A DNA stretch of 64,000 nucleotides, from the NCBI GenBank assembly GCA_020072785.1, contig JAIQGG010000001.1:124001-188000 (forward strand). The letters are read 5' to 3'. Shown here one piece after another: positions 1-64,000 of the stretch (positions within the stretch are counted from its first letter, which is position 1; each line of letters starts with the position of its first letter). The notes under the pieces are model-generated. The model was not told the DNA's origin. It ran no database searches and saw nothing but the letters and a program-made list of their open reading frames with translations. Made by a program: the position numbers and the translations under genes. This DNA comes from Terriglobia bacterium. Its GTDB lineage: Bacteria; Acidobacteriota; Terriglobia; Acidiferrales; UBA7541.

Positions 1-87
1 GATTCTACGGGAGTTAAAATTCTGTACCCGCGACGCTCTGCGCCGCATCTCTGTTAGTGAGAGTCATCCCCAGGAGGAAGTAGCCCC

Positions 88-402
88 ATGACCCGGCAGT
101 ACAAAGAGACGGTGGGCGTGCGCCGCACCGGTTGGGCGGCGTTGGACCGCGATCCGCAAGAGGACAAAGTGGAGTTCACCTGTCCGCACTGCGGCGAACG
201 CGGCAGCAAGACGGCGCGTCGCGAACGCGCTCTGTATCACTTCACGGACGGCTTCCTGCAGGATCTGCAAGGCGAGGTCACGCAGTGCCGCTCGTGCGGC
301 CACTCGATGCGCGTCGTCCCGGTAGTGCTCTTGCACGATCAGGACGAAGCACGGCGCTTCGAAGCCGTGTTCAGCGAAGAGCTGGCCACCAGCGCTCCCT
401 GA
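88..402 (+). CDS. Small zinc-ribbon protein of unknown function
   Basis: A 104-residue soluble protein. It has two Cys pairs, CPHCGERG near residues 32-39 and CRSCGH near 67-72, spaced as in a zinc ribbon. No signal peptide or membrane segment is visible. The ATG follows a strong AGGAGG about 10 bases upstream, which fixes the start. Zinc ribbons of this size commonly bind nucleic acid or partner proteins, but nothing here shows which. It stands alone on the plus strand, and the next gene converges on it. Function unknown. Confidence 0.7.
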   Translation: MTRQYKETVGVRRTGWAALDRDPQEDKVEFTCPHCGERGSKTARRERALYHFTDGFLQDLQGEVTQCRSCGHSMRVVPVVLLHDQDEARRFEAVFSEELATSAP

Positions 403-477
403 AGCACGCCGAAACAATTCGGGGCGCAGGCACCTGGCCGGGCCCCATTGCTTGCGCAGAACTATACCTGCCTGCTG

Positions 478-807
478 CTAACGCTCATCGCGATCGCCAT
501 CATCCCAATCGCGCCCGTGGTGCCGGCGCCGCCCCTCCTCGCGCCGGCGCTCCTGCTCCTGCCAGCAGCGCTCGCGCTCCTCGCGCAGCTCATGCCGCCA
601 GTGATTCGCTTGCCGGCTGTAGTAGCCGTGGCGCTCGATGACGATTTCCAGTTTCCACGCGGCGCGCTGCACGCGGCGCTGGCAATCCGTCCGGTCGTGC
701 GCTTGCGCGCTGCCGGCGCCCGCGAACAGGAAAAAGCCGCCCAGTACCGCCGCGGCCAGGGCCGCCTGCCCGAATCGTTTCTGCATGGAATCGCGCAATG
801 CGTGCAT
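478..807 (-). CDS. Small secreted, charge-rich protein
   Basis: About 109 residues. A hydrophobic signal peptide ends near SAQA, then comes a short mature part rich in Arg, Glu, His and Trp with a strongly basic/acidic tail (REERERC, RRREEGRRRHHGRD). I chose the ATG at 807 because GGGAGG lies about 6 bases upstream and it places the signal peptide at the N terminus; a longer upstream reading adds 50 unlikely residues. Two Cys in the mature part could form a disulfide. Family not recognised; probably periplasmic. Confidence 0.6.
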   Translation of the reverse strand: MHALRDSMQKRFGQAALAAAVLGGFFLFAGAGSAQAHDRTDCQRRVQRAAWKLEIVIERHGYYSRQANHWRHELREERERCWQEQERRREEGRRRHHGRDWDDGDRDER

Positions 808-999
808 GAACCCCTCCCGGGCTATTCCTCCCGGGCGGGGGCGGGGGAATGTCTGATTCATCGAACACGGCGGCAGGGAAAAACTCTCGCGGGGAGTGGG
901 AGGGTGAAAACTTTTGTTGTTTATGCAGCAGCGCCGTGCGGAATTTATCCCGGCCATGCCGGAAGGCTGAGGCTACCAGATGATGCCAAAAGACAGGCC

Positions 1000-1872
1000 T
1001 CAGTACGCTTGCAGGAAGGAATCGAGCTTCATGTGGTACTTCTCGAGGCCGCCGCGGATGTGGTCGAATGCTTCGTCCACGGTATCCGCGAACTGCAGCA
1101 GCTTGTACTCCTCCTCGCGGATTGTGCCCCAGCGCAGAAAGGCCTTCCAGTTCATCACTTCATCCCAGTATTTGCGGCCATAGATCAGCACGATGTTGTG
1201 CCGGGGGATCTTCCCGGTCTGCAGCAGCGTGAGCATCTCCCACAGTTCGTCCATGGTGCCGAAGCCGCCGGGAAACACGATCAGGGCCTTGGCGATCTGC
1301 GCGAACCACAGTTTGCGCATGAAGAAATAGTGGAAATTGAAGCTCAGCTCCGGACTGATGAAAGGATTCGCGTACTGTTCGTGGGGCAGCTCGATGGACA
1401 GACCGATGGACTTCCCGCCGGCTTCGATAGCCCCGCGGTTCGCGGCCTCCATGATGCCCGGGCCGCCGCCGGAGCAGATCACGAAACGCCGCGGCTTGGG
1501 ACCGAGGGTCAGCGCCCAGGTGGTGATCTTGTGCGAGAGCTGGCGCGCCTCTTCGTAGTAGCGCGACATTTCGACCGAGCTCTTCGCGTGACGCAGCGCC
1601 GCGCGGTGTGCCGGGCGTTCCGCCGCAGGCAGCTTGGCTTCGCGCACATGCTTCAGCCGCGTCAGGCGGGCCGCCGCCGTCTCGTGCGCTTCGATGCGCG
1701 CCGAGCCGAACATCACGATGGTGTCGCCGATACCTTGCTTCTTGAGCTGCACCAGAGGATGGAGATATTCGGAGAGGATACGGATCGGCCGCGCGGGAAT
1801 GCTTTTCAAGAATCTTGCATCTTCGTGAGGCGCGGGCGGTGCATGCGTCGGCTTCGGGCGGGAATGGGACAT
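1000..1872 (-). CDS. LOG-family protein (lysine decarboxylase-like fold)
   Basis: 290 residues. It carries both signatures of the LOG/YgdH family: SGGGPGIMEAANRGA near 134-148 and PGGFGTMDE near 201-209, which form the nucleotide-binding and catalytic pocket. Family members hydrolyse nucleoside 5'-monophosphates, releasing the base and ribose 5-phosphate; many are misnamed lysine decarboxylases. An N-terminal extension of about 45 residues precedes the Rossmann-like core. The ATG at 1872 has GGAGG about 7 bases upstream. The next gene is divergent, so the two starts share one short promoter region. Substrate is unknown. Confidence 0.85.
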   Translation of the reverse strand: MSHSRPKPTHAPPAPHEDARFLKSIPARPIRILSEYLHPLVQLKKQGIGDTIVMFGSARIEAHETAAARLTRLKHVREAKLPAAERPAHRAALRHAKSSVEMSRYYEEARQLSHKITTWALTLGPKPRRFVICSGGGPGIMEAANRGAIEAGGKSIGLSIELPHEQYANPFISPELSFNFHYFFMRKLWFAQIAKALIVFPGGFGTMDELWEMLTLLQTGKIPRHNIVLIYGRKYWDEVMNWKAFLRWGTIREEEYKLLQFADTVDEAFDHIRGGLEKYHMKLDSFLQAY

Positions 1873-2029
1873 GGGGCTTCCTCCAGAATGCAGCGACATT
1901 CATTCTAGGAGCTGGTGTGACCCGCGGCAACGATTCCCGCCGCCCCTGCGTCCTATTGGGTACACTGCAATAGCACGGATGGACCTAGTTCCGACCCGCT
2001 CGGGGGTCTACGCTGCCAGGGAGCCCGCC

Positions 2030-3193
2030 ATGAAGCCACTCTCGACTTCTACCTTGACCCTCCTGCTGCTGGGGCTTTCCCTAGCCGCCGCCCCTCTCCG
2101 CGCGCAGGCCCCCGCTGGCCCCCTGCCCCCCGAGCCCGGTACCCCCCTGCAGGAGGCGCCGCAGGCCAAAGCGCCGCGCATTCAGGTGCGCGTCTCCCTG
2201 GTGAGCACCCCGGTGACCGTACGCGACAAGAGCGGCCAGATGATCCACAACCTCGCGGAAAACGAGTTTCGCGTCCTGGATAACGGCGTCCCGCAGAAGA
2301 TCACGCACTTCGATCTCGGCGGCGACCCGCTCTCCCTCGTCCTCCTCATCGAGAACAGCTCGCGCGTCGCCCCGCTGCTCCCGGAGCTGCGCAAGACCGG
2401 CATACTCTTCACCCAGACGGTCATGGGCCCCACTGGCGAAGCCGCCGTGGTCACCTTCAACGATTCCGTCGACAAGTTGCAGGATTTTTCCGCGGATGCC
2501 GAGAGCATCGAGAAGACCATCGCGCAGCTGAAAGCCGGCACCTCCGGCGCGAAACTCTTCGACGCCATGGCCGTGGCCGTGGAGATGCTCTCCGGCCGCG
2601 GCAATACCACGGCTGCGGGCGCGCCGGCCGGCGTTCCCACGCGCCGCCGCGTCCTCCTCGTGGTCTCCGAAGCCACCGACGCGGGCAGCGAGTCCAAGCT
2701 CGGCGAAGTCCTGCGCCAGGCGCAGCACGCCAACGTCACTATTTACAGCGTGGGCCTCTCCACCACCCGCGCCCAGTTGCAGGCCGAACCCCGGCAAACC
2801 ACGCCGCAGATCACCCCGCCGGGCACCTTCCCGCAGCCTCCGCAGCCCGGCACGGTGCAGACCCCCACCAGCGAGCAGCAGCGCTACGGCAACATCGACC
2901 TCATGGCTTTAGTCGTCTGGGCCATCAGCCACGTGAAAGGCCAGGTAAAAGATCACGCCCTGGAAGTCGCCACCACCGCCACCGGGGGCATGCATGTCGC
3001 CACCTTCCGCGACCGCTCCATCGAGAAGGCCATCGATGAGATCGGCGGCGAGCTGCACTCCCAGTACACCCTCAGCTACACGCCCAGCGGCGCCAGCGAC
3101 TACGGCTACCACGAAATTAAAGTGGAAATTTCCCGCCCCGGCCTGAAGGTCCGCGCCCGCCCCGGCTACTACCTCGCCGCTCCGGAAAGCTGA
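2030..3193 (+). CDS. Secreted VWFA-domain protein of the acidobacterial type
   Basis: 387 residues with a signal peptide (hydrophobic run ending near PLRAQA), a Pro-rich linker, then a domain starting near residue 45 (RVSLVSTPVTVRDKSG) typical of the acidobacterial VWFA-related family. The core follows as LVLLIENSSR and VLLVVSEATDAG. The usual MIDAS signature DxSxS is ENSS here, so metal binding may be weakened. The C-terminal part (YTLSYTPSG, KVRARPGYY) matches the family ending. The ATG at 2030 follows AGGGAG. Role unknown; family members are exported and probably mediate protein contacts. Confidence 0.85.
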   Translation: MKPLSTSTLTLLLLGLSLAAAPLRAQAPAGPLPPEPGTPLQEAPQAKAPRIQVRVSLVSTPVTVRDKSGQMIHNLAENEFRVLDNGVPQKITHFDLGGDPLSLVLLIENSSRVAPLLPELRKTGILFTQTVMGPTGEAAVVTFNDSVDKLQDFSADAESIEKTIAQLKAGTSGAKLFDAMAVAVEMLSGRGNTTAAGAPAGVPTRRRVLLVVSEATDAGSESKLGEVLRQAQHANVTIYSVGLSTTRAQLQAEPRQTTPQITPPGTFPQPPQPGTVQTPTSEQQRYGNIDLMALVVWAISHVKGQVKDHALEVATTATGGMHVATFRDRSIEKAIDEIGGELHSQYTLSYTPSGASDYGYHEIKVEISRPGLKVRARPGYYLAAPES

Positions 3194-3268
3194 CGATCCG
3201 GCGAGGAGGATCGGCATCCGGAGGAGCATCGCGACGAAGGGTCTCTCCCTGTCGCGCACTGCTTATCT

Positions 3269-3291
3269 GTTGAAAGCATCGCGGTCACACG
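3269..3291. repeat. Degenerate copy of the TGACCGC palindrome
   Basis: The right half (TCGCGGTCACAC) and the outer GTTGA match the repeat seen at 15843-15896, but the left stem arm is altered (AAAGCA in place of CCGCT). It lies between two converging genes. Confidence 0.4.
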
Positions 3292-3300
3292 TGAAATTGT

Positions 3301-3663
3301 TCAGAGCATCTGCTGCCAGAAGGCGGACTCGCGCGAGGCCAGCACCGCGTCTTTGCGCGCGTTCCAGCGCAGGAAATGCGGCGTCTTGGTGTGCCGCGCG
3401 TGGTCCTCGCGGCTGGCCCACACTTCGTGCAGCAGCAACGCGCCGGGGGCATCCGCCGCGCGGTACAAGTCGAAGCGCAGGCAGCCCTCTTCGCGGCGCG
3501 TGGGGGCCACCAGGGCGCGCAGTTCGGCCTCCAGCAGCGTGGCCTGCCCTTCCTTGGCGCGCAGAATCACGATCAGCGTCTCGGCGCCCTTCGGCAGCCG
3601 CGCGCTCTTCCCCGCGGCGCGCCTGCGCCTGGGGGCCCGCTTCTTCCGTGTGCGTGTGCTCAT
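3301..3663 (-). CDS. Antibiotic-biosynthesis-monooxygenase (ABM) domain protein
   Basis: 120 residues. A very basic N-terminal stretch (RTRKKRAPRRRR) is followed by a ferredoxin-like ABM/YgiN domain. Family marks are EGQATLLEAELRALV, EEGCLRFDLYRA and LLHEVWASREDHARH, ending in the aromatic W-Q-Q tail. Members act as dimeric quinol or polyketide monooxygenases, or as heme-degrading or regulatory proteins; the substrate cannot be told here. The ATG at 3663 is the first that excludes an unlikely N-terminal extension. The basic tail is unusual for the family and could bind nucleic acid or a membrane. Confidence 0.75.
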   Translation of the reverse strand: MSTRTRKKRAPRRRRAAGKSARLPKGAETLIVILRAKEGQATLLEAELRALVAPTRREEGCLRFDLYRAADAPGALLLHEVWASREDHARHTKTPHFLRWNARKDAVLASRESAFWQQML

Positions 3664-3706
3664 GGCGCGGGATTCTACTCCAAAACGCTCTTCGGCGCTT
3701 CCTGTA

Positions 3707-3726
3707 GCACAGGCTTCAGCCTGTGC
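3707..3726. repeat. Palindromic repeat, TTCA-loop family
   Basis: Perfect hairpin with arms GCACAGGC and GCCTGTGC and loop TTCA, preceded by TGTA. Other copies with the same loop and a TAGC/CAGC flank but different stem bases lie at 7199 and 30789. Confidence 0.7.
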
Positions 3727-3819
3727 CGGCACAGCGTCCCCTGCCGGCAGAGAAGTGCGCACAGGCTCCCGGCCGAGCCGGGGCCAGTTCGGTCTGGGGG
3801 TACAAAGGCAGGAACCCGC

Positions 3820-4248
3820 TCAGGTGGCCGGGACGAAAATCCGCGGCGGCACCAGCCCTCCGAAGATCTCTTCGTAGTCGTAGGCCCCGGTTTCGTTCTT
3901 CTTGTAGGGCATGAAGCATTCCATGGAGGTGCCGTCGGCAGCTTCCAGGGAAATGGCGATGGCGCTGACCTTTTCGCCTTCCGCTTCTTTCGCCACCAGC
4001 ACGTCGCAGCAGATCGCCCCGGCGCGGCACTCCCCGCGCTGCGCCGCTTCGCGCAGGCTCTCCACCAGCAGCTCCACCAGTTCCGCCGGGGGCAAACTCT
4101 CGGCCTCGGGCTTGGCCGCGAATCCGCGGACCTGGCCCTGCGCATCCATGGTTCCGGCAAACGGCGGAAACGATCCGCGCTCGGTGAGTACCTGCTGGGC
4201 AAAGGGGATCAGGGCTCCGAGCAGATTGCTGAGGTCCTCACGGCTCAT
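3820..4248 (-). CDS. Conserved-looking hypothetical protein
   Basis: 142-residue acidic soluble protein with no signal peptide or membrane span. It has two Cys in GAICCDVLV and a C-terminal segment MPYKKNETGAYDYEEIFG that looks structured. AAGGAG lies about 8 bases before the ATG, and codon use resembles the neighbours, so it is very likely a real gene. I do not recognise the family. It is the last gene before the gyrA 3' region. Confidence 0.65.
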   Translation of the reverse strand: MSREDLSNLLGALIPFAQQVLTERGSFPPFAGTMDAQGQVRGFAAKPEAESLPPAELVELLVESLREAAQRGECRAGAICCDVLVAKEAEGEKVSAIAISLEAADGTSMECFMPYKKNETGAYDYEEIFGGLVPPRIFVPAT

Positions 4249-4400
4249 TGCAGTGCTCCTTGGAAACGCGCTCTTCCGCAGAGCGTGAGCCGGGCCGCTT
4301 GAAAAAGCTGGGCCGGCGCCCTTTGAAGGAAGCGTATCTTACGCCTGCCCGGCAGGCCGCGCATTCTTTTTCTTGCCGCGCGGATGGTAACGGCGCCCTG

Positions 4401-4422
4401 TAGCGCGGGGCGCCAGCCCCGC
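4401..4422. repeat. GC-rich palindrome downstream of gyrA
   Basis: Arms GCGGGGC (4405-4411) and GCCCCGC (4416-4422), loop GCCA, preceded by TGTAGC as in the other repeats of this family. A short T run follows on the plus strand. It may end transcription but is oriented away from gyrA. Confidence 0.5.
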
Positions 4423-4530
4423 GGCCTTTTCTTCGCATGCCGCGGCCGCCGCGAACCCCCCGCACGGCTCCCGCTGGTCGCCCTGCGCTACAGCGCCAAC
4501 GCCAGGGTGCGGGCCAGAGCAGGGTTGCCG

Positions 4531-7164
4531 CTATTTCTTCACTTCCTCGTGATCTTCTTCCTGGAGTCCGGCGGCCGCGGCCACGCTGTCGTCCCCGTCG
4601 AGGCGCAGCAGGCGCACGCCCTGCGTGGAGCGCCCGGCCTCGCGGATTTCGTTGGCGTGCACGCGGATCACTTTGCCGTGCTCGGTGATCAGCATCACGT
4701 CGGATTCTTCGGTCACCTGCAGCGTGCCCACCACCGAGCCGTTGCGTTCGGTGGTCTTCATGTTCACCACGCCCTTGCCGCCGCGCGAGGTGATGCGGTA
4801 TTCCGCGAGCGGGGTGCGCTTGCCGTAGCCTTTTTCGGAAACCGTCAGCATCAGCGTGGTCAGCGAATCCTTGATGTGCTCGTTTTCCAGTTCCTCGAGA
4901 TTTTGCGTCGTCGTCTGGTGCTCCTTGGCGATGATCTCGAAGTCCGGCTGCACCGCGTCCATGCTCACCACGTAATCGTCCTTGTCGAGATCCATGCCGT
5001 TGACCCCGCCCGCCGCGCGGCCCATCGAGCGCACTTCCGTCTCCCGGAAGAGAATGGCCTGGCCCTCGTGGCTCGCCAGGAAGATCATCTGCTTGCCGTC
5101 GGTCAGCTTGGCCCCGATCAGCTCGTCCTTGGCCTCCAGGCTGATGGCGATGATCCCCGTCGAGCGCGGGTTGGAGAATTCCGTCAGCGCCGACTTCTTC
5201 ACCGTCCCATTCTTCGTGGCCAGAAAGACGAAGCGGCCCTCTTCCTCCAGGTTGTGCGCCGCCACCAGCGCCGTCAGCTTCTCGTCCTCCTGGAATTTCA
5301 CCAGGCTGGAGATGGCCTTGCCGCGCGTGGCCGCCGCCGCTTCCGGCAGCTCGTACACCTTGAGCCAGTACACCCGGCCCTTGGAGGTGAACAGCAGAAT
5401 GTAGCTGTGCGCCGAAGCGACGAAGAGATATTCGACGAAATCCTCTTCCTTGGTGCGCGCCCCGATGCGCCCCTTGCCCCCGCGCGACTGGTGCCGGTAG
5501 GTGTCCACCGCCGTGCGCTTGATGTATCCGGCGTGGCTCACGGTGATAAGCATGTCCGTGTCCGCGATCAGGTCTTCCAGCTTGATCTCGTCCACCTTGT
5601 CCACGATCTGCGTGCGCCGGTCGTCCCCGTAGGTCTTCTGGATCTCGCGCAGCTCGCTGACGATCACCTGCTTCAGCTTTTTCTCGCTGCCCAGGATTTC
5701 CCGCAGTTCGGCGATGCGCTCGCGCAGCTGCTTCAGTTCCTTGAGAATGTCGTCGATGGAGAGCTGCGTCAGGCGGTGCAGTTGCAATTCCAGGATGGCA
5801 TCGATCTGCAGGTAGGAGAGCCCGGCCGGCGCCGTGAGCCCGTATTTCTTGCGGTCCACGGTGACGCCCGCCAGTTTCTTCTCCACGCCCTTCTCGTTGA
5901 CCACCACCTGCGTGTTGCTGAAATACTTGAACAGGTTTTCCCTGGCCTCCGCGCGGTTCGCCGATCCGCGGATGATGCGGATGACGTTGTCCAGGTGATC
6001 CAGGGCGATCTGGTAGCCCAGCAGGATGTGCTCGCGCTCCTCGGCCTTGCGCAGGTCGAAGCGCGTGCGCCGCACGATGACGTCGCGGCGGTGCTCGATG
6101 AACAGGCGGATGAACTCCAGCAGCCCCAGTTCTTTCGGCTGCCCCCCGACGATCGCCAGCAGGATCATGCCGAACGATTCCTGCATCTGCGTGTGCTTGA
6201 AAAGATTGTTGAGGATGAGCTGCGACTCTTCGCCGCGCTTGAGCTCGATGACGATGCGCATGCCGTCGCGGTCGCTCTCGTCGCGCACGTCGGAGATGCC
6301 TTCGATCTTCTTGGTCTGCACCAGGTCGGCGATGCGCTCGATCAGCTTGGACTTGTTCACCTGGTAGGGAATTTCCGTCACCACGATGTTCTCGCGGTCC
6401 TTCCCGGCGTCCTCGATCGCCGCCTTGGCGCGCATGGTGAAGCTGCCGCGCCCCGTCTTGTAGGCCTGCTCGATGCCTTCGCGCCCCGCGATGTATCCGC
6501 CCGTCGGCAGATCCGGCCCGGGCACCAGCTTCATCACCTCTTTCAGCGTGGCTTCCGGCTTTTCCACCACCAGCACGGTGGCTTCGACGATTTCGCGCAG
6601 GTTGTGCGGCGGGATGTTCGTGGCCATGCCCACCGCGATGCCGCTGGCCCCGTTCACCAGCAGATTCGGCACGCGCGTCGGCAGGACCGTGGGCTCCTGC
6701 TCGGTTTCGTCGAAGTTCGGCAGGAAGTCGACGGTTTCCTTCTCGATGTCCGCCAGCAGCTCTTCCGCGATTTTCGCCAGGCGCGCTTCCGTGTAGCGCA
6801 TCGCCGCCGGCATGTCCCCGTCCACCGAGCCGAAGTTGCCCTGGCCGTCCACCAGCGGATAGCGCAGGTTGAAGGGCTGCGCCATGCGCACCAGCGCGTC
6901 GTATACCGGCGAGTCGCCGTGCGGGTGGAACTTGCCCAGTACTTCGCCGACGATCTTCGCGCACTTGCGGTAGGACTTCGTGGACGTCAGCCCCAGCTCG
7001 TACATCCCGAAGAGGATGCGGCGGTGCACGGGCTTCAGCCCGTCGCGCACGTCGGGCAGCGCGCGGCCGATGATCACGCTCATGGCGTAGTCGAGATAGG
7101 ACTTCTTCATCTCGGCTTCGATATCCACCGGCAGCATTACGGATGTATTTGTCTCGTCAGCCAT
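4531..7164 (-). CDS. gyrA: DNA gyrase subunit A
   Basis: 877 residues, full length. This is the DNA breakage-reunion subunit of gyrase, which works as A2B2 to introduce negative supercoils. The catalytic tyrosine is Y124 in [10 protein letters not shown]. The quinolone-determining region reads [10 protein letters not shown] (residues 80-89), keeping the Ser and Asp that are usually mutated in resistance. The C-terminal beta-pinwheel has a GyrA-box-like [10 protein letters not shown] and a second SRGGKG repeat, and an acidic Glu-rich tail ends the protein. The ATG at 7164 follows GAGGAA. It is the last gene of the dnaA-dnaN-gyrB-gyrA block on this strand. Confidence 0.98.
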
Positions 7165-7198
7165 TGTTCCTCGTCTATTTTCCTGTCGCTTATGCAGC

Positions 7199-7216
7199 GC
7201 CGGCCTTCAGGCCGGC
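7199..7216. repeat. Palindromic repeat, TTCA-loop family
   Basis: Arms GCCGGCC and GGCCGGC around loop TTCA, preceded by GCAGC. Same layout as the copies at 3707 and 30789. It sits in the spacer upstream of gyrA. Confidence 0.65.
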
Positions 7217-7225
7217 ATCTCCTCG

Positions 7226-7257
7226 GTCATTCCGAGCACAGCGAGGAATCTCTCTTC
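7226..7257. repeat. Dispersed GTCATTCCGAGC-type repeat
   Basis: GTCATTCCGAGC followed by GAGGAATCTC. A related stretch at 16489-16588 has GTCATCCCGAGCGAAG and GGAAAGGATCTCTC. Both lie between genes. The function is unknown. Confidence 0.4.
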
Positions 7258-7348
7258 GCTGCGTGATTCGTGAAACCCTTCACTACCCGAAATTCGCGGT
7301 GGCTTTAACCTGCTCGCTCGTGTTTCGAATTTCGTTTTTCGAGTTTCG

Positions 7349-7606
7349 TCATTTCCCCCGCGCCAGCCGCTCCACCACGTACGCCTTCACCGTGTCGAAC
7401 GCGTCCGCCGCGTTGGTAAACCGCCGCGCCGCGAAATACTCCTCCAGCTCCCGCAAAAACGCATCGCGCTCGGCCGCGCCCGCGAATTCCACCGCCACGC
7501 CGCGCTCGCTATCCGGCGCCGCGCTCGGCGTCGCGCGAAACCCGCTGCAGCTCAGTCCCCGCAGCCCCGGCTCCGTCGTCCACCCCAGTTGATACCGCAT
7601 CCCCAC
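7349..7606 (-). CDS. Small hypothetical protein between gyrB and gyrA
   Basis: 85 residues, predicted soluble. The second half (RDAFLRELEEYFAARRF, ADAFDTVKAYVVERLARG) looks helical and charged. It lies 26 bases downstream of gyrB on the same strand and is probably cotranscribed. The base composition fits a coding gene, but no clear Shine-Dalgarno is seen before the ATG at 7606 (another ATG lies two codons inside). Family not recognised. An insertion between gyrB and gyrA is uncommon but not unique. Confidence 0.5.
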   Translation of the reverse strand: MGMRYQLGWTTEPGLRGLSCSGFRATPSAAPDSERGVAVEFAGAAERDAFLRELEEYFAARRFTNAADAFDTVKAYVVERLARGK

Positions 7607-7632
7607 GCACCATTTCTCAAACCTGTCATTGC

Positions 7633-10561
<2,929 letters not shown>

Positions 10562-11200
10562 TCAGCATCCCTCTTTTCCGCGCTCCTCAGCAGGCCGCGA
10601 AAGAGGATATTCGATGTAGCGCGCCGTTTCTTCCGCCACCTCCCGGCCGCAGAGATGTTCCACCACGGCGAACGCCATTTCGATTCCCGCGGAAACTCCC
10701 GCCGAGGAAAATATTTTGTCGAAGACCACGCGTTGGTCGCGCAGCACGGTCACTCCAGCGTTCATTGACTCCAGGAAATCGCAGGCGCCCCAGTGGGTCG
10801 TGGCCCGCCGGCCCTGGAGCAATCCTGCCTTGGCGAGTACTAGGGCACCGGTGCAGACCGACGTCAGCAATTCGCAGGAACCGGCCTGCCGGCGAATCCA
10901 CGCCAGTGTCTCTTCGTCCGTGAGGAGCGGCCGCGTCCCGAATCCACCCGGCACGACGAGAATATCGATGCGCGGAGCGTCGCGGAAAGACCACGAGGGT
11001 ATGACCTGCAGATCTCCGGTGGTGCGGATGGGCGCTTTTGTCCTGGCTACGGTGAAAACGTAGAAGGGAGCGCTCTCGTCCGATCGGCGCGATTCCACAC
11101 CCGGAAGGAGCCGAGTGCGGGAAAAAACTTCGAAAGGCCCGGCAAAATCGAGGACCTCGACGTCGTCAAAGAGAAGAATGCCGACGTTGAGCTTCTCCAT
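10562..11200 (-). CDS. DJ-1/PfpI-family protein in the recF position
   Basis: 212 residues of the DJ-1/PfpI class I glutamine amidotransferase-like superfamily. The nucleophile elbow is TSVCTGALVLAKAG with Cys116; the motifs VVPGGFGTRPL and EVLDFAGPFEVF resemble isonitrile-hydratase-like or AraC-N-terminal-type members. There is no DNA-binding tail, so it is not a GATase1-like AraC regulator. The ATG overlaps the dnaN stop as TGATG, which implies translational coupling to dnaN. recF usually sits here. The reaction is unknown; hydratase, glyoxalase-type or chaperone roles all occur in the family. Confidence 0.85.
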   Translation of the reverse strand: MEKLNVGILLFDDVEVLDFAGPFEVFSRTRLLPGVESRRSDESAPFYVFTVARTKAPIRTTGDLQVIPSWSFRDAPRIDILVVPGGFGTRPLLTDEETLAWIRRQAGSCELLTSVCTGALVLAKAGLLQGRRATTHWGACDFLESMNAGVTVLRDQRVVFDKIFSSAGVSAGIEMAFAVVEHLCGREVAEETARYIEYPLSRPAEERGKEGC

Positions 11201-12312
11201 CAAATCCTCATGGGCATGATGATGTAGCGGTAGCGGTAATTCTCGTCGGCCAGCGGCCGCAGTTGCCCGGCGGACTGCTCGTCCTTGAGCTCGATGCTGA
11301 TCGGCCCTTCCGCCGCGGCGGCTAGAAAATCCAGCATGTACTGGGCGTTGAAGCCGATGGCCAGCGGCTCGCCTTTATATTCCTTGTCGATCGTTTCCTT
11401 GGCCTCGCCGTACTCCGGGCTCTGCGCGGAGATCTCCACGCCTTCCTTGGACACCGCGAATTTCACGGCGTGCGAGCGCTGATCGGCCAGTTGCGAAACG
11501 CGGCGCACGGCATCGCTCAACTCCGCGCGCTCCAGCACCACCGTGCGATTGTTCTCCTTCGGCAGCACCGCCTCGTAATTCGGGAATTGCCCGGTGAGGA
11601 TCCGCGAGATCAGCAGCCGGTGCCCGGCCTGGAAGAAGAGGTGGCTCTCGTCCTTGGCGAAATCCATGTGCGCGTCGGAGCCCGACGCAGCCGCGAGCTT
11701 CTCGACTTCGTCCATGGCCTTCTTGGGAATCAGCACGCGCACTTCGCCGTTCAAGCCGGCCAGCTTCTGATCCGTCTCCGCCAGCGCCAGGCGGTGCCCG
11801 TCGGTGGCCACCATGGCCAGGGTGTCCGGCTTCAGGATCATCAGCCCGCCGTTGAGCGTGTAGCGCGACTCCTCCATGGAGATGGCGAATTTCGTCCGCC
11901 CGATCAGGCTCTCCAGCACCGCGGCGGGAATCTTCACCAGGGCGTGCGGCATCGCCGGGATGGCCGGGAAATTTTCCTTGGCCATGCCCACCATCTTGTA
12001 CTTTTTCTTGTCGCTGACGATCTCCACCCAGTGGTTCTCGAGCAGCTTGAACTTGATATCGCCCTCGGGGAGCAGGCGCACCAGGTCCAGCAGTTTCTTC
12101 GCGGGGATCGTCCCGGCGCCCTCTTTCTTGATCTTGGCTTCACAGGAGGTGCGGATGCTCAGTTCCAGGTCCGTCGCCGTGATCGTCAGGCGCGCTCCCG
12201 TGGCCTCCACCAGCAGGTTGGACAGGATGGGGATGGTGGTCTTGCGCTCCACGACACCCTGCGTCGTGGTGAGTTCATTCAACAGCGCGGATTTAGTGAC
12301 GCTGAATTCCAT
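11200..12312 (-). CDS. dnaN: DNA polymerase III beta subunit (sliding clamp)
   Basis: 370 residues, the normal length for three clamp domains. Recognised by MEFSVTKSALLNEL, TIPILSNLLVEA, ATDGHRLAL, LISRILTGQFPNYEAVLP and the C-terminal YRYIIMPMRI. The dimer encircles DNA and holds polymerase III and other clamp-binding proteins. I chose ATG 12312, 13 codons inside a longer reading frame, because it matches the family N terminus and has GAGGAA upstream. It lies 667 bases downstream of dnaA. The stop overlaps the start of the PfpI-like gene. Confidence 0.97.
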   Translation of the reverse strand: MEFSVTKSALLNELTTTQGVVERKTTIPILSNLLVEATGARLTITATDLELSIRTSCEAKIKKEGAGTIPAKKLLDLVRLLPEGDIKFKLLENHWVEIVSDKKKYKMVGMAKENFPAIPAMPHALVKIPAAVLESLIGRTKFAISMEESRYTLNGGLMILKPDTLAMVATDGHRLALAETDQKLAGLNGEVRVLIPKKAMDEVEKLAAASGSDAHMDFAKDESHLFFQAGHRLLISRILTGQFPNYEAVLPKENNRTVVLERAELSDAVRRVSQLADQRSHAVKFAVSKEGVEISAQSPEYGEAKETIDKEYKGEPLAIGFNAQYMLDFLAAAAEGPISIELKDEQSAGQLRPLADENYRYRYIIMPMRI

Positions 12313-12979
12313 CGCTTGATTTTCCTCGTGTGCGGTTCCAGGTGCGGCCATCGGCTGCTTCCCTCGGCACTGCTCTGCAGCCGTACTCTACTCGTTTTTG
12401 GCCAAAGTATAAAGCGTGTCCCATCAAAACAGCCTGTGGAAATGGCTATCCTCCCGGGCTTCCCTATTTACCAAGCCTCTCCGGGTCTCCTTGCCGTTGC
12501 GCCAACTCTCCGACATAAGCGGTTTTTTCACAGCTTGCGATACACACAGCTCAAGAAGTATCTTCATCAAAGCAGTTTTATTCTTAACTCGAAAAAGAGC
12601 TTGTTGTTGTGATGATGCCTGTGAGTCCGTGGAAAACTATGGAACAGACTCGCAGTGTGAGGCTTGCCGGAAAATTGCCATGTGTCCGCAATGTGCGTAT
12701 CGCGGAAAATTCCACCCCACCCCACGCTTGACCCGCAAAACACAAAATTCCCTCCACGCCTCCAACAATCCTTCCGCAGCTTGTTCAGCGCTTCTGCACA
12801 CGTTTTCCTCCGCCTGTGCCCGGCAAAAAATACCACTCTGCGGAGACCGCAGTCGCTGGGTAAGTAAGTAGCAGCGATGAGACGGCAGTTTGCGGGGAGA
12901 ATAAGGAATTCACGAGAGGATACTCCTCCGGCACCCAGAACAACTCCCCGAGCTGCCGGACCAAATACCCGTGTGCGGG
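12313..12979. other. dnaA-dnaN intergenic region
   Basis: 667 bases without a supported gene. There are several loose DnaA-box-like sites (TGTGGAAAT near 12434, TTTTTCACA near 12524, CGTGGAAAA near 12628) and an AT-richer stretch near 12555-12615. It should hold the dnaN promoter and is a second, weaker candidate for origin sequence. Confidence 0.35.
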
Positions 12980-14317
12980 TTATTGCAGGACGTCTAGCAG
13001 GCGCGTGATTGTGCGGTTTAAGTCTTTGTCGCTCTTGCGCTGTTCTTCGATCTTGTTGATCGAATGCAGCACAGTGGTGTGGTGCTTGCCGCCGAACTGC
13101 CGGCCGATCTCCGGCAGCGAAGCCGTGGTCAGCTGCTTCACCAGATACATGGCTACCTGGCGCGGGAAGGCGATGGCCCGGGTGTTGCTGCGCACCTTCA
13201 GATCCTGGTCGCGCAGGTTGTAGTGCTCGCACACGCGCTTCTGAATCACCTCGATAGTGACCCGCTTTTCCTGCGTGGCGATGATGTTCTTGAGCACCTG
13301 CTGCGCCGTGGCCAGGGAAACGATGGTGCCCGTCAGCGAGGTGTAGGCGATCAGCCGCGTCAGCGCCCCTTCCAGTTCGCGCACGTTGGACTTGATCGAG
13401 CGCGCGATGAATTCCGCCACGTCGTTGGGCAGCGGGAAGCGGTCATTCTCCGCCTTCTTCTGGAGAATGGCGATCTTGGTCTCTAGGTCGGGCGGCGCGA
13501 TGTCCGCGATCAGACCCCATTCGAAGCGCGAGCGCAGGCGCTCTTCGATCGAATTGATCTCCTTGGGCAGGCAATCGGAGCTGATCACGATCTGCTTCTG
13601 CTGTTCGTAAAGCGAATTGAACGTGTGGAAGAACTCTTCCTGGGTGCGCTCTTTCCCGGCGATGAACTGAATGTCGTCCACCAGCAGCACGTCCACGGTG
13701 TGGAAGCGGTCCCGGAAGCTGATCATGCGGTCGAAGCGCAGCGAATTGATCACTTCAATCGTGAACTTTTCCGCGCTGATGTAGGTCAGCCGCGCTGCCG
13801 GATTGCGCTTCTTGATGGTGTGTCCGATGGCGTGCATCAGGTGCGTCTTGCCCATGCCCACTCCGCCGTACAGGAACAGCGGATTGTAGGCTTTCGAAGG
13901 TTGCTCGGCCACCGCCCGCGCTGCGGCATGCGCAAAAGCGTTGGACCCGCCCACGACGAAGGTGTCGAAGGTGTACCGGGTGTTGAGTTGGTACTCGGCG
14001 TTGTCGAAGTCCAGCTTGGACTGCCGGATCGGCACCACCGGCGCCACGCTGTGCGCCGGCGCGGCCTCTTCTTCGGTGCAGACGTATTGCACTTGCGCGG
14101 TGGGCAGACCAATCTGGTGCAGAACCGCCTTCACGATCTCCCCGTAAGTCTGCGTCAGCACCCGGCGGAAGACCACCTTAGGCACATGCACAAACAGTGT
14201 TCCATTTTCAACACGCTCCAGCCGCGTGGGTTGGAACCAGGTCGAGAAGGTGTTGGTGTTCACCCGGGGTTTGACGTGCTCGAGGAACTTGTCCCAGGTA
14301 TTTATCGCGTTAGTCAT
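12980..14317 (-). CDS. dnaA: Chromosomal replication initiator DnaA
   Basis: 445 residues. The domains run in order: domain I (NAINTWDKFLEHVKPRV...STWFQP), a short linker, the AAA+ core with Walker A YGGVGMGKTHL and Walker B VLLVDDIQF, and the domain IV helix-turn-helix ending in the signature FGGKHHTTVLHSINKIEE. It binds DnaA boxes with ATP and melts the origin. I chose ATG 14317; a longer frame would add 33 unconserved residues that run into DnaA-box-like DNA. No strong Shine-Dalgarno is visible. It heads the dnaA-dnaN-gyrB-gyrA block. Confidence 0.97.
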   Translation of the reverse strand: MTNAINTWDKFLEHVKPRVNTNTFSTWFQPTRLERVENGTLFVHVPKVVFRRVLTQTYGEIVKAVLHQIGLPTAQVQYVCTEEEAAPAHSVAPVVPIRQSKLDFDNAEYQLNTRYTFDTFVVGGSNAFAHAAARAVAEQPSKAYNPLFLYGGVGMGKTHLMHAIGHTIKKRNPAARLTYISAEKFTIEVINSLRFDRMISFRDRFHTVDVLLVDDIQFIAGKERTQEEFFHTFNSLYEQQKQIVISSDCLPKEINSIEERLRSRFEWGLIADIAPPDLETKIAILQKKAENDRFPLPNDVAEFIARSIKSNVRELEGALTRLIAYTSLTGTIVSLATAQQVLKNIIATQEKRVTIEVIQKRVCEHYNLRDQDLKVRSNTRAIAFPRQVAMYLVKQLTTASLPEIGRQFGGKHHTTVLHSINKIEEQRKSDKDLNRTITRLLDVLQ

Positions 14318-14370
14318 CGGATCCAGATCGAAATTTGGAGCTGCATTTAAAGCATGCCCCTTCCCAGCAT

Positions 14371-14690
14371 CATTTCCACAAGTGTGGAAAAGCTGTGGAA
14401 GCTTATCCCCTGCCATTTTCGTCGGGCTTCGAGAGTCTTATCCGAACCGCAATGGGTTACTGTGCCCCTGATTGCTCCCCCGCGGCTCGGTTCAGGTCGC
14501 CGACTCACAACACTCGCTTGTGAGATGCGGGCGGATTGTCTCCGATTGGCTGGACGGGGGCAAGCGAAAAGTGTGCGAAGGGATTCACCGTGGTTCACAC
14601 GCCGTCCACAGCTTTTCCACAAGCCTCAAAGCGGGGCATTTGACCGCAAATCGTCAATGTTTATAAGGCTATTTACAATTTTCGCGGCTC
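14371..14690. other. Candidate oriC upstream of dnaA
   Basis: The spacer upstream of dnaA holds a cluster of sites close to the DnaA box TTATCCACA. TTTTCCACA occurs on the minus strand at 14383-14391 and on the plus strand at 14613-14621 (one mismatch each). Looser sites lie at 14372-14380, 14394-14402 and 14601-14610. An AT-rich stretch at about 14655-14682 (TTTATAAGGCTATTTACAAT) could be the unwinding element. Position next to dnaA fits known origins. GC skew was not computed. Confidence 0.5.
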
Positions 14691-14742
14691 CGCGCGAGTT
14701 CCTGCGCCTTTTTCGAGCACTCTCGCGCATCGTGCCTGCCGC

Positions 14743-15786
14743 TCATCTCGGCTTGTCCGGGCGCGCGAATTCGTATACCCCCAGCGGGTCGCTCCCGATC
14801 AGCAGCCGCTGCGCTTCGATCAGGATGCTCGTGGCTTCGAGCCGCGCTCCTTCCGGCGTATACAGCCGGTATGTGGAGCGGCGGTTCCCATCGCGGTCGA
14901 AATGGAAAAGGGTGTTTTCCAACGCTATCCACACCTCCCCGCTAACCGGGTCCACCCCCACGGCCGTCAGCACCCTCTTAAACGTGGGCGAATCCCCCCG
15001 TTTTTCCTGCCTCTGGATCTCCCGCCGGATGGCCTGGGCCTTGGGCAGGACGTCCAGGCTGGTCACCTGGATCTCCGTTTTAGAGTAGCCCTGGCGGTCG
15101 AACACTCGCACCGTGGGCTCGGGCAGGTAGTCGAAGGCGTAGTAGAGGTGGTCCTGGGCATCTCTGGCCAGCCGGCCAATGTTCAGAAAGCGGTTGAGGT
15201 CCTTGCGCTCGGCAATATCCGCGGGGTCCCCGAATTCCCGCACCTCCCGCCCATTCAGGTCGAAGACGGTCACCAGGTGCGGCCCGCGCAGCGTGGAGAC
15301 GGCAACCTCACCCCCGGACAGGCTCGCCAGCGAGATGGGCATGGCCACCGGAATGGTCCGCAGCAGTTCCCCCGCGGGCGAGAAGATCTTGACCGCATCG
15401 GCCCCGCGGTCGGCCACATAGATGCGCCCCGCGGCGTCCACATCGCAATCCTCGCCGAAGAGGATGGGCGGCTTAACCCGGGCGGGAACACCCGTCTGAA
15501 CGGCGCTGGAGAGCTGCAGCAGGGTCTTGCCCGCGGCATCGAAGACCGTCAGCCCCGGAGCCGGCGAGGCCAGCACGTAGTAGTGGCCCGCGGCGTCGCG
15601 CTTGATCGCGCGCAGCCCCGGCCCGATCCCCGGAAACAGCCGCTGCGTCGCCGTCAGCGTGTCCGCGTCATCTATCGCTGTGACCGCGAAGCGGTCAACG
15701 TCCTGCGCCAAGGCGCATGACGCCGCGCCCGCCAGCAGAGACACCGCCACAATCATTCGGAGAAGGAAACCCACACCCTGTCGCAT
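14743..15786 (-). CDS. Secreted NHL/beta-propeller-like protein
   Basis: 347 residues with a signal peptide (cleavage near CALAQ), then repeated blades of the NHL/6-bladed propeller type: DAAGHYYVLAS, DVDAAGRIYVADRGADAVKIFS, DAQDHLYYAFD, DPVSGEVWIALENT. Such propellers bind proteins or ligands in the periplasm. The first mature residues, VDRFAVTAIDD, are encoded by a copy of the dispersed TGACCGC palindrome (15681-15697), so the repeat has become part of the protein. No strong Shine-Dalgarno precedes ATG 15786. Role unknown. Confidence 0.7.
   Translation of the reverse strand: MRQGVGFLLRMIVAVSLLAGAASCALAQDVDRFAVTAIDDADTLTATQRLFPGIGPGLRAIKRDAAGHYYVLASPAPGLTVFDAAGKTLLQLSSAVQTGVPARVKPPILFGEDCDVDAAGRIYVADRGADAVKIFSPAGELLRTIPVAMPISLASLSGGEVAVSTLRGPHLVTVFDLNGREVREFGDPADIAERKDLNRFLNIGRLARDAQDHLYYAFDYLPEPTVRVFDRQGYSKTEIQVTSLDVLPKAQAIRREIQRQEKRGDSPTFKRVLTAVGVDPVSGEVWIALENTLFHFDRDGNRRSTYRLYTPEGARLEATSILIEAQRLLIGSDPLGVYEFARPDKPR
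15681..15697. repeat. TGACCGC palindrome inside a coding region
   Basis: Perfect 17-base hairpin: TGACCGC, loop GAA, GCGGTCA. It is read in frame as VDRFAV right after the signal peptide of the propeller protein. Confidence 0.8.
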
Positions 15787-15842
15787 GCTTCTTCAGATTA
15801 CATCGCCGCCGCGCAGGTTGCCCGCAATTCCCCCCTGGTTGC

Positions 15843-15896
15843 GTTGACCGCTTCGCGGTCACACAGATCGTTGACCGCTTCGCGGTCACACAGATC
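15843..15896. repeat. Tandem pair of the TGACCGC palindrome
   Basis: Two identical 27-base units in tandem, each starting GTTGACCGCTTCGCGGTCAC and ending ACAGATC, each with a perfect 7-bp stem. They lie between the propeller gene and the divergent NTF2-like gene. With only two units and no spacers, this is not a CRISPR. Confidence 0.85.
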
Positions 15897-15972
15897 CAGG
15901 ACACAAACTTTCCGTTCCCGCAGTTGACAACTTCCCGGCGCTCCTATAACTACAGCGCAGGAGCACTATCCC

Positions 15973-16449
15973 ATGAAAACCAAACTGTTCCTGGCCGTCC
16001 TTCTGACTTTGGCTGGCGTCGTCTATGCCCGGCAGCCCGCCGCCAAGCCCGCCGCTGTCGAGCAGGAAATCCGCGATCTGGAAAAGAAGTTCAACGACAC
16101 TTACGCCGCCAATGACCTGCCCCGCTATTTCGCCTTCTACGCCGCCGACTTCACGCAGTGGCTGCCCGAGGGCCGCACCGACCTGCCCACCTACCAGAAG
16201 GATTGGACCACGTACATCCGCAGCGGCAACCGCGTCGAAGCCGCGGAGATCTCCGACCTGCACGTGCAGATCGGCCCCAGCCAGGACACCGCCGTCGCCA
16301 GCTACCTCTTGCATGTGCGCACGCGCACGGCGCAGGGGCCGGTGACCGACGAGGACTTCCAGGAGAGCGACGTCTTCTTCAAACGCGGCGGCGCGTGGAA
16401 AATCGTGCACCTGCACTACTCCCCCGCGCCAAAGAAAGAAACCAAGTAA
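15973..16449 (+). CDS. Secreted NTF2-like (SnoaL/DUF4440-type) protein
   Basis: 158 residues with a signal peptide (hydrophobic run ending near VVYARQP). The rest fits the cone-shaped NTF2-like fold: a helical start (EQEIRDLEKKFNDTYAAND), FYAADFTQWLPEG in the pocket, and paired strands ending FFKRGGAWKIVHLHYS. CAGGAG lies about 10 bases before the ATG. Related proteins bind small molecules or act as isomerases or hydrolases; substrate unknown. It stands alone, with the propeller gene divergent and the next gene convergent. Confidence 0.75.
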   Translation: MKTKLFLAVLLTLAGVVYARQPAAKPAAVEQEIRDLEKKFNDTYAANDLPRYFAFYAADFTQWLPEGRTDLPTYQKDWTTYIRSGNRVEAAEISDLHVQIGPSQDTAVASYLLHVRTRTAQGPVTDEDFQESDVFFKRGGAWKIVHLHYSPAPKKETK

Positions 16450-16589
16450 GGCCGCTCACCAGCACTGGCCACACTGCAACCCGCGGTCATCCCGAGCGAA
16501 GGGCCGATGATGCTTAGCGGCCCGGAGCCGATCGATATCGGATTCCGGCCTTGGCGGAGCTCTCTCGACCCGGCTGGAAAGGATCTCTC

Positions 16590-17393
16590 CTAATCGATGT
16601 GGAAGCAGAGGCGCGCGATGGAGCGCGCGCGCAGGCGCCCAGCGGCGTTGCGCGCGCCGTCGTCATCGGTTTCCACCAGCACCGTGTTCATCTGCACGTC
16701 GCCGGAGGCCACGTCGAACTTCGTGGGCATGGCGTCCAGGAAGCGCTTGATGATGTTCGCGCGGTCCATCCCGATGATGCCCTCGTGCGGCCCGGTCATG
16801 CCCACGTCGGTGATGTACGCGGTACCCTGCGGCAGCACGCGCTCGTCCGCGGTGGTTACGTGCGTGTGCGTGCCCACCACGGCGCTCACTCGCCCGTCGA
16901 GATACCAGCCCATGGCGATCTTCTCGCTGGTGACCTCCGCGTGCATATCCACCAGGACAAAAGCCACTTCCGGCGGCAGCTTGGCCAGCTCCCGGTCCGC
17001 GGTGCGGAAGGGATCGTCAATGGCCGGCATGAACACCCGCCCCTGCAGGTTCAGCACCGCGTAGGACACGCCGTTCTTCGCCGTGCCCACATATACCCCG
17101 CTCCCCGGATTGCTCTCCGGAAAATTCGCCGGGCGCAGCAGCTTCGGCTGGTGCGGAATGTGCTCCAGGATCTCGCGCCGGTCCCAGCTGTGATTTCCCC
17201 CGGTGAGCACGGCGATCCCCGTTCCCAGCAGCTCTTCCGCGAGCCGCGGCGTGATCCCGAAACCCGAGGCGGAGTTCTCCCCGTTGGCGATGACCAGATC
17301 GATGCCGTGATGCTCCACGATGTCCGCCAGGCGGTCGTGGACGATGCGCCGGCCCGGGGAGCCGACTATGTCGCCGATGAATAGGATGCGCAT
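16590..17393 (-). CDS. YmdB-like metallophosphoesterase (TIGR00282 family)
   Basis: 267 residues, the usual length. All metal-binding blocks are visible: GDIVGSPGR at the N terminus, ANGENSASGFG, TGGNHSWDRRE, DMHAEVTSEK and GTHTHVTTADE. Members are di-metal cyclic-nucleotide phosphodiesterases; Bacillus YmdB acts on 2',3'-cAMP and related substrates and affects biofilm and sporulation. ymdB often lies next to rny, but no rny is present here. The ATG at 17393 is clear, as the first residues MRILFIGDIVG are conserved. Confidence 0.9.
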   Translation of the reverse strand: MRILFIGDIVGSPGRRIVHDRLADIVEHHGIDLVIANGENSASGFGITPRLAEELLGTGIAVLTGGNHSWDRREILEHIPHQPKLLRPANFPESNPGSGVYVGTAKNGVSYAVLNLQGRVFMPAIDDPFRTADRELAKLPPEVAFVLVDMHAEVTSEKIAMGWYLDGRVSAVVGTHTHVTTADERVLPQGTAYITDVGMTGPHEGIIGMDRANIIKRFLDAMPTKFDVASGDVQMNTVLVETDDDGARNAAGRLRARSIARLCFHID

Positions 17394-17463
17394 AAAAAAC
17401 GGAGCAGACTGCTTGGCCGTGGGGAACTAGGTCGTGAACCTCTGAATTAGGTGGGCGCCACGA

Positions 17464-17546
17464 GCCAGCCGTTAGGCTTTCCTGCCCCGCCGGCTTCCCG
17501 GTCTTTCCGGGACGCCGGCGGGACAGGCCGTGCACACAGGCTGGCT
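17464..17546. repeat. Nested inverted repeat
   Basis: Inner arms of 21 bases at 17481-17501 and 17507-17527 pair with two mismatches around loop TCTTT. Short outer arms AGCCAGCC and GGCTGGCT lie near 17464 and 17539. It sits between the YmdB-like gene and the TonB receptor gene, and could be a terminator or a small non-autonomous element. Confidence 0.5.
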
Positions 17547-17675
17547 ATCCGCAGCTCCTCAGAGATTCTCCATTGGTTCGAACGACTTTCGTTCCCGCAC
17601 CTGCTTCGAAGTACCGCTCCACTTCCATTCTAGCAGGATGCCCGCCGGAAATATCCAGCAGAGCCCGCGCCCCCC

Positions 17676-20348
17676 CTAGAAGTGGAATCCGAGCTCCGCC
17701 GTGTACGAGCGCGGTGCGACGAAATGCGTCCCGCTGAAGGTCGACAGGAAGTTGAACAGCGTCACTTTGTTCGTCAGGTTGATGACCGTGAAGCGCAGGC
17801 TCCACTTGTAGTGGTCGCCATGGAAGAGGTCGTCATCGCCCACGCTGGCGTCAAAGAGGTTGCGCGGGGTCACGCGCGTCGGATTGCGGTCGACGTCTCC
17901 TTTACCGGGCAGCGGGAAGTTCAAAAGCTTGGCCCCGAAGTTTGTTTGCCCGGCACAGCCAGCCGGCGTCAGCGCGTTCGCCAGGGTCGCCACCTGGTTG
18001 CCGCAGTAAAGCCCGATCGCGGCCTGCTGGTCCGCATCCAGGAACCCCAAGGCGGTAGGAAAATCGGCCAAGTTGGGGTTGCTGGCCACTAGCCCGCTGT
18101 CGTAGCGCCAGTTCATGGCGATCCACGGCAAGGTCTTCCACGGCTGGTATTGCGCATGCGTCGTCTGCTGGAAGGCCTGGTCGTGATCGATGCGGAAGAC
18201 TTCGCCGCCCGTCACCGTGGCCCCCAATCCTCCCACTTGTGGCGGGAAGAACCGCGCTCGAACGTGTCCCAGAATCGTAAATGCCGTCAAGCCGTGGTAA
18301 TTCGGCACGCTCACGCGCACCGAAACTCCGTCCACCTTCGAGTTGTGCCAGGCAATGGGGAAGAAAATCGGTGTGTTGCCAAAGGCGCTGAAGTCGTACC
18401 CGTTGTGCGTGTACTTCCACAGGTAGTCCGCATCCACCACCAGAAAGTTCCCGAAGGCTTGCTGCAACCCGGCATTGAACTGGTTGCGCTGCCCGGAGCG
18501 AATCGGCGCTTGTAAGCTCTGCCCGCCGATCACGCCGGTGATCACCGGGTTGCTCGCCCCCTGACTGGCGAGAATCAAGTTCTCATTGAACGGGGTCTCC
18601 ATGACGCGCGCATAGGAGGCACGCAGAACTGTGTTCGTTTTCTTGATGTTATAGGCAATGCCCACGCGCGGCTGCACTTGCGTATCGTGGACCATCCCGC
18701 GATATCCATCACCCCGAATCCCCAAATTAAAGGCCCAATTGCCTTTCGTGATCGTGTCCTGGATGAATAACCCCAGTTGCTTGATGTCCGTGTGGCCGCG
18801 GAAGGGGAACAGCGCGCTTTGCCCGCCCGGGCAGTTGTCCGTCGCTGCCGGCGCGGGCCTGCTCAGGTCGATGCAGCCGAGCGCCGCCACAAAGTTCGGA
18901 TTGGGCTGCAGCGCACCCGTGCACTGCGCCGGGTCCGTCAGTGCGGGGTTCGTGTCAGGCCTCCCATCAGCATTCAGACAGACTGGATTGGTGAACGGGC
19001 TGGTAATTCCGAAGTTGAAATTCTCCGTGAGGAACGTGTGTTCAAACGTGACGCCTGCTTTGATGTTGTGAATGCCTTTCACGTAGGACACGTCCGAGTG
19101 CATGCCCGCATTGGTCAGTTTTCGCTGCTGCGTGACCGTCGCCGGTTGATCCGCAAAAACATTCTGGCTCGGGAAATAGCCATACTGGTCCTGCCGCACG
19201 AAGGCCCCCACGGTCAACAGCGTCGTGGGACTGACCAGCCGCGTCCAGGTTGGCGCGATGTTGAAGGTCTTGATCAGCGAACGCTGATCCGTCTGGCCTA
19301 CGAGATTATTCTGGAGGCCGCTGAGGCCCGCATTCAGGTTATCGAACGTATTCGGCGTCTGAAACCAGGAACGCGTATAACCAAGGTTCACGTGGACCGT
19401 GTCCGCGCCGCTCAGCTGATAGTCCACGCGGTCGAAGAGGTTTTCCTGATTGCCCTTGTCGTGGAGGGCTTGCAGTTCCGGTGGATCCAGAAACCGGCTG
19501 GTGCTCAATGCGCTCGCGGCGATGAAATTTCCCCACTTCTGCCCCCCGAAGGCCACGTCAAAGCCGCCGTTTACGGAGCCAAAACTTCCGTACGAAACCT
19601 TGACGCTGCCTGTGGGCTTGCTCTGCCCAAGACCCGAACGGGTCGTCACTTTAATGATCAAGCTGGTCTTGTCGCCAAATTCGGCCGGCGGAGCTCCGGA
19701 AACCACCTCCATGGACTGGATCGATTCGGCGGGAATCTGGTTCGAAAAAACTTTGCTCTGCTGGTCGGTAATCGGCTGGCCGTCCACAGAAAACGAATTC
19801 TCCGCGTGGTCCCCGAGCCCGTGGAACAGGCCGTTCGAGTCCGCCACCACTCCGGGAGTCGCCAGCGTCACCAGAGAACTCACCGACGAGGACTGGCTTT
19901 CCAGCGGAAGCTTGTCGAACAAAGCGCGATCCACGTCCGTGTGAAACGTGGAGTCGGTCTCTACGAGGTCGGCGCCAGTGGCCTCCACTGTGATGCTGGT
20001 CTCCGCACTGCCGATCTTCAAGCTGACCGGCACCGCCGTCGGAACGCTCGAGCGCACATCCACGTCCTGCGTGTAGGATGCGAAGCCCGCGGCCGTCACA
20101 GCCAGGTGATACAGGTTGAACGGCAAGTTCGTGAAACGAAACTCTCCGGCGTTCCCCGTGGTTGTCTCGCGGCGAAAGCCGCTCACCGCGTAGGAGATTT
20201 CCACTGTCGCGCCGGCAACCGCCGCTCCCGACGGGTCCTTCACCACCCCCTCGAGCGTGCCCGACGATTGTGCCCAGCCCGGCACGGCCGCGAACAGCAA
20301 ACTCCAACTGAAAACCAAAAGTGCAGTACTGCGCAAATTCCTGGACAT
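17676..20348 (-). CDS. TonB-dependent receptor with carboxypeptidase-regulatory-like N-terminal domain
   Basis: 890 residues. A signal peptide is followed by an Ig-like CarboxypepD_reg domain (GTLEGVVKDPSGAAVAGATVEI, near 29-110), then a plug-like region (SVDGQPITDQQS, PAESIQSMEVVSGAPPAEFGDK) and a long beta-barrel ending in Phe (YTAELGFHF), which is the outer-membrane insertion mark. Acidobacteria carry many such receptors, thought to import large or complexed nutrients. GGAGGA precedes the ATG. No matching TonB/ExbBD gene is nearby. The cargo cannot be told; the downstream metal-efflux genes are divergent and may be unrelated. Confidence 0.85.
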   Translation of the reverse strand: MSRNLRSTALLVFSWSLLFAAVPGWAQSSGTLEGVVKDPSGAAVAGATVEISYAVSGFRRETTTGNAGEFRFTNLPFNLYHLAVTAAGFASYTQDVDVRSSVPTAVPVSLKIGSAETSITVEATGADLVETDSTFHTDVDRALFDKLPLESQSSSVSSLVTLATPGVVADSNGLFHGLGDHAENSFSVDGQPITDQQSKVFSNQIPAESIQSMEVVSGAPPAEFGDKTSLIIKVTTRSGLGQSKPTGSVKVSYGSFGSVNGGFDVAFGGQKWGNFIAASALSTSRFLDPPELQALHDKGNQENLFDRVDYQLSGADTVHVNLGYTRSWFQTPNTFDNLNAGLSGLQNNLVGQTDQRSLIKTFNIAPTWTRLVSPTTLLTVGAFVRQDQYGYFPSQNVFADQPATVTQQRKLTNAGMHSDVSYVKGIHNIKAGVTFEHTFLTENFNFGITSPFTNPVCLNADGRPDTNPALTDPAQCTGALQPNPNFVAALGCIDLSRPAPAATDNCPGGQSALFPFRGHTDIKQLGLFIQDTITKGNWAFNLGIRGDGYRGMVHDTQVQPRVGIAYNIKKTNTVLRASYARVMETPFNENLILASQGASNPVITGVIGGQSLQAPIRSGQRNQFNAGLQQAFGNFLVVDADYLWKYTHNGYDFSAFGNTPIFFPIAWHNSKVDGVSVRVSVPNYHGLTAFTILGHVRARFFPPQVGGLGATVTGGEVFRIDHDQAFQQTTHAQYQPWKTLPWIAMNWRYDSGLVASNPNLADFPTALGFLDADQQAAIGLYCGNQVATLANALTPAGCAGQTNFGAKLLNFPLPGKGDVDRNPTRVTPRNLFDASVGDDDLFHGDHYKWSLRFTVINLTNKVTLFNFLSTFSGTHFVAPRSYTAELGFHF

Positions 20349-20475
20349 TTTTCCTCCGCCCCCTCGGGGGCTCCCTGCGGTTGTGGGTGAATGGAGGCCG
20401 CCAAAAAACCGGCGGAGACGCGGCCCTGGCAGAGGGGCGGCGTGCGTTTAGCGCTTCACAAAAAACAGCGGGAAT

Positions 20476-20775
20476 TTACGCGGCGGGAGGTGCGCGCGAG
20501 GCGCGGTGCAGTCCGAAGGATTCCGTGGCAGCGGCGTCCAGCGCAATCGCGGCGTTCCAGGTAACCAGTTGAGGCGACTGGGCGGCGTGGTGTTGCGCAG
20601 CGGCCAGCGCCGGCATGTGCAGCGACTGGCAAGTGTGACACACGGCCCCTGGCCCGTCTTTGTGCCGATGCAGGAGCGTGCCGCCCACGGCGAAATAGAG
20701 CAGCACCGCGCAGGCCAGCAGTGCCAGCATGCGGCGGGCGGAGGGAGCAGCGAAGATAGGTCCTTGTGTGCGCAT
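20476..20775 (-). CDS. Small membrane protein with CHTCQ motif next to czc operon
   Basis: About 99 residues: one hydrophobic segment (MLALLACAVLLYFAVGGTL), then HRHKDGPGAVCHTCQ with paired His and Cys, then an Ala-rich tail. This resembles small DUF2946-like Cys/His membrane proteins found near copper or heavy-metal genes. The ATG at 20775 was chosen because it places the hydrophobic segment near the start; no good Shine-Dalgarno is seen. It is divergent from a second small Cys protein at 20960. Metal binding is inferred, not shown. Confidence 0.55.
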   Translation of the reverse strand: MRTQGPIFAAPSARRMLALLACAVLLYFAVGGTLLHRHKDGPGAVCHTCQSLHMPALAAAQHHAAQSPQLVTWNAAIALDAAATESFGLHRASRAPPAA

Positions 20776-20788
20776 CGCTTTGCAAGCT

Positions 20789-20805
20789 TGACCGCGAAGC
20801 GGCCA
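20789..20805. repeat. TGACCGC palindrome, one mismatch
   Basis: TGACCGC, GAA, GCGGCCA. It lies just upstream of the small CHTCQ protein start, in the divergent spacer. Confidence 0.65.
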
Positions 20806-20880
20806 ACTTACACTTGACTGTACCAGCTTTGACGCTGCCGCGGGCGGGCGGGTTGTGCAAGAGCCACCTGTGCCGCGCAT

Positions 20881-20897
20881 TGACCGCTTTGCGGTCA
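20881..20897. repeat. TGACCGC palindrome with TTT loop
   Basis: TGACCGC, TTT, GCGGTCA, followed by CCCAGAAC. Second copy in the divergent spacer ahead of the czc genes. Confidence 0.7.
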
Positions 20898-20959
20898 CCC
20901 AGAACAAGGCCTGCTTGACCACGCAACCATTTCAGCCTAAGCTCCGTCTTAGCAAGGGC

Positions 20960-21235
20960 ATGTCTGGCAAGACACACCGGATAGCGCTTTTCGCTTTGCT
21001 CCTCGGGGTTATCCTCCTCGCGGCGCAGTTCCATTTGTGCGCCGACCTGACGGCCGGACCCTTGAGCTCGCACATTTGCCCGATCTGCTCCACCGCGGGT
21101 TCCGTGATTCCCACGCCGTCTCCGAGCATGGCGATCGTTCCGGCCATGAACCGGCTCGAAGTCTTCGCCGTGATCGTGCTAGTTTCCACAGAACTTCCGC
21201 GCACCATTTCTCCACGCGCGCCCCCCGTCCAGTAG
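20960..21235 (+). CDS. Small membrane/secreted protein with CPICS motif, czc operon leader
   Basis: About 91 residues. The N-terminal hydrophobic run (IALFALLLGVILLAAQFHLCADL) is a signal peptide or anchor. Then come SSHICPICSTAG and a Pro-rich stretch, with a second hydrophobic segment (LEVFAVIVLVST). It lies 79 bases upstream of czcC on the same strand, so it is probably the first gene of the efflux operon. The CxxC and His suggest metal binding by analogy with DUF2946-like proteins. The start at 20960 is the first ATG that puts the hydrophobic run near the N terminus. Confidence 0.5.
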   Translation: MSGKTHRIALFALLLGVILLAAQFHLCADLTAGPLSSHICPICSTAGSVIPTPSPSMAIVPAMNRLEVFAVIVLVSTELPRTISPRAPPVQ

Positions 21236-21314
21236 CCAGCCGCGTTTCTCTCCGTCGTTTTCATTCACCGTTGCTATCCGTCCTTCTCGCAGGGACGTTT
21301 GAGGAGTATCCATA

Positions 21315-22628
21315 ATGAAGAAAGGAATGGCATGGGCCGCGGCACTGCTGGCCTGGCCTGCTTTCGCGGCGGCGCAGCAAAACCCTGCGCCGGCGCCGGC
21401 CGCGGCGCCTCCCCGCGCGGCGGCGCCCCAGCCCCCCGCTGCTCGAATTTCCATCGAGGAGGCCATCCGGCTCGCCCTGCAGCACAACCATGCGCTGCAG
21501 GCCGCGCGCTCCACGATTTTGCAGTTCCAGGCCCTGGAGACCACCGCCAATCTCCGCCCTAACCCGGTGCTTTCCTGGGACGCGCAATTCCTCCCGCTCT
21601 TCCATCCCAGCCAGTGGAGCGCCGATTACCTCGACAATCAGGCGCAGTTCGACGCCGGGCTCGGCTACACTTTCGAGCGCGGCCGGAAACGCCAGCACCG
21701 GCTGCAAGCGGCGAAGGACCAGACCGCGGTCGCGCGCTCGCAGGTCGCGGACAACGAGCGGCAGTTGGTGTTCAACGTTTCGCAGCAGTTCATCGCCGTG
21801 TTGCTGGCGCAGTCCGCCCTCGATTTCACCCAGCAGAGCCTCGACAGCTTCCAGCAGACCGTCAAGATCAGCGAGGCGCGGTACAAAGCCGGCGACATCA
21901 GCGAAGGCGACCTGCTGAAGATCCAGCTGCAGGCGCTGCAGTTTCAGACCGATGTTTCCGCGGCGCAGCTCGCCAAAGTGCAGGCCCTCGCCGCGCTGCG
22001 CCAGCTCGTGGGCTTCGAATCGGTGCCGGACAATTATGCGGTCGAGGGCCGGCTCGACTATCAATCCGTGCACGCGGGACTCGACGACCTGAAGGCCCTG
22101 GCCCTGCGCAGCCGCCCCGACCTGCAGGCCGCGCAGCAGAATGTGATCGCCGCCCGCAGCCAGGAATTGCTCGCCGCAGCCAATGGCAAGCGCGACCTCG
22201 GCGCAAGCTTCAACTACTCGCACGCGGCGGGGCTCAGCACCGGCGCGCTGTTCTTCAATATCCAGCTCCCGCTCTTCGACCGCAACCAGGGCGAAATCGC
22301 CCGCACGCGCTACGCCATTACGCAGTCGCAGGAGCTGGCCAGCGAGACCGCGCAGCAAGTGCTCACCGACGTTGTGGACGCCTACGAAGCGCTGCGCACC
22401 AACGATCAGATCGTACAGCTCTATCGCGGCGGCTACGTCGATCAGGCCAAGGCCTCGCGGGACATCAGCGAGTACGCCTACAAGCGCGGCGCGGCCAGCT
22501 TGCTCGACTATCTCGACGCCGAGCGCACCTACCGCGCAAATCAGCTCGCCTACCGTCAGGCGCTCGCCAGCTACATGGCCGCGCTCGAACAGACGCGCCA
22601 GGCTGTGGGAACGAGGAACCTGCCATGA
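21315..22628 (+). CDS. czcC: Outer-membrane factor of heavy-metal RND efflux (CzcC/TolC family)
   Basis: 437 residues with a signal peptide, a Pro/Ala linker, then two repeats of the TolC-type helical barrel (ISIEEAIRLALQHNHALQAARS; GLDDLKALALRSRPDLQAAQQN). It should form the outer-membrane tunnel of a CzcCBA complex that expels cations from the periplasm. An AGGAG-type site is not obvious, but the ATG at 21315 fits the signal peptide. Its TGA overlaps the next start as ATGA, so czcB is coupled to it. The metal cannot be told from sequence. Confidence 0.85.
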   Translation: MKKGMAWAAALLAWPAFAAAQQNPAPAPAAAPPRAAAPQPPAARISIEEAIRLALQHNHALQAARSTILQFQALETTANLRPNPVLSWDAQFLPLFHPSQWSADYLDNQAQFDAGLGYTFERGRKRQHRLQAAKDQTAVARSQVADNERQLVFNVSQQFIAVLLAQSALDFTQQSLDSFQQTVKISEARYKAGDISEGDLLKIQLQALQFQTDVSAAQLAKVQALAALRQLVGFESVPDNYAVEGRLDYQSVHAGLDDLKALALRSRPDLQAAQQNVIAARSQELLAAANGKRDLGASFNYSHAAGLSTGALFFNIQLPLFDRNQGEIARTRYAITQSQELASETAQQVLTDVVDAYEALRTNDQIVQLYRGGYVDQAKASRDISEYAYKRGAASLLDYLDAERTYRANQLAYRQALASYMAALEQTRQAVGTRNLP

Positions 22629-23812
22629 AAACGCACACGCACGCTCGAATTTTTCCAGCCGTCGCGCTGGCGGCCGGGTTGGCACTGGCCGTCGCCGCGG
22701 GATGCGGTTCGGGCCCCGCCGAATCCGAATCCCAGATGACCTCCTATTCCGGGCGCGAGACCAAGGCCGACACCGCGGCGCTCTTCACCGTGCCGCAGGA
22801 GCAGATGGCCCATGTGCAGGTCGTCCCCGTGGAAAAGGCGCGGCTGCCGCGGGTCCTGCGCCTCACCGGCTCGGTCACTTACAATGCTTTCAAGACCACT
22901 CCCGTCTTCACCGCCATCGGCGGGCCCGTGCATGAAATCCTCGTCGCGCCGGGCGAGACCGTGCGCGCCGGCCAGCCCCTGCTGACCGTCAACAGTCCCG
23001 ATTACTCCGCTGCGCGCTCGGCCTACCTCAAGGCGCGCGACGTGGCGCAGCTCACGGAAAAGAATTATCTGCGCGCCACCGACCTCTACAACCACCAGGC
23101 CATCGCGGAGCGCGACCTCCAGCAGGCCGAATCCGACCGCACGCAGGCCCTGGCCGACGTGCAATCCAGCGAAGATGTCCTGCGCGCGCTGGGCATCAGC
23201 GATCCGGAGGCGGTCGTGAAGAATCCGCCGAAGGCTGCGTCGCAGATTCCCTTGCTGGCCCCGGCCGGCGGCGAAATTGTCGAGCGCCTCGTCGGGCCCG
23301 GGCAGTTGCTGCAGGGCGGCGCCACGCAGTGCTTTACCATTTCGGACATGAGCACGGTCTGGGTGCTGGTGAACGTCTACCAGAGCGACATGGCCTTCGT
23401 GCACGCCGGCGACAACGTGGACATCACCACGGACTCTTATCCGGAAATTTTTCACGGGCGAATTTCCTATCTCGCCCCGGCCCTCGATCCGAACACGCGC
23501 ACGCTCCAGGCCCGCATCGTCGCCGGCAACCCGGGCAAGAAGCTCAAGAAAGACATGTACGTCACCGCGACGGTGCAGGCCGGTGCGATTCGCGATGCGC
23601 TGACCGTGCCCGACGCGGCCGTTCTGCGCGACACGGAAAATCAGCCGTTTGTCTATGTGCAGTCGGGCCCCAACCAGTTCAGCAGGCGCCTGGTCCAGCT
23701 CGGAGACAGCCGCGGAGGCCGCACACAAATCACGGAAGGCTTGCGGGAAGCCGAGCGCGTGGCCGGCGACGGCGGCCTCTTCCTGCAGTTCAAGAATTCC
23801 CTGCAGCACTAG
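22625..23812 (+). CDS. czcB: Periplasmic adaptor of heavy-metal RND efflux (CzcB/HlyD family)
   Basis: 395 residues. The N terminus reads as a lipoprotein signal (hydrophobic run, then AAGCGSG), so it is probably lipid-anchored in the inner membrane. The order then follows the family: a barrel-sandwich half (GPVHEILVAPGETVRAGQPLLTV), a coiled-coil hairpin (ARSAYLKARDVAQLTEKNYLRATDLYN to QALADVQSS), the second lipoyl half (IPLLAPAGGEIVERLVGPGQLL), then beta-barrel and membrane-proximal parts. It overlaps czcC by 4 bases and bridges CzcC and CzcA. Confidence 0.88.
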   Translation: MKTHTHARIFPAVALAAGLALAVAAGCGSGPAESESQMTSYSGRETKADTAALFTVPQEQMAHVQVVPVEKARLPRVLRLTGSVTYNAFKTTPVFTAIGGPVHEILVAPGETVRAGQPLLTVNSPDYSAARSAYLKARDVAQLTEKNYLRATDLYNHQAIAERDLQQAESDRTQALADVQSSEDVLRALGISDPEAVVKNPPKAASQIPLLAPAGGEIVERLVGPGQLLQGGATQCFTISDMSTVWVLVNVYQSDMAFVHAGDNVDITTDSYPEIFHGRISYLAPALDPNTRTLQARIVAGNPGKKLKKDMYVTATVQAGAIRDALTVPDAAVLRDTENQPFVYVQSGPNQFSRRLVQLGDSRGGRTQITEGLREAERVAGDGGLFLQFKNSLQH

Positions 23813-23839
23813 TCAGAAAGGCAGCCAAGAGAGATCCTG

Positions 23840-26800
23840 ATGATTCATCGCATTGTCCAATTCGCGCTGCAGCAGCGCTTTCTGGTGCTGATGGTGACCG
23901 TGCTCATCATTTGCGCCGGAGCGCTCTCCTTTCAGCGCATGCCCGTGGATGCCTATCCCGATCTCTCCCCGCCCATGGTCGAGCTGGTCACCCAGTGGCC
24001 CGGCCACGCCTCGGAAGAGATCGAGCGCCTCACCACCTTGCCGCTCGAACTGGCGATGAACGGCACGCCGCATCTGAAGGTGATGCGCTCCATCTCGCTC
24101 TATGGACTGTCGGACATCCGCCTGACCTTCGACGAAAGCGTGGATCCCTATTTCGCGCGCCAGGTGGTCTTCGAGCGTTTGAGCGACGCCACGCTTCCTG
24201 CGGGCGTAACGCCCAGCATGGCCCCGCTCTTCAGCCCCAGCGGGCTCGTGTACCGCTACGTGCTCGAGAGCCCGGACCGCACACCGCAGGAATTGAAAAC
24301 CTATGAAGACTGGATCGTCGAGCGCGCCTATCGCAGCGTCCCCGGAGTAGCCGACGACTCGGGCTTCGGCGGCACGACCATGCAGTACCAGGTCCTCCTC
24401 GATCCGGTAAAGCTCTCCAACTACCACTTGCCGGTGGTGCAAGTCTTGAATGCCCTGGCGTCCAACAACGCCAACACCGGCGGCGGATTCTATTCGCAAG
24501 GCGGGCAGTTTTACTACGTGCGCGGACTCGGCTTAATGAAGACCACCGAGGACATCGGAGAAGTTGTGGTCGGCAGCGCCAACGGCGTGCCCATCCGCGT
24601 GCGCGATATCGGCCGCGTGGAAATCGGCCATGCCCCGCGCCTCGGCATGTTTGGTTTCCAGAAGAACGACGACGCCGTAGAAGGCGTCATTCTCATGCGC
24701 CGCGGCGAGCAGACGCAGACCGTGCTTCAGGGCGTCGAGAAGAAAACCCTGGAACTCAACCGCAGCATTCTGCCCCCCGACGTGAAGGTGCGGCCGTTCT
24801 ACGACCGCAGCGACCTCGTCCGGGTGACCACGGACACGGTCGAATGGAACCTGCTCCGCGGCATGCTCCTGGTGCTCCTCGTGCTCATCTTTTTTCTGGT
24901 CAGCGTCCGCGCCGCGGTCATCACCGCGCTGACCATTCCTCTCGCGCTGCTCTTCGCCTTTATTTTCCTGCACCAGACCGGCGAAGCCGCCAACCTGCTT
25001 TCCATCGGGGCCATCGACTTCGGCATCATCATTGACGGCACCATCGTCATGGTCGAGAACATCTACCGCGAGCTCGGCTTGCGCCGCGGCCAGTCCTACA
25101 AGTTGCACGAGGTGATTCTCGCCGCGGCCCACGATGTGGACCGCCCCATCTTTTACTCCGTCGCCGTGATCATCGCCGGGTACCTGCCGATCTACGCCCT
25201 GACCGGCCCCGCGGGGAAGCTCTTTCACCCCATGGCCGATACCATGGCCTTTGCGCTCATCGGCGCGCTGATCCTTACGCTTACCGTCGTTCCCGTGATG
25301 GCTTGGTACGCTTTCAAGAAAGGCGTCGAGGAAAAGCACAATCGCATCTTCGACTGGATCCGCGACGCTTACGCGAAGTGTCTCGATTGGTGCCTCGCTC
25401 ATCCCAAGATCACTCTTTTCACCAGCGGCGCGATCTTTGCTGCAAGCCTTCTCCTCGTCCCTCTCATTGGCGGAGAATTCCTTCCGCATCTCGACGAAGG
25501 GGCGCTCTGGGTTCGCGCCACGATGCCGTACACCATCTCTTTCGAGGAGTCGAGCAAGTTCGCCCCGCAAGTCCGCGACCTGCTCTCAAAGTACCCTCAA
25601 GTCACCATCGTCGGCTCGGAACTCGGCCGCCCCGATGACGGCACCGATCCAACAGGTTTCTTCAACTGCGAGTTTTATGTCGGCTTGAAACCGTACGACG
25701 ACGCTTCCTGGAAGAAAGGGCCTATCCGTACGAAAGAGCAGCTTATCGTCGACGTGCAGAAGAAGCTCGAAACCTATCCCGGCGTCATTTTCAACTACAC
25801 CCAGCCCGCCGAAGACGCTGTCGACGAAGCTCTCACCGGACTCAAATCCGCTCTCGCGGTCAAAATCTTCGGTCCCGATCTCGATGTCCTCCAGAAAAAG
25901 GCCGTCGAGATCAAGAATGTTCTCGATAAGACGCAAGGTTTCAAGGAACTCACTGTCGTTCGCGAGCTCGGCCAGCCCAGCCTGATCATCGACGCCGACC
26001 GCAAGAAAATCGCCCGCTACGGCATCAACGTCGCCGATGTCGAAGCCGTGGTGGAGGCGGCCGTCGGCGGCCAGGCCGCCACGCAGGTGATCCAGGGCGA
26101 AAAAATCTTCGATCTCGTCGTGCGCATGGAGCCGCAATTTCGCTCCAGCGCCCGCGACATCGGCGACTTACTCGTGCCCGCGCCTGCCGGCCAGCAGATT
26201 CCCCTTTCCGAGCTCGCCACCATCCGCGAAAGCACCGGCGCCTCCTTCATCTATCGCGAAAATAACTCGCGGTACGTCGGCATTCAATTTTCTATTGAGG
26301 GCCGTGACCTTGAGAGCGTCGTGAAGTCCGGCCAGCAAGCCGTGGGCAAGTCCGTCGCGCTGCCAGAGGGCTACTCGCTCGACTGGGGCGGCGAGTACAG
26401 CGAGCTGCTCGCGGCCAAATCGCAATTTATTATTATCGGCCCGCTCGCCGTCTTGCTCATTTTCCTCATTCTTTTCGCGCTTTACGGCAACTTCAAATTT
26501 CCCGTTACCATCGCTATCGGCGCAGTCGTGACTCAGCCGGTCGGCGCGCTCATCGCTTTAAAGCTCACGCACACGCCGTTCAGCGTCTCCAGTATCCTCG
26601 GCCTTCTCGCATTGCTCGGCGTCTCGGTCCAAACTGCGGTCATCCTCGTCAGCTACATTAATAAGCTGCGCCTGGAGGGCAAGTCCATCCATGAAGCCAC
26701 GCGCGAAGCCTCGCTCCTCCGCCTGCGCCCCATCATGATGACCGCGCTCGTCGCCTGCCTCGGCCTCCTGCCCGCGGCCATGTCCACCGGCGTCGGCAGC

Positions 26801-26980
26801 GACACCCAGAAGCCGCCGGCCGGCGCACTGCTCCTATTTCCGTCCTCCCCGGCGCAGGGCCGATGCCTTCGATCGGCCCGCTCCCTGCCGCGTTGCATGC
26901 CGCCCCGCGCCCGCAGCGCTGGAGCCGCACCCGCACGGCGCGGGGCCAGCAGTGCCATAGGCCTGTGGGGTTACCTTTGA
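23840..26980 (+). CDS. czcA: Heavy-metal RND transporter (CzcA type), 3' end replaced
   Basis: 1046 residues. Inner-membrane proton/cation antiporter of the HME-RND family. The proton-relay segment in TM4 is intact: DFGIIIDGTIVMVENIYRELG, with the two Asp and the Glu. Porter domains (WPGHASEEIERLTTLPLE, GGEFLPHLDEGALWVRATMP) and TM7-TM11 are normal up to TALVACLGLLPAAMSTGVGSD and TQKP. There, where the last transmembrane helix should follow, the frame runs into an unrelated Pro/Arg/Ala-rich stretch of about 55 residues with no membrane span. The sequence break is near 26815. The pump may be inactive or altered. Confidence 0.85.
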   Translation: MIHRIVQFALQQRFLVLMVTVLIICAGALSFQRMPVDAYPDLSPPMVELVTQWPGHASEEIERLTTLPLELAMNGTPHLKVMRSISLYGLSDIRLTFDESVDPYFARQVVFERLSDATLPAGVTPSMAPLFSPSGLVYRYVLESPDRTPQELKTYEDWIVERAYRSVPGVADDSGFGGTTMQYQVLLDPVKLSNYHLPVVQVLNALASNNANTGGGFYSQGGQFYYVRGLGLMKTTEDIGEVVVGSANGVPIRVRDIGRVEIGHAPRLGMFGFQKNDDAVEGVILMRRGEQTQTVLQGVEKKTLELNRSILPPDVKVRPFYDRSDLVRVTTDTVEWNLLRGMLLVLLVLIFFLVSVRAAVITALTIPLALLFAFIFLHQTGEAANLLSIGAIDFGIIIDGTIVMVENIYRELGLRRGQSYKLHEVILAAAHDVDRPIFYSVAVIIAGYLPIYALTGPAGKLFHPMADTMAFALIGALILTLTVVPVMAWYAFKKGVEEKHNRIFDWIRDAYAKCLDWCLAHPKITLFTSGAIFAASLLLVPLIGGEFLPHLDEGALWVRATMPYTISFEESSKFAPQVRDLLSKYPQVTIVGSELGRPDDGTDPTGFFNCEFYVGLKPYDDASWKKGPIRTKEQLIVDVQKKLETYPGVIFNYTQPAEDAVDEALTGLKSALAVKIFGPDLDVLQKKAVEIKNVLDKTQGFKELTVVRELGQPSLIIDADRKKIARYGINVADVEAVVEAAVGGQAATQVIQGEKIFDLVVRMEPQFRSSARDIGDLLVPAPAGQQIPLSELATIRESTGASFIYRENNSRYVGIQFSIEGRDLESVVKSGQQAVGKSVALPEGYSLDWGGEYSELLAAKSQFIIIGPLAVLLIFLILFALYGNFKFPVTIAIGAVVTQPVGALIALKLTHTPFSVSSILGLLALLGVSVQTAVILVSYINKLRLEGKSIHEATREASLLRLRPIMMTALVACLGLLPAAMSTGVGSDTQKPPAGALLLFPSSPAQGRCLRSARSLPRCMPPRARSAGAAPARRGASSAIGLWGYL

Positions 26981-27014
26981 GTTTTGCCGGAATCTTACAG
27001 GACCAGCCGGGGAT

Positions 27015-27091
27015 CGAAGTGATTCGTAATTCGTGGCTCGTGGAAAAATACTGCGGCGCCTCTCTTCCACGAGTCACAAGCCACAAATCAC
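27015..27091. repeat. Imperfect inverted repeat
   Basis: GTGATTCGTAATTCGTGGCTCGTGG and the reverse-complementary CCACGAGTCACAAGCCACAAATCAC (written here in parts: arms near 27019-27042 and 27067-27091) form an imperfect stem between the czcA 3' end and zapA. It may end transcription from either side. Confidence 0.4.
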
Positions 27092-27095
27092 GGCT

Positions 27096-27386
27096 TCACG
27101 CCGTCTGCTTCAGCGCCCGCTCCACCAGCGCCAGGCAGCGCTCGGCCTGCTCACGCAGCAACTCTTCGCGCTCGCCGCGCTCGTGCCGCGTGCTGTGCAG
27201 CTCGTCGGCGATGGCCAGCGCCGCCAGGACCGCCGCGCGCTGCGTGTCCACGGTGCCGGTGGCTTCGGCGATGGCGTGCATGCGCGCGTCCACGTACGCC
27301 GCCAGCTCCTGCACGTAGGCCTCGTCCAGCTCCCCGCGGATCGAGTAGCTCTGCCCGAAAATCTGCACTTTCACCGGCGCGCTCAT
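27096..27386 (-). CDS. zapA: Cell division protein ZapA
   Basis: 96 residues. The N-terminal half fits ZapA (VKVQIFGQSYSIRG, VQELAAYVDARMHAIAEATG, AAVLAALAIADEL) and the C-terminal half is a coiled coil. ZapA binds and bundles FtsZ at the division ring. GAGGAA lies 8 bases before ATG 27386. It starts 26 bases after tdh and is probably cotranscribed with it. In many bacteria a 6S RNA gene follows zapA; I see none here. Confidence 0.85.
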   Translation of the reverse strand: MSAPVKVQIFGQSYSIRGELDEAYVQELAAYVDARMHAIAEATGTVDTQRAAVLAALAIADELHSTRHERGEREELLREQAERCLALVERALKQTA

Positions 27387-27412
27387 GGCGTCTTCCTCAT
27401 GCGCTGTGCCGT

Positions 27413-28480
27413 TCAGCGCGGCATCCCGTTGGGATACAGCAGGATCTTCCCCGCGTGCCCGCTCTGCAGTTTGGCGAAGGCGCTCTCGAACTGCTCCAGG
27501 GGGATGCGCTCCCCGAACAGCGGATCGAGATTCACCCGCCCGGTCTTGAGCAGCGCGGTCATCTGCATCCAGGTGTCGTACATGCGCCGCCCGAAGATGC
27601 CCTGCACGGTGGCGCCCTTGAAGATCACGGCATTCACCAGGTCCAGCGTAACCGGCTCCGTGGGAATCCCCAGCAGCGAAGCCCGGCCGCCCGCGCGCAG
27701 CGCCTGGAAGCCCTGCGCGATGGCCGTGGGGTGGCCGGACATCTCCAGCAGGGCGTCCACGCCCGTGCCGCCGGTTTCCGCCCGGACGCGCGCCACAACA
27801 TCTTCCGCCGCCGGATTCAGCACCGCGTCCGCGCCCATCTTCACCGCCAGGCCCCGGCGATGCTCGTTCACTTCCGTGGCAAACACCGTCGCGCTGCCGC
27901 AGGCCTTGGCCACCGCGATGGACATCAGCCCGATCGGCCCGCAGCCCGTCACCAGCACCGTCTGCCCGGCAATCGGCCCGGCCAGCACCGTGTGCACCGC
28001 GTTGCCCAGCGGATCCAGGATCGCCGCATAATGCTCGGGAATGGCTGCATCCAGCTTCCAGATGTTGCTCGCGGGAATGCGCACGAATTCCGCGAACGCC
28101 CCGTCCCAGTCGATCCCGATCACCCGCACGTTCTGGCAGACGTGCGCCTGGCCCAGCCGGCACTGGTGGCAGTGCCCGCAGTTGACGTGCATCTCCGCGC
28201 TGACGAAATCGCCGGGCTTCACCGCGGCCACCTCGTCGCCCACGCGCTCCACGATCCCGCAGAATTCGTGCCCCAGCGTCACCGGCGGCTTGATGCGCCC
28301 CTGCGACCAGCGGTCCCAGCCATAAATGTGCAGGTCCGTCCCGCAGATGGACGCCGCCTTCACCCGCACCAGCACGTCGCCCGGCCCAATGGCCGGCACT
28401 GGCGCTCTTTCCAGCGACAGCCCGCGCCCCGCCTGCATTTTGCGCAGCGTTTTCATGGTGGTGGGTGTGGCGGAAGACAT
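27413..28480 (-). CDS. tdh: L-threonine 3-dehydrogenase
   Basis: 355 residues of the medium-chain zinc dehydrogenase family. The residues follow TDH closely: SICGTDLHIYGWDRWSQGRI, GHEFCG, structural zinc site CGHCHQCRLGQAHVC, DPLGNAVHTVLAG, NAD fold TGCGPIGLM and LGIPTEPV. It oxidises L-threonine to 2-amino-3-ketobutyrate with NAD. The usual partner, kbl, is not adjacent. ATG 28480 was chosen because GGAG lies 9 bases upstream; a second ATG is eight codons inside and would also fit the family N terminus. Confidence 0.9.
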   Translation of the reverse strand: MSSATPTTMKTLRKMQAGRGLSLERAPVPAIGPGDVLVRVKAASICGTDLHIYGWDRWSQGRIKPPVTLGHEFCGIVERVGDEVAAVKPGDFVSAEMHVNCGHCHQCRLGQAHVCQNVRVIGIDWDGAFAEFVRIPASNIWKLDAAIPEHYAAILDPLGNAVHTVLAGPIAGQTVLVTGCGPIGLMSIAVAKACGSATVFATEVNEHRRGLAVKMGADAVLNPAAEDVVARVRAETGGTGVDALLEMSGHPTAIAQGFQALRAGGRASLLGIPTEPVTLDLVNAVIFKGATVQGIFGRRMYDTWMQMTALLKTGRVNLDPLFGERIPLEQFESAFAKLQSGHAGKILLYPNGMPR

Positions 28481-28550
28481 CGAAATAGCTCCGAAAGGAG
28501 GCGCAGCGATGGTAGCACACGCCGTTCCGCCCCGTGTAGCGCAGGCCTCC

Positions 28551-28588
28551 TGTAGCGCAGGGCAACCGCAGGGAGCCCTGCGGTTTTT
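28551..28588. repeat. TGTAGC-flanked palindrome with plus-strand T run
   Basis: TGTAGC, then GCAGGGC (28557-28563) pairing with GCCCTGC (28575-28581). An inner perfect stem CCGCAGGG/CCCTGCGG (28566-28583) is followed by TTTTT on the plus strand. Both neighbouring genes are on the minus strand. Confidence 0.55.
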
Positions 28589-28590
28589 CC

Positions 28591-30618
28591 TCACTTCACC
28601 TGCGCCACCACCCCGATCCTCTCCAGCGCGCGCAGATATTCCACCACCAACTCGAGCGCCACCGGCCCGTATTCCGCGGCGACAGCGTCGCGGATCTGCT
28701 GCGCGTTGCGCGTGCCGTCGGCGAAGTTCAGCACTTCGTACGCGTACTCCTCGCCCCCGCCCCACAGCCCCTCGTAGCTGAGCAGCTTCGGCGTGGCGAT
28801 GCCCGCGGCCTGCGCATGATCGGCAAAGTAGTCGTAGCCAAACACCGCGAGCGGTCCTCTGGGCTGCGCGCTACGCCGGAAAACGAGCAGGCCATCGCCC
28901 ATCGCAGTTCGCTGGGATGCGTACGTGGAAAGCTCGCGAGCGAGTGCTTCGCGTCCGTTCGAACCTCCCCCGGCAAAATCCAGAAGCGCACTCTTGGCGA
29001 GCGTGGCATTGACGATGGCATGGCCATACAAATTATTTGCCTCCTCCCGGGAGAGTTCTGCGCCGCGCCGGGTGCTTGCTGCGAGAAGCTCGTAGTCAAT
29101 CGTGTGCATCGTGTTCTGAACGAGGGCCTGCACGTCATTCTCGCCGAGCTGCGCCAGGAAGTAGCCGCTGGCGGCCCCGATGAAGGCGGCGCGCTTCAAT
29201 TTGGTGGTGTCAATGTTGGCGGCGGTGTCGAGATTGGTGTGGATGTAGCGGTCCGGCCAGTCGTTCAGATAGATCGCGGGGATCTTGAACGAGCTGTCCT
29301 GATAAACGTCGTGGTCGCTGCCCATGGTGTAGGCGCTGAACTGCGCCTCGAGCGGCTCCTTGCCCCCCTCGGGGGCCGCCAGGGGATACTCGGCGCTGCC
29401 GGTGGCGGCGAACTTGTAGGTCTGCTCGTTGACGAATTCCGCGAAGGCCCAGGCGACGTCGTGCACGAAGGAAGGCAAACTCATGGGACCGCGTGTCACG
29501 TGGAACACCGCTTTGGTCGCCGGCCCACCCCCGACCATGTCCATGTGAATGGCGGCCTTGATGCGCCGCGCGAATTCCGGTTTGCCGTTGAGCAGCACCA
29601 CCGTGCCTTCGACCTCCGGCGGCCAGATAAAGCGTATCGTGCGCGCGGGGCGCGGCAGTTTTCCTTCGTGGATCAGCTTCTGCAGCGTGCGGGCGACCTC
29701 CAGGATGGTCACGCAACCACTGGCATTGTCGTTGGCCCCGGGCCGTTGGTGGTCGAGGTGGCAGCTGAAGGCGATCTCTTCGTCCTTTAGCTTGGGGTCG
29801 GCGCCGGGGATCGTGGCAGTGACAATCTCGTAGTTGCCAGGATGCTGCCCGGCCTTCACCGTGGCATGCAGGCGGATCTGCTCGCCGCGCGCGAGGCGTT
29901 CGCGCAGCGCCCGCGCGGTCTTCAGCGACACCATGAAGCCGAAAGTCTTGTTGGGCGAGAAAGTCTCCAGGTGGCCCCAGCGGATCAGGTTTTCGTCCTC
30001 GCCATACCACGCGGTGCGCTGGTTCTGCGCGTAGCTGACGATGCCCGCGGCGCCGTATTTGCCCACCGCCAGCTCCTGCACCGCGCCGGCCTGCGCCGCG
30101 GCCAGGACCATCTTCCCGCGCACCTCTTTGCCCGCGTAGTCGGCGTCGGCTGTGCCGTTGCCCACGTCCACGAGATCGGCGGTGGCGTCCGCGCTCTCGC
30201 TGTCTTCCGCCAGCGTGATGGGTTGAGCCTCGTAGCTGGCCATCAGCACGCCCGGCTTCCAGCCATTCCCATCCTTCTGCATCTCCCACAGCTCGGCGAA
30301 ATCGGCGTCCCATGGCATGCGCGAGCGCTGCGTGCCGTAGAAGATTTTTCCGTCCGCGGGAAACTGCAGGATCTGCACGTCGGAAAGTCCGTAGGCGCGG
30401 GCGCGCTCCGCGACCAGTTCCGCCGCGGCGTGGAAGCCGCGCGAGCCGCGTTGCCGGTGATAGCGCACGATGCCCTCGAGATTGCGCTTGGCCGTTTCTC
30501 CGGAAAGCTCCTGCGCCAGCGCCGCCACCTCCTTTTCCGCAAGCAGCGGCGCCTTCTGCGCCGCGGCGACGGCAGAAACCAGCAGCAGGACGAAAAGTAA
30601 GATGGCAATGCGGCGCAT
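28591..30618 (-). CDS. Secreted M28-family zinc aminopeptidase
   Basis: 675 residues. A signal peptide (IAILLFVLLLVSAVAAAQ) is followed by a PA-like insert (VRGKMVLAAAQAGAVQELA) and the M28 catalytic domain. Zinc-ligand blocks are visible: FSCHLDHQRPGANDNASG, a Glu in WPPEVEGT, IHMDMVGG and IHTNLDTAANID. The C-terminal part resembles a winged or PqqD-like segment (GTRNAQQIRDAVAAEYG). It should cleave N-terminal residues from peptides in the periplasm or outside. MRR at 30618 was chosen because GGAGG lies 7 bases upstream. It is transcribed toward tdh, about 110 bases away. Confidence 0.85.
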   Translation of the reverse strand: MRRIAILLFVLLLVSAVAAAQKAPLLAEKEVAALAQELSGETAKRNLEGIVRYHRQRGSRGFHAAAELVAERARAYGLSDVQILQFPADGKIFYGTQRSRMPWDADFAELWEMQKDGNGWKPGVLMASYEAQPITLAEDSESADATADLVDVGNGTADADYAGKEVRGKMVLAAAQAGAVQELAVGKYGAAGIVSYAQNQRTAWYGEDENLIRWGHLETFSPNKTFGFMVSLKTARALRERLARGEQIRLHATVKAGQHPGNYEIVTATIPGADPKLKDEEIAFSCHLDHQRPGANDNASGCVTILEVARTLQKLIHEGKLPRPARTIRFIWPPEVEGTVVLLNGKPEFARRIKAAIHMDMVGGGPATKAVFHVTRGPMSLPSFVHDVAWAFAEFVNEQTYKFAATGSAEYPLAAPEGGKEPLEAQFSAYTMGSDHDVYQDSSFKIPAIYLNDWPDRYIHTNLDTAANIDTTKLKRAAFIGAASGYFLAQLGENDVQALVQNTMHTIDYELLAASTRRGAELSREEANNLYGHAIVNATLAKSALLDFAGGGSNGREALARELSTYASQRTAMGDGLLVFRRSAQPRGPLAVFGYDYFADHAQAAGIATPKLLSYEGLWGGGEEYAYEVLNFADGTRNAQQIRDAVAAEYGPVALELVVEYLRALERIGVVAQVK

Positions 30619-30788
30619 AAGCATTCCTCCAGAGCGGTCGGGGCAAACTCCGCCCCAGAGTCTTCCGGGAAAGGGTACAGGACCCCGCCGGCGCATTCTA
30701 CCGCCATCGCTCCTTCGCTTGCGAAACTCATGGCTCCGCTGGATCGGCTACAGCTTGGGAGCGGCGCGGCGCGCTGTAATCGGAGTAG

Positions 30789-30806
30789 CACAGACTTCAG
30801 TCTGTG
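30789..30806. repeat. Palindromic repeat, TTCA-loop family
   Basis: Arms CACAGAC and GTCTGTG around loop TTCA, preceded by GTAG. Same design as the copies at 3707 and 7199. Confidence 0.65.
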
Positions 30807-30895
30807 ATCTTGGCGGTGGCAGGCCCTTAGCCCCTGGGAACCGACTGGGTGCCGGACCCTTTGTTTTGTAAGGCTCCGGGTTTAGAGTCAGCTTC

Positions 30896-31114
30896 ATGCT
30901 CAACTTACGCGAAATCGGCAACGCGCCTCTTTCCTCCCCGATGGTTTTTCGGAACCGCTTCGCCATCCTGTCTAGCCCATCGTACTATCGCGCCAGATAC
31001 TACGACCAAGCTACCGGCCGCTTCCTCTCCCAAGACCCGGCTCGGTTTAGTCGTGGGGAAAATTTCTGTCCGTACGTTTCGAGTCGGATACTGTTGATTT
31101 CCATTGACTATTAG
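30896..31114 (+). pseudogene. RHS-repeat core tip fragment
   Basis: A 72-codon frame holds the hallmark end of the RHS core, YYRARYYDQATGRFLSQDP followed by ARFSRGENFCPYV (30983-31078). Real RHS proteins run for over a thousand residues before this point; here the upstream part is absent and the frame breaks soon after. I read it as a remnant of an RHS toxin gene. The AT-richer DNA just downstream could be the decayed variable tip. Confidence 0.7.
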
Positions 31115-31582
31115 TATCGAATCAGTTATATTTAGTTGTTTTTGGCGGAGGAGATTGGACGCACCCCGTGTCCGCCCCACTCTGCCGTCCACACCCCTCT
31201 CCTACCCATAAGCCCTTTAGAATCTGCTCTTGCGAACCCCGCACTCTTTTGCACCCCAAGCCCGCAAATAATCCCTGTAAAATCTGCACGTTACACACTC
31301 TTTCCGAAGAGTGCGCATCCATTACAAAAAACAAATACTTAATCTCCCGCCGAATCACACTCTTGCACAAGAGCGAAAAAGAACTCTTTCCAAATCAATG
31401 TCTTGCGCACACTTTACAAAAAACACGGGGGGTGCAGGGGGGTATCCTCGTATCTTTTCATCCTCGCCCGAGCCCTCTACCTGGGCGCACGCTCTTTCCT
31501 TATCTCCTTGCCTCGTTACTTCCTTGCTTCGCTTCTTTGCCGGGCTCCTATACAATCCCGCCTCGCAATCCCCGGAGGCTCC
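31115..31582. other. AT-richer spacer after RHS remnant
   Basis: About 470 bases, visibly lower in GC than the rest of the window, with no supported gene. It has loosely repeated phrases such as CCTTTAGAATCTGC and CCTGTAAAATCTGC, and several copies of CACTCTTT or ACTCTTGC. It may be decayed accessory DNA. The POT-transporter promoter should lie near its right end. Confidence 0.4.
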
Positions 31583-32848
31583 ATGAGTCTTAGCCAGCGG
31601 CTGCAGGAGATACGCGAAGGATTCCAGCCGGCGTTCTGGGTCGCCAACATCAGCGAGATTTTCGAGCGCTTGTCGTATTACGGAGCGTTCGCTTCGCTGG
31701 CCAACTATCTGCACGAGACCCTGAAATTCCCGGCGGCGCAGACCGGCACGCTCACGGGCATCTTCGGCGGCATGGTGTGGTTCCTGGCGATTTTCGGCGG
31801 GGCGCTGGCCGACCGGCTGGGATTCCGGCGGGCGCTGTCGCTGGCGTTTCTGATCCTGAGCGCCGCGTACTTCCTGCTGGGCTCGCTGGGCGCGGGCTGG
31901 ATGGCGCCCATACGCGCGGCGGTGCCCCTGGTGGCGCTGGTGGGCTTCGTGCTGATGCTCCCGGCGCTGGGCGTGGCGCTGGTGAAGCCCTGCGTGGTGG
32001 GCACCACGGCGCGCGCCTCCAACGAAAATGTGCGCTCCATCGGCTATTCCATTTACTACACGCTGGTGAATATCGGGGGCACGGCCGGGCCCTTCGTGGC
32101 CTCCTGGGCGCACCGCCACCTGGGCGTGGAAAACGTCTTCCGCATCTCCGCAGCCAGCGTCTTCCTGATGTTCTTCGCCGTGCTGCTCTTTTTCAAGGAG
32201 CCGCGCCGCTCCGGCGAGGTGCAGACCGCCAGTCTCGGCGAAGTCGCGCGCAACTTTTTCGCCGTCCTAAGCAATCCCAAGTTCATGCTTTTTCTGCTGA
32301 TCTTCTCCGGCTACTGGATCGTCTTCTGGCAGCAGTACATCGCCCTGCCCGTCTATCTGCACAGCTACGTGGACGCCAGAGCCGACGTGGAGATGATCCT
32401 GATCACCGATGCGCTGACGGTGATCAGCCTGCAGGTGGTGGCCAGCTACCTCACGCGCAAAATCCCGGCCTTCCGGGCGATCATCATCGGCACGCTGATC
32501 ACCTCGCTCTCCTGGCTGATCCTGGCGGCGCATCCCTCGGTGTGGACCGCGGTGGCCTCCATCTTCGTCCTGGCTATCGGCGAGATCACCCAGGCGCCGC
32601 GCTATTACGAATACATCTCGCGCCTGGCCCCGGCCGGGCAGCAGGGGACGTACATGGGCTTCGCGTTCATGCCTATCGGCATCGGCTCGCTGGTGGGCGG
32701 ATGGTTCGGCGGGCGCCTGCTCCACCACTTCGGCGAAGTGGCGCACCAGCCCGAACGCATCTGGTGGGTGCTGGCCGGCATCGGTCTGGTGACCACGCTG
32801 CTGCTGTGGATTTATGACCGCGCGGTGCGCCCCGGAGAGAAGGCGTGA
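31583..32848 (+). CDS. POT/PTR-family (MFS) proton-coupled transporter
   Basis: 421 residues, a polytopic membrane protein with about 12 helices. The N-terminal motif FERLSYYGAFASLANYL is the ERFSYYG-type signature of proton-coupled oligopeptide transporters, and GGALADRLGFRRAL is the MFS loop 2-3 motif. The RSIGYSIYYTLVNIGGTAGP region also fits PTR2. It should import peptides or related solutes with protons. GGAGG lies about 4 bases before ATG 31583; longer frames upstream run through the AT-rich spacer and are rejected. Substrate not determined. Confidence 0.8.
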   Translation: MSLSQRLQEIREGFQPAFWVANISEIFERLSYYGAFASLANYLHETLKFPAAQTGTLTGIFGGMVWFLAIFGGALADRLGFRRALSLAFLILSAAYFLLGSLGAGWMAPIRAAVPLVALVGFVLMLPALGVALVKPCVVGTTARASNENVRSIGYSIYYTLVNIGGTAGPFVASWAHRHLGVENVFRISAASVFLMFFAVLLFFKEPRRSGEVQTASLGEVARNFFAVLSNPKFMLFLLIFSGYWIVFWQQYIALPVYLHSYVDARADVEMILITDALTVISLQVVASYLTRKIPAFRAIIIGTLITSLSWLILAAHPSVWTAVASIFVLAIGEITQAPRYYEYISRLAPAGQQGTYMGFAFMPIGIGSLVGGWFGGRLLHHFGEVAHQPERIWWVLAGIGLVTTLLLWIYDRAVRPGEKA

Positions 32849-32888
32849 GCGGTGGAAATTCTGCGCTCTGGAGGACGCTCTACGGCCG

Positions 32889-33371
32889 TCAATTGACCAG
32901 GCGGCGCAGGGACTCCAGGGCCTCGCGCGCTAGACGGTAGCGCGGCTCGATCTCCAGCGCCTTCTGGAAGCAGGCCCGCGCCCGCGCATACATTTCCTTG
33001 GCCAGATAAGCGCGGCCCAGGTTGAAGTGCGGGAAATGCCGCGGCTCGTAGCGCTGCGCTCCGATGGCGCTCTCCAGCCACGGGATGGCCTCGTCGTAGC
33101 GCTGCAGCTCGATCAGGTAGGCCCCGATGTCGTTATAGGGATTGCCGAACTCCGGATCGACCTCGATGGCCTTCTTGCACTCGGCGATGGCCTCCTCGAA
33201 GTGGCCCTGAAAATGGTAGGCCCAGCCGAGGAACGTGTGCGCTTCGGCCGTCGGGTGCAGACTGAGCGAGGCGCGATAGAGTTCGACGGCGTGGTCGTAA
33301 TCGCCTTCCATCTGAGCCTGGTAGGCGTCCTGCAGGAGTTCCCATGCGTTGGAAAAGGTTTCCGGGTTCAT
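32889..33371 (-). CDS. TPR-repeat protein
   Basis: 160 residues with about four tetratricopeptide repeats: AYQAQMEGDYDHAVELYRAS, FLGWAYHFQGHFEEAIAECK, DIGAYLIELQRYDEAIPWLE and FNLGRAYLAKEMYARARAC. No signal peptide is visible, so it is probably a cytoplasmic scaffold. The start at 33371 begins with MNPETFSNAWELL and excludes a longer, unlikely extension; the Shine-Dalgarno is weak. It diverges from the cytochrome c gene. Partner unknown. Confidence 0.75.
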   Translation of the reverse strand: MNPETFSNAWELLQDAYQAQMEGDYDHAVELYRASLSLHPTAEAHTFLGWAYHFQGHFEEAIAECKKAIEVDPEFGNPYNDIGAYLIELQRYDEAIPWLESAIGAQRYEPRHFPHFNLGRAYLAKEMYARARACFQKALEIEPRYRLAREALESLRRLVN

Positions 33372-33537
33372 CACACTTCCAGCTAACACCCGCGCTTCGA
33401 CGGCGTCAAAAGTACCAAAGTTTGGGTGTGTCCGGGACGCAACTGTACCTCCGCCCAGCAGATTTCCCGGCTGGAATTTGTCCGGCGAAACAGGGAGAAT
33501 ATCCCCTGTCCAATCCCAGCAGGAAAAAGGGGGCTTC

Positions 33538-33912
33538 GTGAAGCGGGATCTGATCTGGCTGGCCGTGACGGTTCTGGCGATGGCCGGCGTGGCCTTGGCG
33601 GAAACATCCGCGCCGCAAGGCGGAGAGAAAAAACAAGCGCGCGCCAGTTCGGCGGGAGCGGTGCAGCGCGGCAAGGCCATTTTCGACAAGAAATGCGCGG
33701 TGTGCCACTACGCGACCTCAGTGGAGCGAAAAATCGGGCCCGGGCTGAAGGGATTGAACAAGCGCGGCACCTTTGGCGTCACCGGCGGCAAGATCACCGA
33801 TGAATCGCTGAAAACCTGGATCGAGAACGGCGACAATCTCATGCCCCCCTTCAAGGATGTGCTCGGCGCCGACGAGATCAAGGACGTAGTGCACTACGTG
33901 CGCACCCTGTAG
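33538..33912 (+). CDS. Small exported cytochrome c (class I-like)
   Basis: 124 residues with a signal peptide ending near ALAETS, a heme site CAVCH (residues 53-57) and a likely axial Met102 in LMPPFKDVLG. The C-terminal helix is the usual IKDVVHYVRTL. It should shuttle one electron in the periplasm. The start is a GTG at 33538 with an AAGGGGG-type site about 6 bases upstream; no ATG fits the signal peptide. It stands alone and is closed by a strong terminator. Confidence 0.85.
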   Translation: MKRDLIWLAVTVLAMAGVALAETSAPQGGEKKQARASSAGAVQRGKAIFDKKCAVCHYATSVERKIGPGLKGLNKRGTFGVTGGKITDESLKTWIENGDNLMPPFKDVLGADEIKDVVHYVRTL

Positions 33913-33953
33913 TTCTCGCGCGCAATTTCCGCGACCGGTTTACGGGCGGGCTC

Positions 33954-33985
33954 CGGGACAGGCAGGAATGCCTGTCCCGTTTTTT
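33954..33985 (+). terminator. Intrinsic terminator after cytochrome c gene
   Basis: Perfect 11-bp stem CGGGACAGGCA/TGCCTGTCCCG, loop GGAA, then six T. Confidence 0.9.
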
Positions 33986-34003
33986 CTTCGCCGCCCTGGG
34001 CGT

Positions 34004-34049
34004 AAAAAAGCCCTTCGCGGGCTTGAGTCCTCTCAAGCCCGCGAAGGGC
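34004..34049 (-). terminator. Intrinsic terminator after HU gene
   Basis: Perfect 18-bp stem (34010-34027 with 34032-34049), loop TCCT on the plus strand (AGGA on the transcript), then six T on the minus strand. Converges with the terminator of the cytochrome gene. Confidence 0.9.
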
Positions 34050-34129
34050 GAATTCACTTCTACCGCCGCCCGGCGCCGGCGCGTTGCACGCCGGAGCAAG
34101 CAGAGTGTCCCGCTGGCGCGGAACGCTGC

Positions 34130-34423
34130 TTATCCGAGAACGGCGTCCTTGAACGCCTTCGCTGGACGCAGGCGAACCACGGTCTTGGCCTTGATCTTGA
34201 TGGCCTCGCCCGTCGCCGGGTTGCGGCCCATGCGCGCCTTGCGGTGCGCTTTGACTGCGCGGCCAATGTTCGGAATCACGAACTTGCCCGCACCGCCCTT
34301 GCACTCTTTCACGGCCAGCTTGAACAGTTCTTCAAAGAACTGGGCCGCGGTCTTCTTCGGCGTGCCGCACTTGTCGGCAATGGTTGCCACGATCTTGCTC
34401 TTGCTCATCGGCTTGGCTGCCAT
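34130..34423 (-). CDS. HU-family DNA-binding protein
   Basis: 97 residues. The HU/IHF fold is clear: MSKSKIVATIADKCG, FFEELFKLAVKECKGG, and the signature GRNPATGEAIKIKAKTVVRLRPAKAFKDAV with the DNA-clamping beta arm. HU dimers bend and compact DNA with little sequence preference. AGGAGG lies 13 bases before ATG 34423, which is long; a second ATG five codons in has a worse spacing. A good promoter lies 105-135 bases upstream and a strong terminator follows. Confidence 0.93.
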   Translation of the reverse strand: MAAKPMSKSKIVATIADKCGTPKKTAAQFFEELFKLAVKECKGGAGKFVIPNIGRAVKAHRKARMGRNPATGEAIKIKAKTVVRLRPAKAFKDAVLG

Positions 34424-34528
34424 TTAGTTTGCCTATCCTCCTGTTTATCGTTCCATTGATCCCGAGAGTCTCGGGGCAGGCCGCGCGGTCTTTACCGGAT
34501 TCGGTGCCCAGAACGCGTGCCGCACGGC

Positions 34529-34557
34529 ACTATAGCCAAGGGATAAGCGGAACGCAA
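34529..34557 (-). promoter_or_regulatory. Probable sigma70-type promoter of the HU gene
   Basis: On the minus strand: TTGCGT, 17-base spacer, TATAGT. It leaves a leader of about 100 bases before the HU start. Confidence 0.6.
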
Positions 34558-34569
34558 GAAAAAAACCGC

Positions 34570-34600
34570 AAAAAAGCCCGGAAAAATGAGGATTTTCCGG
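34570..34600 (-). terminator. Orphan terminator-like hairpin
   Basis: 8-bp stem CCGGAAAA/TTTTCCGG, 7-base loop, then GC and six T on the minus strand. No minus-strand gene ends here; it lies just upstream of the HU promoter and could insulate it or end a small RNA. Confidence 0.55.
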
Positions 34601-34618
34601 ACCGCTCCTTTTGCCGGG

Positions 34619-34638
34619 CCCATCGGTGGGTTTTTTTT
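34619..34638 (+). terminator. Weak terminator-like hairpin
   Basis: 4-bp stem CCCA/TGGG with loop TCGG, followed by eight T on the plus strand. It ends no known gene. Confidence 0.3.
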
Positions 34639-34741
34639 GCGCGGATTTTTTCGGGGCGGCCCGCAGTTTTCCCCTGGGGAGAACGGCGGGGCCCCTTGTG
34701 CTAAGCTCTGAAATTCGCTATCCCGCGGAGGAAGCAGACCC

Positions 34742-35470
34742 ATGAGCGGTGGTCCAAACTGGAAAGAGCTGGAAGTGCACATCAGGGGAGCGCTCAAGCT
34801 GGCCCGCCGGCCCGTGGCCGTGGCCTTTCTGGACGCGCCGCCCGCGGCCTCCTTGAAGATGGCGCAATTTTCGGGGACGGAGCCCTCCGGATGCAGCTTC
34901 TGGCGGCTGGCGGCGGAGGGGCGCGTGTTTTACACCGTGCCGGAAAATCATTTCAATTGCGCCGTGGGCGCCTACACGCACAATATCCCCCTTTCGCCGG
35001 AGCGTGAAAAAGAGACCGGAGAGACGCTGCAGATGATGTTCGAGCTGGGCTACGTGCGGCCGGAGGAAGTGCCGCAGATTCCGCGGCTGGCGAAGACGCC
35101 GGCGGCAATCGTCTATGCGCCGCTGGGGGAAGTACCCGTGGCGCCCGACGTGGTGCTGTTTGCGTGCCCGCCGGCGGCGGCCATGCTGCTGAATGAAGCG
35201 GCGCTGCGCGCCGGCAAGGGCGCGGGGATGCCCGCGCTGGGCCGCCCGACGTGCATGGCGCTGCCCGCTTCGCTGGAGCACGGCGCAGTGATGAGCCTGG
35301 GGTGCATTGGCAACCGCGTCTACACCGGCCTCGGCGAGGGGGAGATGTACATCGTGCTGCGCGGCAGTGATCTGGCGGCGGTGGCCGAGGCGCTCGGTGT
35401 GATCACCGGCGCCAACGCCGCGCTCACCGGCTATGCCCAGGGCCGCCGCTCCCAGCTCTCCACACTTTAG
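34742..35470 (+). CDS. DUF169-family protein
   Basis: 242 residues, predicted soluble. It has the layout of DUF169: an N-terminal helix with LKLARRPVAVAFLD, a Cys in SGCSFWRLA, ENHFNCAVGAYTHN, a middle segment PDVVLFACPPAAAM and a late SLGCIGNRVYTGLGEGEM. The several conserved Cys suggest metal or cluster binding, but the family role is not known. GGAGGA lies about 11 bases before ATG 34742. It stands alone; the next gene converges. Confidence 0.8.
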   Translation: MSGGPNWKELEVHIRGALKLARRPVAVAFLDAPPAASLKMAQFSGTEPSGCSFWRLAAEGRVFYTVPENHFNCAVGAYTHNIPLSPEREKETGETLQMMFELGYVRPEEVPQIPRLAKTPAAIVYAPLGEVPVAPDVVLFACPPAAAMLLNEAALRAGKGAGMPALGRPTCMALPASLEHGAVMSLGCIGNRVYTGLGEGEMYIVLRGSDLAAVAEALGVITGANAALTGYAQGRRSQLSTL

Positions 35471-35484
35471 GAAAAATTCCCTGC

Positions 35485-35520
35485 AAAAAAAAGAAGGAGC
35501 ACGATACATCGTGCCCCTTC
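35485..35520 (-). terminator. Terminator between converging DUF169 and dipeptidase genes
   Basis: Arms GAAGGAGCACGAT and ATCGTGCCCCTTC pair with one mismatch. Eight T follow on the minus strand, serving the dipeptidase gene. Confidence 0.8.
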
Positions 35521-35546
35521 GCGTTTGTGATCGGCGCTTGCGGCGA

Positions 35547-36911
35547 TCAGAGGGAGGCCAGGTCCTCGTAGAAGTGGGCGATGGCCTTGATGCCGCTGAA
35601 GTAGTTTTCCAGGGCGATGTGCTCGTCGGGGGCGTGGGCGTTTTCGTCGGGCAGGCCGAAGCCGAGGAGCACGCAGGGCACCTTGAAGGTATCGTGCATC
35701 TGGGTGACAAAGGGGATGGAGCCGCCCTCGCGGATGAAGACGGCCTTCTTGCCGAAACCCTTCTGCAGGGCGCCCTGCGCGATGTGGAAGATCGGGGCGT
35801 GGAACGGCGCGACCCAGGGCTTGCCGGTGCTGAGCGTTTCGAACTTCATCTTCACCGTTTTCGGGAGCAGCTTGCGCAGGTGTTTTTCGACGAGGCGCGC
35901 GATTTTTTCCGGTTTCTGATTGGGCACCAGGCGCGTGGAGAATTTCGCATAGGCCTTGGAAGCGATGACCGTCTTGGCGCCCTCGCCCTGGTAGCCGCCC
36001 CAGATGCCGTTGAGCTCCAGCGTGGGCCGCGCCCAGAGGCGCTCGACGATGGAGAAACCCTTCTCCCCGCAGTAGCCCGGGGCGCCCACGGCCTTGCGGA
36101 AGTCCTTCTCTTTCCAGGGCAGGGCGTTGAGGGCCTTGCGCTCGGCGGCGGAGAGCTTGGCGACGCCGGTGTAGAAGCCGGGGATGGCGACGCGGAAATC
36201 CTTGTCGTGCAGTTTGGCGAAAAGCTCACAGAGGATGGTGAGGGGGTTGGGGACCGCGCCGCCGTAAACACCGGAATGCAGGTCGCGCTCGGGGCCGGTC
36301 AACTCGATCTGATAGTAGTTAAGGCCGCGCAGGCCGTAGGTGATGGAGGGCACGCCCTTGGCCAGCATGGAAGTGTCGGAGACGATCAGGGCGTCGGCCT
36401 GCAGCTTGGCCTTGTTGTTCTGGACGTAGTTCCACAGGCTGACGCTGCCCACTTCCTCTTCGCCTTCGATCAGCACTTTGACGTTGATGGGCAGCTTGCC
36501 GTGCACCTTGTGCAGCGATTCCAGCGCTTTCAGGTGGATGTGCACCTGGCCCTTGTCGTCGGCGGTGCCGCGGCCATAGAGATTGCCGTTGCGCACGGCG
36601 GGTTCGAAGGCCGGCGAGGTCCACAACTCCAGGGGCTCGGGGGGCTGCACGTCATAGTGGCCGTAGAAAAGAACGGTCGGCTTGCCCGGCGCTTGCAGGG
36701 ATTCCGCATAGACCAGGGGATGCATAGCGGTGGGAACGACTTCCACGGTTGGGAAGCCGGCGGAGCGGAGATGGTCCGCGACCCAGTTGGCAGCGCGCTC
36801 GATATCCGGTTTGTGCTCGCTCTTCGCGCTGATGCTGGGGATGCGCAGGAATTCGCACAACTCCTGGAGGTGTGCATCGCGTTGTGCATTAATGTAGTCA
36901 GCCAGGTTCAT
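35547..36911 (-). CDS. M20-family dipeptidase
   Basis: 454 residues of the M20/CNDP-like group. Metal-binding and catalytic blocks are visible: FYGHYDVQPPEP, GRGTADDKGQ, LIEGEEEVGS, a dimerisation-domain entry RDLHSGVYGG, and the last ligand HAPDEHIALEN. It should hydrolyse dipeptides or related amides in the cytoplasm with two zinc ions. No signal peptide is present. AGAGGGG lies about 5 bases before ATG 36911. Substrate not determined. Confidence 0.9.
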   Translation of the reverse strand: MNLADYINAQRDAHLQELCEFLRIPSISAKSEHKPDIERAANWVADHLRSAGFPTVEVVPTAMHPLVYAESLQAPGKPTVLFYGHYDVQPPEPLELWTSPAFEPAVRNGNLYGRGTADDKGQVHIHLKALESLHKVHGKLPINVKVLIEGEEEVGSVSLWNYVQNNKAKLQADALIVSDTSMLAKGVPSITYGLRGLNYYQIELTGPERDLHSGVYGGAVPNPLTILCELFAKLHDKDFRVAIPGFYTGVAKLSAAERKALNALPWKEKDFRKAVGAPGYCGEKGFSIVERLWARPTLELNGIWGGYQGEGAKTVIASKAYAKFSTRLVPNQKPEKIARLVEKHLRKLLPKTVKMKFETLSTGKPWVAPFHAPIFHIAQGALQKGFGKKAVFIREGGSIPFVTQMHDTFKVPCVLLGFGLPDENAHAPDEHIALENYFSGIKAIAHFYEDLASL

Positions 36912-36972
36912 GAGCCCCTCTGAGGTGAATGTCTTCTTAATCCGTACGAAAACAGAGACAAGAAAGTTCGCT

Positions 36973-36998
36973 CCCTGGGGAGAAGCGAACCGTTGATA
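36973..36998. repeat. Inverted repeat upstream of dipeptidase gene
   Basis: GTTCGCT and AGCGAAC arms around a C/G-rich centre. Possible operator or leader hairpin; weak evidence. Confidence 0.3.
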
Positions 36999-37139
36999 AC
37001 ACCCCCCGCTACCCCTGACAGGATAGTATGATTATCGAGTTCCTATCAACCTTAGAGAGCCTGAAATGCAGGTACATTTTCAGGAACAGCACGGGACTGG
37101 GGAATTGACCCTTCTTAGCCCTTGGCGGAAGATAGCGCC

Positions 37140-37502
37140 ATGAGTTCCGTGCCCTATCCCGCGCGGCGCCGCTGTGCACGGGTCTTTCACCGCATGCGCT
37201 TGCAGGCCAGCGGGCGGGGCCACGACGGGCGCAAGTTCCGCGAAACATGCGAGACGCTGGTGGTGGACGCCAACGGCGGACTGCTCTGCCTGCACCACGA
37301 AGTGGATGAGGGTGAATTGCTGATTCTCGGCAACCCGCTCACGCAGGAAGAGCAGGAGTGCCGCGTGGTGTTCCTGGGGGAAAGCGGGGAAAAGGGCCAG
37401 CGCATCGGGGTGGAGTTTCTCTCCCCGGCGCCGCATTTCTGGGGCCTGGAATTCGGGACCCAAGGGTTGCCGGGGGCCGGCGAATCATCCCACGGTCATT
37501 GA
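37140..37502 (+). CDS. PilZ-like domain protein
   Basis: 120 residues. An Arg-rich start (YPARRRCARVFHRMRLQASG) precedes a beta-barrel segment with RETCETLVVDANGGLLCL, EEQECRVVFLGE and RIGVEFLSPAPHFWGLEF. This matches single-domain PilZ-like proteins common in Acidobacteria. PilZ domains bind c-di-GMP through RxxxR and DxSxxG; the second motif is degenerate here (DANGGL), so binding is uncertain. GGAAG lies 7 bases before ATG 37140; an in-frame TTG six codons earlier is less likely. Confidence 0.7.
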   Translation: MSSVPYPARRRCARVFHRMRLQASGRGHDGRKFRETCETLVVDANGGLLCLHHEVDEGELLILGNPLTQEEQECRVVFLGESGEKGQRIGVEFLSPAPHFWGLEFGTQGLPGAGESSHGH

Positions 37503-37508
37503 CAGGTG

Positions 37509-37525
37509 TGACCGCGAAGCGGTCA
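37509..37525. repeat. TGACCGC palindrome
   Basis: TGACCGC, GAA, GCGGTCA; the flanks (GTG before, ACG after) match the copy at 15681. Located just after the PilZ-like gene. Confidence 0.8.
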
Positions 37526-37582
37526 ACGAAACAGTGCGCTGCCTACTGCGCCGCGGGTCATCGGTGAGCCGCAAGACTCCCA

Positions 37583-37617
37583 AAAACAAAATACCGCGGC
37601 ACATTTGTGCCGCGGTA
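37583..37617 (-). terminator. Intrinsic terminator of the PEP-CTERM gene
   Basis: Perfect 11-bp stem TACCGCGGCAC/GTGCCGCGGTA with a 4-base loop, then TTTTGTTTTTG on the minus strand. Confidence 0.85.
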
Positions 37618-37642
37618 CGCTTACCCAATTTGCACTCCGTGT

Positions 37643-38299
37643 TCAGGACCGGAGGAAGCGGGAGAGCAACCCGAAAAACGCCAGCCCCATGACCGCCATG
37701 CTCAGGGAGGACGGCTCGGGAACGCTCGTCCGCACGTTGTCGAAATTGACCTGTGATCCGCTGCCGCTCAACACAATCGTCAGATCCCCAGGGGTGACCG
37801 TGCTACCCGTGGTGTACGTCAAAACCACATCCATAAACGTGCCCGGGGTGATAGACGAATTCGAACCGGTCACAGTGGCCAGCACAGTCGAGCCCGCATC
37901 CAACTGAATCGTATATTGCCCCGAAGAGGTATAGCCACCCAGCCGGTTCCCCACAGCAACCGTCAGGGTGTAGGTGGAATTGGGTTGCAGGGAGACGCCG
38001 GTCAACGTCTGGGAAAGACTGCCGCCGTTGCTGTAGGCAATGACGTTGCCGTCCGGCAAGGGAAGATTGTAGTAGCTGGAATTGGGCTGCCAATCTCCGG
38101 TAGCACCTGTTATCGTCCAACCCGGTATGGGGCCGCTATTGTAGAAGCAGCCGGAACCGCAGCTAACCGACACCGCGCTTGCGCTTATGATCTCAAACGA
38201 GGCGTTCTGAATAGGAAGACTGGTATCGGCAAAAGCCGGAACTCCTGTCAGAGTCAAGCAAAGAACAAAAACGAACATAAGAAGCCATTTCATTGCCAC
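37643..38299 (-). CDS. PEP-CTERM-sorted secreted protein
   Basis: 218 residues. A signal peptide (ending near VPAFADT) is followed by a Ser/Thr/Gly-rich beta-sandwich-like domain (NASFEIISA, PGWTITGATGDWQPN, QTLTGVSLQPNSTYTLTV) and the sorting tag VPEPSSLSMAVMGLAFFG plus basic RFLRS. The tag is cut by an exosortase, linking it to extracellular polysaccharide export; the exosortase gene is not in this window. The start is a GTG at 38299 with GGAGG 6 bases upstream; an ATG two codons in is the alternative. Confidence 0.85.
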   Translation of the reverse strand: MAMKWLLMFVFVLCLTLTGVPAFADTSLPIQNASFEIISASAVSVSCGSGCFYNSGPIPGWTITGATGDWQPNSSYYNLPLPDGNVIAYSNGGSLSQTLTGVSLQPNSTYTLTVAVGNRLGGYTSSGQYTIQLDAGSTVLATVTGSNSSITPGTFMDVVLTYTTGSTVTPGDLTIVLSGSGSQVNFDNVRTSVPEPSSLSMAVMGLAFFGLLSRFLRS

Positions 38300-38688
38300 A
38301 GACAGCCTCCGTGACCTCTGGTTAAAATCCCTTACTGGCCCTTCCGCCTACTGCTGTTCAGCCTTCTGGGCGAACATGGCATAGCACTAGAGTCTTCTAG
38401 CCATAGGATTATTAGCAAGTTCCAAGCCAACCCTCTCTAATCGTAAGCTATAGATATTATGGAAGTTATTATTTACACCGAAGAGAGTCTTGGGATAATG
38501 AAGACCAGCGATTTCACAAAATAGGCAATTATGTTCCAAAATGGAACGGTCCGGATGACCTAAAACTGTCAACGAATATTAGATACCCCTTGGCCGCATT
38601 CGATCCAGAAATGATCCCTAAACATGGCACGCTGTAAATGCGTGTAATAGCCGGGCCAGAGGGGGCCCTGCTCGTTGCATCCTGCTAT
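38300..38688. other. AT-richer spacer with a 15-base palindrome
   Basis: About 390 bases without a gene, lower in GC than the surroundings. GTTCCAAAATGGAAC at 38533-38547 is a perfect palindrome that could be an operator. The spacer should also hold the PEP-CTERM promoter. Confidence 0.4.
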
Positions 38689-39333
38689 TCACGGCGAAAC
38701 AGGACCGTGAGCCAGGGCGCGCCGGCGCCGCGCTGACCATTCCGCTAAACGCCATAGCAGCAAGATTCCGACAACCAGGCCATAGGCCAGGGGCCGGAGC
38801 ACGGCCGACTTCACCAGCCAGTAATAATGAATGACTCCGGCGGTCGCGCTGAGGTAGATGGCGCGGTGCAGGAGCTGCCAGCGTCGCCCGCCGAGGCGGC
38901 GGATCCAGCCGGCAGTCGAGGTGACGGCCAAGGGTATCAGCAGCAGATAGGCGGTGAAGCCCACGGTGATGAAGCGGCGTTTGGCCACGTCTTTGCCCAT
39001 CTCTGCGAGATCGAAGAATTTGTCGAGGCCGATATAGGTGGAGAAGTGCAGACAGGCGTAAAAAAAGGCGAAAAGGCCGAACATGCGGCGCAGGCGGATC
39101 AGCTCGGGTAGACGCAATGCCTGGCGCAGGGGCGTGATGGCCAGGGTGAGGAGGAGAAAGCGCAGCGTCCAGTCCCCGGTGGCGTGGGTGATGAACTCGA
39201 TGGGATTGGCGGTGAGACCGTGGTGCAGGCTGCGCCATACGAGGTCTGCCAGTGGCAGCAGGCCCGCGAAGAAGACGATGGTTTTGGCCCAGTTTCCGGC
39301 CAGGAAAGCGCGCACGCGGAGGCCCCAGCTCAA
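38689..39333 (-). CDS. msrQ: Heme-binding membrane subunit MsrQ
   Basis: 214 residues with about six membrane helices (TIVFFAGLLPLADLVW, LRFLLLTLAITPLRQ, MFGLFAFFYACLHFSTYIG, RRWQLLHRAIYLSATAGVIHY). The conserved His residues bind heme b. MsrQ passes electrons from the quinone pool or a flavin reductase to MsrP, which repairs oxidised Met in the periplasm. The start is a TTG at 39333 that overlaps the msrP stop as TTGA, so it is coupled to msrP. Slightly long C-terminal Arg/Ala tail. Confidence 0.9.
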   Translation of the reverse strand: MSWGLRVRAFLAGNWAKTIVFFAGLLPLADLVWRSLHHGLTANPIEFITHATGDWTLRFLLLTLAITPLRQALRLPELIRLRRMFGLFAFFYACLHFSTYIGLDKFFDLAEMGKDVAKRRFITVGFTAYLLLIPLAVTSTAGWIRRLGGRRWQLLHRAIYLSATAGVIHYYWLVKSAVLRPLAYGLVVGILLLWRLAEWSARRRRALAHGPVSP

Positions 39334-40292
39334 AAATATTTCCGGAGATCCATGCCGGAGTAGAGGCTGGCAACCTGGTCGGCATAGCCGTTGAAGGGCA
39401 GGGTGGCGCGCTTGAAGAAATCCCCCAGACGGCGCTCCTTGGCCTGGCTCCAGCGCGGGTGGTCCACGGCGGGATTGACGTTGGAGTAGAAGCCGTACTC
39501 ACGGGGATTGGCGAGGTTCCAGCTGGTGGGAGGCTGGCTCGAGGTGAAGCGGATTTTCACCAGCGACTTGATGCTCTTGAAGCCGTATTTCCAGGGAAGA
39601 ACCAGGCGCACCGGCGCGCCGTCCTGATTGGGCAGCGTTTCCCCGTACATGCCGAGGCAGAGCAGCGCCAGGGGATGCATCGCCTCGTCGAGGCGCAAAC
39701 CTTCGACGTAAGGAAATTCCAGCCCCGCATATTTGGCCTGCGGCATCTGCGCGGGGTCGTAGAAGCTCTGGAAGGCGACGAAGCGTGCCTTGGGCGTGGG
39801 CTCGACGAGTTTGGCGAGAGCCTGAAAGGAGTAGCCGATCCAGGGCACGACAATCGACCAGGCCTCCACGCAGCGGTGCCGGTAGATGCGCTCTTCCAGG
39901 GGCGCCAGCTTCAGGAGTTCTTCCAGGGAGAACTTGCGCGGCTTGTAGACCTCGCCCTCGACGGAAACGAGCCACGGCGAGGTGCGAAAGTTTTGCGCGT
40001 TCTTTGCGGGATCGGTTTTGTCGATGCCGAATTCATAGAAGTTATTGTAGTGGGTCACGTCGTTGTAGGGAGTGGGTGGCTCGTTGGTGCGGAACGCGCC
40101 CGGGATGACGCCGCTGAGCTTGGTGGTGGCCGCGGCCGCGCGCGCCGGGGCAAACAGCTCCAACAGGCCTTTGCCGGCCAGCGCCGCGGCGCCCGCCAGG
40201 CCCACCCCGCGGAGGAACGTTCGCCGCTCCTGGTAGACGGATTTCGGCGTCACATCGGCGCTTGTCAACTCCGGTTTCCGTCGCACCAGCAT
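39330..40292 (-). CDS. msrP: Periplasmic methionine sulfoxide reductase MsrP
   Basis: 320 residues, the family length. The N terminus carries a Tat signal (RRTFLRGVGLAGAAALAG) with the twin Arg. The molybdopterin-binding domain has the Mo-ligand Cys in YRHRCVEAWSIVVPW and the family blocks LVEPTPKARFVAFQS, GLRLDEAMHPLA, APVRLVLPWKYGFKS and PNPR-like NLANPREYGFYS. It reduces Met sulfoxide in periplasmic proteins. GGAGGG lies 6-8 bases before ATG 40292. It is the first gene of the msrPQ operon. Confidence 0.95.
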   Translation of the reverse strand: MLVRRKPELTSADVTPKSVYQERRTFLRGVGLAGAAALAGKGLLELFAPARAAAATTKLSGVIPGAFRTNEPPTPYNDVTHYNNFYEFGIDKTDPAKNAQNFRTSPWLVSVEGEVYKPRKFSLEELLKLAPLEERIYRHRCVEAWSIVVPWIGYSFQALAKLVEPTPKARFVAFQSFYDPAQMPQAKYAGLEFPYVEGLRLDEAMHPLALLCLGMYGETLPNQDGAPVRLVLPWKYGFKSIKSLVKIRFTSSQPPTSWNLANPREYGFYSNVNPAVDHPRWSQAKERRLGDFFKRATLPFNGYADQVASLYSGMDLRKYF

Positions 40293-40435
40293 TCCTGCCC
40301 TCCGGCGGCCATGAGCACGGCTTGCTCCGCATGGTCCGCGTCTATCTTGTCATTAGACGCAGAATTTGGCCCGGGGATTCGCGATCTGCACCTTACAACA
40401 GTGTGCCTCGGAGAGGCTTCGGGCTACAATAGGCG

Positions 40436-40511
40436 GCAGAGGAGTGGGTGAGCGGTTAAAACCGGTGGTCTTGAAAAATGAAACCGGTGGCAGTCGTGCC
40501 TCCTTCCGCCA
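40436..40511 (+). pseudogene. Decayed tRNA-Ser copy
   Basis: The 5' half of a tRNA-Ser is preserved: GAGGAGTGGGTGAGCGGTT is identical to the intact gene at 47727, and the next 20 bases to the anticodon loop CTTGAAAA differ at two positions. The variable and T arms are then lost, but a CCTCC-TTCCGCCA ending like the tRNA 3' end remains. It cannot fold as a tRNA. It marks the left edge of the 40.5-47.7 kb segment. Confidence 0.8.
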
Positions 40512-40939
40512 ATCATCGGCGAAGCACTGCAGACCGCCCTTCGGTTAACAGCCGGAAGTCTCAAAACTCTAAGTGTCTTTTTTGGGTATCGCTTACAAGA
40601 AAATTGGAGCTATTTTCCCCTCTTTGGTTGCACCCACACCTACACATCTGTACTAAAAATGAAGCCCTGATTGTCCAAATTAGTGTGGTGCACTATAGAT
40701 GTCTTGAAAGCAGATGATTCTGGTTAAGCTAGTCCGTATTTGCGTTAAAACCCTCAACTTAGCGAAATTTCACACAGCAAACATTTTCCCCGAATCTTGG
40801 GAGTGAGCAGGCGGTGGATCGTCCAGCCTTTGCGACTACTTGAAAATTAAGGATTTAGATCCGAACGATGGCGCAGCCCGAGGTATGGTGGTCCAACTGC
40901 ATTACGGAATCCACAGAAGATACCCAGAATGGCCTAAAA
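40512..40939. other. AT-richer spacer between tRNA-Ser remnant and Rrf2 gene
   Basis: About 430 bases, clearly AT-richer than the flanks, with no supported gene. It holds the candidate operon promoter at 40671-40699. The composition suggests acquired or decayed DNA. Confidence 0.5.
40671..40699 (+). promoter_or_regulatory. Candidate promoter of the electron-transfer operon
   Basis: TTGTCC, 17-base spacer, TATAGA. It would give a leader of about 230 bases before the Rrf2 gene. Confidence 0.45.
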
Positions 40940-41416
40940 ATGTCCCTGCAAGTTCTCTCAAGGTCAGTGGGGCACGCGATAAAGATACTGATCTATCTTG
41001 CCATCTCGGCCGGACACCCGGTCCCGGCTTCCCATGTGGCGGAGTGCGCTCAAATCCCCTGCTCCCAGGCTGCCAAAATTCTGCACTATCTGACTTTGCG
41101 GGGGTTAGTGCGCTCGCGCCGCGGTTCGAGCGGAGGCTATCTGCTTCGGGAAGGTGCGGAGCAGGCTACCGTCGAGCAGGTGATGCAGCTTTTCACGCCG
41201 CCAGTCCCTGATGAGGAAGACTATCAACCCTCCGGCCCTCTCCGGGAGATGTGGCTGGAGACCACCCGGCTCTACCAGCAGGCCTGGGGACAACTCACCA
41301 TCGCAGAACTTGCAAAACGCACCGTCAACGGGAGCGAATGCCCGCTCGAAGCGAGCGGGGGTGAATCGGAACCGGCTTCGGCAGCCTCTGCTGTAAGCAA
41401 GAGAGAATCACGGTGA
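40940..41416 (+). CDS. Rrf2-family transcription regulator
   Basis: 158 residues. The winged helix is typical of Rrf2: SVGHAIKILIYLAISAG, VAECAQIPCSQAAKILHYLTLRGLVRSRRGSSGGYLL. IscR/NsrR-type members hold an Fe-S cluster on three Cys after the wing; that triad is absent here, and the only Cys are in the recognition region (ECAQIPC) and one near the C terminus. It may sense redox in another way or need a partner. The start at 40940 removes a 24-residue extension; the Shine-Dalgarno is weak. It is the first gene of the operon and probably controls it. Confidence 0.8.
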   Translation: MSLQVLSRSVGHAIKILIYLAISAGHPVPASHVAECAQIPCSQAAKILHYLTLRGLVRSRRGSSGGYLLREGAEQATVEQVMQLFTPPVPDEEDYQPSGPLREMWLETTRLYQQAWGQLTIAELAKRTVNGSECPLEASGGESEPASAASAVSKRESR

Positions 41417-41550
41417 AAAAGCCTCTCCCAGCAGTCGCTCTTGTGGCCCTCCGATTGGCCGCGGAGTGCGCCGGCAGGCAGCACCGGAACGGGCGCGCAA
41501 ATCTGACGGACGAAAAAACGGAGACAATCCTGAAGTATGTGACGCACTGA
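41413..41550 (+). CDS. 45-residue ORF coupled to the Rrf2 gene
   Basis: Starts at a GTG that overlaps the Rrf2 stop as GTGA, and ends 27 bases before the cupredoxin gene. The product begins MKKPLPAVALVALRLAAECAG, signal-peptide-like with one Cys, and ends LTDEKTETILKYVTH, which resembles the last helix of a class I cytochrome c. There is no CxxCH. It could be a cytochrome gene with its middle deleted, or a small peptide in its own right. The tight packing favours translation, but the evidence is thin. Confidence 0.35.
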   Translation: MKKPLPAVALVALRLAAECAGRQHRNGRANLTDEKTETILKYVTH

Positions 41551-41577
41551 AGAAATTCTTTTTGCGGAGGTGATTCA

Positions 41578-41994
41578 ATGCATTTCTCCAGATATTTCAT
41601 GGCGGGCAGCGTGGTGCTCGGCGGGCTGTTGCTGCTCGGACAAGTCCCGCGAGTGGCTCGAGGCGGGCCGAAGGTCATCAACGTGATTGCGGATAAGGAC
41701 AACCGTTTCAAGATCCCCGGACAGACCAAGCCCGTCATCACCGTGAAGGCCGGCGAGGTCATTCGCTTGCGCATCACGGCGCACAAGGCCGGCGAGTGGG
41801 ACAAGGACGGAACCGTCCATAGCTTCACGATCAAAGAACTGAAAGATCAGGGCTGGGACCTGCGGCTGAAAGAGGGCGTGCAGGAATTTACCCTGGTGGC
41901 GCCGAGTGACCCCGGGGAGTATCTGATCGAGTGCACGGTGAAATGCGGCGACGGGCACGATGACATGAGAATGAGCTTGGTCGTCACCCAGTGA
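41578..41994 (+). CDS. Exported CuA-type cupredoxin
   Basis: 138 residues: an N-terminal hydrophobic anchor or signal (MAGSVVLGGLLLLGQVP) and one cupredoxin domain. The copper residues follow the CuA pattern of cytochrome oxidase subunit II and N2O reductase: His81 in GTVHSFTI, then CTVKCGDGHDDM with Cys119, Cys123, His127 and Met130 (C-x3-C-x3-H-x2-M). CuA is a two-copper electron-transfer centre. GGAGG lies 7-8 bases before the ATG. No oxidase subunit I is nearby, so it probably serves as a separate electron carrier for the genes downstream. Confidence 0.85.
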   Translation: MHFSRYFMAGSVVLGGLLLLGQVPRVARGGPKVINVIADKDNRFKIPGQTKPVITVKAGEVIRLRITAHKAGEWDKDGTVHSFTIKELKDQGWDLRLKEGVQEFTLVAPSDPGEYLIECTVKCGDGHDDMRMSLVVTQ

Positions 41995-42003
41995 GGACAT
42001 CCC

Positions 42004-42822
42004 ATGACGCTGCCTCGTAGAAGCTTCTTCCAATTCCTGGCCCGCGGAACCGGGGCCATCGTCGCTTCGTGGGTGGCCATGAAGGGAATCTCAGCCACGA
42101 TGTTCCGCGAAGTGCTTCCGGCGCGTTCCCTTGCTCCCACCAATCAAAAGTGGGTGATGGTGATTGATCTGGCGAAGTGCGATGGCTGCCGGGATTGCAC
42201 CCGCGCCTGCAGCACCATGCACTTTGTTCCGCCCATGCAGGAATGGGTCAAGGTTTTCGAAGTGCTCGACAACCCGGCGGCGGGCCGCTATTTCCTGCCG
42301 CGCCCCTGCATGCAGTGCGATAACCCACCCTGCGTGCGCGGCTGTCCTGTGGGTGCGACGTTCAAGCGCACCGACGGCATCGTGATGATGGATCAGGAGC
42401 GCTGCATCGGCTGCCGCAACTGCATCGCGCAATGCCCGTACTCCGCGCGCTCGTTCAATTGGGGAGAACCGCAGCACACCCCGGCGGAGCTCTCCATGCC
42501 GTACTCGATGGAGTACAACTACCCGCACCGCAAGGGCGTCGTCGAGAAATGCATCTTCTGCCCCCACATGCTCCGCGCGGGCAAGCTGCCCGCCTGTGCG
42601 CAAGGGTGCAAGATGGGCGCCATCTATTTCGGGGATGAACTGGAAGACGCGGTCACGAATAGCAAGGGCGAAACGATTCAATTCACAAAAATTGCCAAGC
42701 GCGGTGCGGCCTTCCGCCTGCTGGAAGAACTGGGAACGGAGCCGCGCGTCTACTACCTTCCTCCGGCCAGCCGGAAGTATCCGACGCCGGATGAAAAGAA
42801 GGCACTGGAGATGCATTCGTGA
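42004..42822 (+). CDS. Four-cluster ferredoxin subunit (NrfC/DmsB/ActB-like), Tat-exported
   Basis: 272 residues. RRSFFQFLARGTGAIVASW near the start is a Tat signal, so the protein is folded before export. Sixteen Cys are arranged as four [4Fe-4S] sites: C59/C62/C65/C69, C102/C105/C110/C114, C134/C137/C140/C144 and C183/C186/C198/C202. This is the electron-wire subunit found with NrfD-type membrane proteins. It lies 9 bases after the cupredoxin gene and its stop overlaps the nrfD-like GTG, which implies a fixed complex. No molybdopterin catalytic subunit is encoded in the operon. Confidence 0.9.
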   Translation: MTLPRRSFFQFLARGTGAIVASWVAMKGISATMFREVLPARSLAPTNQKWVMVIDLAKCDGCRDCTRACSTMHFVPPMQEWVKVFEVLDNPAAGRYFLPRPCMQCDNPPCVRGCPVGATFKRTDGIVMMDQERCIGCRNCIAQCPYSARSFNWGEPQHTPAELSMPYSMEYNYPHRKGVVEKCIFCPHMLRAGKLPACAQGCKMGAIYFGDELEDAVTNSKGETIQFTKIAKRGAAFRLLEELGTEPRVYYLPPASRKYPTPDEKKALEMHS

Positions 42823-44861
42823 TTTCCAAACGAGAAGCGCACTTACTCAGCACCCTCACGGAAACCTCCGGGCGATTTTATCGGTTGATTGCCCTGCTAC
42901 TGGCCGTCGTGCTGTGGGGGCTCTATGCCTACGTGCATCAGCTCCGCCACGGCCTGGTCGTAACCGGAATGCGCGATGAAGTCTCCTGGGGCTTGTACAT
43001 CACCAACTTTGTCTTCTTTATCGGCATCAGTCATGCCGGCACCCTGATTTCCGCCATCCTGCGCGTCACGCATACGGAATGGCGGCGCCCCATTACCCGG
43101 CTGGCCGAAGCCATCACCGTGTTTGCGCTGTGCATCGGAGGACCGATGGTGATCATCGACCTCGGGCGCCCGGAGCGCATGCTCAACCTCTTCCGCTACG
43201 GCCGCATCCAATCGCCGATTCTCTGGGACGTGCTTTCGGTGTCCACCTACCTGACCGGCTGCATTCTCTACCTGTACATCCCGATGATTCCGGATTTCGC
43301 ATTGCTGGCCGAGCAGTCGAGTCTGGGGGCGTGGCGGCGGCGCTTCTACAAAAAACTTTCCCTGGGCTGGACAGGCAGCAGCACACAGTGGGCACTGCTG
43401 GAACGTGCCATTTCGGTGATGGCTGTGGTCATCATTCCGCTGGCCATTTCCGTGCACACGGTCGTCTCCTGGATTTTTGCGATGACCCTGCGCCCCGGCT
43501 GGAATAGCAGTATCTTCGGCCCCTACTTTGTCGTGGGCGCCATCTACTCCGGAGCGGCGGCGGTGATTTTCTCGATGTACGTGCTGCGGCGCGTGCTCCG
43601 CTTACAGGATTATCTGGAACCCGTACACTTCCGCAATCTGGGGCTGCTCCTGCTCTCCTTCGCCATGCTTTACCTTTACTTCAACATCAACGAATACCTG
43701 ACCATGGGCTACAAGTTCGAAGGAATCGAGAAGGAGTATCTCACGCGGCTCTTCTTCGGAGATTACGCGCCGATGTTCTGGACCGTGCAGGCCGTCGGTG
43801 TGTTCATCCCAGCGCTGCTGTTAATGGCCGTGTTGGGGCTGGGCCGCCATCAGTCCTTCACCATCCCCGGCGTCGCGCTGGCTTCGTTTTTGGCCATTGT
43901 GGGCGCCTGGGCCAAGCGCTATCTCATCGTGGTTCCCACGCTCTCGAGCCCCTTCCTTCCCGGGCAAAGGATTCCCTGGGAATGGACGCACTATCGGCCC
44001 ACCTGGGTGGAATGGTCCGTCACCGCGGCGGCCGTGGCCGTGTTTCTGCTGATCTATGCGCTGTTCTCCAAGCTGTTCCCGATGGTCTCTATATGGGAGA
44101 CGCGCGAGCCGGAAGTAGCCCCAGTGGAAACGGAAGCTGCTGCGCCCGCCCCTCGCGGCTGGGGCGCGATTTCCTCGATCCCGATCGTCCTGATCACGCT
44201 GACTCTCGCAGGCGCCAGCCTGGCCCACGCTGGCGAGACCCGAAAGCCCCGGAAACCTGCGCCGACCGCGCTCTCCTTGGAATGGCAAGCTCTCCCTGCG
44301 GACAAACTTGCAGCGACCTCGCCGGAGGAAGCGCCGCCGGACGCCATTACCGCAGGACGGGTGCAGCACAGCCTTTCGCAACTCTTTGGACAACTGCACT
44401 TCGGTTCCAAGAGTGGGGAAGAGCAGAAGCCGTCCTCCGCAATCGCCCTGAAGGCCACGTTGAAGGATGCGAGGGGAGCTCCTGTTGCCATGCAGGCGGT
44501 GAGCTTTTCCTTGCGCACCTCCTTTGGACTTGTCCAGTACGGGAGCCGGCCAACTAATGAAGAAGGAAAAGCGGAATTAGTTGTTCGCGACCAGCGCTAC
44601 GGCAGGTACCCGGTGCTGGTCGCCTATGGCGGCGATGAGGCCTTCGGCGGCACCCGCGCCGAGATCCTGGTGGATTTTGGCTCGCGTCCGACTCCTGCGC
44701 TGCCCACAGCGGGCGTTCTTATCGCCCCGTACGCCACGGCCGCCATCGGCCTGCCCTTTGTAATTTTTTACGGGATCATGTGGGTTGTGTATTTGTACGC
44801 CTTTGGCTACTTAATCCTCTGGCGCATGCGCCGTTCGGGGCAGGAGAAACATCCCCACTGA
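42819..44861 (+). CDS. NrfD/PsrC-type membrane subunit fused to an exported domain
   Basis: 680 residues. Residues 1-425 form an NrfD-family protein with about ten membrane helices; MRDEVSWGLYITNFVFFIGI, HAGTLISAILR and MVIIDLGRPERM resemble the ActC/HmeB-like group that handles quinol. After a Pro/Ala/Glu linker, residues 450-471 look like a signal peptide (VLITLTLAGASLAHAGE). Then comes a soluble Ig-like domain (ALKATLKDARGAPVAMQAVSF to TRAEILVDFG, about 540-620) and a last membrane helix (635-668). This looks like an NrfD gene fused to the next exported protein. GTG start overlapping the previous stop (GTGA). Confidence 0.88.
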   Translation: MISKREAHLLSTLTETSGRFYRLIALLLAVVLWGLYAYVHQLRHGLVVTGMRDEVSWGLYITNFVFFIGISHAGTLISAILRVTHTEWRRPITRLAEAITVFALCIGGPMVIIDLGRPERMLNLFRYGRIQSPILWDVLSVSTYLTGCILYLYIPMIPDFALLAEQSSLGAWRRRFYKKLSLGWTGSSTQWALLERAISVMAVVIIPLAISVHTVVSWIFAMTLRPGWNSSIFGPYFVVGAIYSGAAAVIFSMYVLRRVLRLQDYLEPVHFRNLGLLLLSFAMLYLYFNINEYLTMGYKFEGIEKEYLTRLFFGDYAPMFWTVQAVGVFIPALLLMAVLGLGRHQSFTIPGVALASFLAIVGAWAKRYLIVVPTLSSPFLPGQRIPWEWTHYRPTWVEWSVTAAAVAVFLLIYALFSKLFPMVSIWETREPEVAPVETEAAAPAPRGWGAISSIPIVLITLTLAGASLAHAGETRKPRKPAPTALSLEWQALPADKLAATSPEEAPPDAITAGRVQHSLSQLFGQLHFGSKSGEEQKPSSAIALKATLKDARGAPVAMQAVSFSLRTSFGLVQYGSRPTNEEGKAELVVRDQRYGRYPVLVAYGGDEAFGGTRAEILVDFGSRPTPALPTAGVLIAPYATAAIGLPFVIFYGIMWVVYLYAFGYLILWRMRRSGQEKHPH

Positions 44862-44975
44862 CCGCTGGGTGTCTGCCGGGCGGCGATTCAGACGCGCGCC
44901 GGAACCAACCGCTTTTTGCATGCGCTAAGCCAGGGAGAAAGCACAGTCCTTGCAATTGCGTAAGGCAGGTGACGG

Positions 44976-47084
44976 ATGAGAGGAAACAGGTTACAGAGTG
45001 CGTGCAAAGTGCAGCGGACCTCTGCGCTTTCCCAGTTCAATTCCTGGCTGACCTTCCGCCGCCTCTCCTCGTGCCTCTCCGTGCCCGTGTTGTGTGCGGC
45101 GCTGCTGCTGGCAGCCGGAGCAGGATTCGGGCAGGGGAACCCTGCTGCGGCAGGGGCGGACCAGCACCCCAACGCCGGCCAAGTTTGGACGCCGCAGTTG
45201 AACGCGGCGGATCGCTGCGCAACGTGTCATCCGCAACTCCCCCCGCCCAACACCACGCAACTCTCCCTCCAGCAGCCCAACCGCGTGGATCCGCTCGTCC
45301 CCCATCACACGAAGGACTGGGGCTGCACCGTGTGTCACCGCGGCCAGGGCGCCGCTGCAGAAAAAGAGCAGGCCCATCAGCCCGAGCTCGCCCCGGCGCA
45401 ACCCCTCCTTCCGACCAGCTACATCCAGGCTTCCTGCGGCATCTGCCATCGCGCGGATCTCCCGGATACTCCTCAATTGAACCGCGGTCGCCTGCTGCTC
45501 AGTGAATTCGGTTGCCTGGGGTGCCACCGTCTGGAGGGTATCGAGCGCCCCGCCATGCTCGGTCCGGACCTGACCGACATCGGAAGCAAAGTCAGCGCCG
45601 AGTGGATCTACAAGTGGCTGAAAGAGCCGCGCACGATCATCGACGATGCGGGCAACGCCATAGTGAGCGGCTACCAAATGGAGCCGCGCATGCCTCAGTT
45701 CCGCCTGAACGAGGAGGAACTCCGGGACCTCTCCGCGTACTTGAGTTCCCTCCGCAGCAAGCCGCTGGAACCCTATAAGTTCGATCCCCAAGTGGTGGCG
45801 GCCTTGGAAAACAGTCCGGATCTGGTGGATCAAGGAGAAGCTCGCTTCCGCCAGATGTTTTGTACCACGTGCCATTCCCTGGCCGTGACCCGGGGCGGCG
45901 AGACCAAGCTCATTGGCGGAGACATCGGACCCGAAATGACCAAGGTCGGCAGCAAGGTGAATCCAGACTGGCTGGTGGCCTGGCTCCGCAATCCGCAGGC
46001 CTTCCTCCCGAAGAGCAAGATGCCGCGCTACGAGTGGTCGGATCAGGACCTCTATGTGGTCACTCGTTTTATCAGCACAAAACTGACGGACCCGGACCTG
46101 CTGCAGGGAATTCCGAAACTGGGGGCGCCTACCCCGGAACAGATTCGTTTCGGCCGTCGCCAGTTCCTGAAGAAAGGATGCGGGAGCTGCCACGCGGTTT
46201 CGGGCATGAAGCTGCAGGAAGATTTTGGGCCGAACCTTGCCAGCCTGGGCGCGGAGAGTATTTCCCACCTGCATTTTGGCAATGCCAAGATTCCTCGGAG
46301 CCTGGTCGCCTATCTCCAGGCGAAAATCAGCGACCCTATCTCCGTGAATCCCACCGCGGAAATGCCGCAGTATCGTTTCAACTCCGCGGACCTGGATGCG
46401 ATGACGACGGCGCTGCTGAGCATGACGGGCGCTCCCTCCAGCGGCGCGATGGAGCGCCTGATCGTGCCGCGCACGCAAGCGGAGTTTCACCCCACCGGCG
46501 CATTCGCGCAGGTCTACGAGCGATACAAATGTTATGTCTGCCACCAATTCAACGGTTACGGCGGGACGCTCGCGACGGACCTCTCTTACGAAGGCAGCCG
46601 CGCGCAGCGCCAGTGGCTGATTGACTTTCTAAAGAACCCGCAGACCCTGCGTCCCAGTCTCATACTGCGCATGCCGCAGTTCAACATGACCGACCAGGAA
46701 GCTTCCATCCTGGCTGACTCCATCGGCCGGGATCTCCGGAGTCCCGCGGTAAATCCCGCCAGCGTGGAACCCGCGCAGTTCACGCCCCAGATGGCGGCGC
46801 TGGGCAAGCAGCTTTACGAGGTGAAGTATCAGTGCCAGGCCTGCCACTCCATCGGGGCGGGCGGCGGATACGTCGGACCCGACTTGAGCAACGTGGGGAA
46901 CTGGATGACGGCGGCCTGGATCGAAGCGTGGCTGAAGGACCCGCAGGCGCTGCTGCCCGGAGGCATCGAGCCGCGCCGCGCTCTGGCCGAAGACGAGGTC
47001 AAGGCGCTCACTGCGTATCTGATGACTTTGCGGCAGAGCGAGCCAGCGGGGCGCGCGGCTGCGGCAGCAGGAGTGGGGCAATGA
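44976..47084 (+). CDS. Eight-heme c-type cytochrome made of repeated domains
   Basis: 702 residues, signal peptide near residues 35-53. Eight CxxCH heme sites: residues 81-85, 117-121, 154-158, 180-184, 296-300, 402-406, 519-523 and 620-624. The first three are close together; the other five each head a class I-like unit of 100-120 residues, four of which end in an axial-Met motif (MPQF 239, MPRY 349, MPQY 463, MPQF 566). The last unit lacks that Met. It is unlike octaheme nitrite or tetrathionate reductases, whose sites are denser. The stop overlaps the next ATG (ATGA). Confidence 0.88.
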   Translation: MRGNRLQSACKVQRTSALSQFNSWLTFRRLSSCLSVPVLCAALLLAAGAGFGQGNPAAAGADQHPNAGQVWTPQLNAADRCATCHPQLPPPNTTQLSLQQPNRVDPLVPHHTKDWGCTVCHRGQGAAAEKEQAHQPELAPAQPLLPTSYIQASCGICHRADLPDTPQLNRGRLLLSEFGCLGCHRLEGIERPAMLGPDLTDIGSKVSAEWIYKWLKEPRTIIDDAGNAIVSGYQMEPRMPQFRLNEEELRDLSAYLSSLRSKPLEPYKFDPQVVAALENSPDLVDQGEARFRQMFCTTCHSLAVTRGGETKLIGGDIGPEMTKVGSKVNPDWLVAWLRNPQAFLPKSKMPRYEWSDQDLYVVTRFISTKLTDPDLLQGIPKLGAPTPEQIRFGRRQFLKKGCGSCHAVSGMKLQEDFGPNLASLGAESISHLHFGNAKIPRSLVAYLQAKISDPISVNPTAEMPQYRFNSADLDAMTTALLSMTGAPSSGAMERLIVPRTQAEFHPTGAFAQVYERYKCYVCHQFNGYGGTLATDLSYEGSRAQRQWLIDFLKNPQTLRPSLILRMPQFNMTDQEASILADSIGRDLRSPAVNPASVEPAQFTPQMAALGKQLYEVKYQCQACHSIGAGGGYVGPDLSNVGNWMTAAWIEAWLKDPQALLPGGIEPRRALAEDEVKALTAYLMTLRQSEPAGRAAAAAGVGQ

Positions 47085-47560
47085 GGAAGCACTTTGCGTT
47101 TGTCGCGCTGGCGCTCTACCTGGCCATGAACTTTTCAGCTTACCGCGGGGGCGCTACGGTACAAGCTGAACCGCGGCAAAAAGCGTATGCGATGGAGCCC
47201 GACTGGAACGACCCGCAACGCTTGATCCCGCTGAATTATCAGCAGGCGCGCGGCAAACGCCTGTTCTATCAATATTGCGTCTGGTGCCATGCGGATTCGA
47301 CTCCAGCTGGACCCTCCAACCGCTCGAACCTGAACCCGGTCCCGCCGTTGCTGAATGACGGGGCCGCCTTGAACGGAAAGAGCAACGAATTCCTGCTCGA
47401 CATCACCACACTGGGGGGCAGCGCGATGGGGAAATCGGCGATGATGCCTCCTTATGGACGGACGTTGACCCGCGAGGAAATTCAGGCGTTGATCGCCTAT
47501 GCTCGTGCTATTGCACAGCCGCTCTATCAGCCTCCGGCCCCTCGAGAACCCGAACACTGA
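47081..47560 (+). CDS. Monoheme cytochrome c
   Basis: 159 residues with a signal peptide or anchor (FAFVALALYLAMNFSAY), one heme site CVWCH (66-70) and a likely axial Met near 122 in MMPPYGRTLTREE. It resembles the ActE-like monoheme subunits of alternative complex III and other small class I cytochromes. It is the last gene of the operon, coupled by ATGA to the eight-heme gene, and could pass electrons to the CuA protein or a terminal oxidase elsewhere. It ends 166 bases before tRNA-Ser. Confidence 0.85.
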   Translation: MRKHFAFVALALYLAMNFSAYRGGATVQAEPRQKAYAMEPDWNDPQRLIPLNYQQARGKRLFYQYCVWCHADSTPAGPSNRSNLNPVPPLLNDGAALNGKSNEFLLDITTLGGSAMGKSAMMPPYGRTLTREEIQALIAYARAIAQPLYQPPAPREPEH

Positions 47561-47726
47561 GGCAGATGAACAGCGAGCGCGCTATTCTTATCATCGAACC
47601 GGTCCGGTCACTTCCAGCTCGGCACACCATGCAATCCAGCTACACCCCTGCACCAAAATGCAGCAGTTCGAATCCAAAGTGCAGCAAATTGGCCGCTAAC
47701 TCGAAGAATACGCTAGAATTAAAAAC

Positions 47727-47816
47727 GGAGGAGTGGGTGAGCGGTTGAAACCGGCGGTCTTGAAAACCGTTAGACCCGAAAGGGTCTCGGGGGTTCGAAT
47801 CCCTCCTCCTCCGCCA
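47727..47816 (+). tRNA. tRNA-Ser (anticodon UGA)
   Basis: All arms are visible. The acceptor GGAGGAG pairs with CTCCTCC, the anticodon loop is CTTGAAA with anticodon TGA, the long variable arm is GACCCGAAAGGGTC as in serine tRNAs, and the T loop is TTCGAAT. Discriminator G and an encoded CCA end the gene. The 5' half is duplicated at 40436. Confidence 0.96.
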
Positions 47817-48063
47817 GAATGCACAGAGAGATCCCTCGAGGCACCCGCCTGTGGCGGGCTCTCTGGGGATTCCGGCAGCGGGCGCCCGCGGCACTCCTGC
47901 CCGCTACATGCCGCAAATCCGCATCGCGCGTCCGCCGCCCGGCGATTGCAGCGATTCGCAAAGGCCGCGTATACCTTTTTCGTTTATCCTTAGGCCATAG
48001 CGCGAGAACAGTTTTCTTGGATTTCCCCGCAGACGAATAGAATAGGGCACAAGGTCATTCTTG
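47817..48063. other. Spacer between tRNA-Ser and histidine kinase
   Basis: About 250 bases with no supported gene or clear site. Confidence 0.3.
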
Positions 48064-49869
48064 ATGGCTTCGGCCCGCTCATACGGCTGGTTGATCGGCG
48101 CCTGGGTTGTGGTCCTGGGGGGGTACACCGCTGCCTTCCTGACGATCAAGCCCGGGTATTCGCTGACGGCGTTCGGGGATCTGACGCAGTGCGTTCTTCC
48201 GCTGCTGGTGAATGGCTGCCTGCTGCTCAACGCCGGGACGTCGCAGTGGCGGCGCAATATTTTCTGGATGTTGCTGGCGCTGAGCTGCACGCTGTGGATG
48301 TTCGGGCAGTTTCAATGGGCGTATTTCGAAGTCTATCTGCGGGAGCCGCTCCCGGACCTTTTCCCTGGCGACATCATCTTCTTCCTGCGCGGGGTACCGC
48401 TGATGGCAGCGCTGGCCCTGCAGCCGCACTGGCGGCGCGCGGAGCCGCAGTGGCGCTACGGATATCTTGATTTCGGGCTGCTGCTGGCCTGGTGGGTGTT
48501 TCTCTACGGGTTTGTCGTGCTTCCCTGGATGTATGCCGCGCCCTTGATCGGACAGTACAACTTCAACTACAACCTGCTGGCGAACATTCAGAATCTGTTG
48601 ATTGGGGGCGGCCTCGGGTATCTCTGGCTGCGCACGCGCGGTTCCTGGCGGAAGATCTATGCGCATCTCTTCGCGGGCACCACGCTGTACATGCTGGCTT
48701 CCCTGGTGATCAACGTGGCCATCGACGAACACAAGTACCACACCGGCAGCTTCTATGATCTGCCGCTGCTCGCCTCCTTTCTGTGGCTGGGAACGGCGGG
48801 CCTGGTGGGCTACCGCCACCGCGCCGAACTCGAAGCGCCCGGGGGGGAAGGCGATGCAGACAGGAACAGCGAACTGCATCGCCGCGAAAATGTGGTGATA
48901 TCGCGCCTGGCGATTGCTACCGTGCTTTCGCTGCCGCTGTTTGCCATCTGGGCTCTGCGTTTCAGCGAAGATCCCGGTCCGGTAATTGATTTTCGCCTGA
49001 TGGAGGTGCTGCTGGCTTCTATGCCTCTCGGGGTTCTCGTTTTTTTCCGGCAACACCTGAGCGAGGCCGATCGCTCTCGCCTTCTGTCCGCATCCCAAAA
49101 TTCCGTCGCGGATCTGCAGCGGATGCAGGCGCATCTGGTGCAGTCGGAGAAGCTGGCCTCGCTGGGCCAGCTGGCCGCGGGCGCTGCGCACGAAATCAAC
49201 AATCCGCTTACCGCCATCCTGGGTTTTTCCGACCTGCTTGCCGAGGACACCACGCTGCCCGAAAAGCCGCGCCTGATTGCGGGCAAGATCCGTGAACAGG
49301 CGCGGCGCACCAAGACGCTGGTGGCCAATCTGCAGAGCTTCGCACGGCAGGTGCCCAGCGAGCGCGTGCTCCTGGACATCAACACCATCATCAGCAATGC
49401 CGTGCAATTGCGCGCGCTGGACTTATCCGCCTCCACACGCATCGACCTGCAGCTCGAACCCGTCCTCCCCGGCGTGCGCGGCGACGGCAATCAACTGCTA
49501 CAGATTTTCTTCAACATCCTGAGCAATGCCTTGGATGCCATGGAGGCCGCCGGGGGCGTCCTGACCATCAAGAGCATGCGCGAGCGCGGCAACGTCGTGG
49601 TGCTCTTCTCCGATACCGGCCCCGGGATGCGGGAGCCGAATCGCGTTTTCGATCCCTTCTACACCACCAAGCCCGTGGGCAAAGGCACCGGGCTGGGCCT
49701 GAGTATCTGCTACGGATTCGTGCAGGAGCACGGCGGCACGATCACCTGCGCCAACCGCCGGGAGGGAGGCGCGGTCTTCCGCGTCGAACTGCCCGCGGTC
49801 CTGGCCTCTTTCCCCGTGCGCGATCACAACACGCCGGTACCGCTCCCGCTGGTGCCAAAGAAGTCCTGA
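48064..49869 (+). CDS. Membrane-bound sensor histidine kinase
   Basis: 601 residues. The first 310 or so hold about ten hydrophobic segments with few loops, an integral sensor rather than a periplasmic one. After a linker, the HisKA helix has the phospho-acceptor His376 in AAGAAHEINNPLTAILGF, and the HATPase domain has NILSNALDAME, FSDTGPGM and GKGTGLGLSICYGFVQEHGG. No receiver domain or response regulator gene is adjacent, so it is an orphan. A TTG-ATG pair stands at the start; I chose ATG 48064. The signal is unknown; position beside the electron-transfer operon is suggestive only. Confidence 0.88.
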   Translation: MASARSYGWLIGAWVVVLGGYTAAFLTIKPGYSLTAFGDLTQCVLPLLVNGCLLLNAGTSQWRRNIFWMLLALSCTLWMFGQFQWAYFEVYLREPLPDLFPGDIIFFLRGVPLMAALALQPHWRRAEPQWRYGYLDFGLLLAWWVFLYGFVVLPWMYAAPLIGQYNFNYNLLANIQNLLIGGGLGYLWLRTRGSWRKIYAHLFAGTTLYMLASLVINVAIDEHKYHTGSFYDLPLLASFLWLGTAGLVGYRHRAELEAPGGEGDADRNSELHRRENVVISRLAIATVLSLPLFAIWALRFSEDPGPVIDFRLMEVLLASMPLGVLVFFRQHLSEADRSRLLSASQNSVADLQRMQAHLVQSEKLASLGQLAAGAAHEINNPLTAILGFSDLLAEDTTLPEKPRLIAGKIREQARRTKTLVANLQSFARQVPSERVLLDINTIISNAVQLRALDLSASTRIDLQLEPVLPGVRGDGNQLLQIFFNILSNALDAMEAAGGVLTIKSMRERGNVVVLFSDTGPGMREPNRVFDPFYTTKPVGKGTGLGLSICYGFVQEHGGTITCANRREGGAVFRVELPAVLASFPVRDHNTPVPLPLVPKKS

Positions 49870-49934
49870 CGGGCGCTCCCGCACACTATCTCTCATGCCG
49901 GACCTCGCGTACAATTCCGGAAAAGGAGATTCCC

Positions 49935-52145
49935 TTGCGAAACATTCAATGGCCGCTGGTTTGTCTGCTCTTCCCGGTTCTGTTGCTGGCGCCGCGGGCC
50001 GCCGCCCAGGACCCCTTGGGGAGCCTCGGGAAAATGCAGGGCACGCCGGCCGTGGCGGGGTATGAGCAGGAGCTGGCCGCGGAACTGCGCGAGAAATTAC
50101 AGGAATTTTCGCCGCACACGGACAATCTGGGCAATGTCTACGTCACGCTGGGCAGCGGCGCGCCGCACCGGCTGATCGTGACCGCAGTGGACGAGCCGGG
50201 CTACGTCGTCAGTGCCATCACGCCGGAGGGGTTTCTGCGCGTGCAGCGGCTGCCGCAGGGCGCGCCGAATGCGGTGTTCGATCTGCTGCATGCGGCGCAG
50301 CCGGTGTGGGTGATGACGCGCGGCGGAAAGAAGATTCCGGGCGTGTTCGCGGGGCTTTCGGTGCACCTGCAGCCGGCACGGCAGAACGCGCCGAAGATGG
50401 CGCATCCCGATGAGATGTACGTGGACATCGGCGCGGGCAGCGCGGAAGAGGTGCGCGCCGCCGGGGTGGACGTGCTCGATCCGCTGGCCCTGCAGCGCAG
50501 CGCGTTCTCCGTGGGCGCGACCTCCCTGGCCGGGCCGGCGCTCGGCGACCGCGCCGGCGCCGCGGCACTGGTGGCTGTGCTGGAGAGCCTGGACCGCAGC
50601 CACGTCCACGGCACGCTGACAGTTGCGTTTGTCACCCAGCAGTGGACCGGCGGCCGCGGCTTGGAGCGTCTGCTGAACGAATTTCATCCCGACGAGATGA
50701 TCTATGTGGGGCGCTTGTTTCCGCCCAAGGCGAATCCGGCCTCCGGAGCAGCCGCGTCTCCCGGCAGCGGGGTGCTGCTGGGAGTGGCGGACGCGGGGGC
50801 GCCGCTGGCGGATTTTCCGGCCGCAGTCAAGCAGCTCGCCGAAGCCAATCACATCCCCGTGCACACGATGACCGCGGCTCCTCCGCGCATCGCCGGCTAC
50901 GCCAAGGCCAGCGCTTTTCCTGCGCGGTTCGCGCAGGTTTTCGTCCCCACGCTTTGGGCGGTCACGCCGGGCGAAGTGTTGAATTCTGGGGACCTCGCGC
51001 AGCTTGCGAACCTGCTGGCGCTGTATGCCGGATCCGCGCAGCCGCATGTCCTGCTCGGCAGCGGGCCGGCTGGGCTGGATAGTCCCGCGGCATTCTCCCT
51101 GCCGGCGCTGGTGCGGGCCTACGGGGCAAGCGGTCATGAAGGGGCGGTGCGGGAAAAGGTGAAGCAGCTTCTGCCCAAGTGGGCGAAGACGGAGACGGAC
51201 GCGGCGGGAAACTTGGTCCTGCATCTCGGCGACGCCAAGGGGAAGGCCAGTGCGAAGACGCCGCGCATCGTGTTCGTGGCGCACATGGACGAGATCGGTT
51301 ACCAGGTGCGGGCGATCGAGCCGGACGGGCGGCTGCTGGTGGACGTGCTGGGCGGGGGCTTCACCGAATATTTTCTCGGGCACGTCGTGCTGGTGCACAA
51401 GGCGGACGGTAGTTCGGTGGGCGGGGTGCTCGAGTTGCCCGCCGGCTGGGATCAGCCGGGGTTCGAATGGCCGCGCGGGATGAAGGCGATGGACGAGCCG
51501 TCGCATGTCTATGTGGGCACGAAATCGGCGGAGGAGACGCAGAAGCTGGGAATCCAGGCCGGGGACTGGATCACGATACCCAAGGAGTACCGGGCGTTGC
51601 TGGGGACGCGGGCGAATGGGCGCAGCTTCGACGATCGCGTGGGCTGCGCGGCGCTGGTGGAAGCGGTGCGGGCGCTGGGGCCGGAGCTGGTAGGACGCGA
51701 TGTCACGTTCCTCTGGTCCACCGAAGAAGAGGTGGGACTGAAGGGGGCCGCGGCCGCTGCGGAGCGCATGGAGAAAGAGGGCCGGGCTCCGGATTTCATC
51801 TTCGCCATCGATACCTTTGTGAGCTCGGATTCGCCGCTGGAATCGAAGCGCTTTGCCGATGCGGAGACCGGCAAGGGCTTCGTGGTGCGCGCGGTGGACA
51901 ATTCGAATATCGTGCCGCGGGAGTACGTGGACCGCGTTTTGGCGCTGGCGCGGGAGAACCAGATAGCGGCGCAATACGGAGTGACCGGGGGCGGGAACGA
52001 CGGCGCGGTCTTTACGCGCTACGGAACGGTGGATATCGCGCTGGGCTGGCCGCTGCGCTATTCGCACTCGCCCGCAGAGGTGATCGACACGCGCGACGCG
52101 GACGCGCTGGCGCGGATCATCGCAGTGCTGGCGAAGAGCTGGTAG
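49935..52145 (+). CDS. Tandem M42-like peptidase, first half degenerate
   Basis: 736 residues with a signal peptide. Two copies of an M42/FrvX-type fold are fused. The second half has the family residues: AHMDEIGYQV (His450, Asp452), SFDDRVGCAA (Asp566/567) and STEEEVGLKG (Glu597-598), ending YSHSPAEVIDTRD. The first half aligns to it (TAVDEPGYVV, LGDRAGAAAL, TQQWTGGRG) but the first His is Ala84 and the Glu pair is Gln-Gln, so it should not bind two metals. It may be a scaffold or substrate-binding half. The start is a TTG at 49935 with AAGGAG 7 bases upstream. Confidence 0.82.
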   Translation: MRNIQWPLVCLLFPVLLLAPRAAAQDPLGSLGKMQGTPAVAGYEQELAAELREKLQEFSPHTDNLGNVYVTLGSGAPHRLIVTAVDEPGYVVSAITPEGFLRVQRLPQGAPNAVFDLLHAAQPVWVMTRGGKKIPGVFAGLSVHLQPARQNAPKMAHPDEMYVDIGAGSAEEVRAAGVDVLDPLALQRSAFSVGATSLAGPALGDRAGAAALVAVLESLDRSHVHGTLTVAFVTQQWTGGRGLERLLNEFHPDEMIYVGRLFPPKANPASGAAASPGSGVLLGVADAGAPLADFPAAVKQLAEANHIPVHTMTAAPPRIAGYAKASAFPARFAQVFVPTLWAVTPGEVLNSGDLAQLANLLALYAGSAQPHVLLGSGPAGLDSPAAFSLPALVRAYGASGHEGAVREKVKQLLPKWAKTETDAAGNLVLHLGDAKGKASAKTPRIVFVAHMDEIGYQVRAIEPDGRLLVDVLGGGFTEYFLGHVVLVHKADGSSVGGVLELPAGWDQPGFEWPRGMKAMDEPSHVYVGTKSAEETQKLGIQAGDWITIPKEYRALLGTRANGRSFDDRVGCAALVEAVRALGPELVGRDVTFLWSTEEEVGLKGAAAAAERMEKEGRAPDFIFAIDTFVSSDSPLESKRFADAETGKGFVVRAVDNSNIVPREYVDRVLALARENQIAAQYGVTGGGNDGAVFTRYGTVDIALGWPLRYSHSPAEVIDTRDADALARIIAVLAKSW

Positions 52146-52154
52146 GGGAACTCG

Positions 52155-53249
52155 TCAACCAGAGTTGCGCAGGGCTTCGGCATAGCGGGCGGCGATGGCG
52201 CTCCAGGAAAAATAGTTCTGCTGGGCACAGCGGCTGCGCTCGCGCAGGGCGCCGCGCAACCGCGCATCGCTGAGGACGCGCTCCAAAGCGGCGGCGAGAC
52301 CTTCGCTGTCGCCTTCCTTTACCAGGACGACTCCGGCTTCGGTGATGGGCGCGGTGGTGTCCGGGCCGCTGTAGGCGACGACCGGGAGGCCGCAGGCAAT
52401 GCCCGCCAAAGCGCTGCTGCGACGCGTGGAGACCTGCCCGCGCGCAAACAGCAGCACATCCGCTTGCGCCAGCGTGCGCGCTACCTCCTCTGCGGGCAGC
52501 ACGCCCAGCGTTTGCAACTCAATGCGGGAAGCGTCCAGCTCCTTTTCGAAGGCGCTGCGGGCTTCCTGGGAGTGGCGGCCGAGGACCACGAGGCGCAGGC
52601 GTCCCGCCGGCGGGGTGGCAAACCGCACGGCCTGGGCGATCACACGCGCTTCCCGCGCAATGTTGGCCCCGCCGGTCACGCCGAAGACGGCCACGCAGAG
52701 CGGCGCAGCCGGATCTTTTTCCGCGGTGCACCAGAAACGTTCCGGCGCATGCAGATTGGCGCCCACGGGAATGAAGAGCGCTTTGTGGGGCTGATCCGGA
52801 ACCCACGCCAGGGTTTCCGGGAGAATCGTGAAGAAGGCGAGATCCGCGAGGCGAAAAGTTTCGCGCATGGCATGGTGCTGGAAAGTCTGGCGGATGCTGT
52901 CGACCACCCGGCCGCCGGAATAGGGGTGGACGTCGTGGAAGACCACGCCGCAGCGCGCGCCGGATTTTTTCAGTAAGCGCAGGAGGCGCGGCACACGCAG
53001 GGGAAAGCCGTGGCGCGACCAGGCGAGAGCGGTGTATTGAAGAAGGACCCAGGCGCCGCGCCACCCGGCGGCCTGCTGGCGCAGTTCCGCGAGCGCGGCG
53101 GACCAGCCGCGTTCCGCCCACGGCACGCGCACCATCTCGCAGGCGAAGCCGTGCGGCTGCAGGGCCGCGCCAAGATAGCCGCAGTACTCCTCGATGGCGT
53201 CGGTCGGCGCGTCGCGATGGCCAAGCAGCGCAATGCACTTTTGTGTCAT
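52155..53249 (-). CDS. Glycosyltransferase, GT-B fold (family 4-like)
   Basis: 364 residues. The C-terminal Rossmann half has the GT4-like features: VAVFGVTGGANIAREARVI, LRLVVLGRHSQ, LLFARGQVSTRRSSALAGIACGLPVVAY with the Ser/Gly-rich donor site and the Glu in PITEAGVVLVKEGD. It should add a sugar to a surface glycan. The ATG at 53249 overlaps the previous gene's TGA (ATGA). It is the last gene of the glycan cluster on the minus strand and converges with the M42 gene 9 bases away. Donor and acceptor unknown. Confidence 0.8.
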   Translation of the reverse strand: MTQKCIALLGHRDAPTDAIEEYCGYLGAALQPHGFACEMVRVPWAERGWSAALAELRQQAAGWRGAWVLLQYTALAWSRHGFPLRVPRLLRLLKKSGARCGVVFHDVHPYSGGRVVDSIRQTFQHHAMRETFRLADLAFFTILPETLAWVPDQPHKALFIPVGANLHAPERFWCTAEKDPAAPLCVAVFGVTGGANIAREARVIAQAVRFATPPAGRLRLVVLGRHSQEARSAFEKELDASRIELQTLGVLPAEEVARTLAQADVLLFARGQVSTRRSSALAGIACGLPVVAYSGPDTTAPITEAGVVLVKEGDSEGLAAALERVLSDARLRGALRERSRCAQQNYFSWSAIAARYAEALRNSG

Positions 53250-54046
53250 CGAGGAAGCGCCAGTACATGGTGTTCGCCGCAAGGCTGGCAGGCATAACCG
53301 TGGAGGGAAAATTCTCCGAGTAGGATGCGGCGATTCTCTTCGCTATGCATTTCGCACAGAATTCCAGGGCGCCTCTCCTGCAGCAGGTTCTGTGCGCCGC
53401 GGAAGACTTCGACTTCGGCGCCTTCGACGTCACATTTCACAAAATCCGGAGGTCCGGACGTCCGCGCATATTCATCCAGGGATACGGCGTTCACCGGAAT
53501 CGTATTTCCGGCGCCGGCGCTAACGACGCGTCCGAGACCCCGATCGGGTGAGCTGCGCGGATCCGTGCGCTCAAATAAAACCCCGCATGACTCCGACCAG
53601 ACGGCCCTCTGCTCCACGGTGACCTGAGCGCAAGCGTTGCGTGCAACATGTTCGCGGAGTCGTGCGGCAACCTCGGGATCAGCTTCGAAAGACGTGACGC
53701 GGCCTTCCGGACCAACAAGGCGCGCAGCGAGGATCGTGAAGAAACCCACGTTTGCACCGATATCGTAAAACACCATCCCGGGACGCAATTGCTGCTGGAG
53801 GACGCTTTGTACTTCTGGCTCGACTTGACCCTCAAAATAGGGCCGGCCGGTGCGCGGATTCAAATGAAGCCAGAGTCCTGCGGCCGGACCGCGCTGAACC
53901 TGCACCCAGGTCCGCGCATTGCGCGGGACAAACATCCCACTTGCCCAGCTCACACACGGGCCGATCAGAGGAAGACGCCGAAGCCCCGCGAGCGGCGAAG
54001 CGTATCGCAAGAAAAGCCGCGCCAGCCGGTCGCTCGAAGCACTCAC
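53246..54046 (-). CDS. FkbM-family methyltransferase
   Basis: 266 residues. The SAM site is FYDIGANVGFFTILAARLVG with FEADPEVAARLREHV, and the FkbM signature is DFVKCDVEGAEVEVFRGA. These enzymes O-methylate sugars or polyketides. The start is a GTG at 54046, one base after the carbamoyltransferase TAA, with GGAGAA 8 bases upstream; longer readings would overlap that gene. A second FkbM gene lies at 59965. In a glycan operon it is likely to methylate a sugar residue. Confidence 0.85.
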   Translation of the reverse strand: MSASSDRLARLFLRYASPLAGLRRLPLIGPCVSWASGMFVPRNARTWVQVQRGPAAGLWLHLNPRTGRPYFEGQVEPEVQSVLQQQLRPGMVFYDIGANVGFFTILAARLVGPEGRVTSFEADPEVAARLREHVARNACAQVTVEQRAVWSESCGVLFERTDPRSSPDRGLGRVVSAGAGNTIPVNAVSLDEYARTSGPPDFVKCDVEGAEVEVFRGAQNLLQERRPGILCEMHSEENRRILLGEFSLHGYACQPCGEHHVLALPR

Positions 54047-54047
54047 G

Positions 54048-55724
54048 TTATTTCTCCACCAGGAAGCTGCCGATGAGCAGCGCATCCATGCCGGAGCTGA
54101 AGAAAGTGCGGATGGCATCGGTCGGCGTATGCACGATGGCTTCGCCGCGCAAATTGAAGGATGTGTTCATCACCACGTAGACTCCCGTGCGCTTGCCGAA
54201 TTCGTCGATCAGCCGCCAGTACAGCGGGTTGATCGCCTTCTCCACGGTTTGCGGGCGCGCGCTGCCGTCCACGTGTGTGACGGAGGGAATGACACAGCGC
54301 TTTTCGGGCTTCACCTGCGCGGTCAGGATCATGAACGGAGAATCGGTGGCGCTTTCGATGTATTCGGAGGCTTTCTCGGCGAGCAGGGAGGGCGCAAAGG
54401 GCCGCCACCATTCCCGGAACTTCACGGCGTTGTTGACCTTGGCGTTCATCTCCGGATCGCGAGGGTCGGCCAGGATGGAGCGGCTGCCCAGGGCGCGCGG
54501 GCCAAACTCCATGCGCCCCTGAAACCAGCCGAGAATCCGGCCCTGGGAGAGAAGCTCGGCGGCGGTGAGTGCGGGATCGGCCAGGGCGCGGTAGCGCAGC
54601 TTGTAGGTGCGCAGCGCGGCTTCGATCTGCGCGTCGGTAAACGCCGGCCCCAGGTAGGCATGCCGCATGGGCTTGTTGGGCAGGCGGCCGCCGTTCTCGA
54701 GGTACGGTGCGAGGGCCGCGCCGAGCGCCACGCCGTCGTCGGCCGCGGCGGGCTGCACGAAGATTTTGTCCACGAGGCCGGAAGCGGCGATCTTGCCGTT
54801 GGCTTTGGAATTGAGGGCCACGCCGCCCGCGAGGCAGACGTTGCGGCTGCCGGTTTTCTCCACGGCCATGCGCACCAGGTTGAGCATGGCGGTTTCGCAG
54901 GCCTCCTGCACGGCGTAGGCGACGTTCTTGTAGTGGTCGTCAATTTCGCTCTCGGGGATGCGCGCCGGGCCGAGGCGGGTGACGATGCCGTCAAGCGAAC
55001 CGGAAGCGCTCTCCTGGAAGAGTTTGGTATGCACGCGGTATGGCGCAGCGTGGAGGTCGATGAACGCGCTGAGGTCCACGCCGGGCTTGCCGTACGGCGC
55101 CAGGCCCATGACCTTCCATTCGTCGCTGTATTTCTGAAAGCCCAGGTACTGCGTGAATTCGGCGTAGAAGAGGCCGAGCGAATTCGGCCAGAGGATGGTG
55201 AGCACGTGCTCGAGGCGGCCGTCGCGGCCGTGCCAGAGGGAGGTGGCTTCCCACGCGCCGCGCCCGTCCATGACCACCACGGCGGCCTCGCCGTAGCCGG
55301 AGTAGCCGAAGGTGCTGAGGGCATGGGCGAGATGGTGGTCCACAAAGCGCATGCGGGCCCTGGTGCGGCCGAAGTGCTGGGTGAAGCGCTTGGCGCCGCC
55401 CTGCTGGTGCCACATGCTGAGGAAATAGCGGGTGGAATTGAGGAGATTGAGATAGGTGAGGGGCTGGCGGCCGGTAGCGTAGCACTTCAGGTCGTGCCGG
55501 TAGAGCGGCCCCGGCGCCTGCCAGCCGAAGCACACTTCGTCGAGGTCGCCCGGCTGGGCCTGGGTGAAATCCAAGCAGGCGCGAATAGCCAGGTGCGGGA
55601 AGCCCGGGTCATGCTTGAGGCGGCTGAGGCGCTCTTCGGCGACGGCGAAGAGCAACTCGCCGTCGCGCACGATGCACGCCGAGGAATCGTGCATCTGCGA
55701 ATAGTTGATCCCCAGGGTCAGCAT
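54048..55724 (-). CDS. NodU/CmcH-type O-carbamoyltransferase
   Basis: 558 residues, full family length. The N-terminal Kae1-like domain has the metal motif VDHHLAHALSTFGYSG, and MDGRGAWEATSLW, SDEWKVMGLAPYG, AGGVALNSKANGKI are family blocks. The C-terminal domain has FQGRMEFGPRALGSRSILAD and MNTSFNLRGEAIVHTPTDA. It moves a carbamoyl group from carbamoyl phosphate to a hydroxyl, as in Nod factors or cephamycin and tobramycin. Here a sugar in the surface glycan is the likely target. It starts 6 bases after the methyltransferase gene. Confidence 0.93.
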   Translation of the reverse strand: MLTLGINYSQMHDSSACIVRDGELLFAVAEERLSRLKHDPGFPHLAIRACLDFTQAQPGDLDEVCFGWQAPGPLYRHDLKCYATGRQPLTYLNLLNSTRYFLSMWHQQGGAKRFTQHFGRTRARMRFVDHHLAHALSTFGYSGYGEAAVVVMDGRGAWEATSLWHGRDGRLEHVLTILWPNSLGLFYAEFTQYLGFQKYSDEWKVMGLAPYGKPGVDLSAFIDLHAAPYRVHTKLFQESASGSLDGIVTRLGPARIPESEIDDHYKNVAYAVQEACETAMLNLVRMAVEKTGSRNVCLAGGVALNSKANGKIAASGLVDKIFVQPAAADDGVALGAALAPYLENGGRLPNKPMRHAYLGPAFTDAQIEAALRTYKLRYRALADPALTAAELLSQGRILGWFQGRMEFGPRALGSRSILADPRDPEMNAKVNNAVKFREWWRPFAPSLLAEKASEYIESATDSPFMILTAQVKPEKRCVIPSVTHVDGSARPQTVEKAINPLYWRLIDEFGKRTGVYVVMNTSFNLRGEAIVHTPTDAIRTFFSSGMDALLIGSFLVEK

Positions 55725-55730
55725 TTGGTC

Positions 55731-56507
55731 TCAGGCCTTTCCCGCGGCTTTCACGCCGCAGCACCACGCCATGGGAGTATTCTCCCCGGCCATCTCCCGG
55801 ACCTCGCCGCCCGCGGCGCGCACCAGCTCGGCAATGCGCGGTGCGGCGATGGCCGCGCCGCGCCAGCTTTTGCCGGCCGCGCTGGAGTCCAAGCCGAGGG
55901 CGGAGGCCGCGGCGCGGCTCACGGCGCCCAGATTTGCCGACCACAGGGCGTCCACGATGCCCCAGGCCAGGCGCCCGCGCCAGTTCATGGTGGGGGCAAA
56001 GCCGCCGTTGAACTGGAAGAGGATGGTGCCGCCGGGGCGCAGCACGCGCAGCATCTCCCGGATGTACTGGAGAACGAGGGTTTCCTCGGGGAGATGTTGC
56101 AGCACCAGATAGCTGAAGACGAAATCCATGGAGCCGGAAGCGACGCAGGAGAGATCGGAGCCGTTGCTGAGCAGCCAGAGGATATTTTTCTGCTCGCTGT
56201 GAATCTGGCGGGCGCGCGCGAGCATTTCGCGGGAAAGGTCGAAGGCGTAGACGCGCGTGAAACGGCGCGCGAAGCTGTGAGTCATGCGCCCCGCGCCGCA
56301 GCCCAGCTCGAGCATCCGCTGGCCGGTGGCGGGCAGGCCGCAGCGCGCGAGCGCGGGCACGACTAGCCGCTGGAAGTCCTCTTCGCCGGAGGCCAGGAAG
56401 GAGGCCAGGTCCCATTCCTTGCGCCAGGAAGCGATGTAGTGAAAGGCGTTTTTCCGGGCGCGTTCGTCCCAGTCCCGGCGCATCGTCTTGGTCACGGGTG
56501 AACTCAC
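55731..56507 (-). CDS. Class I SAM-dependent methyltransferase
   Basis: 258 residues. Motif I is MLELGCGAGRMTHSFARRF, motif II region YAFDLSREMLARARQ, and the post-motifs SYLVLQHLPEE and MLRVLRPGGTILFQFNGGF are typical of methyltransferase 11/25-type enzymes. The start is a GTG at 56507 with AAGGAA 7 bases upstream; an ATG eight codons in is the alternative. It sits between the carbamoyltransferase and the GT2 gene, so a sugar target is likely but not shown. Confidence 0.8.
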   Translation of the reverse strand: MSSPVTKTMRRDWDERARKNAFHYIASWRKEWDLASFLASGEEDFQRLVVPALARCGLPATGQRMLELGCGAGRMTHSFARRFTRVYAFDLSREMLARARQIHSEQKNILWLLSNGSDLSCVASGSMDFVFSYLVLQHLPEETLVLQYIREMLRVLRPGGTILFQFNGGFAPTMNWRGRLAWGIVDALWSANLGAVSRAAASALGLDSSAAGKSWRGAAIAAPRIAELVRAAGGEVREMAGENTPMAWCCGVKAAGKA

Positions 56508-56856
56508 CAGCGATTCCTTTTCTGCACGAGCTCTGCACGGCCGGCGGTGCATCCCGGAAGCTCTTCAAAACGGGAAGTTGCGCCATCCCAGGTGTTCCGC
56601 CGCCGGCGCGCCTGCGCGGCCCGCCCGGGGCACTCGCTCAGTTCGCACGAAGCACTCACGAGGGTCAGGCGGAGTGGCTCCGCTACCGCCTGCACGATTT
56701 CCGTAACACAGCTCACCGCTTCGGCTGGAATGCCGCGCGCCGGAAGCCAGCCAGAAAGAGCCGCGGCGCAGACCAGGAAGCGGTGCTGGCCTGAAAACGG
56801 CGGCAGCGCTGCGCGCACTCCACTTACCCGACCGAAACACCCGGCTCCGAGCCTTT
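56508..56856. other. Intergenic gap in the glycan cluster
   Basis: About 350 bases between the methyltransferase and GT2 genes. I see no supported gene or clear site; it may hold an internal promoter. Confidence 0.3.
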
Positions 56857-57921
56857 TCACGTGTCCATCCATTTTTCCAAAACAGGCGCGGCGGGCGTTG
56901 CTTCTCCGAATAAACTCCTGATTCTGCTCAGGCCCTTCACCGTGTACCAATTTCGCAGGCGATAGAAGCTGCGTGGCGGGAGAAGCAAAGAAATTCCGAG
57001 CGCCATCGCCTGAAAAACGCGGTAGCCCGCACTGCACTTCCGGTAGGACAAGCGGTAAGCCGTGCGCTCTGCTTGAAAGGTCCGCCACGTCGCGCCGCCG
57101 TCGAGCGAGAGCCGCATGCGCTCGGCATCCACCCAGATGGATTCCAGCACAGCACGCACGACCGTCTCCGGACATCCGGCTTCGGCTAACTTGGGTGGAA
57201 GGACGCGCAAGAGGGCCGACAGCACGGCTTCCTTCCGGCGAAGTTTGGCAGAGTCCTGTGAATTGAACTGGTAAAGATTCTCGGAATGCATGCGGTAGTA
57301 AAACAAAGGTGCGTCGAGAACCAGCACCGTGCCGAGGGCCGTAGCCAGGGTGAAGAGGAATTCATCCGCTTCAATGATAAGTTCTTCCGGCACGGGCAGG
57401 ATGCGTTCCAGGAGGCTGCGGCGGAGCGTCAGCCGGCTGGTTCCGAGAAAGGCGCGAAGGTGCGAGAAAAGACGCGCAGCCGTCACGTCCTTCAAGGACA
57501 AGCGAACCGTTTTCTCCGGTACGACGAGAAGGGGCGCCCGCTCATCCGGAAAAACTTCGTAGAGACCGTGACCCACGGCACCGAGGCCGGGATTCGCTCG
57601 CAGGCATTCGCAGACTGTGCGCAGCTTCCCGGGGGCCCACCAGTCGTCTCCGTCGAGGAAGGCGATGATCTCGCCGCGGCACTCGGCAATGCCGGCATTG
57701 AAGGCCGAAGCCTGGCCGCCGTTAGCTTTGCGCAGGACGCGAATTTGCGGCGCAAAGCGGCGCAGGATCTCCGGCGTGCGGTCGGTCGAGCCGTCGTCCA
57801 CGACGAGAATTTCGCGGTCTTCGGCGGGAAAATCCTGGTCCAGGACGCTGCGCAGCGCCTGCTCGATGAAGCGCTCGTGATTATAGGTGTCCACCAGGAC
57901 GGAGACGAACGGCCGCGTCAT
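56857..57921 (-). CDS. Glycosyltransferase family 2
   Basis: 354 residues of the GT-A fold. The start FVSVLVDTYNHERFIEQALRS is typical, then VVDDGSTDRTPEIL, GGQASAFNAGIAEC and the metal-binding DxD as FLDGDDWW. The C-terminal part is long and basic. It transfers a sugar from a nucleotide donor, probably on the cytoplasmic face. ATG 57921 has GGAGAAGG upstream. It follows the epimerase gene by 22 bases. Confidence 0.85.
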   Translation of the reverse strand: MTRPFVSVLVDTYNHERFIEQALRSVLDQDFPAEDREILVVDDGSTDRTPEILRRFAPQIRVLRKANGGQASAFNAGIAECRGEIIAFLDGDDWWAPGKLRTVCECLRANPGLGAVGHGLYEVFPDERAPLLVVPEKTVRLSLKDVTAARLFSHLRAFLGTSRLTLRRSLLERILPVPEELIIEADEFLFTLATALGTVLVLDAPLFYYRMHSENLYQFNSQDSAKLRRKEAVLSALLRVLPPKLAEAGCPETVVRAVLESIWVDAERMRLSLDGGATWRTFQAERTAYRLSYRKCSAGYRVFQAMALGISLLLPPRSFYRLRNWYTVKGLSRIRSLFGEATPAAPVLEKWMDT

Positions 57922-57943
57922 TGCTTTGCCTTCTCCATGTTGT

Positions 57944-59020
57944 TCATCGCGCGCCGGGCGCCGCGCGCAGTTGCTGCTCCTGGGATTCGATGATCTGCTG
58001 CAGGATCTCGTCGAGCCCCACGGTAATGCGCCAATTCGGGTAATCACTCTGGAACTTCTTCAGGTTCGAGATGTAGCAGATGTGGTCGCCCTTGCGCGCC
58101 TGGTCCACGTAGTTCCATTTCAGCTTCTTGCCGCTCATTCGCTCGATGCGCGCGATGGCCTCCAGCATGGAGACGCTGTTGGCACGCCCGCCGCCCAGGT
58201 TGTAGACCTCGCCGGGGCGGGGATTGGCGGCAAACTCCTCGATGGCGCGCACCACGTCGTGGCTGTGAATGTTGTCGCGCACCTGCTTGCCTTTGTAGCC
58301 GAAAACGGAATAGGTGCCGCCGGTGAGCGTTACTTTCACCAGGTAGGAGAGAAAGCCGTGCAGCTCCACCCCGGAATGCGCCGGCCCGGTCAGGCAGCCC
58401 CCGCGGAAGATGCCCACCTTCATCCCGAAGTAGCGCCCATATTCCTGCGCGACGAGGTCCGCGGCGGCCTTGGAGGCGCCGAAGAGCGAGTGCAGGGTGC
58501 GGTCGATGCGGCAGGTTTCGGCGATGCCGTCGTAATCTTCCGGGCGCGCGTAGTCGTAGCGGGTCTCGAGCTCTTTCAGCGGCACCTCGTTGGGCGCGTC
58601 GCCGTAGACCTTGTTGGTGCTGAGGAAAACGAAGACCGCCTCCGGGCAGTGCTGGCGTGTGGCTTCCAGGAGATTCACCGTGCCCATGGCGTTCACTTCG
58701 AAATCGAGCAGGGGGATGTCGCGGGCCTTGTCGTGCGAAGGCTGCGCGGCGCAGTGCACGATAAGGTCGAAGCGGTGCGCGCGGAAGAGCTCGCCGAGCG
58801 CGTCGCGGTCGCGGATGTCCAGGTCCGCGTGCGTAAAATTCTTTGTCGCCCGTTTGAGCCGCTCGAGATTCCAGGTGGTGTCGCCGGGCGCGCCGAAGAA
58901 GACCCGGCGCATGTTGTTGTCCACGCCCACGACGCGGTGCCCCTGGCGGTCGAAATGCTCGACCGCTTCCGAGCCGATCAGCCCGCTGCTGCCGGTGACC
59001 AGAATGTTCCGGGCGCTCAA
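57944..59020 (-). CDS. NAD-dependent sugar epimerase/dehydratase (CDP-paratose 2-epimerase-like)
   Basis: 358 residues of the extended SDR family. The NAD site is [18 protein letters not shown], with [18 protein letters not shown] in place of a classical YxxxK; the catalytic Tyr-Lys type site is seen around [12 protein letters not shown] and [12 protein letters not shown]. The [13 protein letters not shown] block and long loop point to the paratose/tyvelose 2-epimerase-like group. The start is a TTG at 59020 that overlaps the preceding TGA, with AGGAGG 9 bases upstream. It should supply a modified nucleotide sugar for this cluster. Confidence 0.82.
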
Positions 59021-59925
59021 CGCGTGGTTCCTCCTGCGTCGCCGGACCTCAGTCCCAAGCGGTGACGGATGGGGCGAGTCAGATCCAAGAGTGAAAACCA
59101 CGCCTTGCTTGCCAGGGCCGCTGCTTTTTTCTTTCCCCCGGCCCAATGCCGCCAATAATTGCGGCGCAACCCGCGCGCCGACAGGCGGTGTGTAGCGTCC
59201 TCCATGGTGCAGAACTTTCTGCCGCGGTCCAGCAGAGCATAATTCTCCTGGGCCTCCTGGCCCTGCCACACGCCTTTTTCGCCATCCGGATGATAGGAAT
59301 AGTCGTGATTTTGATGGACGGCGAGAACGGCGCTGGAAGCGTCCACCACCGGCGCGCCGGAAGCGCGGGCAAACCATACGAGCCAGTTATCCCAACCCGG
59401 CCGGCCGATCACAAAGGGCGGAATTCGGTTTTGATAGAGCCCGCGCGCAAAAACGAAATAATCGATCCACTGTGGCGGGCGCCGGCGATTGGCAGCCAGA
59501 GCGCGGCGACGGATGCGCTCCCGGCAATCGGGCTGGGCAAAATCGAGCGGCTCCACGATGTCCGTATCCCAGCGCCGGCCGATCATCAGGAACCGTGCGT
59601 GCTGCGCGAGCAGGGCCTCAAGCGCCAGCCGGAAATCGGCGAGCAGCAAAATGTCGCAATTGACGTAGCAAAGCAAGTCGTGCCGGGCAACCTCCTGTGC
59701 GCGGTCGAAAATCGAGCTCAGATACTTCGTGCCGTGCGCGTTGCGCCGCACCTCGGGAATGTAGGACACGCCAAGGGCTGAGGCGGCCTCCGCTGCTCCT
59801 GCCTCCTCTCCAAAAAGCAAAACCTCGGCATCGGGGTGCATGGATTTCCAGCTCTGGATGGCGTTGCGCTGGATCACGCCGATGTGCCCGGCGAAGGGTT
59901 TCGGTGTCGAGAAAAACGTCAGCAT
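59017..59925 (-). CDS. Glycosyltransferase-like protein (GT-A type)
   Basis: 302 residues. It has a GT-A-like nucleotide-sugar fold: [19 protein letters not shown] at the start, [21 protein letters not shown] with an NCD in place of DxD, and a late segment [17 protein letters not shown]. This type is seen in glycan clusters but is poorly characterised. AGGACC lies 6 bases before ATG 59925. The stop overlaps the TTG of the epimerase gene. Basic C-terminal tail. Confidence 0.65.
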
Positions 59926-59964
59926 GGTGGTCCTATGGGCTCCCTGCGCATCATGGGCGCGCGC

Positions 59965-60855
59965 TCAGCCAAAACGAGCGCGCATCTCCGGGAATCGTTC
60001 TTGCGGCACAGCAACAAAATTCCCGTCGTACGAATCGCGATCCGCATCAACGGGCGACAGCCGGCCTTCTCCGTCCGGGGAGAACCACTCATAGCCCCGC
60101 ATGGACAAGAACTGAATTATCTCTCGAGCGGGGTAACCCCACGCTTGTGTACGAAGATCCTGCACCTCGCATAGAACGAGTGGCCGCGGACGGCGATCCA
60201 GCAGCCGCACGGCGCCTTCCAGCACCCGGCGCTCACCCCCTTCGACGTCCATCTTGATAAAATCCACACGGTCAATCTGGCGCATCTCTAGAAAAGCATC
60301 GAGTCTGTCCTGCTGTACACGCAATTGGGACACGGCCTGGTTCACCCGTGGAGGTCGCAGGCTGTTGCAACCGGTTTCCGATCCGTCCACAACAAAGAGT
60401 GTCTCCTCTCCGTCATTGCTTCCCAACGCAACAGATTCCACGTGGACGTTCTGGCATCGGTTGAGGCGCAGATGAGCAACCAGCTTCTTTCTCTCGCGCG
60501 GGGACGGTTCGAAGGCAAAGACGATGCCTCCCGGCTGCACTCTTTTTGAGGCAAGAACAGCGTAGAAGCCGTGGTGGGCACCGATGTCCAGTACCACCAT
60601 TCCCGGCCGAAGGAACCGGTCGGTGAAAGTAACCTCGCGGGGTTCGAAACTGTCGGACAGAAGAGCAAGGCCGCAGAAATCCGCCCGCGCCAGCCACCAA
60701 CCGCCGTAGGGGAGTCGCAGGGGAAGTACGGCTCCGGGAAACCATCGGAAATAGCGAAAGCCAAACGACGCTCGTTGCTCTGGCCATGATTTCTGAAAGA
60801 ACTGAATGAGCCGCCTCGCCATACCAGACTGCCGTACTGACAATTCTCGAATCAT
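59965..60855 (-). CDS. FkbM-family methyltransferase, second copy
   Basis: 296 residues. SAM site VVLDIGAHHGFYAVLASKRV with FEPSPRERKKLVAHL, and the FkbM block DFIKMDVEGGERRVLEGA. It is diverged from the copy at 53246, so the two probably act on different positions. GGAG lies 6 bases before ATG 60855; longer frames add an unconserved head. It is separated from the Wzt gene by 187 bases with no other gene. A sugar substrate is inferred from context. Confidence 0.83.
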   Translation of the reverse strand: MIRELSVRQSGMARRLIQFFQKSWPEQRASFGFRYFRWFPGAVLPLRLPYGGWWLARADFCGLALLSDSFEPREVTFTDRFLRPGMVVLDIGAHHGFYAVLASKRVQPGGIVFAFEPSPRERKKLVAHLRLNRCQNVHVESVALGSNDGEETLFVVDGSETGCNSLRPPRVNQAVSQLRVQQDRLDAFLEMRQIDRVDFIKMDVEGGERRVLEGAVRLLDRRPRPLVLCEVQDLRTQAWGYPAREIIQFLSMRGYEWFSPDGEGRLSPVDADRDSYDGNFVAVPQERFPEMRARFG

Positions 60856-61042
60856 TGGGGGCTCCGCGCCGACCGTCGGCGGTAGAGGGTTCTCATTTGC
60901 GCGCGGGTCTCCCACGATGCGGCAAGCGTGTTCGCTCTATGTCGCCTCTGCACACTACGCGTTTGCGCGAGCACTCCCTCTCCGCCGGCATACCAGCAGT
61001 GAAATTCGGCCGAGCCTGTTCCGTTGAGTTGCCGCTGCCTGG

Positions 61043-62305
61043 TCATGTCCGCTTTCCGCCGGGAGGAGAAACCGCCGCGAAGTTCGGTTCGGCACACGCA
61101 CCAATCTTCAAAGCGATAGGAATATTCATGATGCCACTCCACTCGTCGCGCGCATGCTGGTAGGACTCCGTGGCCACCAACATATCTGGGACGCTCTCCC
61201 ACAGATCCACCTCGCCGGAGTCATCCCACAAGGTAACCAGCCAGGAATAGATCCCGGGCCGCAGTGGTAGCGAGGGGAATTCATAGACCACCTCGTGCAG
61301 GCCCGCTTCCAAGTCGAGATTGTCCGTGCCATAACCCCACATCAGCTGGCGTTCCGCGTTGTAGAGGGCGATGCCGTGGTGCGCGTGGCAGATCGGCTTA
61401 TGAACTTCGAGCAGGAAGCGAACTTTTGCGGGACCCAGCGTCTGCAAGGCGTGGGGAGAGCTTCCTTGCGGTTCGGCAATGTCCCAGCGGACGAAGCGCG
61501 CCTTTTGCGTGGCACTATTTCCGCGGGCCGAAGACATGCGGTCGCCGGCGGTCATGGCCGCTTCGTAGGCGCTCACCACTCCCGCAGCCGGGCCGTTCTG
61601 GCGTACTGTGCCGCTGTCCAGCCAGATGGCGCGGTGGCAGAGGCGGCGGATCTGGTTGAGCTGGTGGCTCACCAGGACGACGGTGCGCCCGGCCCTCGCG
61701 ACATCGCCCATCTTGCCCAGACATTTTTTCTGGAACTTGATGTCGCCGACGGCCAGCACCTCGTCCACCAGCAGGATCTCCGGCTCCAGGTGCGCAGCCA
61801 CGGCGAAGGCCAGGCGCACGTACATCCCGGTCGAATAGTGCTTCACTTGCGTGTCGATGAACTTCTCCAGTTCGGCGAAGGCCACGATTTCGTCGAACTT
61901 GCGGTCGATCTCGTTCTTGCGCATCCCCAGGATCGCGCCGCTCAGATAGGTGTTCTCGCGGCCCGTCAAATCCGGATGAAATCCCGTGCCCACTTCCAGC
62001 AGGCTCCCGACATGCCCGTGGATTTCCGCCCAGCCGGCGGTGGGGCGGGTAATGCGCGAGAGGATCTTCAGCAGCGTGGTCTTGCCGGAGCCGTTGCGCC
62101 CGATCAGACCCAGGACTTCCCCCTGTCGCACTTCCAGGCTCACGTCCTGGAGCGCCCAAAAGGTCTCCTGCGGGGCATGGCGAAACAGCCGCAGCGGGGA
62201 GCGCAGCGTGCGCGTCAGCACTTCGCGGAGCTGCAGCGCCTCTTCGCGCTGGCCGATGCGGTAGCGTTTGCTCAGTTCGTGTGCGCGAATGACCACGTCG
62301 CTCAT
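61043..62305 (-). CDS. wzt: Wzt-type ABC transporter ATPase with C-terminal glycan-binding domain
   Basis: 420 residues. The ATPase has Walker A GLIGRNGSGKTTLLKIL, signature YSTGMYVRLAFAVAAHL and Walker B ILLVDEVLAVGD, as in polysaccharide exporters. After residue 250 comes a beta-sandwich of about 160 residues (KVRFLLEVHKPICHAHHGIAL, GLHEVVYEFPSLPLRPGIYSW), matching the Wzt C-terminal domain that recognises the chain end in E. coli O8/O9a. It would couple ATP use to export of a finished chain through Wzm. It follows the permease gene by 47 bases. Confidence 0.9.
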   Translation of the reverse strand: MSDVVIRAHELSKRYRIGQREEALQLREVLTRTLRSPLRLFRHAPQETFWALQDVSLEVRQGEVLGLIGRNGSGKTTLLKILSRITRPTAGWAEIHGHVGSLLEVGTGFHPDLTGRENTYLSGAILGMRKNEIDRKFDEIVAFAELEKFIDTQVKHYSTGMYVRLAFAVAAHLEPEILLVDEVLAVGDIKFQKKCLGKMGDVARAGRTVVLVSHQLNQIRRLCHRAIWLDSGTVRQNGPAAGVVSAYEAAMTAGDRMSSARGNSATQKARFVRWDIAEPQGSSPHALQTLGPAKVRFLLEVHKPICHAHHGIALYNAERQLMWGYGTDNLDLEAGLHEVVYEFPSLPLRPGIYSWLVTLWDDSGEVDLWESVPDMLVATESYQHARDEWSGIMNIPIALKIGACAEPNFAAVSPPGGKRT

Positions 62306-62352
62306 CGCGCGGTCCGTTTCCCGGGGCGAAATGTTTTCAGCGGCATCACGGT

Positions 62353-63222
62353 TCAGACCAGGTCCGCCACGGTGCCTTCCATGCGCTGGAAGAAGAGCAT
62401 CCCGCCCACCAGGACCACCAGCACCATCCCCGCGGAGGCCACCAGGAGCACACCTGGCGCCTGCCCGTGCCCCGTCAGCGCCCAGCGGAATCCTTCGATC
62501 ACGCCGGTCATGGGGTTGAGGCCGTAGAGCCAGCGCCAGCGCTGCGGCACGAGGCTGCCGGGGTAAGCCACCGGCGAAGCCAGCATCCAGAACTGCATCA
62601 GAAAAGGCATCACATAACGCACGTCGCGATAGAGCGCGTTCAGCGCGGAGAGCCATAGGCCCACGCCCAGCGCCGTGGCCACCGCCAGCAGCAGCAGCAA
62701 GGGCAGGTACAGCGCGGCAAAACCCGGACGCTGCCCATAGCCCAGGGTCACGGCAACCAGCACCAGGAAACCGATGGCGAAGTCCACCAGCCCGGAAAGG
62801 ACCGCGGACATGGGCAGAATCAGGCGCGGGAAGTAGACCTTGGTGATGACCCGCTGATTTTCCACCACGATGTTGGTGGCGCTCAGCAACGCGGTGGAGA
62901 AGTAGGTCCAGGGCACCAGGGCCGCGAAATAGAAGACCGGATAAGGCAGGCCCTGGGAGGGCAGCTTGGCCAGGTGCCCGAAGAACAGCGTGAAGACCAC
63001 CATGGTCAGCAGCGGCTGGAGTACCACCCAGGCCACGCCGATGACCGTCTGCTTGTAGCGGATTTTGACGTCGCGCCAGACGAAGAAATAGAGCAATTCC
63101 CGGTACTCCCAGATCTCGCGCAGACGCACTTCCAGCCAGCCGCGCGGCGGGGTGATGCGGTAGAGCGGCGCCGCCGCGGCGGCAGTTTCAACACCCATAG
63201 CGTTTGTGCTGAGGGAAGCCAT
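62353..63222 (-). CDS. wzm: Wzm-type ABC-2 polysaccharide export permease
   Basis: 289 residues with about six membrane helices (VIGVAWVVLQPLLTMVVFTLFF, LPYPVFYFAALVPWTYFSTAL, ILPMSAVLSGLVDFAIGFL, ALGVGLWLSALNALYRDVRYV, FWMLASPVAYP). This is the ABC-2 type used with Wzt to export O-antigen or capsule chains on a lipid carrier. The family motif NPMTGVIEGFRWAL is present. The N terminus before EVRLREIWEYRELLYFF is longer than usual. It precedes wzt in the same operon. Confidence 0.9.
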   Translation of the reverse strand: MASLSTNAMGVETAAAAAPLYRITPPRGWLEVRLREIWEYRELLYFFVWRDVKIRYKQTVIGVAWVVLQPLLTMVVFTLFFGHLAKLPSQGLPYPVFYFAALVPWTYFSTALLSATNIVVENQRVITKVYFPRLILPMSAVLSGLVDFAIGFLVLVAVTLGYGQRPGFAALYLPLLLLLAVATALGVGLWLSALNALYRDVRYVMPFLMQFWMLASPVAYPGSLVPQRWRWLYGLNPMTGVIEGFRWALTGHGQAPGVLLVASAGMVLVVLVGGMLFFQRMEGTVADLV

Positions 63223-63367
63223 GCAATTTTCGCATTCTCCGATGGAATGCCCCGCACCATTCTAGCCGAACCCTGCGGCCCGGCACATCGATTCCTGGTT
63301 GCTTATTCCTCCACGGAGCTTTCCGGTTTCTGCAGTCCCTCCCGCGCTGCGCCCTGTGCGGGAGGAC

Positions 63368-64000
63368 TCAGTGGTGGCCTGGCGGCTGGCTTTCCATCAG
63401 TTCGATGTTCTTCCGCTCTATGCTCTGCATCATCGCGCTGCGGCGGAACAGATAGGTGCGCATATCGCCGCCCAGTTGCCGCGGTACGGCCACAAACTGG
63501 TTGTGCACCATTTTGCTCCAGGAGATGGGGCCGTGCGCCGGCACCAGTTGGGTGCCCCACTGATAGATGAACCCCAGATTCCACACGATGAACAGGGCGA
63601 TGGCGGCGCTCGCTGCCCCCAGCGCCGCTCGCTCCCGGGACCACGCCGCCGCGAGCGTCTCCAGCAGTGCCGCCAGCCCTACGATGAACAGTGGCGTAAG
63701 GGAGACAAAGAAGCGGTTGCCGTAGGAGGAGAGTCCGTTCCAGGTGGGATAGCAGGCGATGAAGAGATAGTACGCCCCGGCTGCGGCCAGCAGCGCGCCC
63801 CCCACCCGCGGCTGCCGCAGGGCGAACACCACCAGCCCCGCGCAGGCCAGCAGAAGTACCGGGGTCCAGGAAAAAAGCCCGTGATTGGCGGAAAAGAGGA
63901 CGGCCAGCAGTGCCGGTGAGCGCCACAGCCAGTGGCTCAGCGGGATATACCCGGATTCAAAGGGATTTCCGTAGATGATCTGGCGCGTGAGAAACGTCGG
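63368..64000 (-). CDS. Polytopic membrane protein, 5' end outside the window
   Basis: The frame is open to the window edge (210 codons seen, no start required). The visible C-terminal part has several hydrophobic helices (LLAVLFSANHGLFSWTPVLL, LLAAAGAYYLFIACY, FFVSLTPLFIVGLAALLETL, ALGAASAAIALFIVWNLGFI) and a short tail. It resembles the C-terminal half of acidobacterial GT39/mannosyltransferase-like membrane proteins, which use lipid-linked sugars, but the catalytic N terminus is not in view. It is the most upstream visible gene of the glycan cluster. Confidence 0.65.
   Translation of the reverse strand, partial: PTFLTRQIIYGNPFESGYIPLSHWLWRSPALLAVLFSANHGLFSWTPVLLLACAGLVVFALRQPRVGGALLAAAGAYYLFIACYPTWNGLSSYGNRFFVSLTPLFIVGLAALLETLAAAWSRERAALGAASAAIALFIVWNLGFIYQWGTQLVPAHGPISWSKMVHNQFVAVPRQLGGDMRTYLFRRSAMMQSIERKNIELMESQPPGHH

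Follow-up and report, generated by a model that had tools for sequence, protein, structure and literature searches.

An operon for electron-transfer proteins lies between the decayed 5′ half of a tRNA-Ser gene and an intact tRNA-Ser gene in a soil acidobacterium, which raises the question of what this combination of proteins does and how it came to occupy such a site. The DNA analysed (hereafter the window, 64 kb) corresponds to positions 124001-188000 of contig C1 of a 3.7-Mb acidobacterial genome (G000); two MAGs labelled Terriglobia, SRVP_26 (G007) and SRVP_33 (G009), are among its congeners. An earlier note on the window, written from the sequence, had proposed that the operon arrived as a unit at a tRNA gene and moves electrons from quinol to periplasmic carriers. 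The reading that we consider probable is that of a cassette acquired once and since relocated, anchored at tRNA genes and devoid of integrase, which would encode a compact oxidoreductase resembling alternative complex III, connecting quinol to periplasmic carriers and having interchangeable outputs. The features of the locus, in window coordinates, are the following.

39330-40292, minus strand: MsrP catalytic subunit, the left flanking gene, outside the module (NCBIfam NF003767, 462.7 bits, above cut-off)
40436-40477, plus strand: decayed 5′ half of tRNA-Ser(UGA), read as the left attachment scar (similarity to tRNA-Ser)
40528-40645, no strand assigned: AT-rich element end with a tRNA-Asn core (40537-40554) and arm-like TGCACCCA sites (similarity to congeners)
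40689-47629, plus strand: whole unit, its extent set by homology with G007
40868-41416, plus strand: Rrf2-family regulator, canonical start probably at 40940 (Pfam Rrf2, 59.3 bits, passes cut-off)
41413-41550, plus strand: 45-aa ORF, conserved in G007
41578-41994, plus strand: exported cupredoxin with a complete CuA motif (ligand motif, profile matches)
42004-42822, plus strand: periplasmic ferredoxin with four [4Fe-4S] clusters and a twin-arginine signal, DsrO/NrfC/ActB2-like (16 cysteines, profiles)
42819-44861, plus strand: ActC-like NrfD membrane subunit fused to a helix-Ig-helix tail (Pfam NrfD, 134.8 bits)
44976-47084, plus strand: octaheme c-type cytochrome, paralog of those in Rieske/cytochrome b operons (eight CXXCH)
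47081-47560, plus strand: monoheme c-type cytochrome (one CXXCH)
47639-47726, plus strand: arm-like flank 5′ of the intact tRNA, read as the right element end (TGCACC and TGCAGCA repeats)
47727-47816, plus strand: intact tRNA-Ser(UGA) (ARAGORN; Rfam tRNA, 57.3 bits)
48061-49869, plus strand: histidine kinase, the right flanking gene, kept beside the same tRNA in several congeners

Every reading frame of the seven-gene operon named in the earlier note is present, and both members of the tRNA-Ser pair were recovered with ARAGORN and a similarity search. Consecutive genes overlap or almost abut, the one exception being a 114-nt gap 5′ of the octaheme gene. In a blastn comparison of G000 with G007, the alignment is restricted to 40689-47629 (91%) and the flanks are unrelated on both sides; by this comparison, the operon forms a sharply bounded unit whose ends lie a short way inward of the two tRNA copies.

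The cupredoxin displays the ligand pattern H81...C119-x3-C123-x3-H127-x2-M130, a predicted copper site in which H81, C119, C123 and H127 are invariant across 14 homologs, and its profile matches the CuA domains of COX2 and N2O reductase. Exactly 16 cysteines are present in the ferredoxin, which also carries the export motif RR(S/G)F, predicted to be a twin-arginine signal. Its nearest NCBIfam name is DsrO, not ActB, with a score of 188.1 bits that falls under the equivalog cut-off of 200 and leaves it outside DsrO; against the PDB it matches NrfC/PsrB (4e-33) and subunit B of alternative complex III (1.8e-18). Plasmids were considered as carriers and set aside: the plasmid-borne relatives of the ferredoxin are all below 60% identity, and the matches listed are ordinary DsrO/NrfC types.

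The NrfD part matches the profile of ActC (PDB 6f0k_C) with an E-value of 1e-93, and an AlphaFold model of the fusion protein (pLDDT 73; an earlier model built from 7 sequences, with pLDDT 49, was discarded) superposes on ActC in Foldseek with a TM-score of 0.82-0.85. By profile and by model, its closest solved relatives are the ActC subunits of alternative complex III. The C-terminal tail consists of a helix, a beta-sandwich matching an Ig-like domain, and a second helix. In the Clostridiales PH28_bin88 (L161:7484-9526), NrfD and the Ig-TM part are two adjoining genes, so both parts plausibly work together. Relatives of about 50% identity that have no Ig tail occur mostly at loci with an 800-aa subunit, located upstream in several cases (L036-L046), and tetra- or pentaheme cytochromes. 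Three NrfD-Ig genes, 53-57% identical to the window protein and without ferredoxin genes between them, stand in tandem at L035:2-6647 (G047:C14).

Alternative complex III (ActABCDEF; PDB 6F0K, 6BTM, 6LOD, 8K9E) thus offers one point of comparison: the operon shares its ActC-fold NrfD and its ActB2-like ferredoxin, as well as the proposed transfer of electrons from quinol to cytochrome c. In contrast to that complex, no ORF or domain for the molybdopterin-like ActB1 occurs in 40868-47560, and the operon includes no pentaheme ActA, second NrfD (ActF) or ActD; it adds a CuA cupredoxin, the Ig-like NrfD tail, and an octaheme and a monoheme cytochrome of another family.

The relatives of these two cytochromes are found in the Rieske/cytochrome b operons of Terriglobia. 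The module octaheme is 58-66% identical to the octahemes of such operons across the class, and the monoheme shows the same range of identity (58-66%) to the gene located 3′ of the octaheme, the gene order being kept. Related pairs sit in the Rieske/cytochrome b operons of G009, G017 and others, and G000 itself encodes a second octaheme of this type. Because it forms a separate long branch in the octaheme tree, sister to all sampled bc-type octahemes, the module octaheme is, on this phylogenetic evidence, an old paralog and no recent copy of the host's own bc operon gene. An Rrf2 gene accompanies both kinds of operon, that of the unit being 51% identical to the Rrf2 beside the Rieske/cytochrome b operon of G009, whereas CuA, ferredoxin and NrfD-Ig replace the Rieske protein and cytochrome b, both absent here. 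Judged by these homologies, the operon is made of parts from two different respiratory complexes.

The earlier note had stated that the combination matches no nameable complex. This holds for the literature searched (with limited coverage of subscription journals), in which no complex of NrfD with a cupredoxin was matched; the parts, on the other hand, are less singular, since the core recurs elsewhere, NrfD is of the ActC type and the cytochromes have paralogs in bc operons. NrfCD-type modules without a catalytic molybdopterin subunit (NetBCD, NrfBCD, DsrOP and the QrcCD sub-module) likewise connect NrfD and a four-cluster ferredoxin with c-type cytochromes, and NetBCD is the nearest named functional analogue. 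Their cytochromes differ, however, and CuA or an Ig fusion is described in none that we found in the literature.

Pairs of an ActC-like NrfD and a four-cluster ferredoxin work on quinone from the periplasmic side, in the oxidising or the reducing direction, and high potentials are usual for CuA and for class-I cytochrome domains. These domains, along with the derivation of the cytochromes from a bc-type output, point to oxidation of quinol towards high-potential carriers, and the operon's products probably take electrons from quinols in the membrane and hand them to copper and heme proteins; the quinol-to-periplasm flow of the earlier note is retained as the best functional reading of the sequence. 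If the subunits assemble as one complex, the ActC-like NrfD subunit would oxidise menaquinol on its periplasmic side; electrons would travel through the exported ferredoxin, with its four iron-sulfur clusters, to the CuA cupredoxin and the octaheme cytochrome, from which they would proceed to the monoheme carrier and on to a terminal acceptor, e.g. a cytochrome oxidase. The core would then stand in for Rieske/cytochrome b upstream of the bc-type cytochromes in the window clade. The usually high potentials and the bc-type affiliation of the octaheme and monoheme make it rather improbable that electrons travel in reverse, from periplasmic cytochromes (supplied, e.g., from Fe(II) or other donors) to quinone, as in QrcABCD. 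This direction has a precedent in the related QrcCD pair, which reduces menaquinone with cytochrome electrons (PMC13059093), and the MtrA/MtrB-type partners seen in relatives could serve oxidation or reduction.

A search for the same gene order across Acidobacteriota located the CuA-FeS-NrfD-Ig core at about 15 loci, with a patchy distribution and differing partners. NrfD-Ig is encoded by 11 of 349 genomes, belonging to 6 of the 122 genera of the class, and a second scan added further MAGs; in the complete loci read, the order of CuA, ferredoxin and NrfD-Ig is constant. At L210 and L275, the core is directly downstream of decaheme DmsE/MtrA-type and MtrB/PioB genes (the MtrB/PioB gene being recognised with 377.9 bits at L210 and by homology at L275). 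The partners are a decaheme cytochrome and an unnamed protein of 918-1036 aa at L273, L276, L277 and L279, tetraheme/diheme cytochromes with a two-component system at L148, L149, L151 and L274, a short monoheme protein at some loci, and the bc-type octaheme and monoheme in the window clade. The best reading of this gene order is that the core is a reusable quinol-side module, which different acidobacteria may have wired to different outputs. The unnamed protein (L276:13047-15803, L273:13172-16282, L277:11207-14125, L279:3700-6507) is always encoded between the decaheme and CuA genes, and the two members scanned have no Pfam or NCBIfam match. A comparison with MtrB did not identify it as a porin (hhalign probability 2.7%), though its C-terminus is aromatic (RYAF), like those of outer-membrane barrels.

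A survey of MtrCAB systems (PMC8805035) reported a gene for an inner-membrane quinone oxidoreductase near the conduit in almost all groups, but none in the acidobacterial group. The core could fill this gap: two other acidobacterial genomes encode it immediately 3′ of MtrA/MtrB-type genes, which makes it a concrete candidate for the missing inner-membrane partner. The window differs from MtrCAB/PioAB clusters in that it encodes neither MtrA nor MtrB, i.e. no decaheme with an MtrB porin; by joining the core to cytochromes of the bc-type operon, it would instead exemplify respiratory complexes built from exchangeable halves. We put forward only tentatively a broader proposal, in which the core is an undescribed, reusable CuA-FeS-ActC-Ig quinol dehydrogenase that acts as the inner-membrane partner of MtrAB, can be swapped onto bc-type cytochromes, and has spread and relocated as integrase-less tRNA cassettes.

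Turning to the site itself, the tRNA-Ser(TGA) at 47727-47816 is the sole tRNA called by ARAGORN in the window, and an Rfam scan of the window returned this tRNA plus weak sub-threshold matches only. The copy of its 5′ half extends over 39 nt (40439-40477) with 95% identity to tRNA-Ser positions 2-40 and an E-value of 1e-12, so chance is excluded. On the operon side of this copy, 40537-40554 is an exact 18-nt match to the anticodon arm of tRNA-Asn, within a segment (40528-40645) that is 74-82% identical to element ends in G007, G027, G035 and G018 and whose counterpart adjoins a tRNA-Asn 3′ half in G027 and G018. This scar, with its tRNA-Asn-type core, belongs to a different family from the tRNA-Ser-type element ends of the congeners. 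At the other end, the 88 bp located 5′ of the intact tRNA are 94% conserved with G007:C108 and are also found 5′ of displaced tRNA-Ser halves at G000:C6 and G007:C52.

Displaced tRNA-Ser 5′ halves occur away from the intact gene in G000 (C6), G007, G003, G006, G013, G022, G034 and G009; when aligned, they break at the anticodon loop and continue into element ends, which group into families that carry recurring arm-like motifs, TGTGCAACA or GGTGACA among them. In G018 and G016, additional tRNA-Ser 3′ halves follow downstream of the intact gene at a spacing of 4.6-5.9 kb. Because these half-gene junctions in congeners run into repeat-rich element ends, the tRNA-Ser gene is, as far as sequence comparison can tell, an integration hot spot in the genus, which strengthens the earlier suggestion that the tRNA pair marks an integration site. 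We read the tRNA halves and element ends as attachment scars, presumably left by a recombinase. The locus thus has the partial tRNA copy at its far end (40436-40477) that is typical of tRNA-integrated islands, and, as already remarked in the earlier note, no integrase: none was found among the operon genes by domain search, the PF00589 matches listed for G000 all lie elsewhere, none near the tRNA-Ser half copies, and none was evident on ORF inspection of the sampled element interiors. At four of the 15 core loci, a tRNA is found no more than 500 bp away (P ~3e-5, in a post hoc test that includes the window locus).

The earlier note had also pointed to AT-rich DNA beside the remnant. Such DNA is present (GC 0.45 at 40513-40680 and 0.51 at 47561-47726) and confined to both intergenic ends, while the operon itself has a GC of 0.61 versus 0.63 for the window and a GC3 slightly lower than that of the flanking genes. 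GC and GC3 thus lend no support to a compositional signature over 40.4-47.8 kb, and composition was rejected as a sign of transfer.

Close relatives do not all share the operon with the same flanks: it is absent from both site and genome in 33 of the 36 genomes of the genus that were searched. The three carriers (G000, G007 and G009) form one clade in the MsrP tree (93/91), and the fourfold-site identity of the operon genes, 0.81-0.89 to G007 and 0.58-0.66 to G009, is about that of the flanking genes. Given a single clade of carriers and operon genes as diverged at synonymous sites as the genes beside them, the operon looks old in this clade and later relocated, not newly imported. The earlier note leaned towards arrival as a genomic island. 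A recent horizontal import of this kind from another phylum could account for the patchy distribution of NrfD-Ig; we regard it as very improbable, and rejected it, as synonymous divergence and clade structure agree with the host, operon GC is near genome GC, and the nearest full-length copies outside the genus are 53-65% identical and nearly all acidobacterial. What stands of the proposed arrival as a unit is the sharp-ended unit, not a recent origin from outside.

The carriers also differ in where the operon sits. In G007, homology to the MsrP-side flank stops at window position 40383 and gives way to other DNA, and the MsrP-side and kinase-side flanks lie on different contigs, both without an adjoining operon. 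The G007 copy is instead found within a region mostly missing from G000, with no tRNA fragment at its ends and the nearest tRNA 6.2 kb off. A tRNA-Lys gene lies about 300 bp from the start of the G009 copy, at a point where G000 and G007 also lose synteny with each other; this copy is split over two contig ends, both within the octaheme gene, so that its right flank is deduced, and on the second contig its other end runs into the Rrf2 gene of a Rieske/cytochrome b operon. The intact Rrf2 of that neighbouring operon lies at the opposite end of the unit from a degenerate Rrf2 and small-ORF region 5′ of the CuA gene (L033:4382-4720). The operon is thus absent from this site in G007, which has the flanks without it; the interval holds other DNA in G007 and other congeners, and no strictly empty site was found among them.

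From these alignments, the three carriers have three different chromosomal addresses, two of them beside tRNA genes, and the simplest history would be one acquisition in their common ancestor followed by relocation. It may be objected that this is an ordinary, vertically inherited operon that never moved as a cassette: insertions and inversions unrelated to it would have rearranged its surroundings, and the tRNA scars would stem from other elements. Such a view accommodates the equal divergence of operon and flanks, the single clade of carriers, the ordinary GC, the G007 copy without an att scar, and a scar at 40528-40645 of tRNA-Asn rather than tRNA-Ser type. We nevertheless find it somewhat unlikely, as it leaves aside that the homology block ends at most ~200 bp from both tRNA copies in G000, that each of the three species has the operon at an unrelated address, in two cases beside a tRNA, and that two further, more distant loci are also near tRNAs. 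On the preferred reading, a cassette acquired once in the ancestor of the three species would have moved afterwards, in two of them to positions beside tRNA genes, presumably through recombinases acting in trans.

Cargo islands anchored at tRNA genes are already known, among them tycheposons, which encode a recombinase, and additive flexible genomic islands with repeated tRNA ends. The elements described here resemble these in their partial tRNA copies, metabolic cargo and tandem cassettes at one tRNA; they differ by having no tyrosine recombinase and by a break at the anticodon region that displaces the 5′ half. The locus suggests that metabolic cargo lacking its own integrase may change position around tRNA genes.

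Further arrangements of this kind were observed. Tandem cassettes with varied cargo, in which no integrase was seen, lie between tRNA-Ser 3′ halves at L125:2830-12541 and L129:4724-10664. In G000:C6:94447-117599 (L117, L229, L230), a tRNA-Pro(TGG) array comprises an intact gene (117523-117599) and two 3′-half copies (at 103377 and at 94447); its first interval contains a tRNA-Ser 5′ half, and this segment has a 92-96% identical counterpart in G007 on the MsrP contig (C52). Lastly, a short repeat of ~25-35 nt at 37493-37543 of the window has many further copies in G000 and G007.
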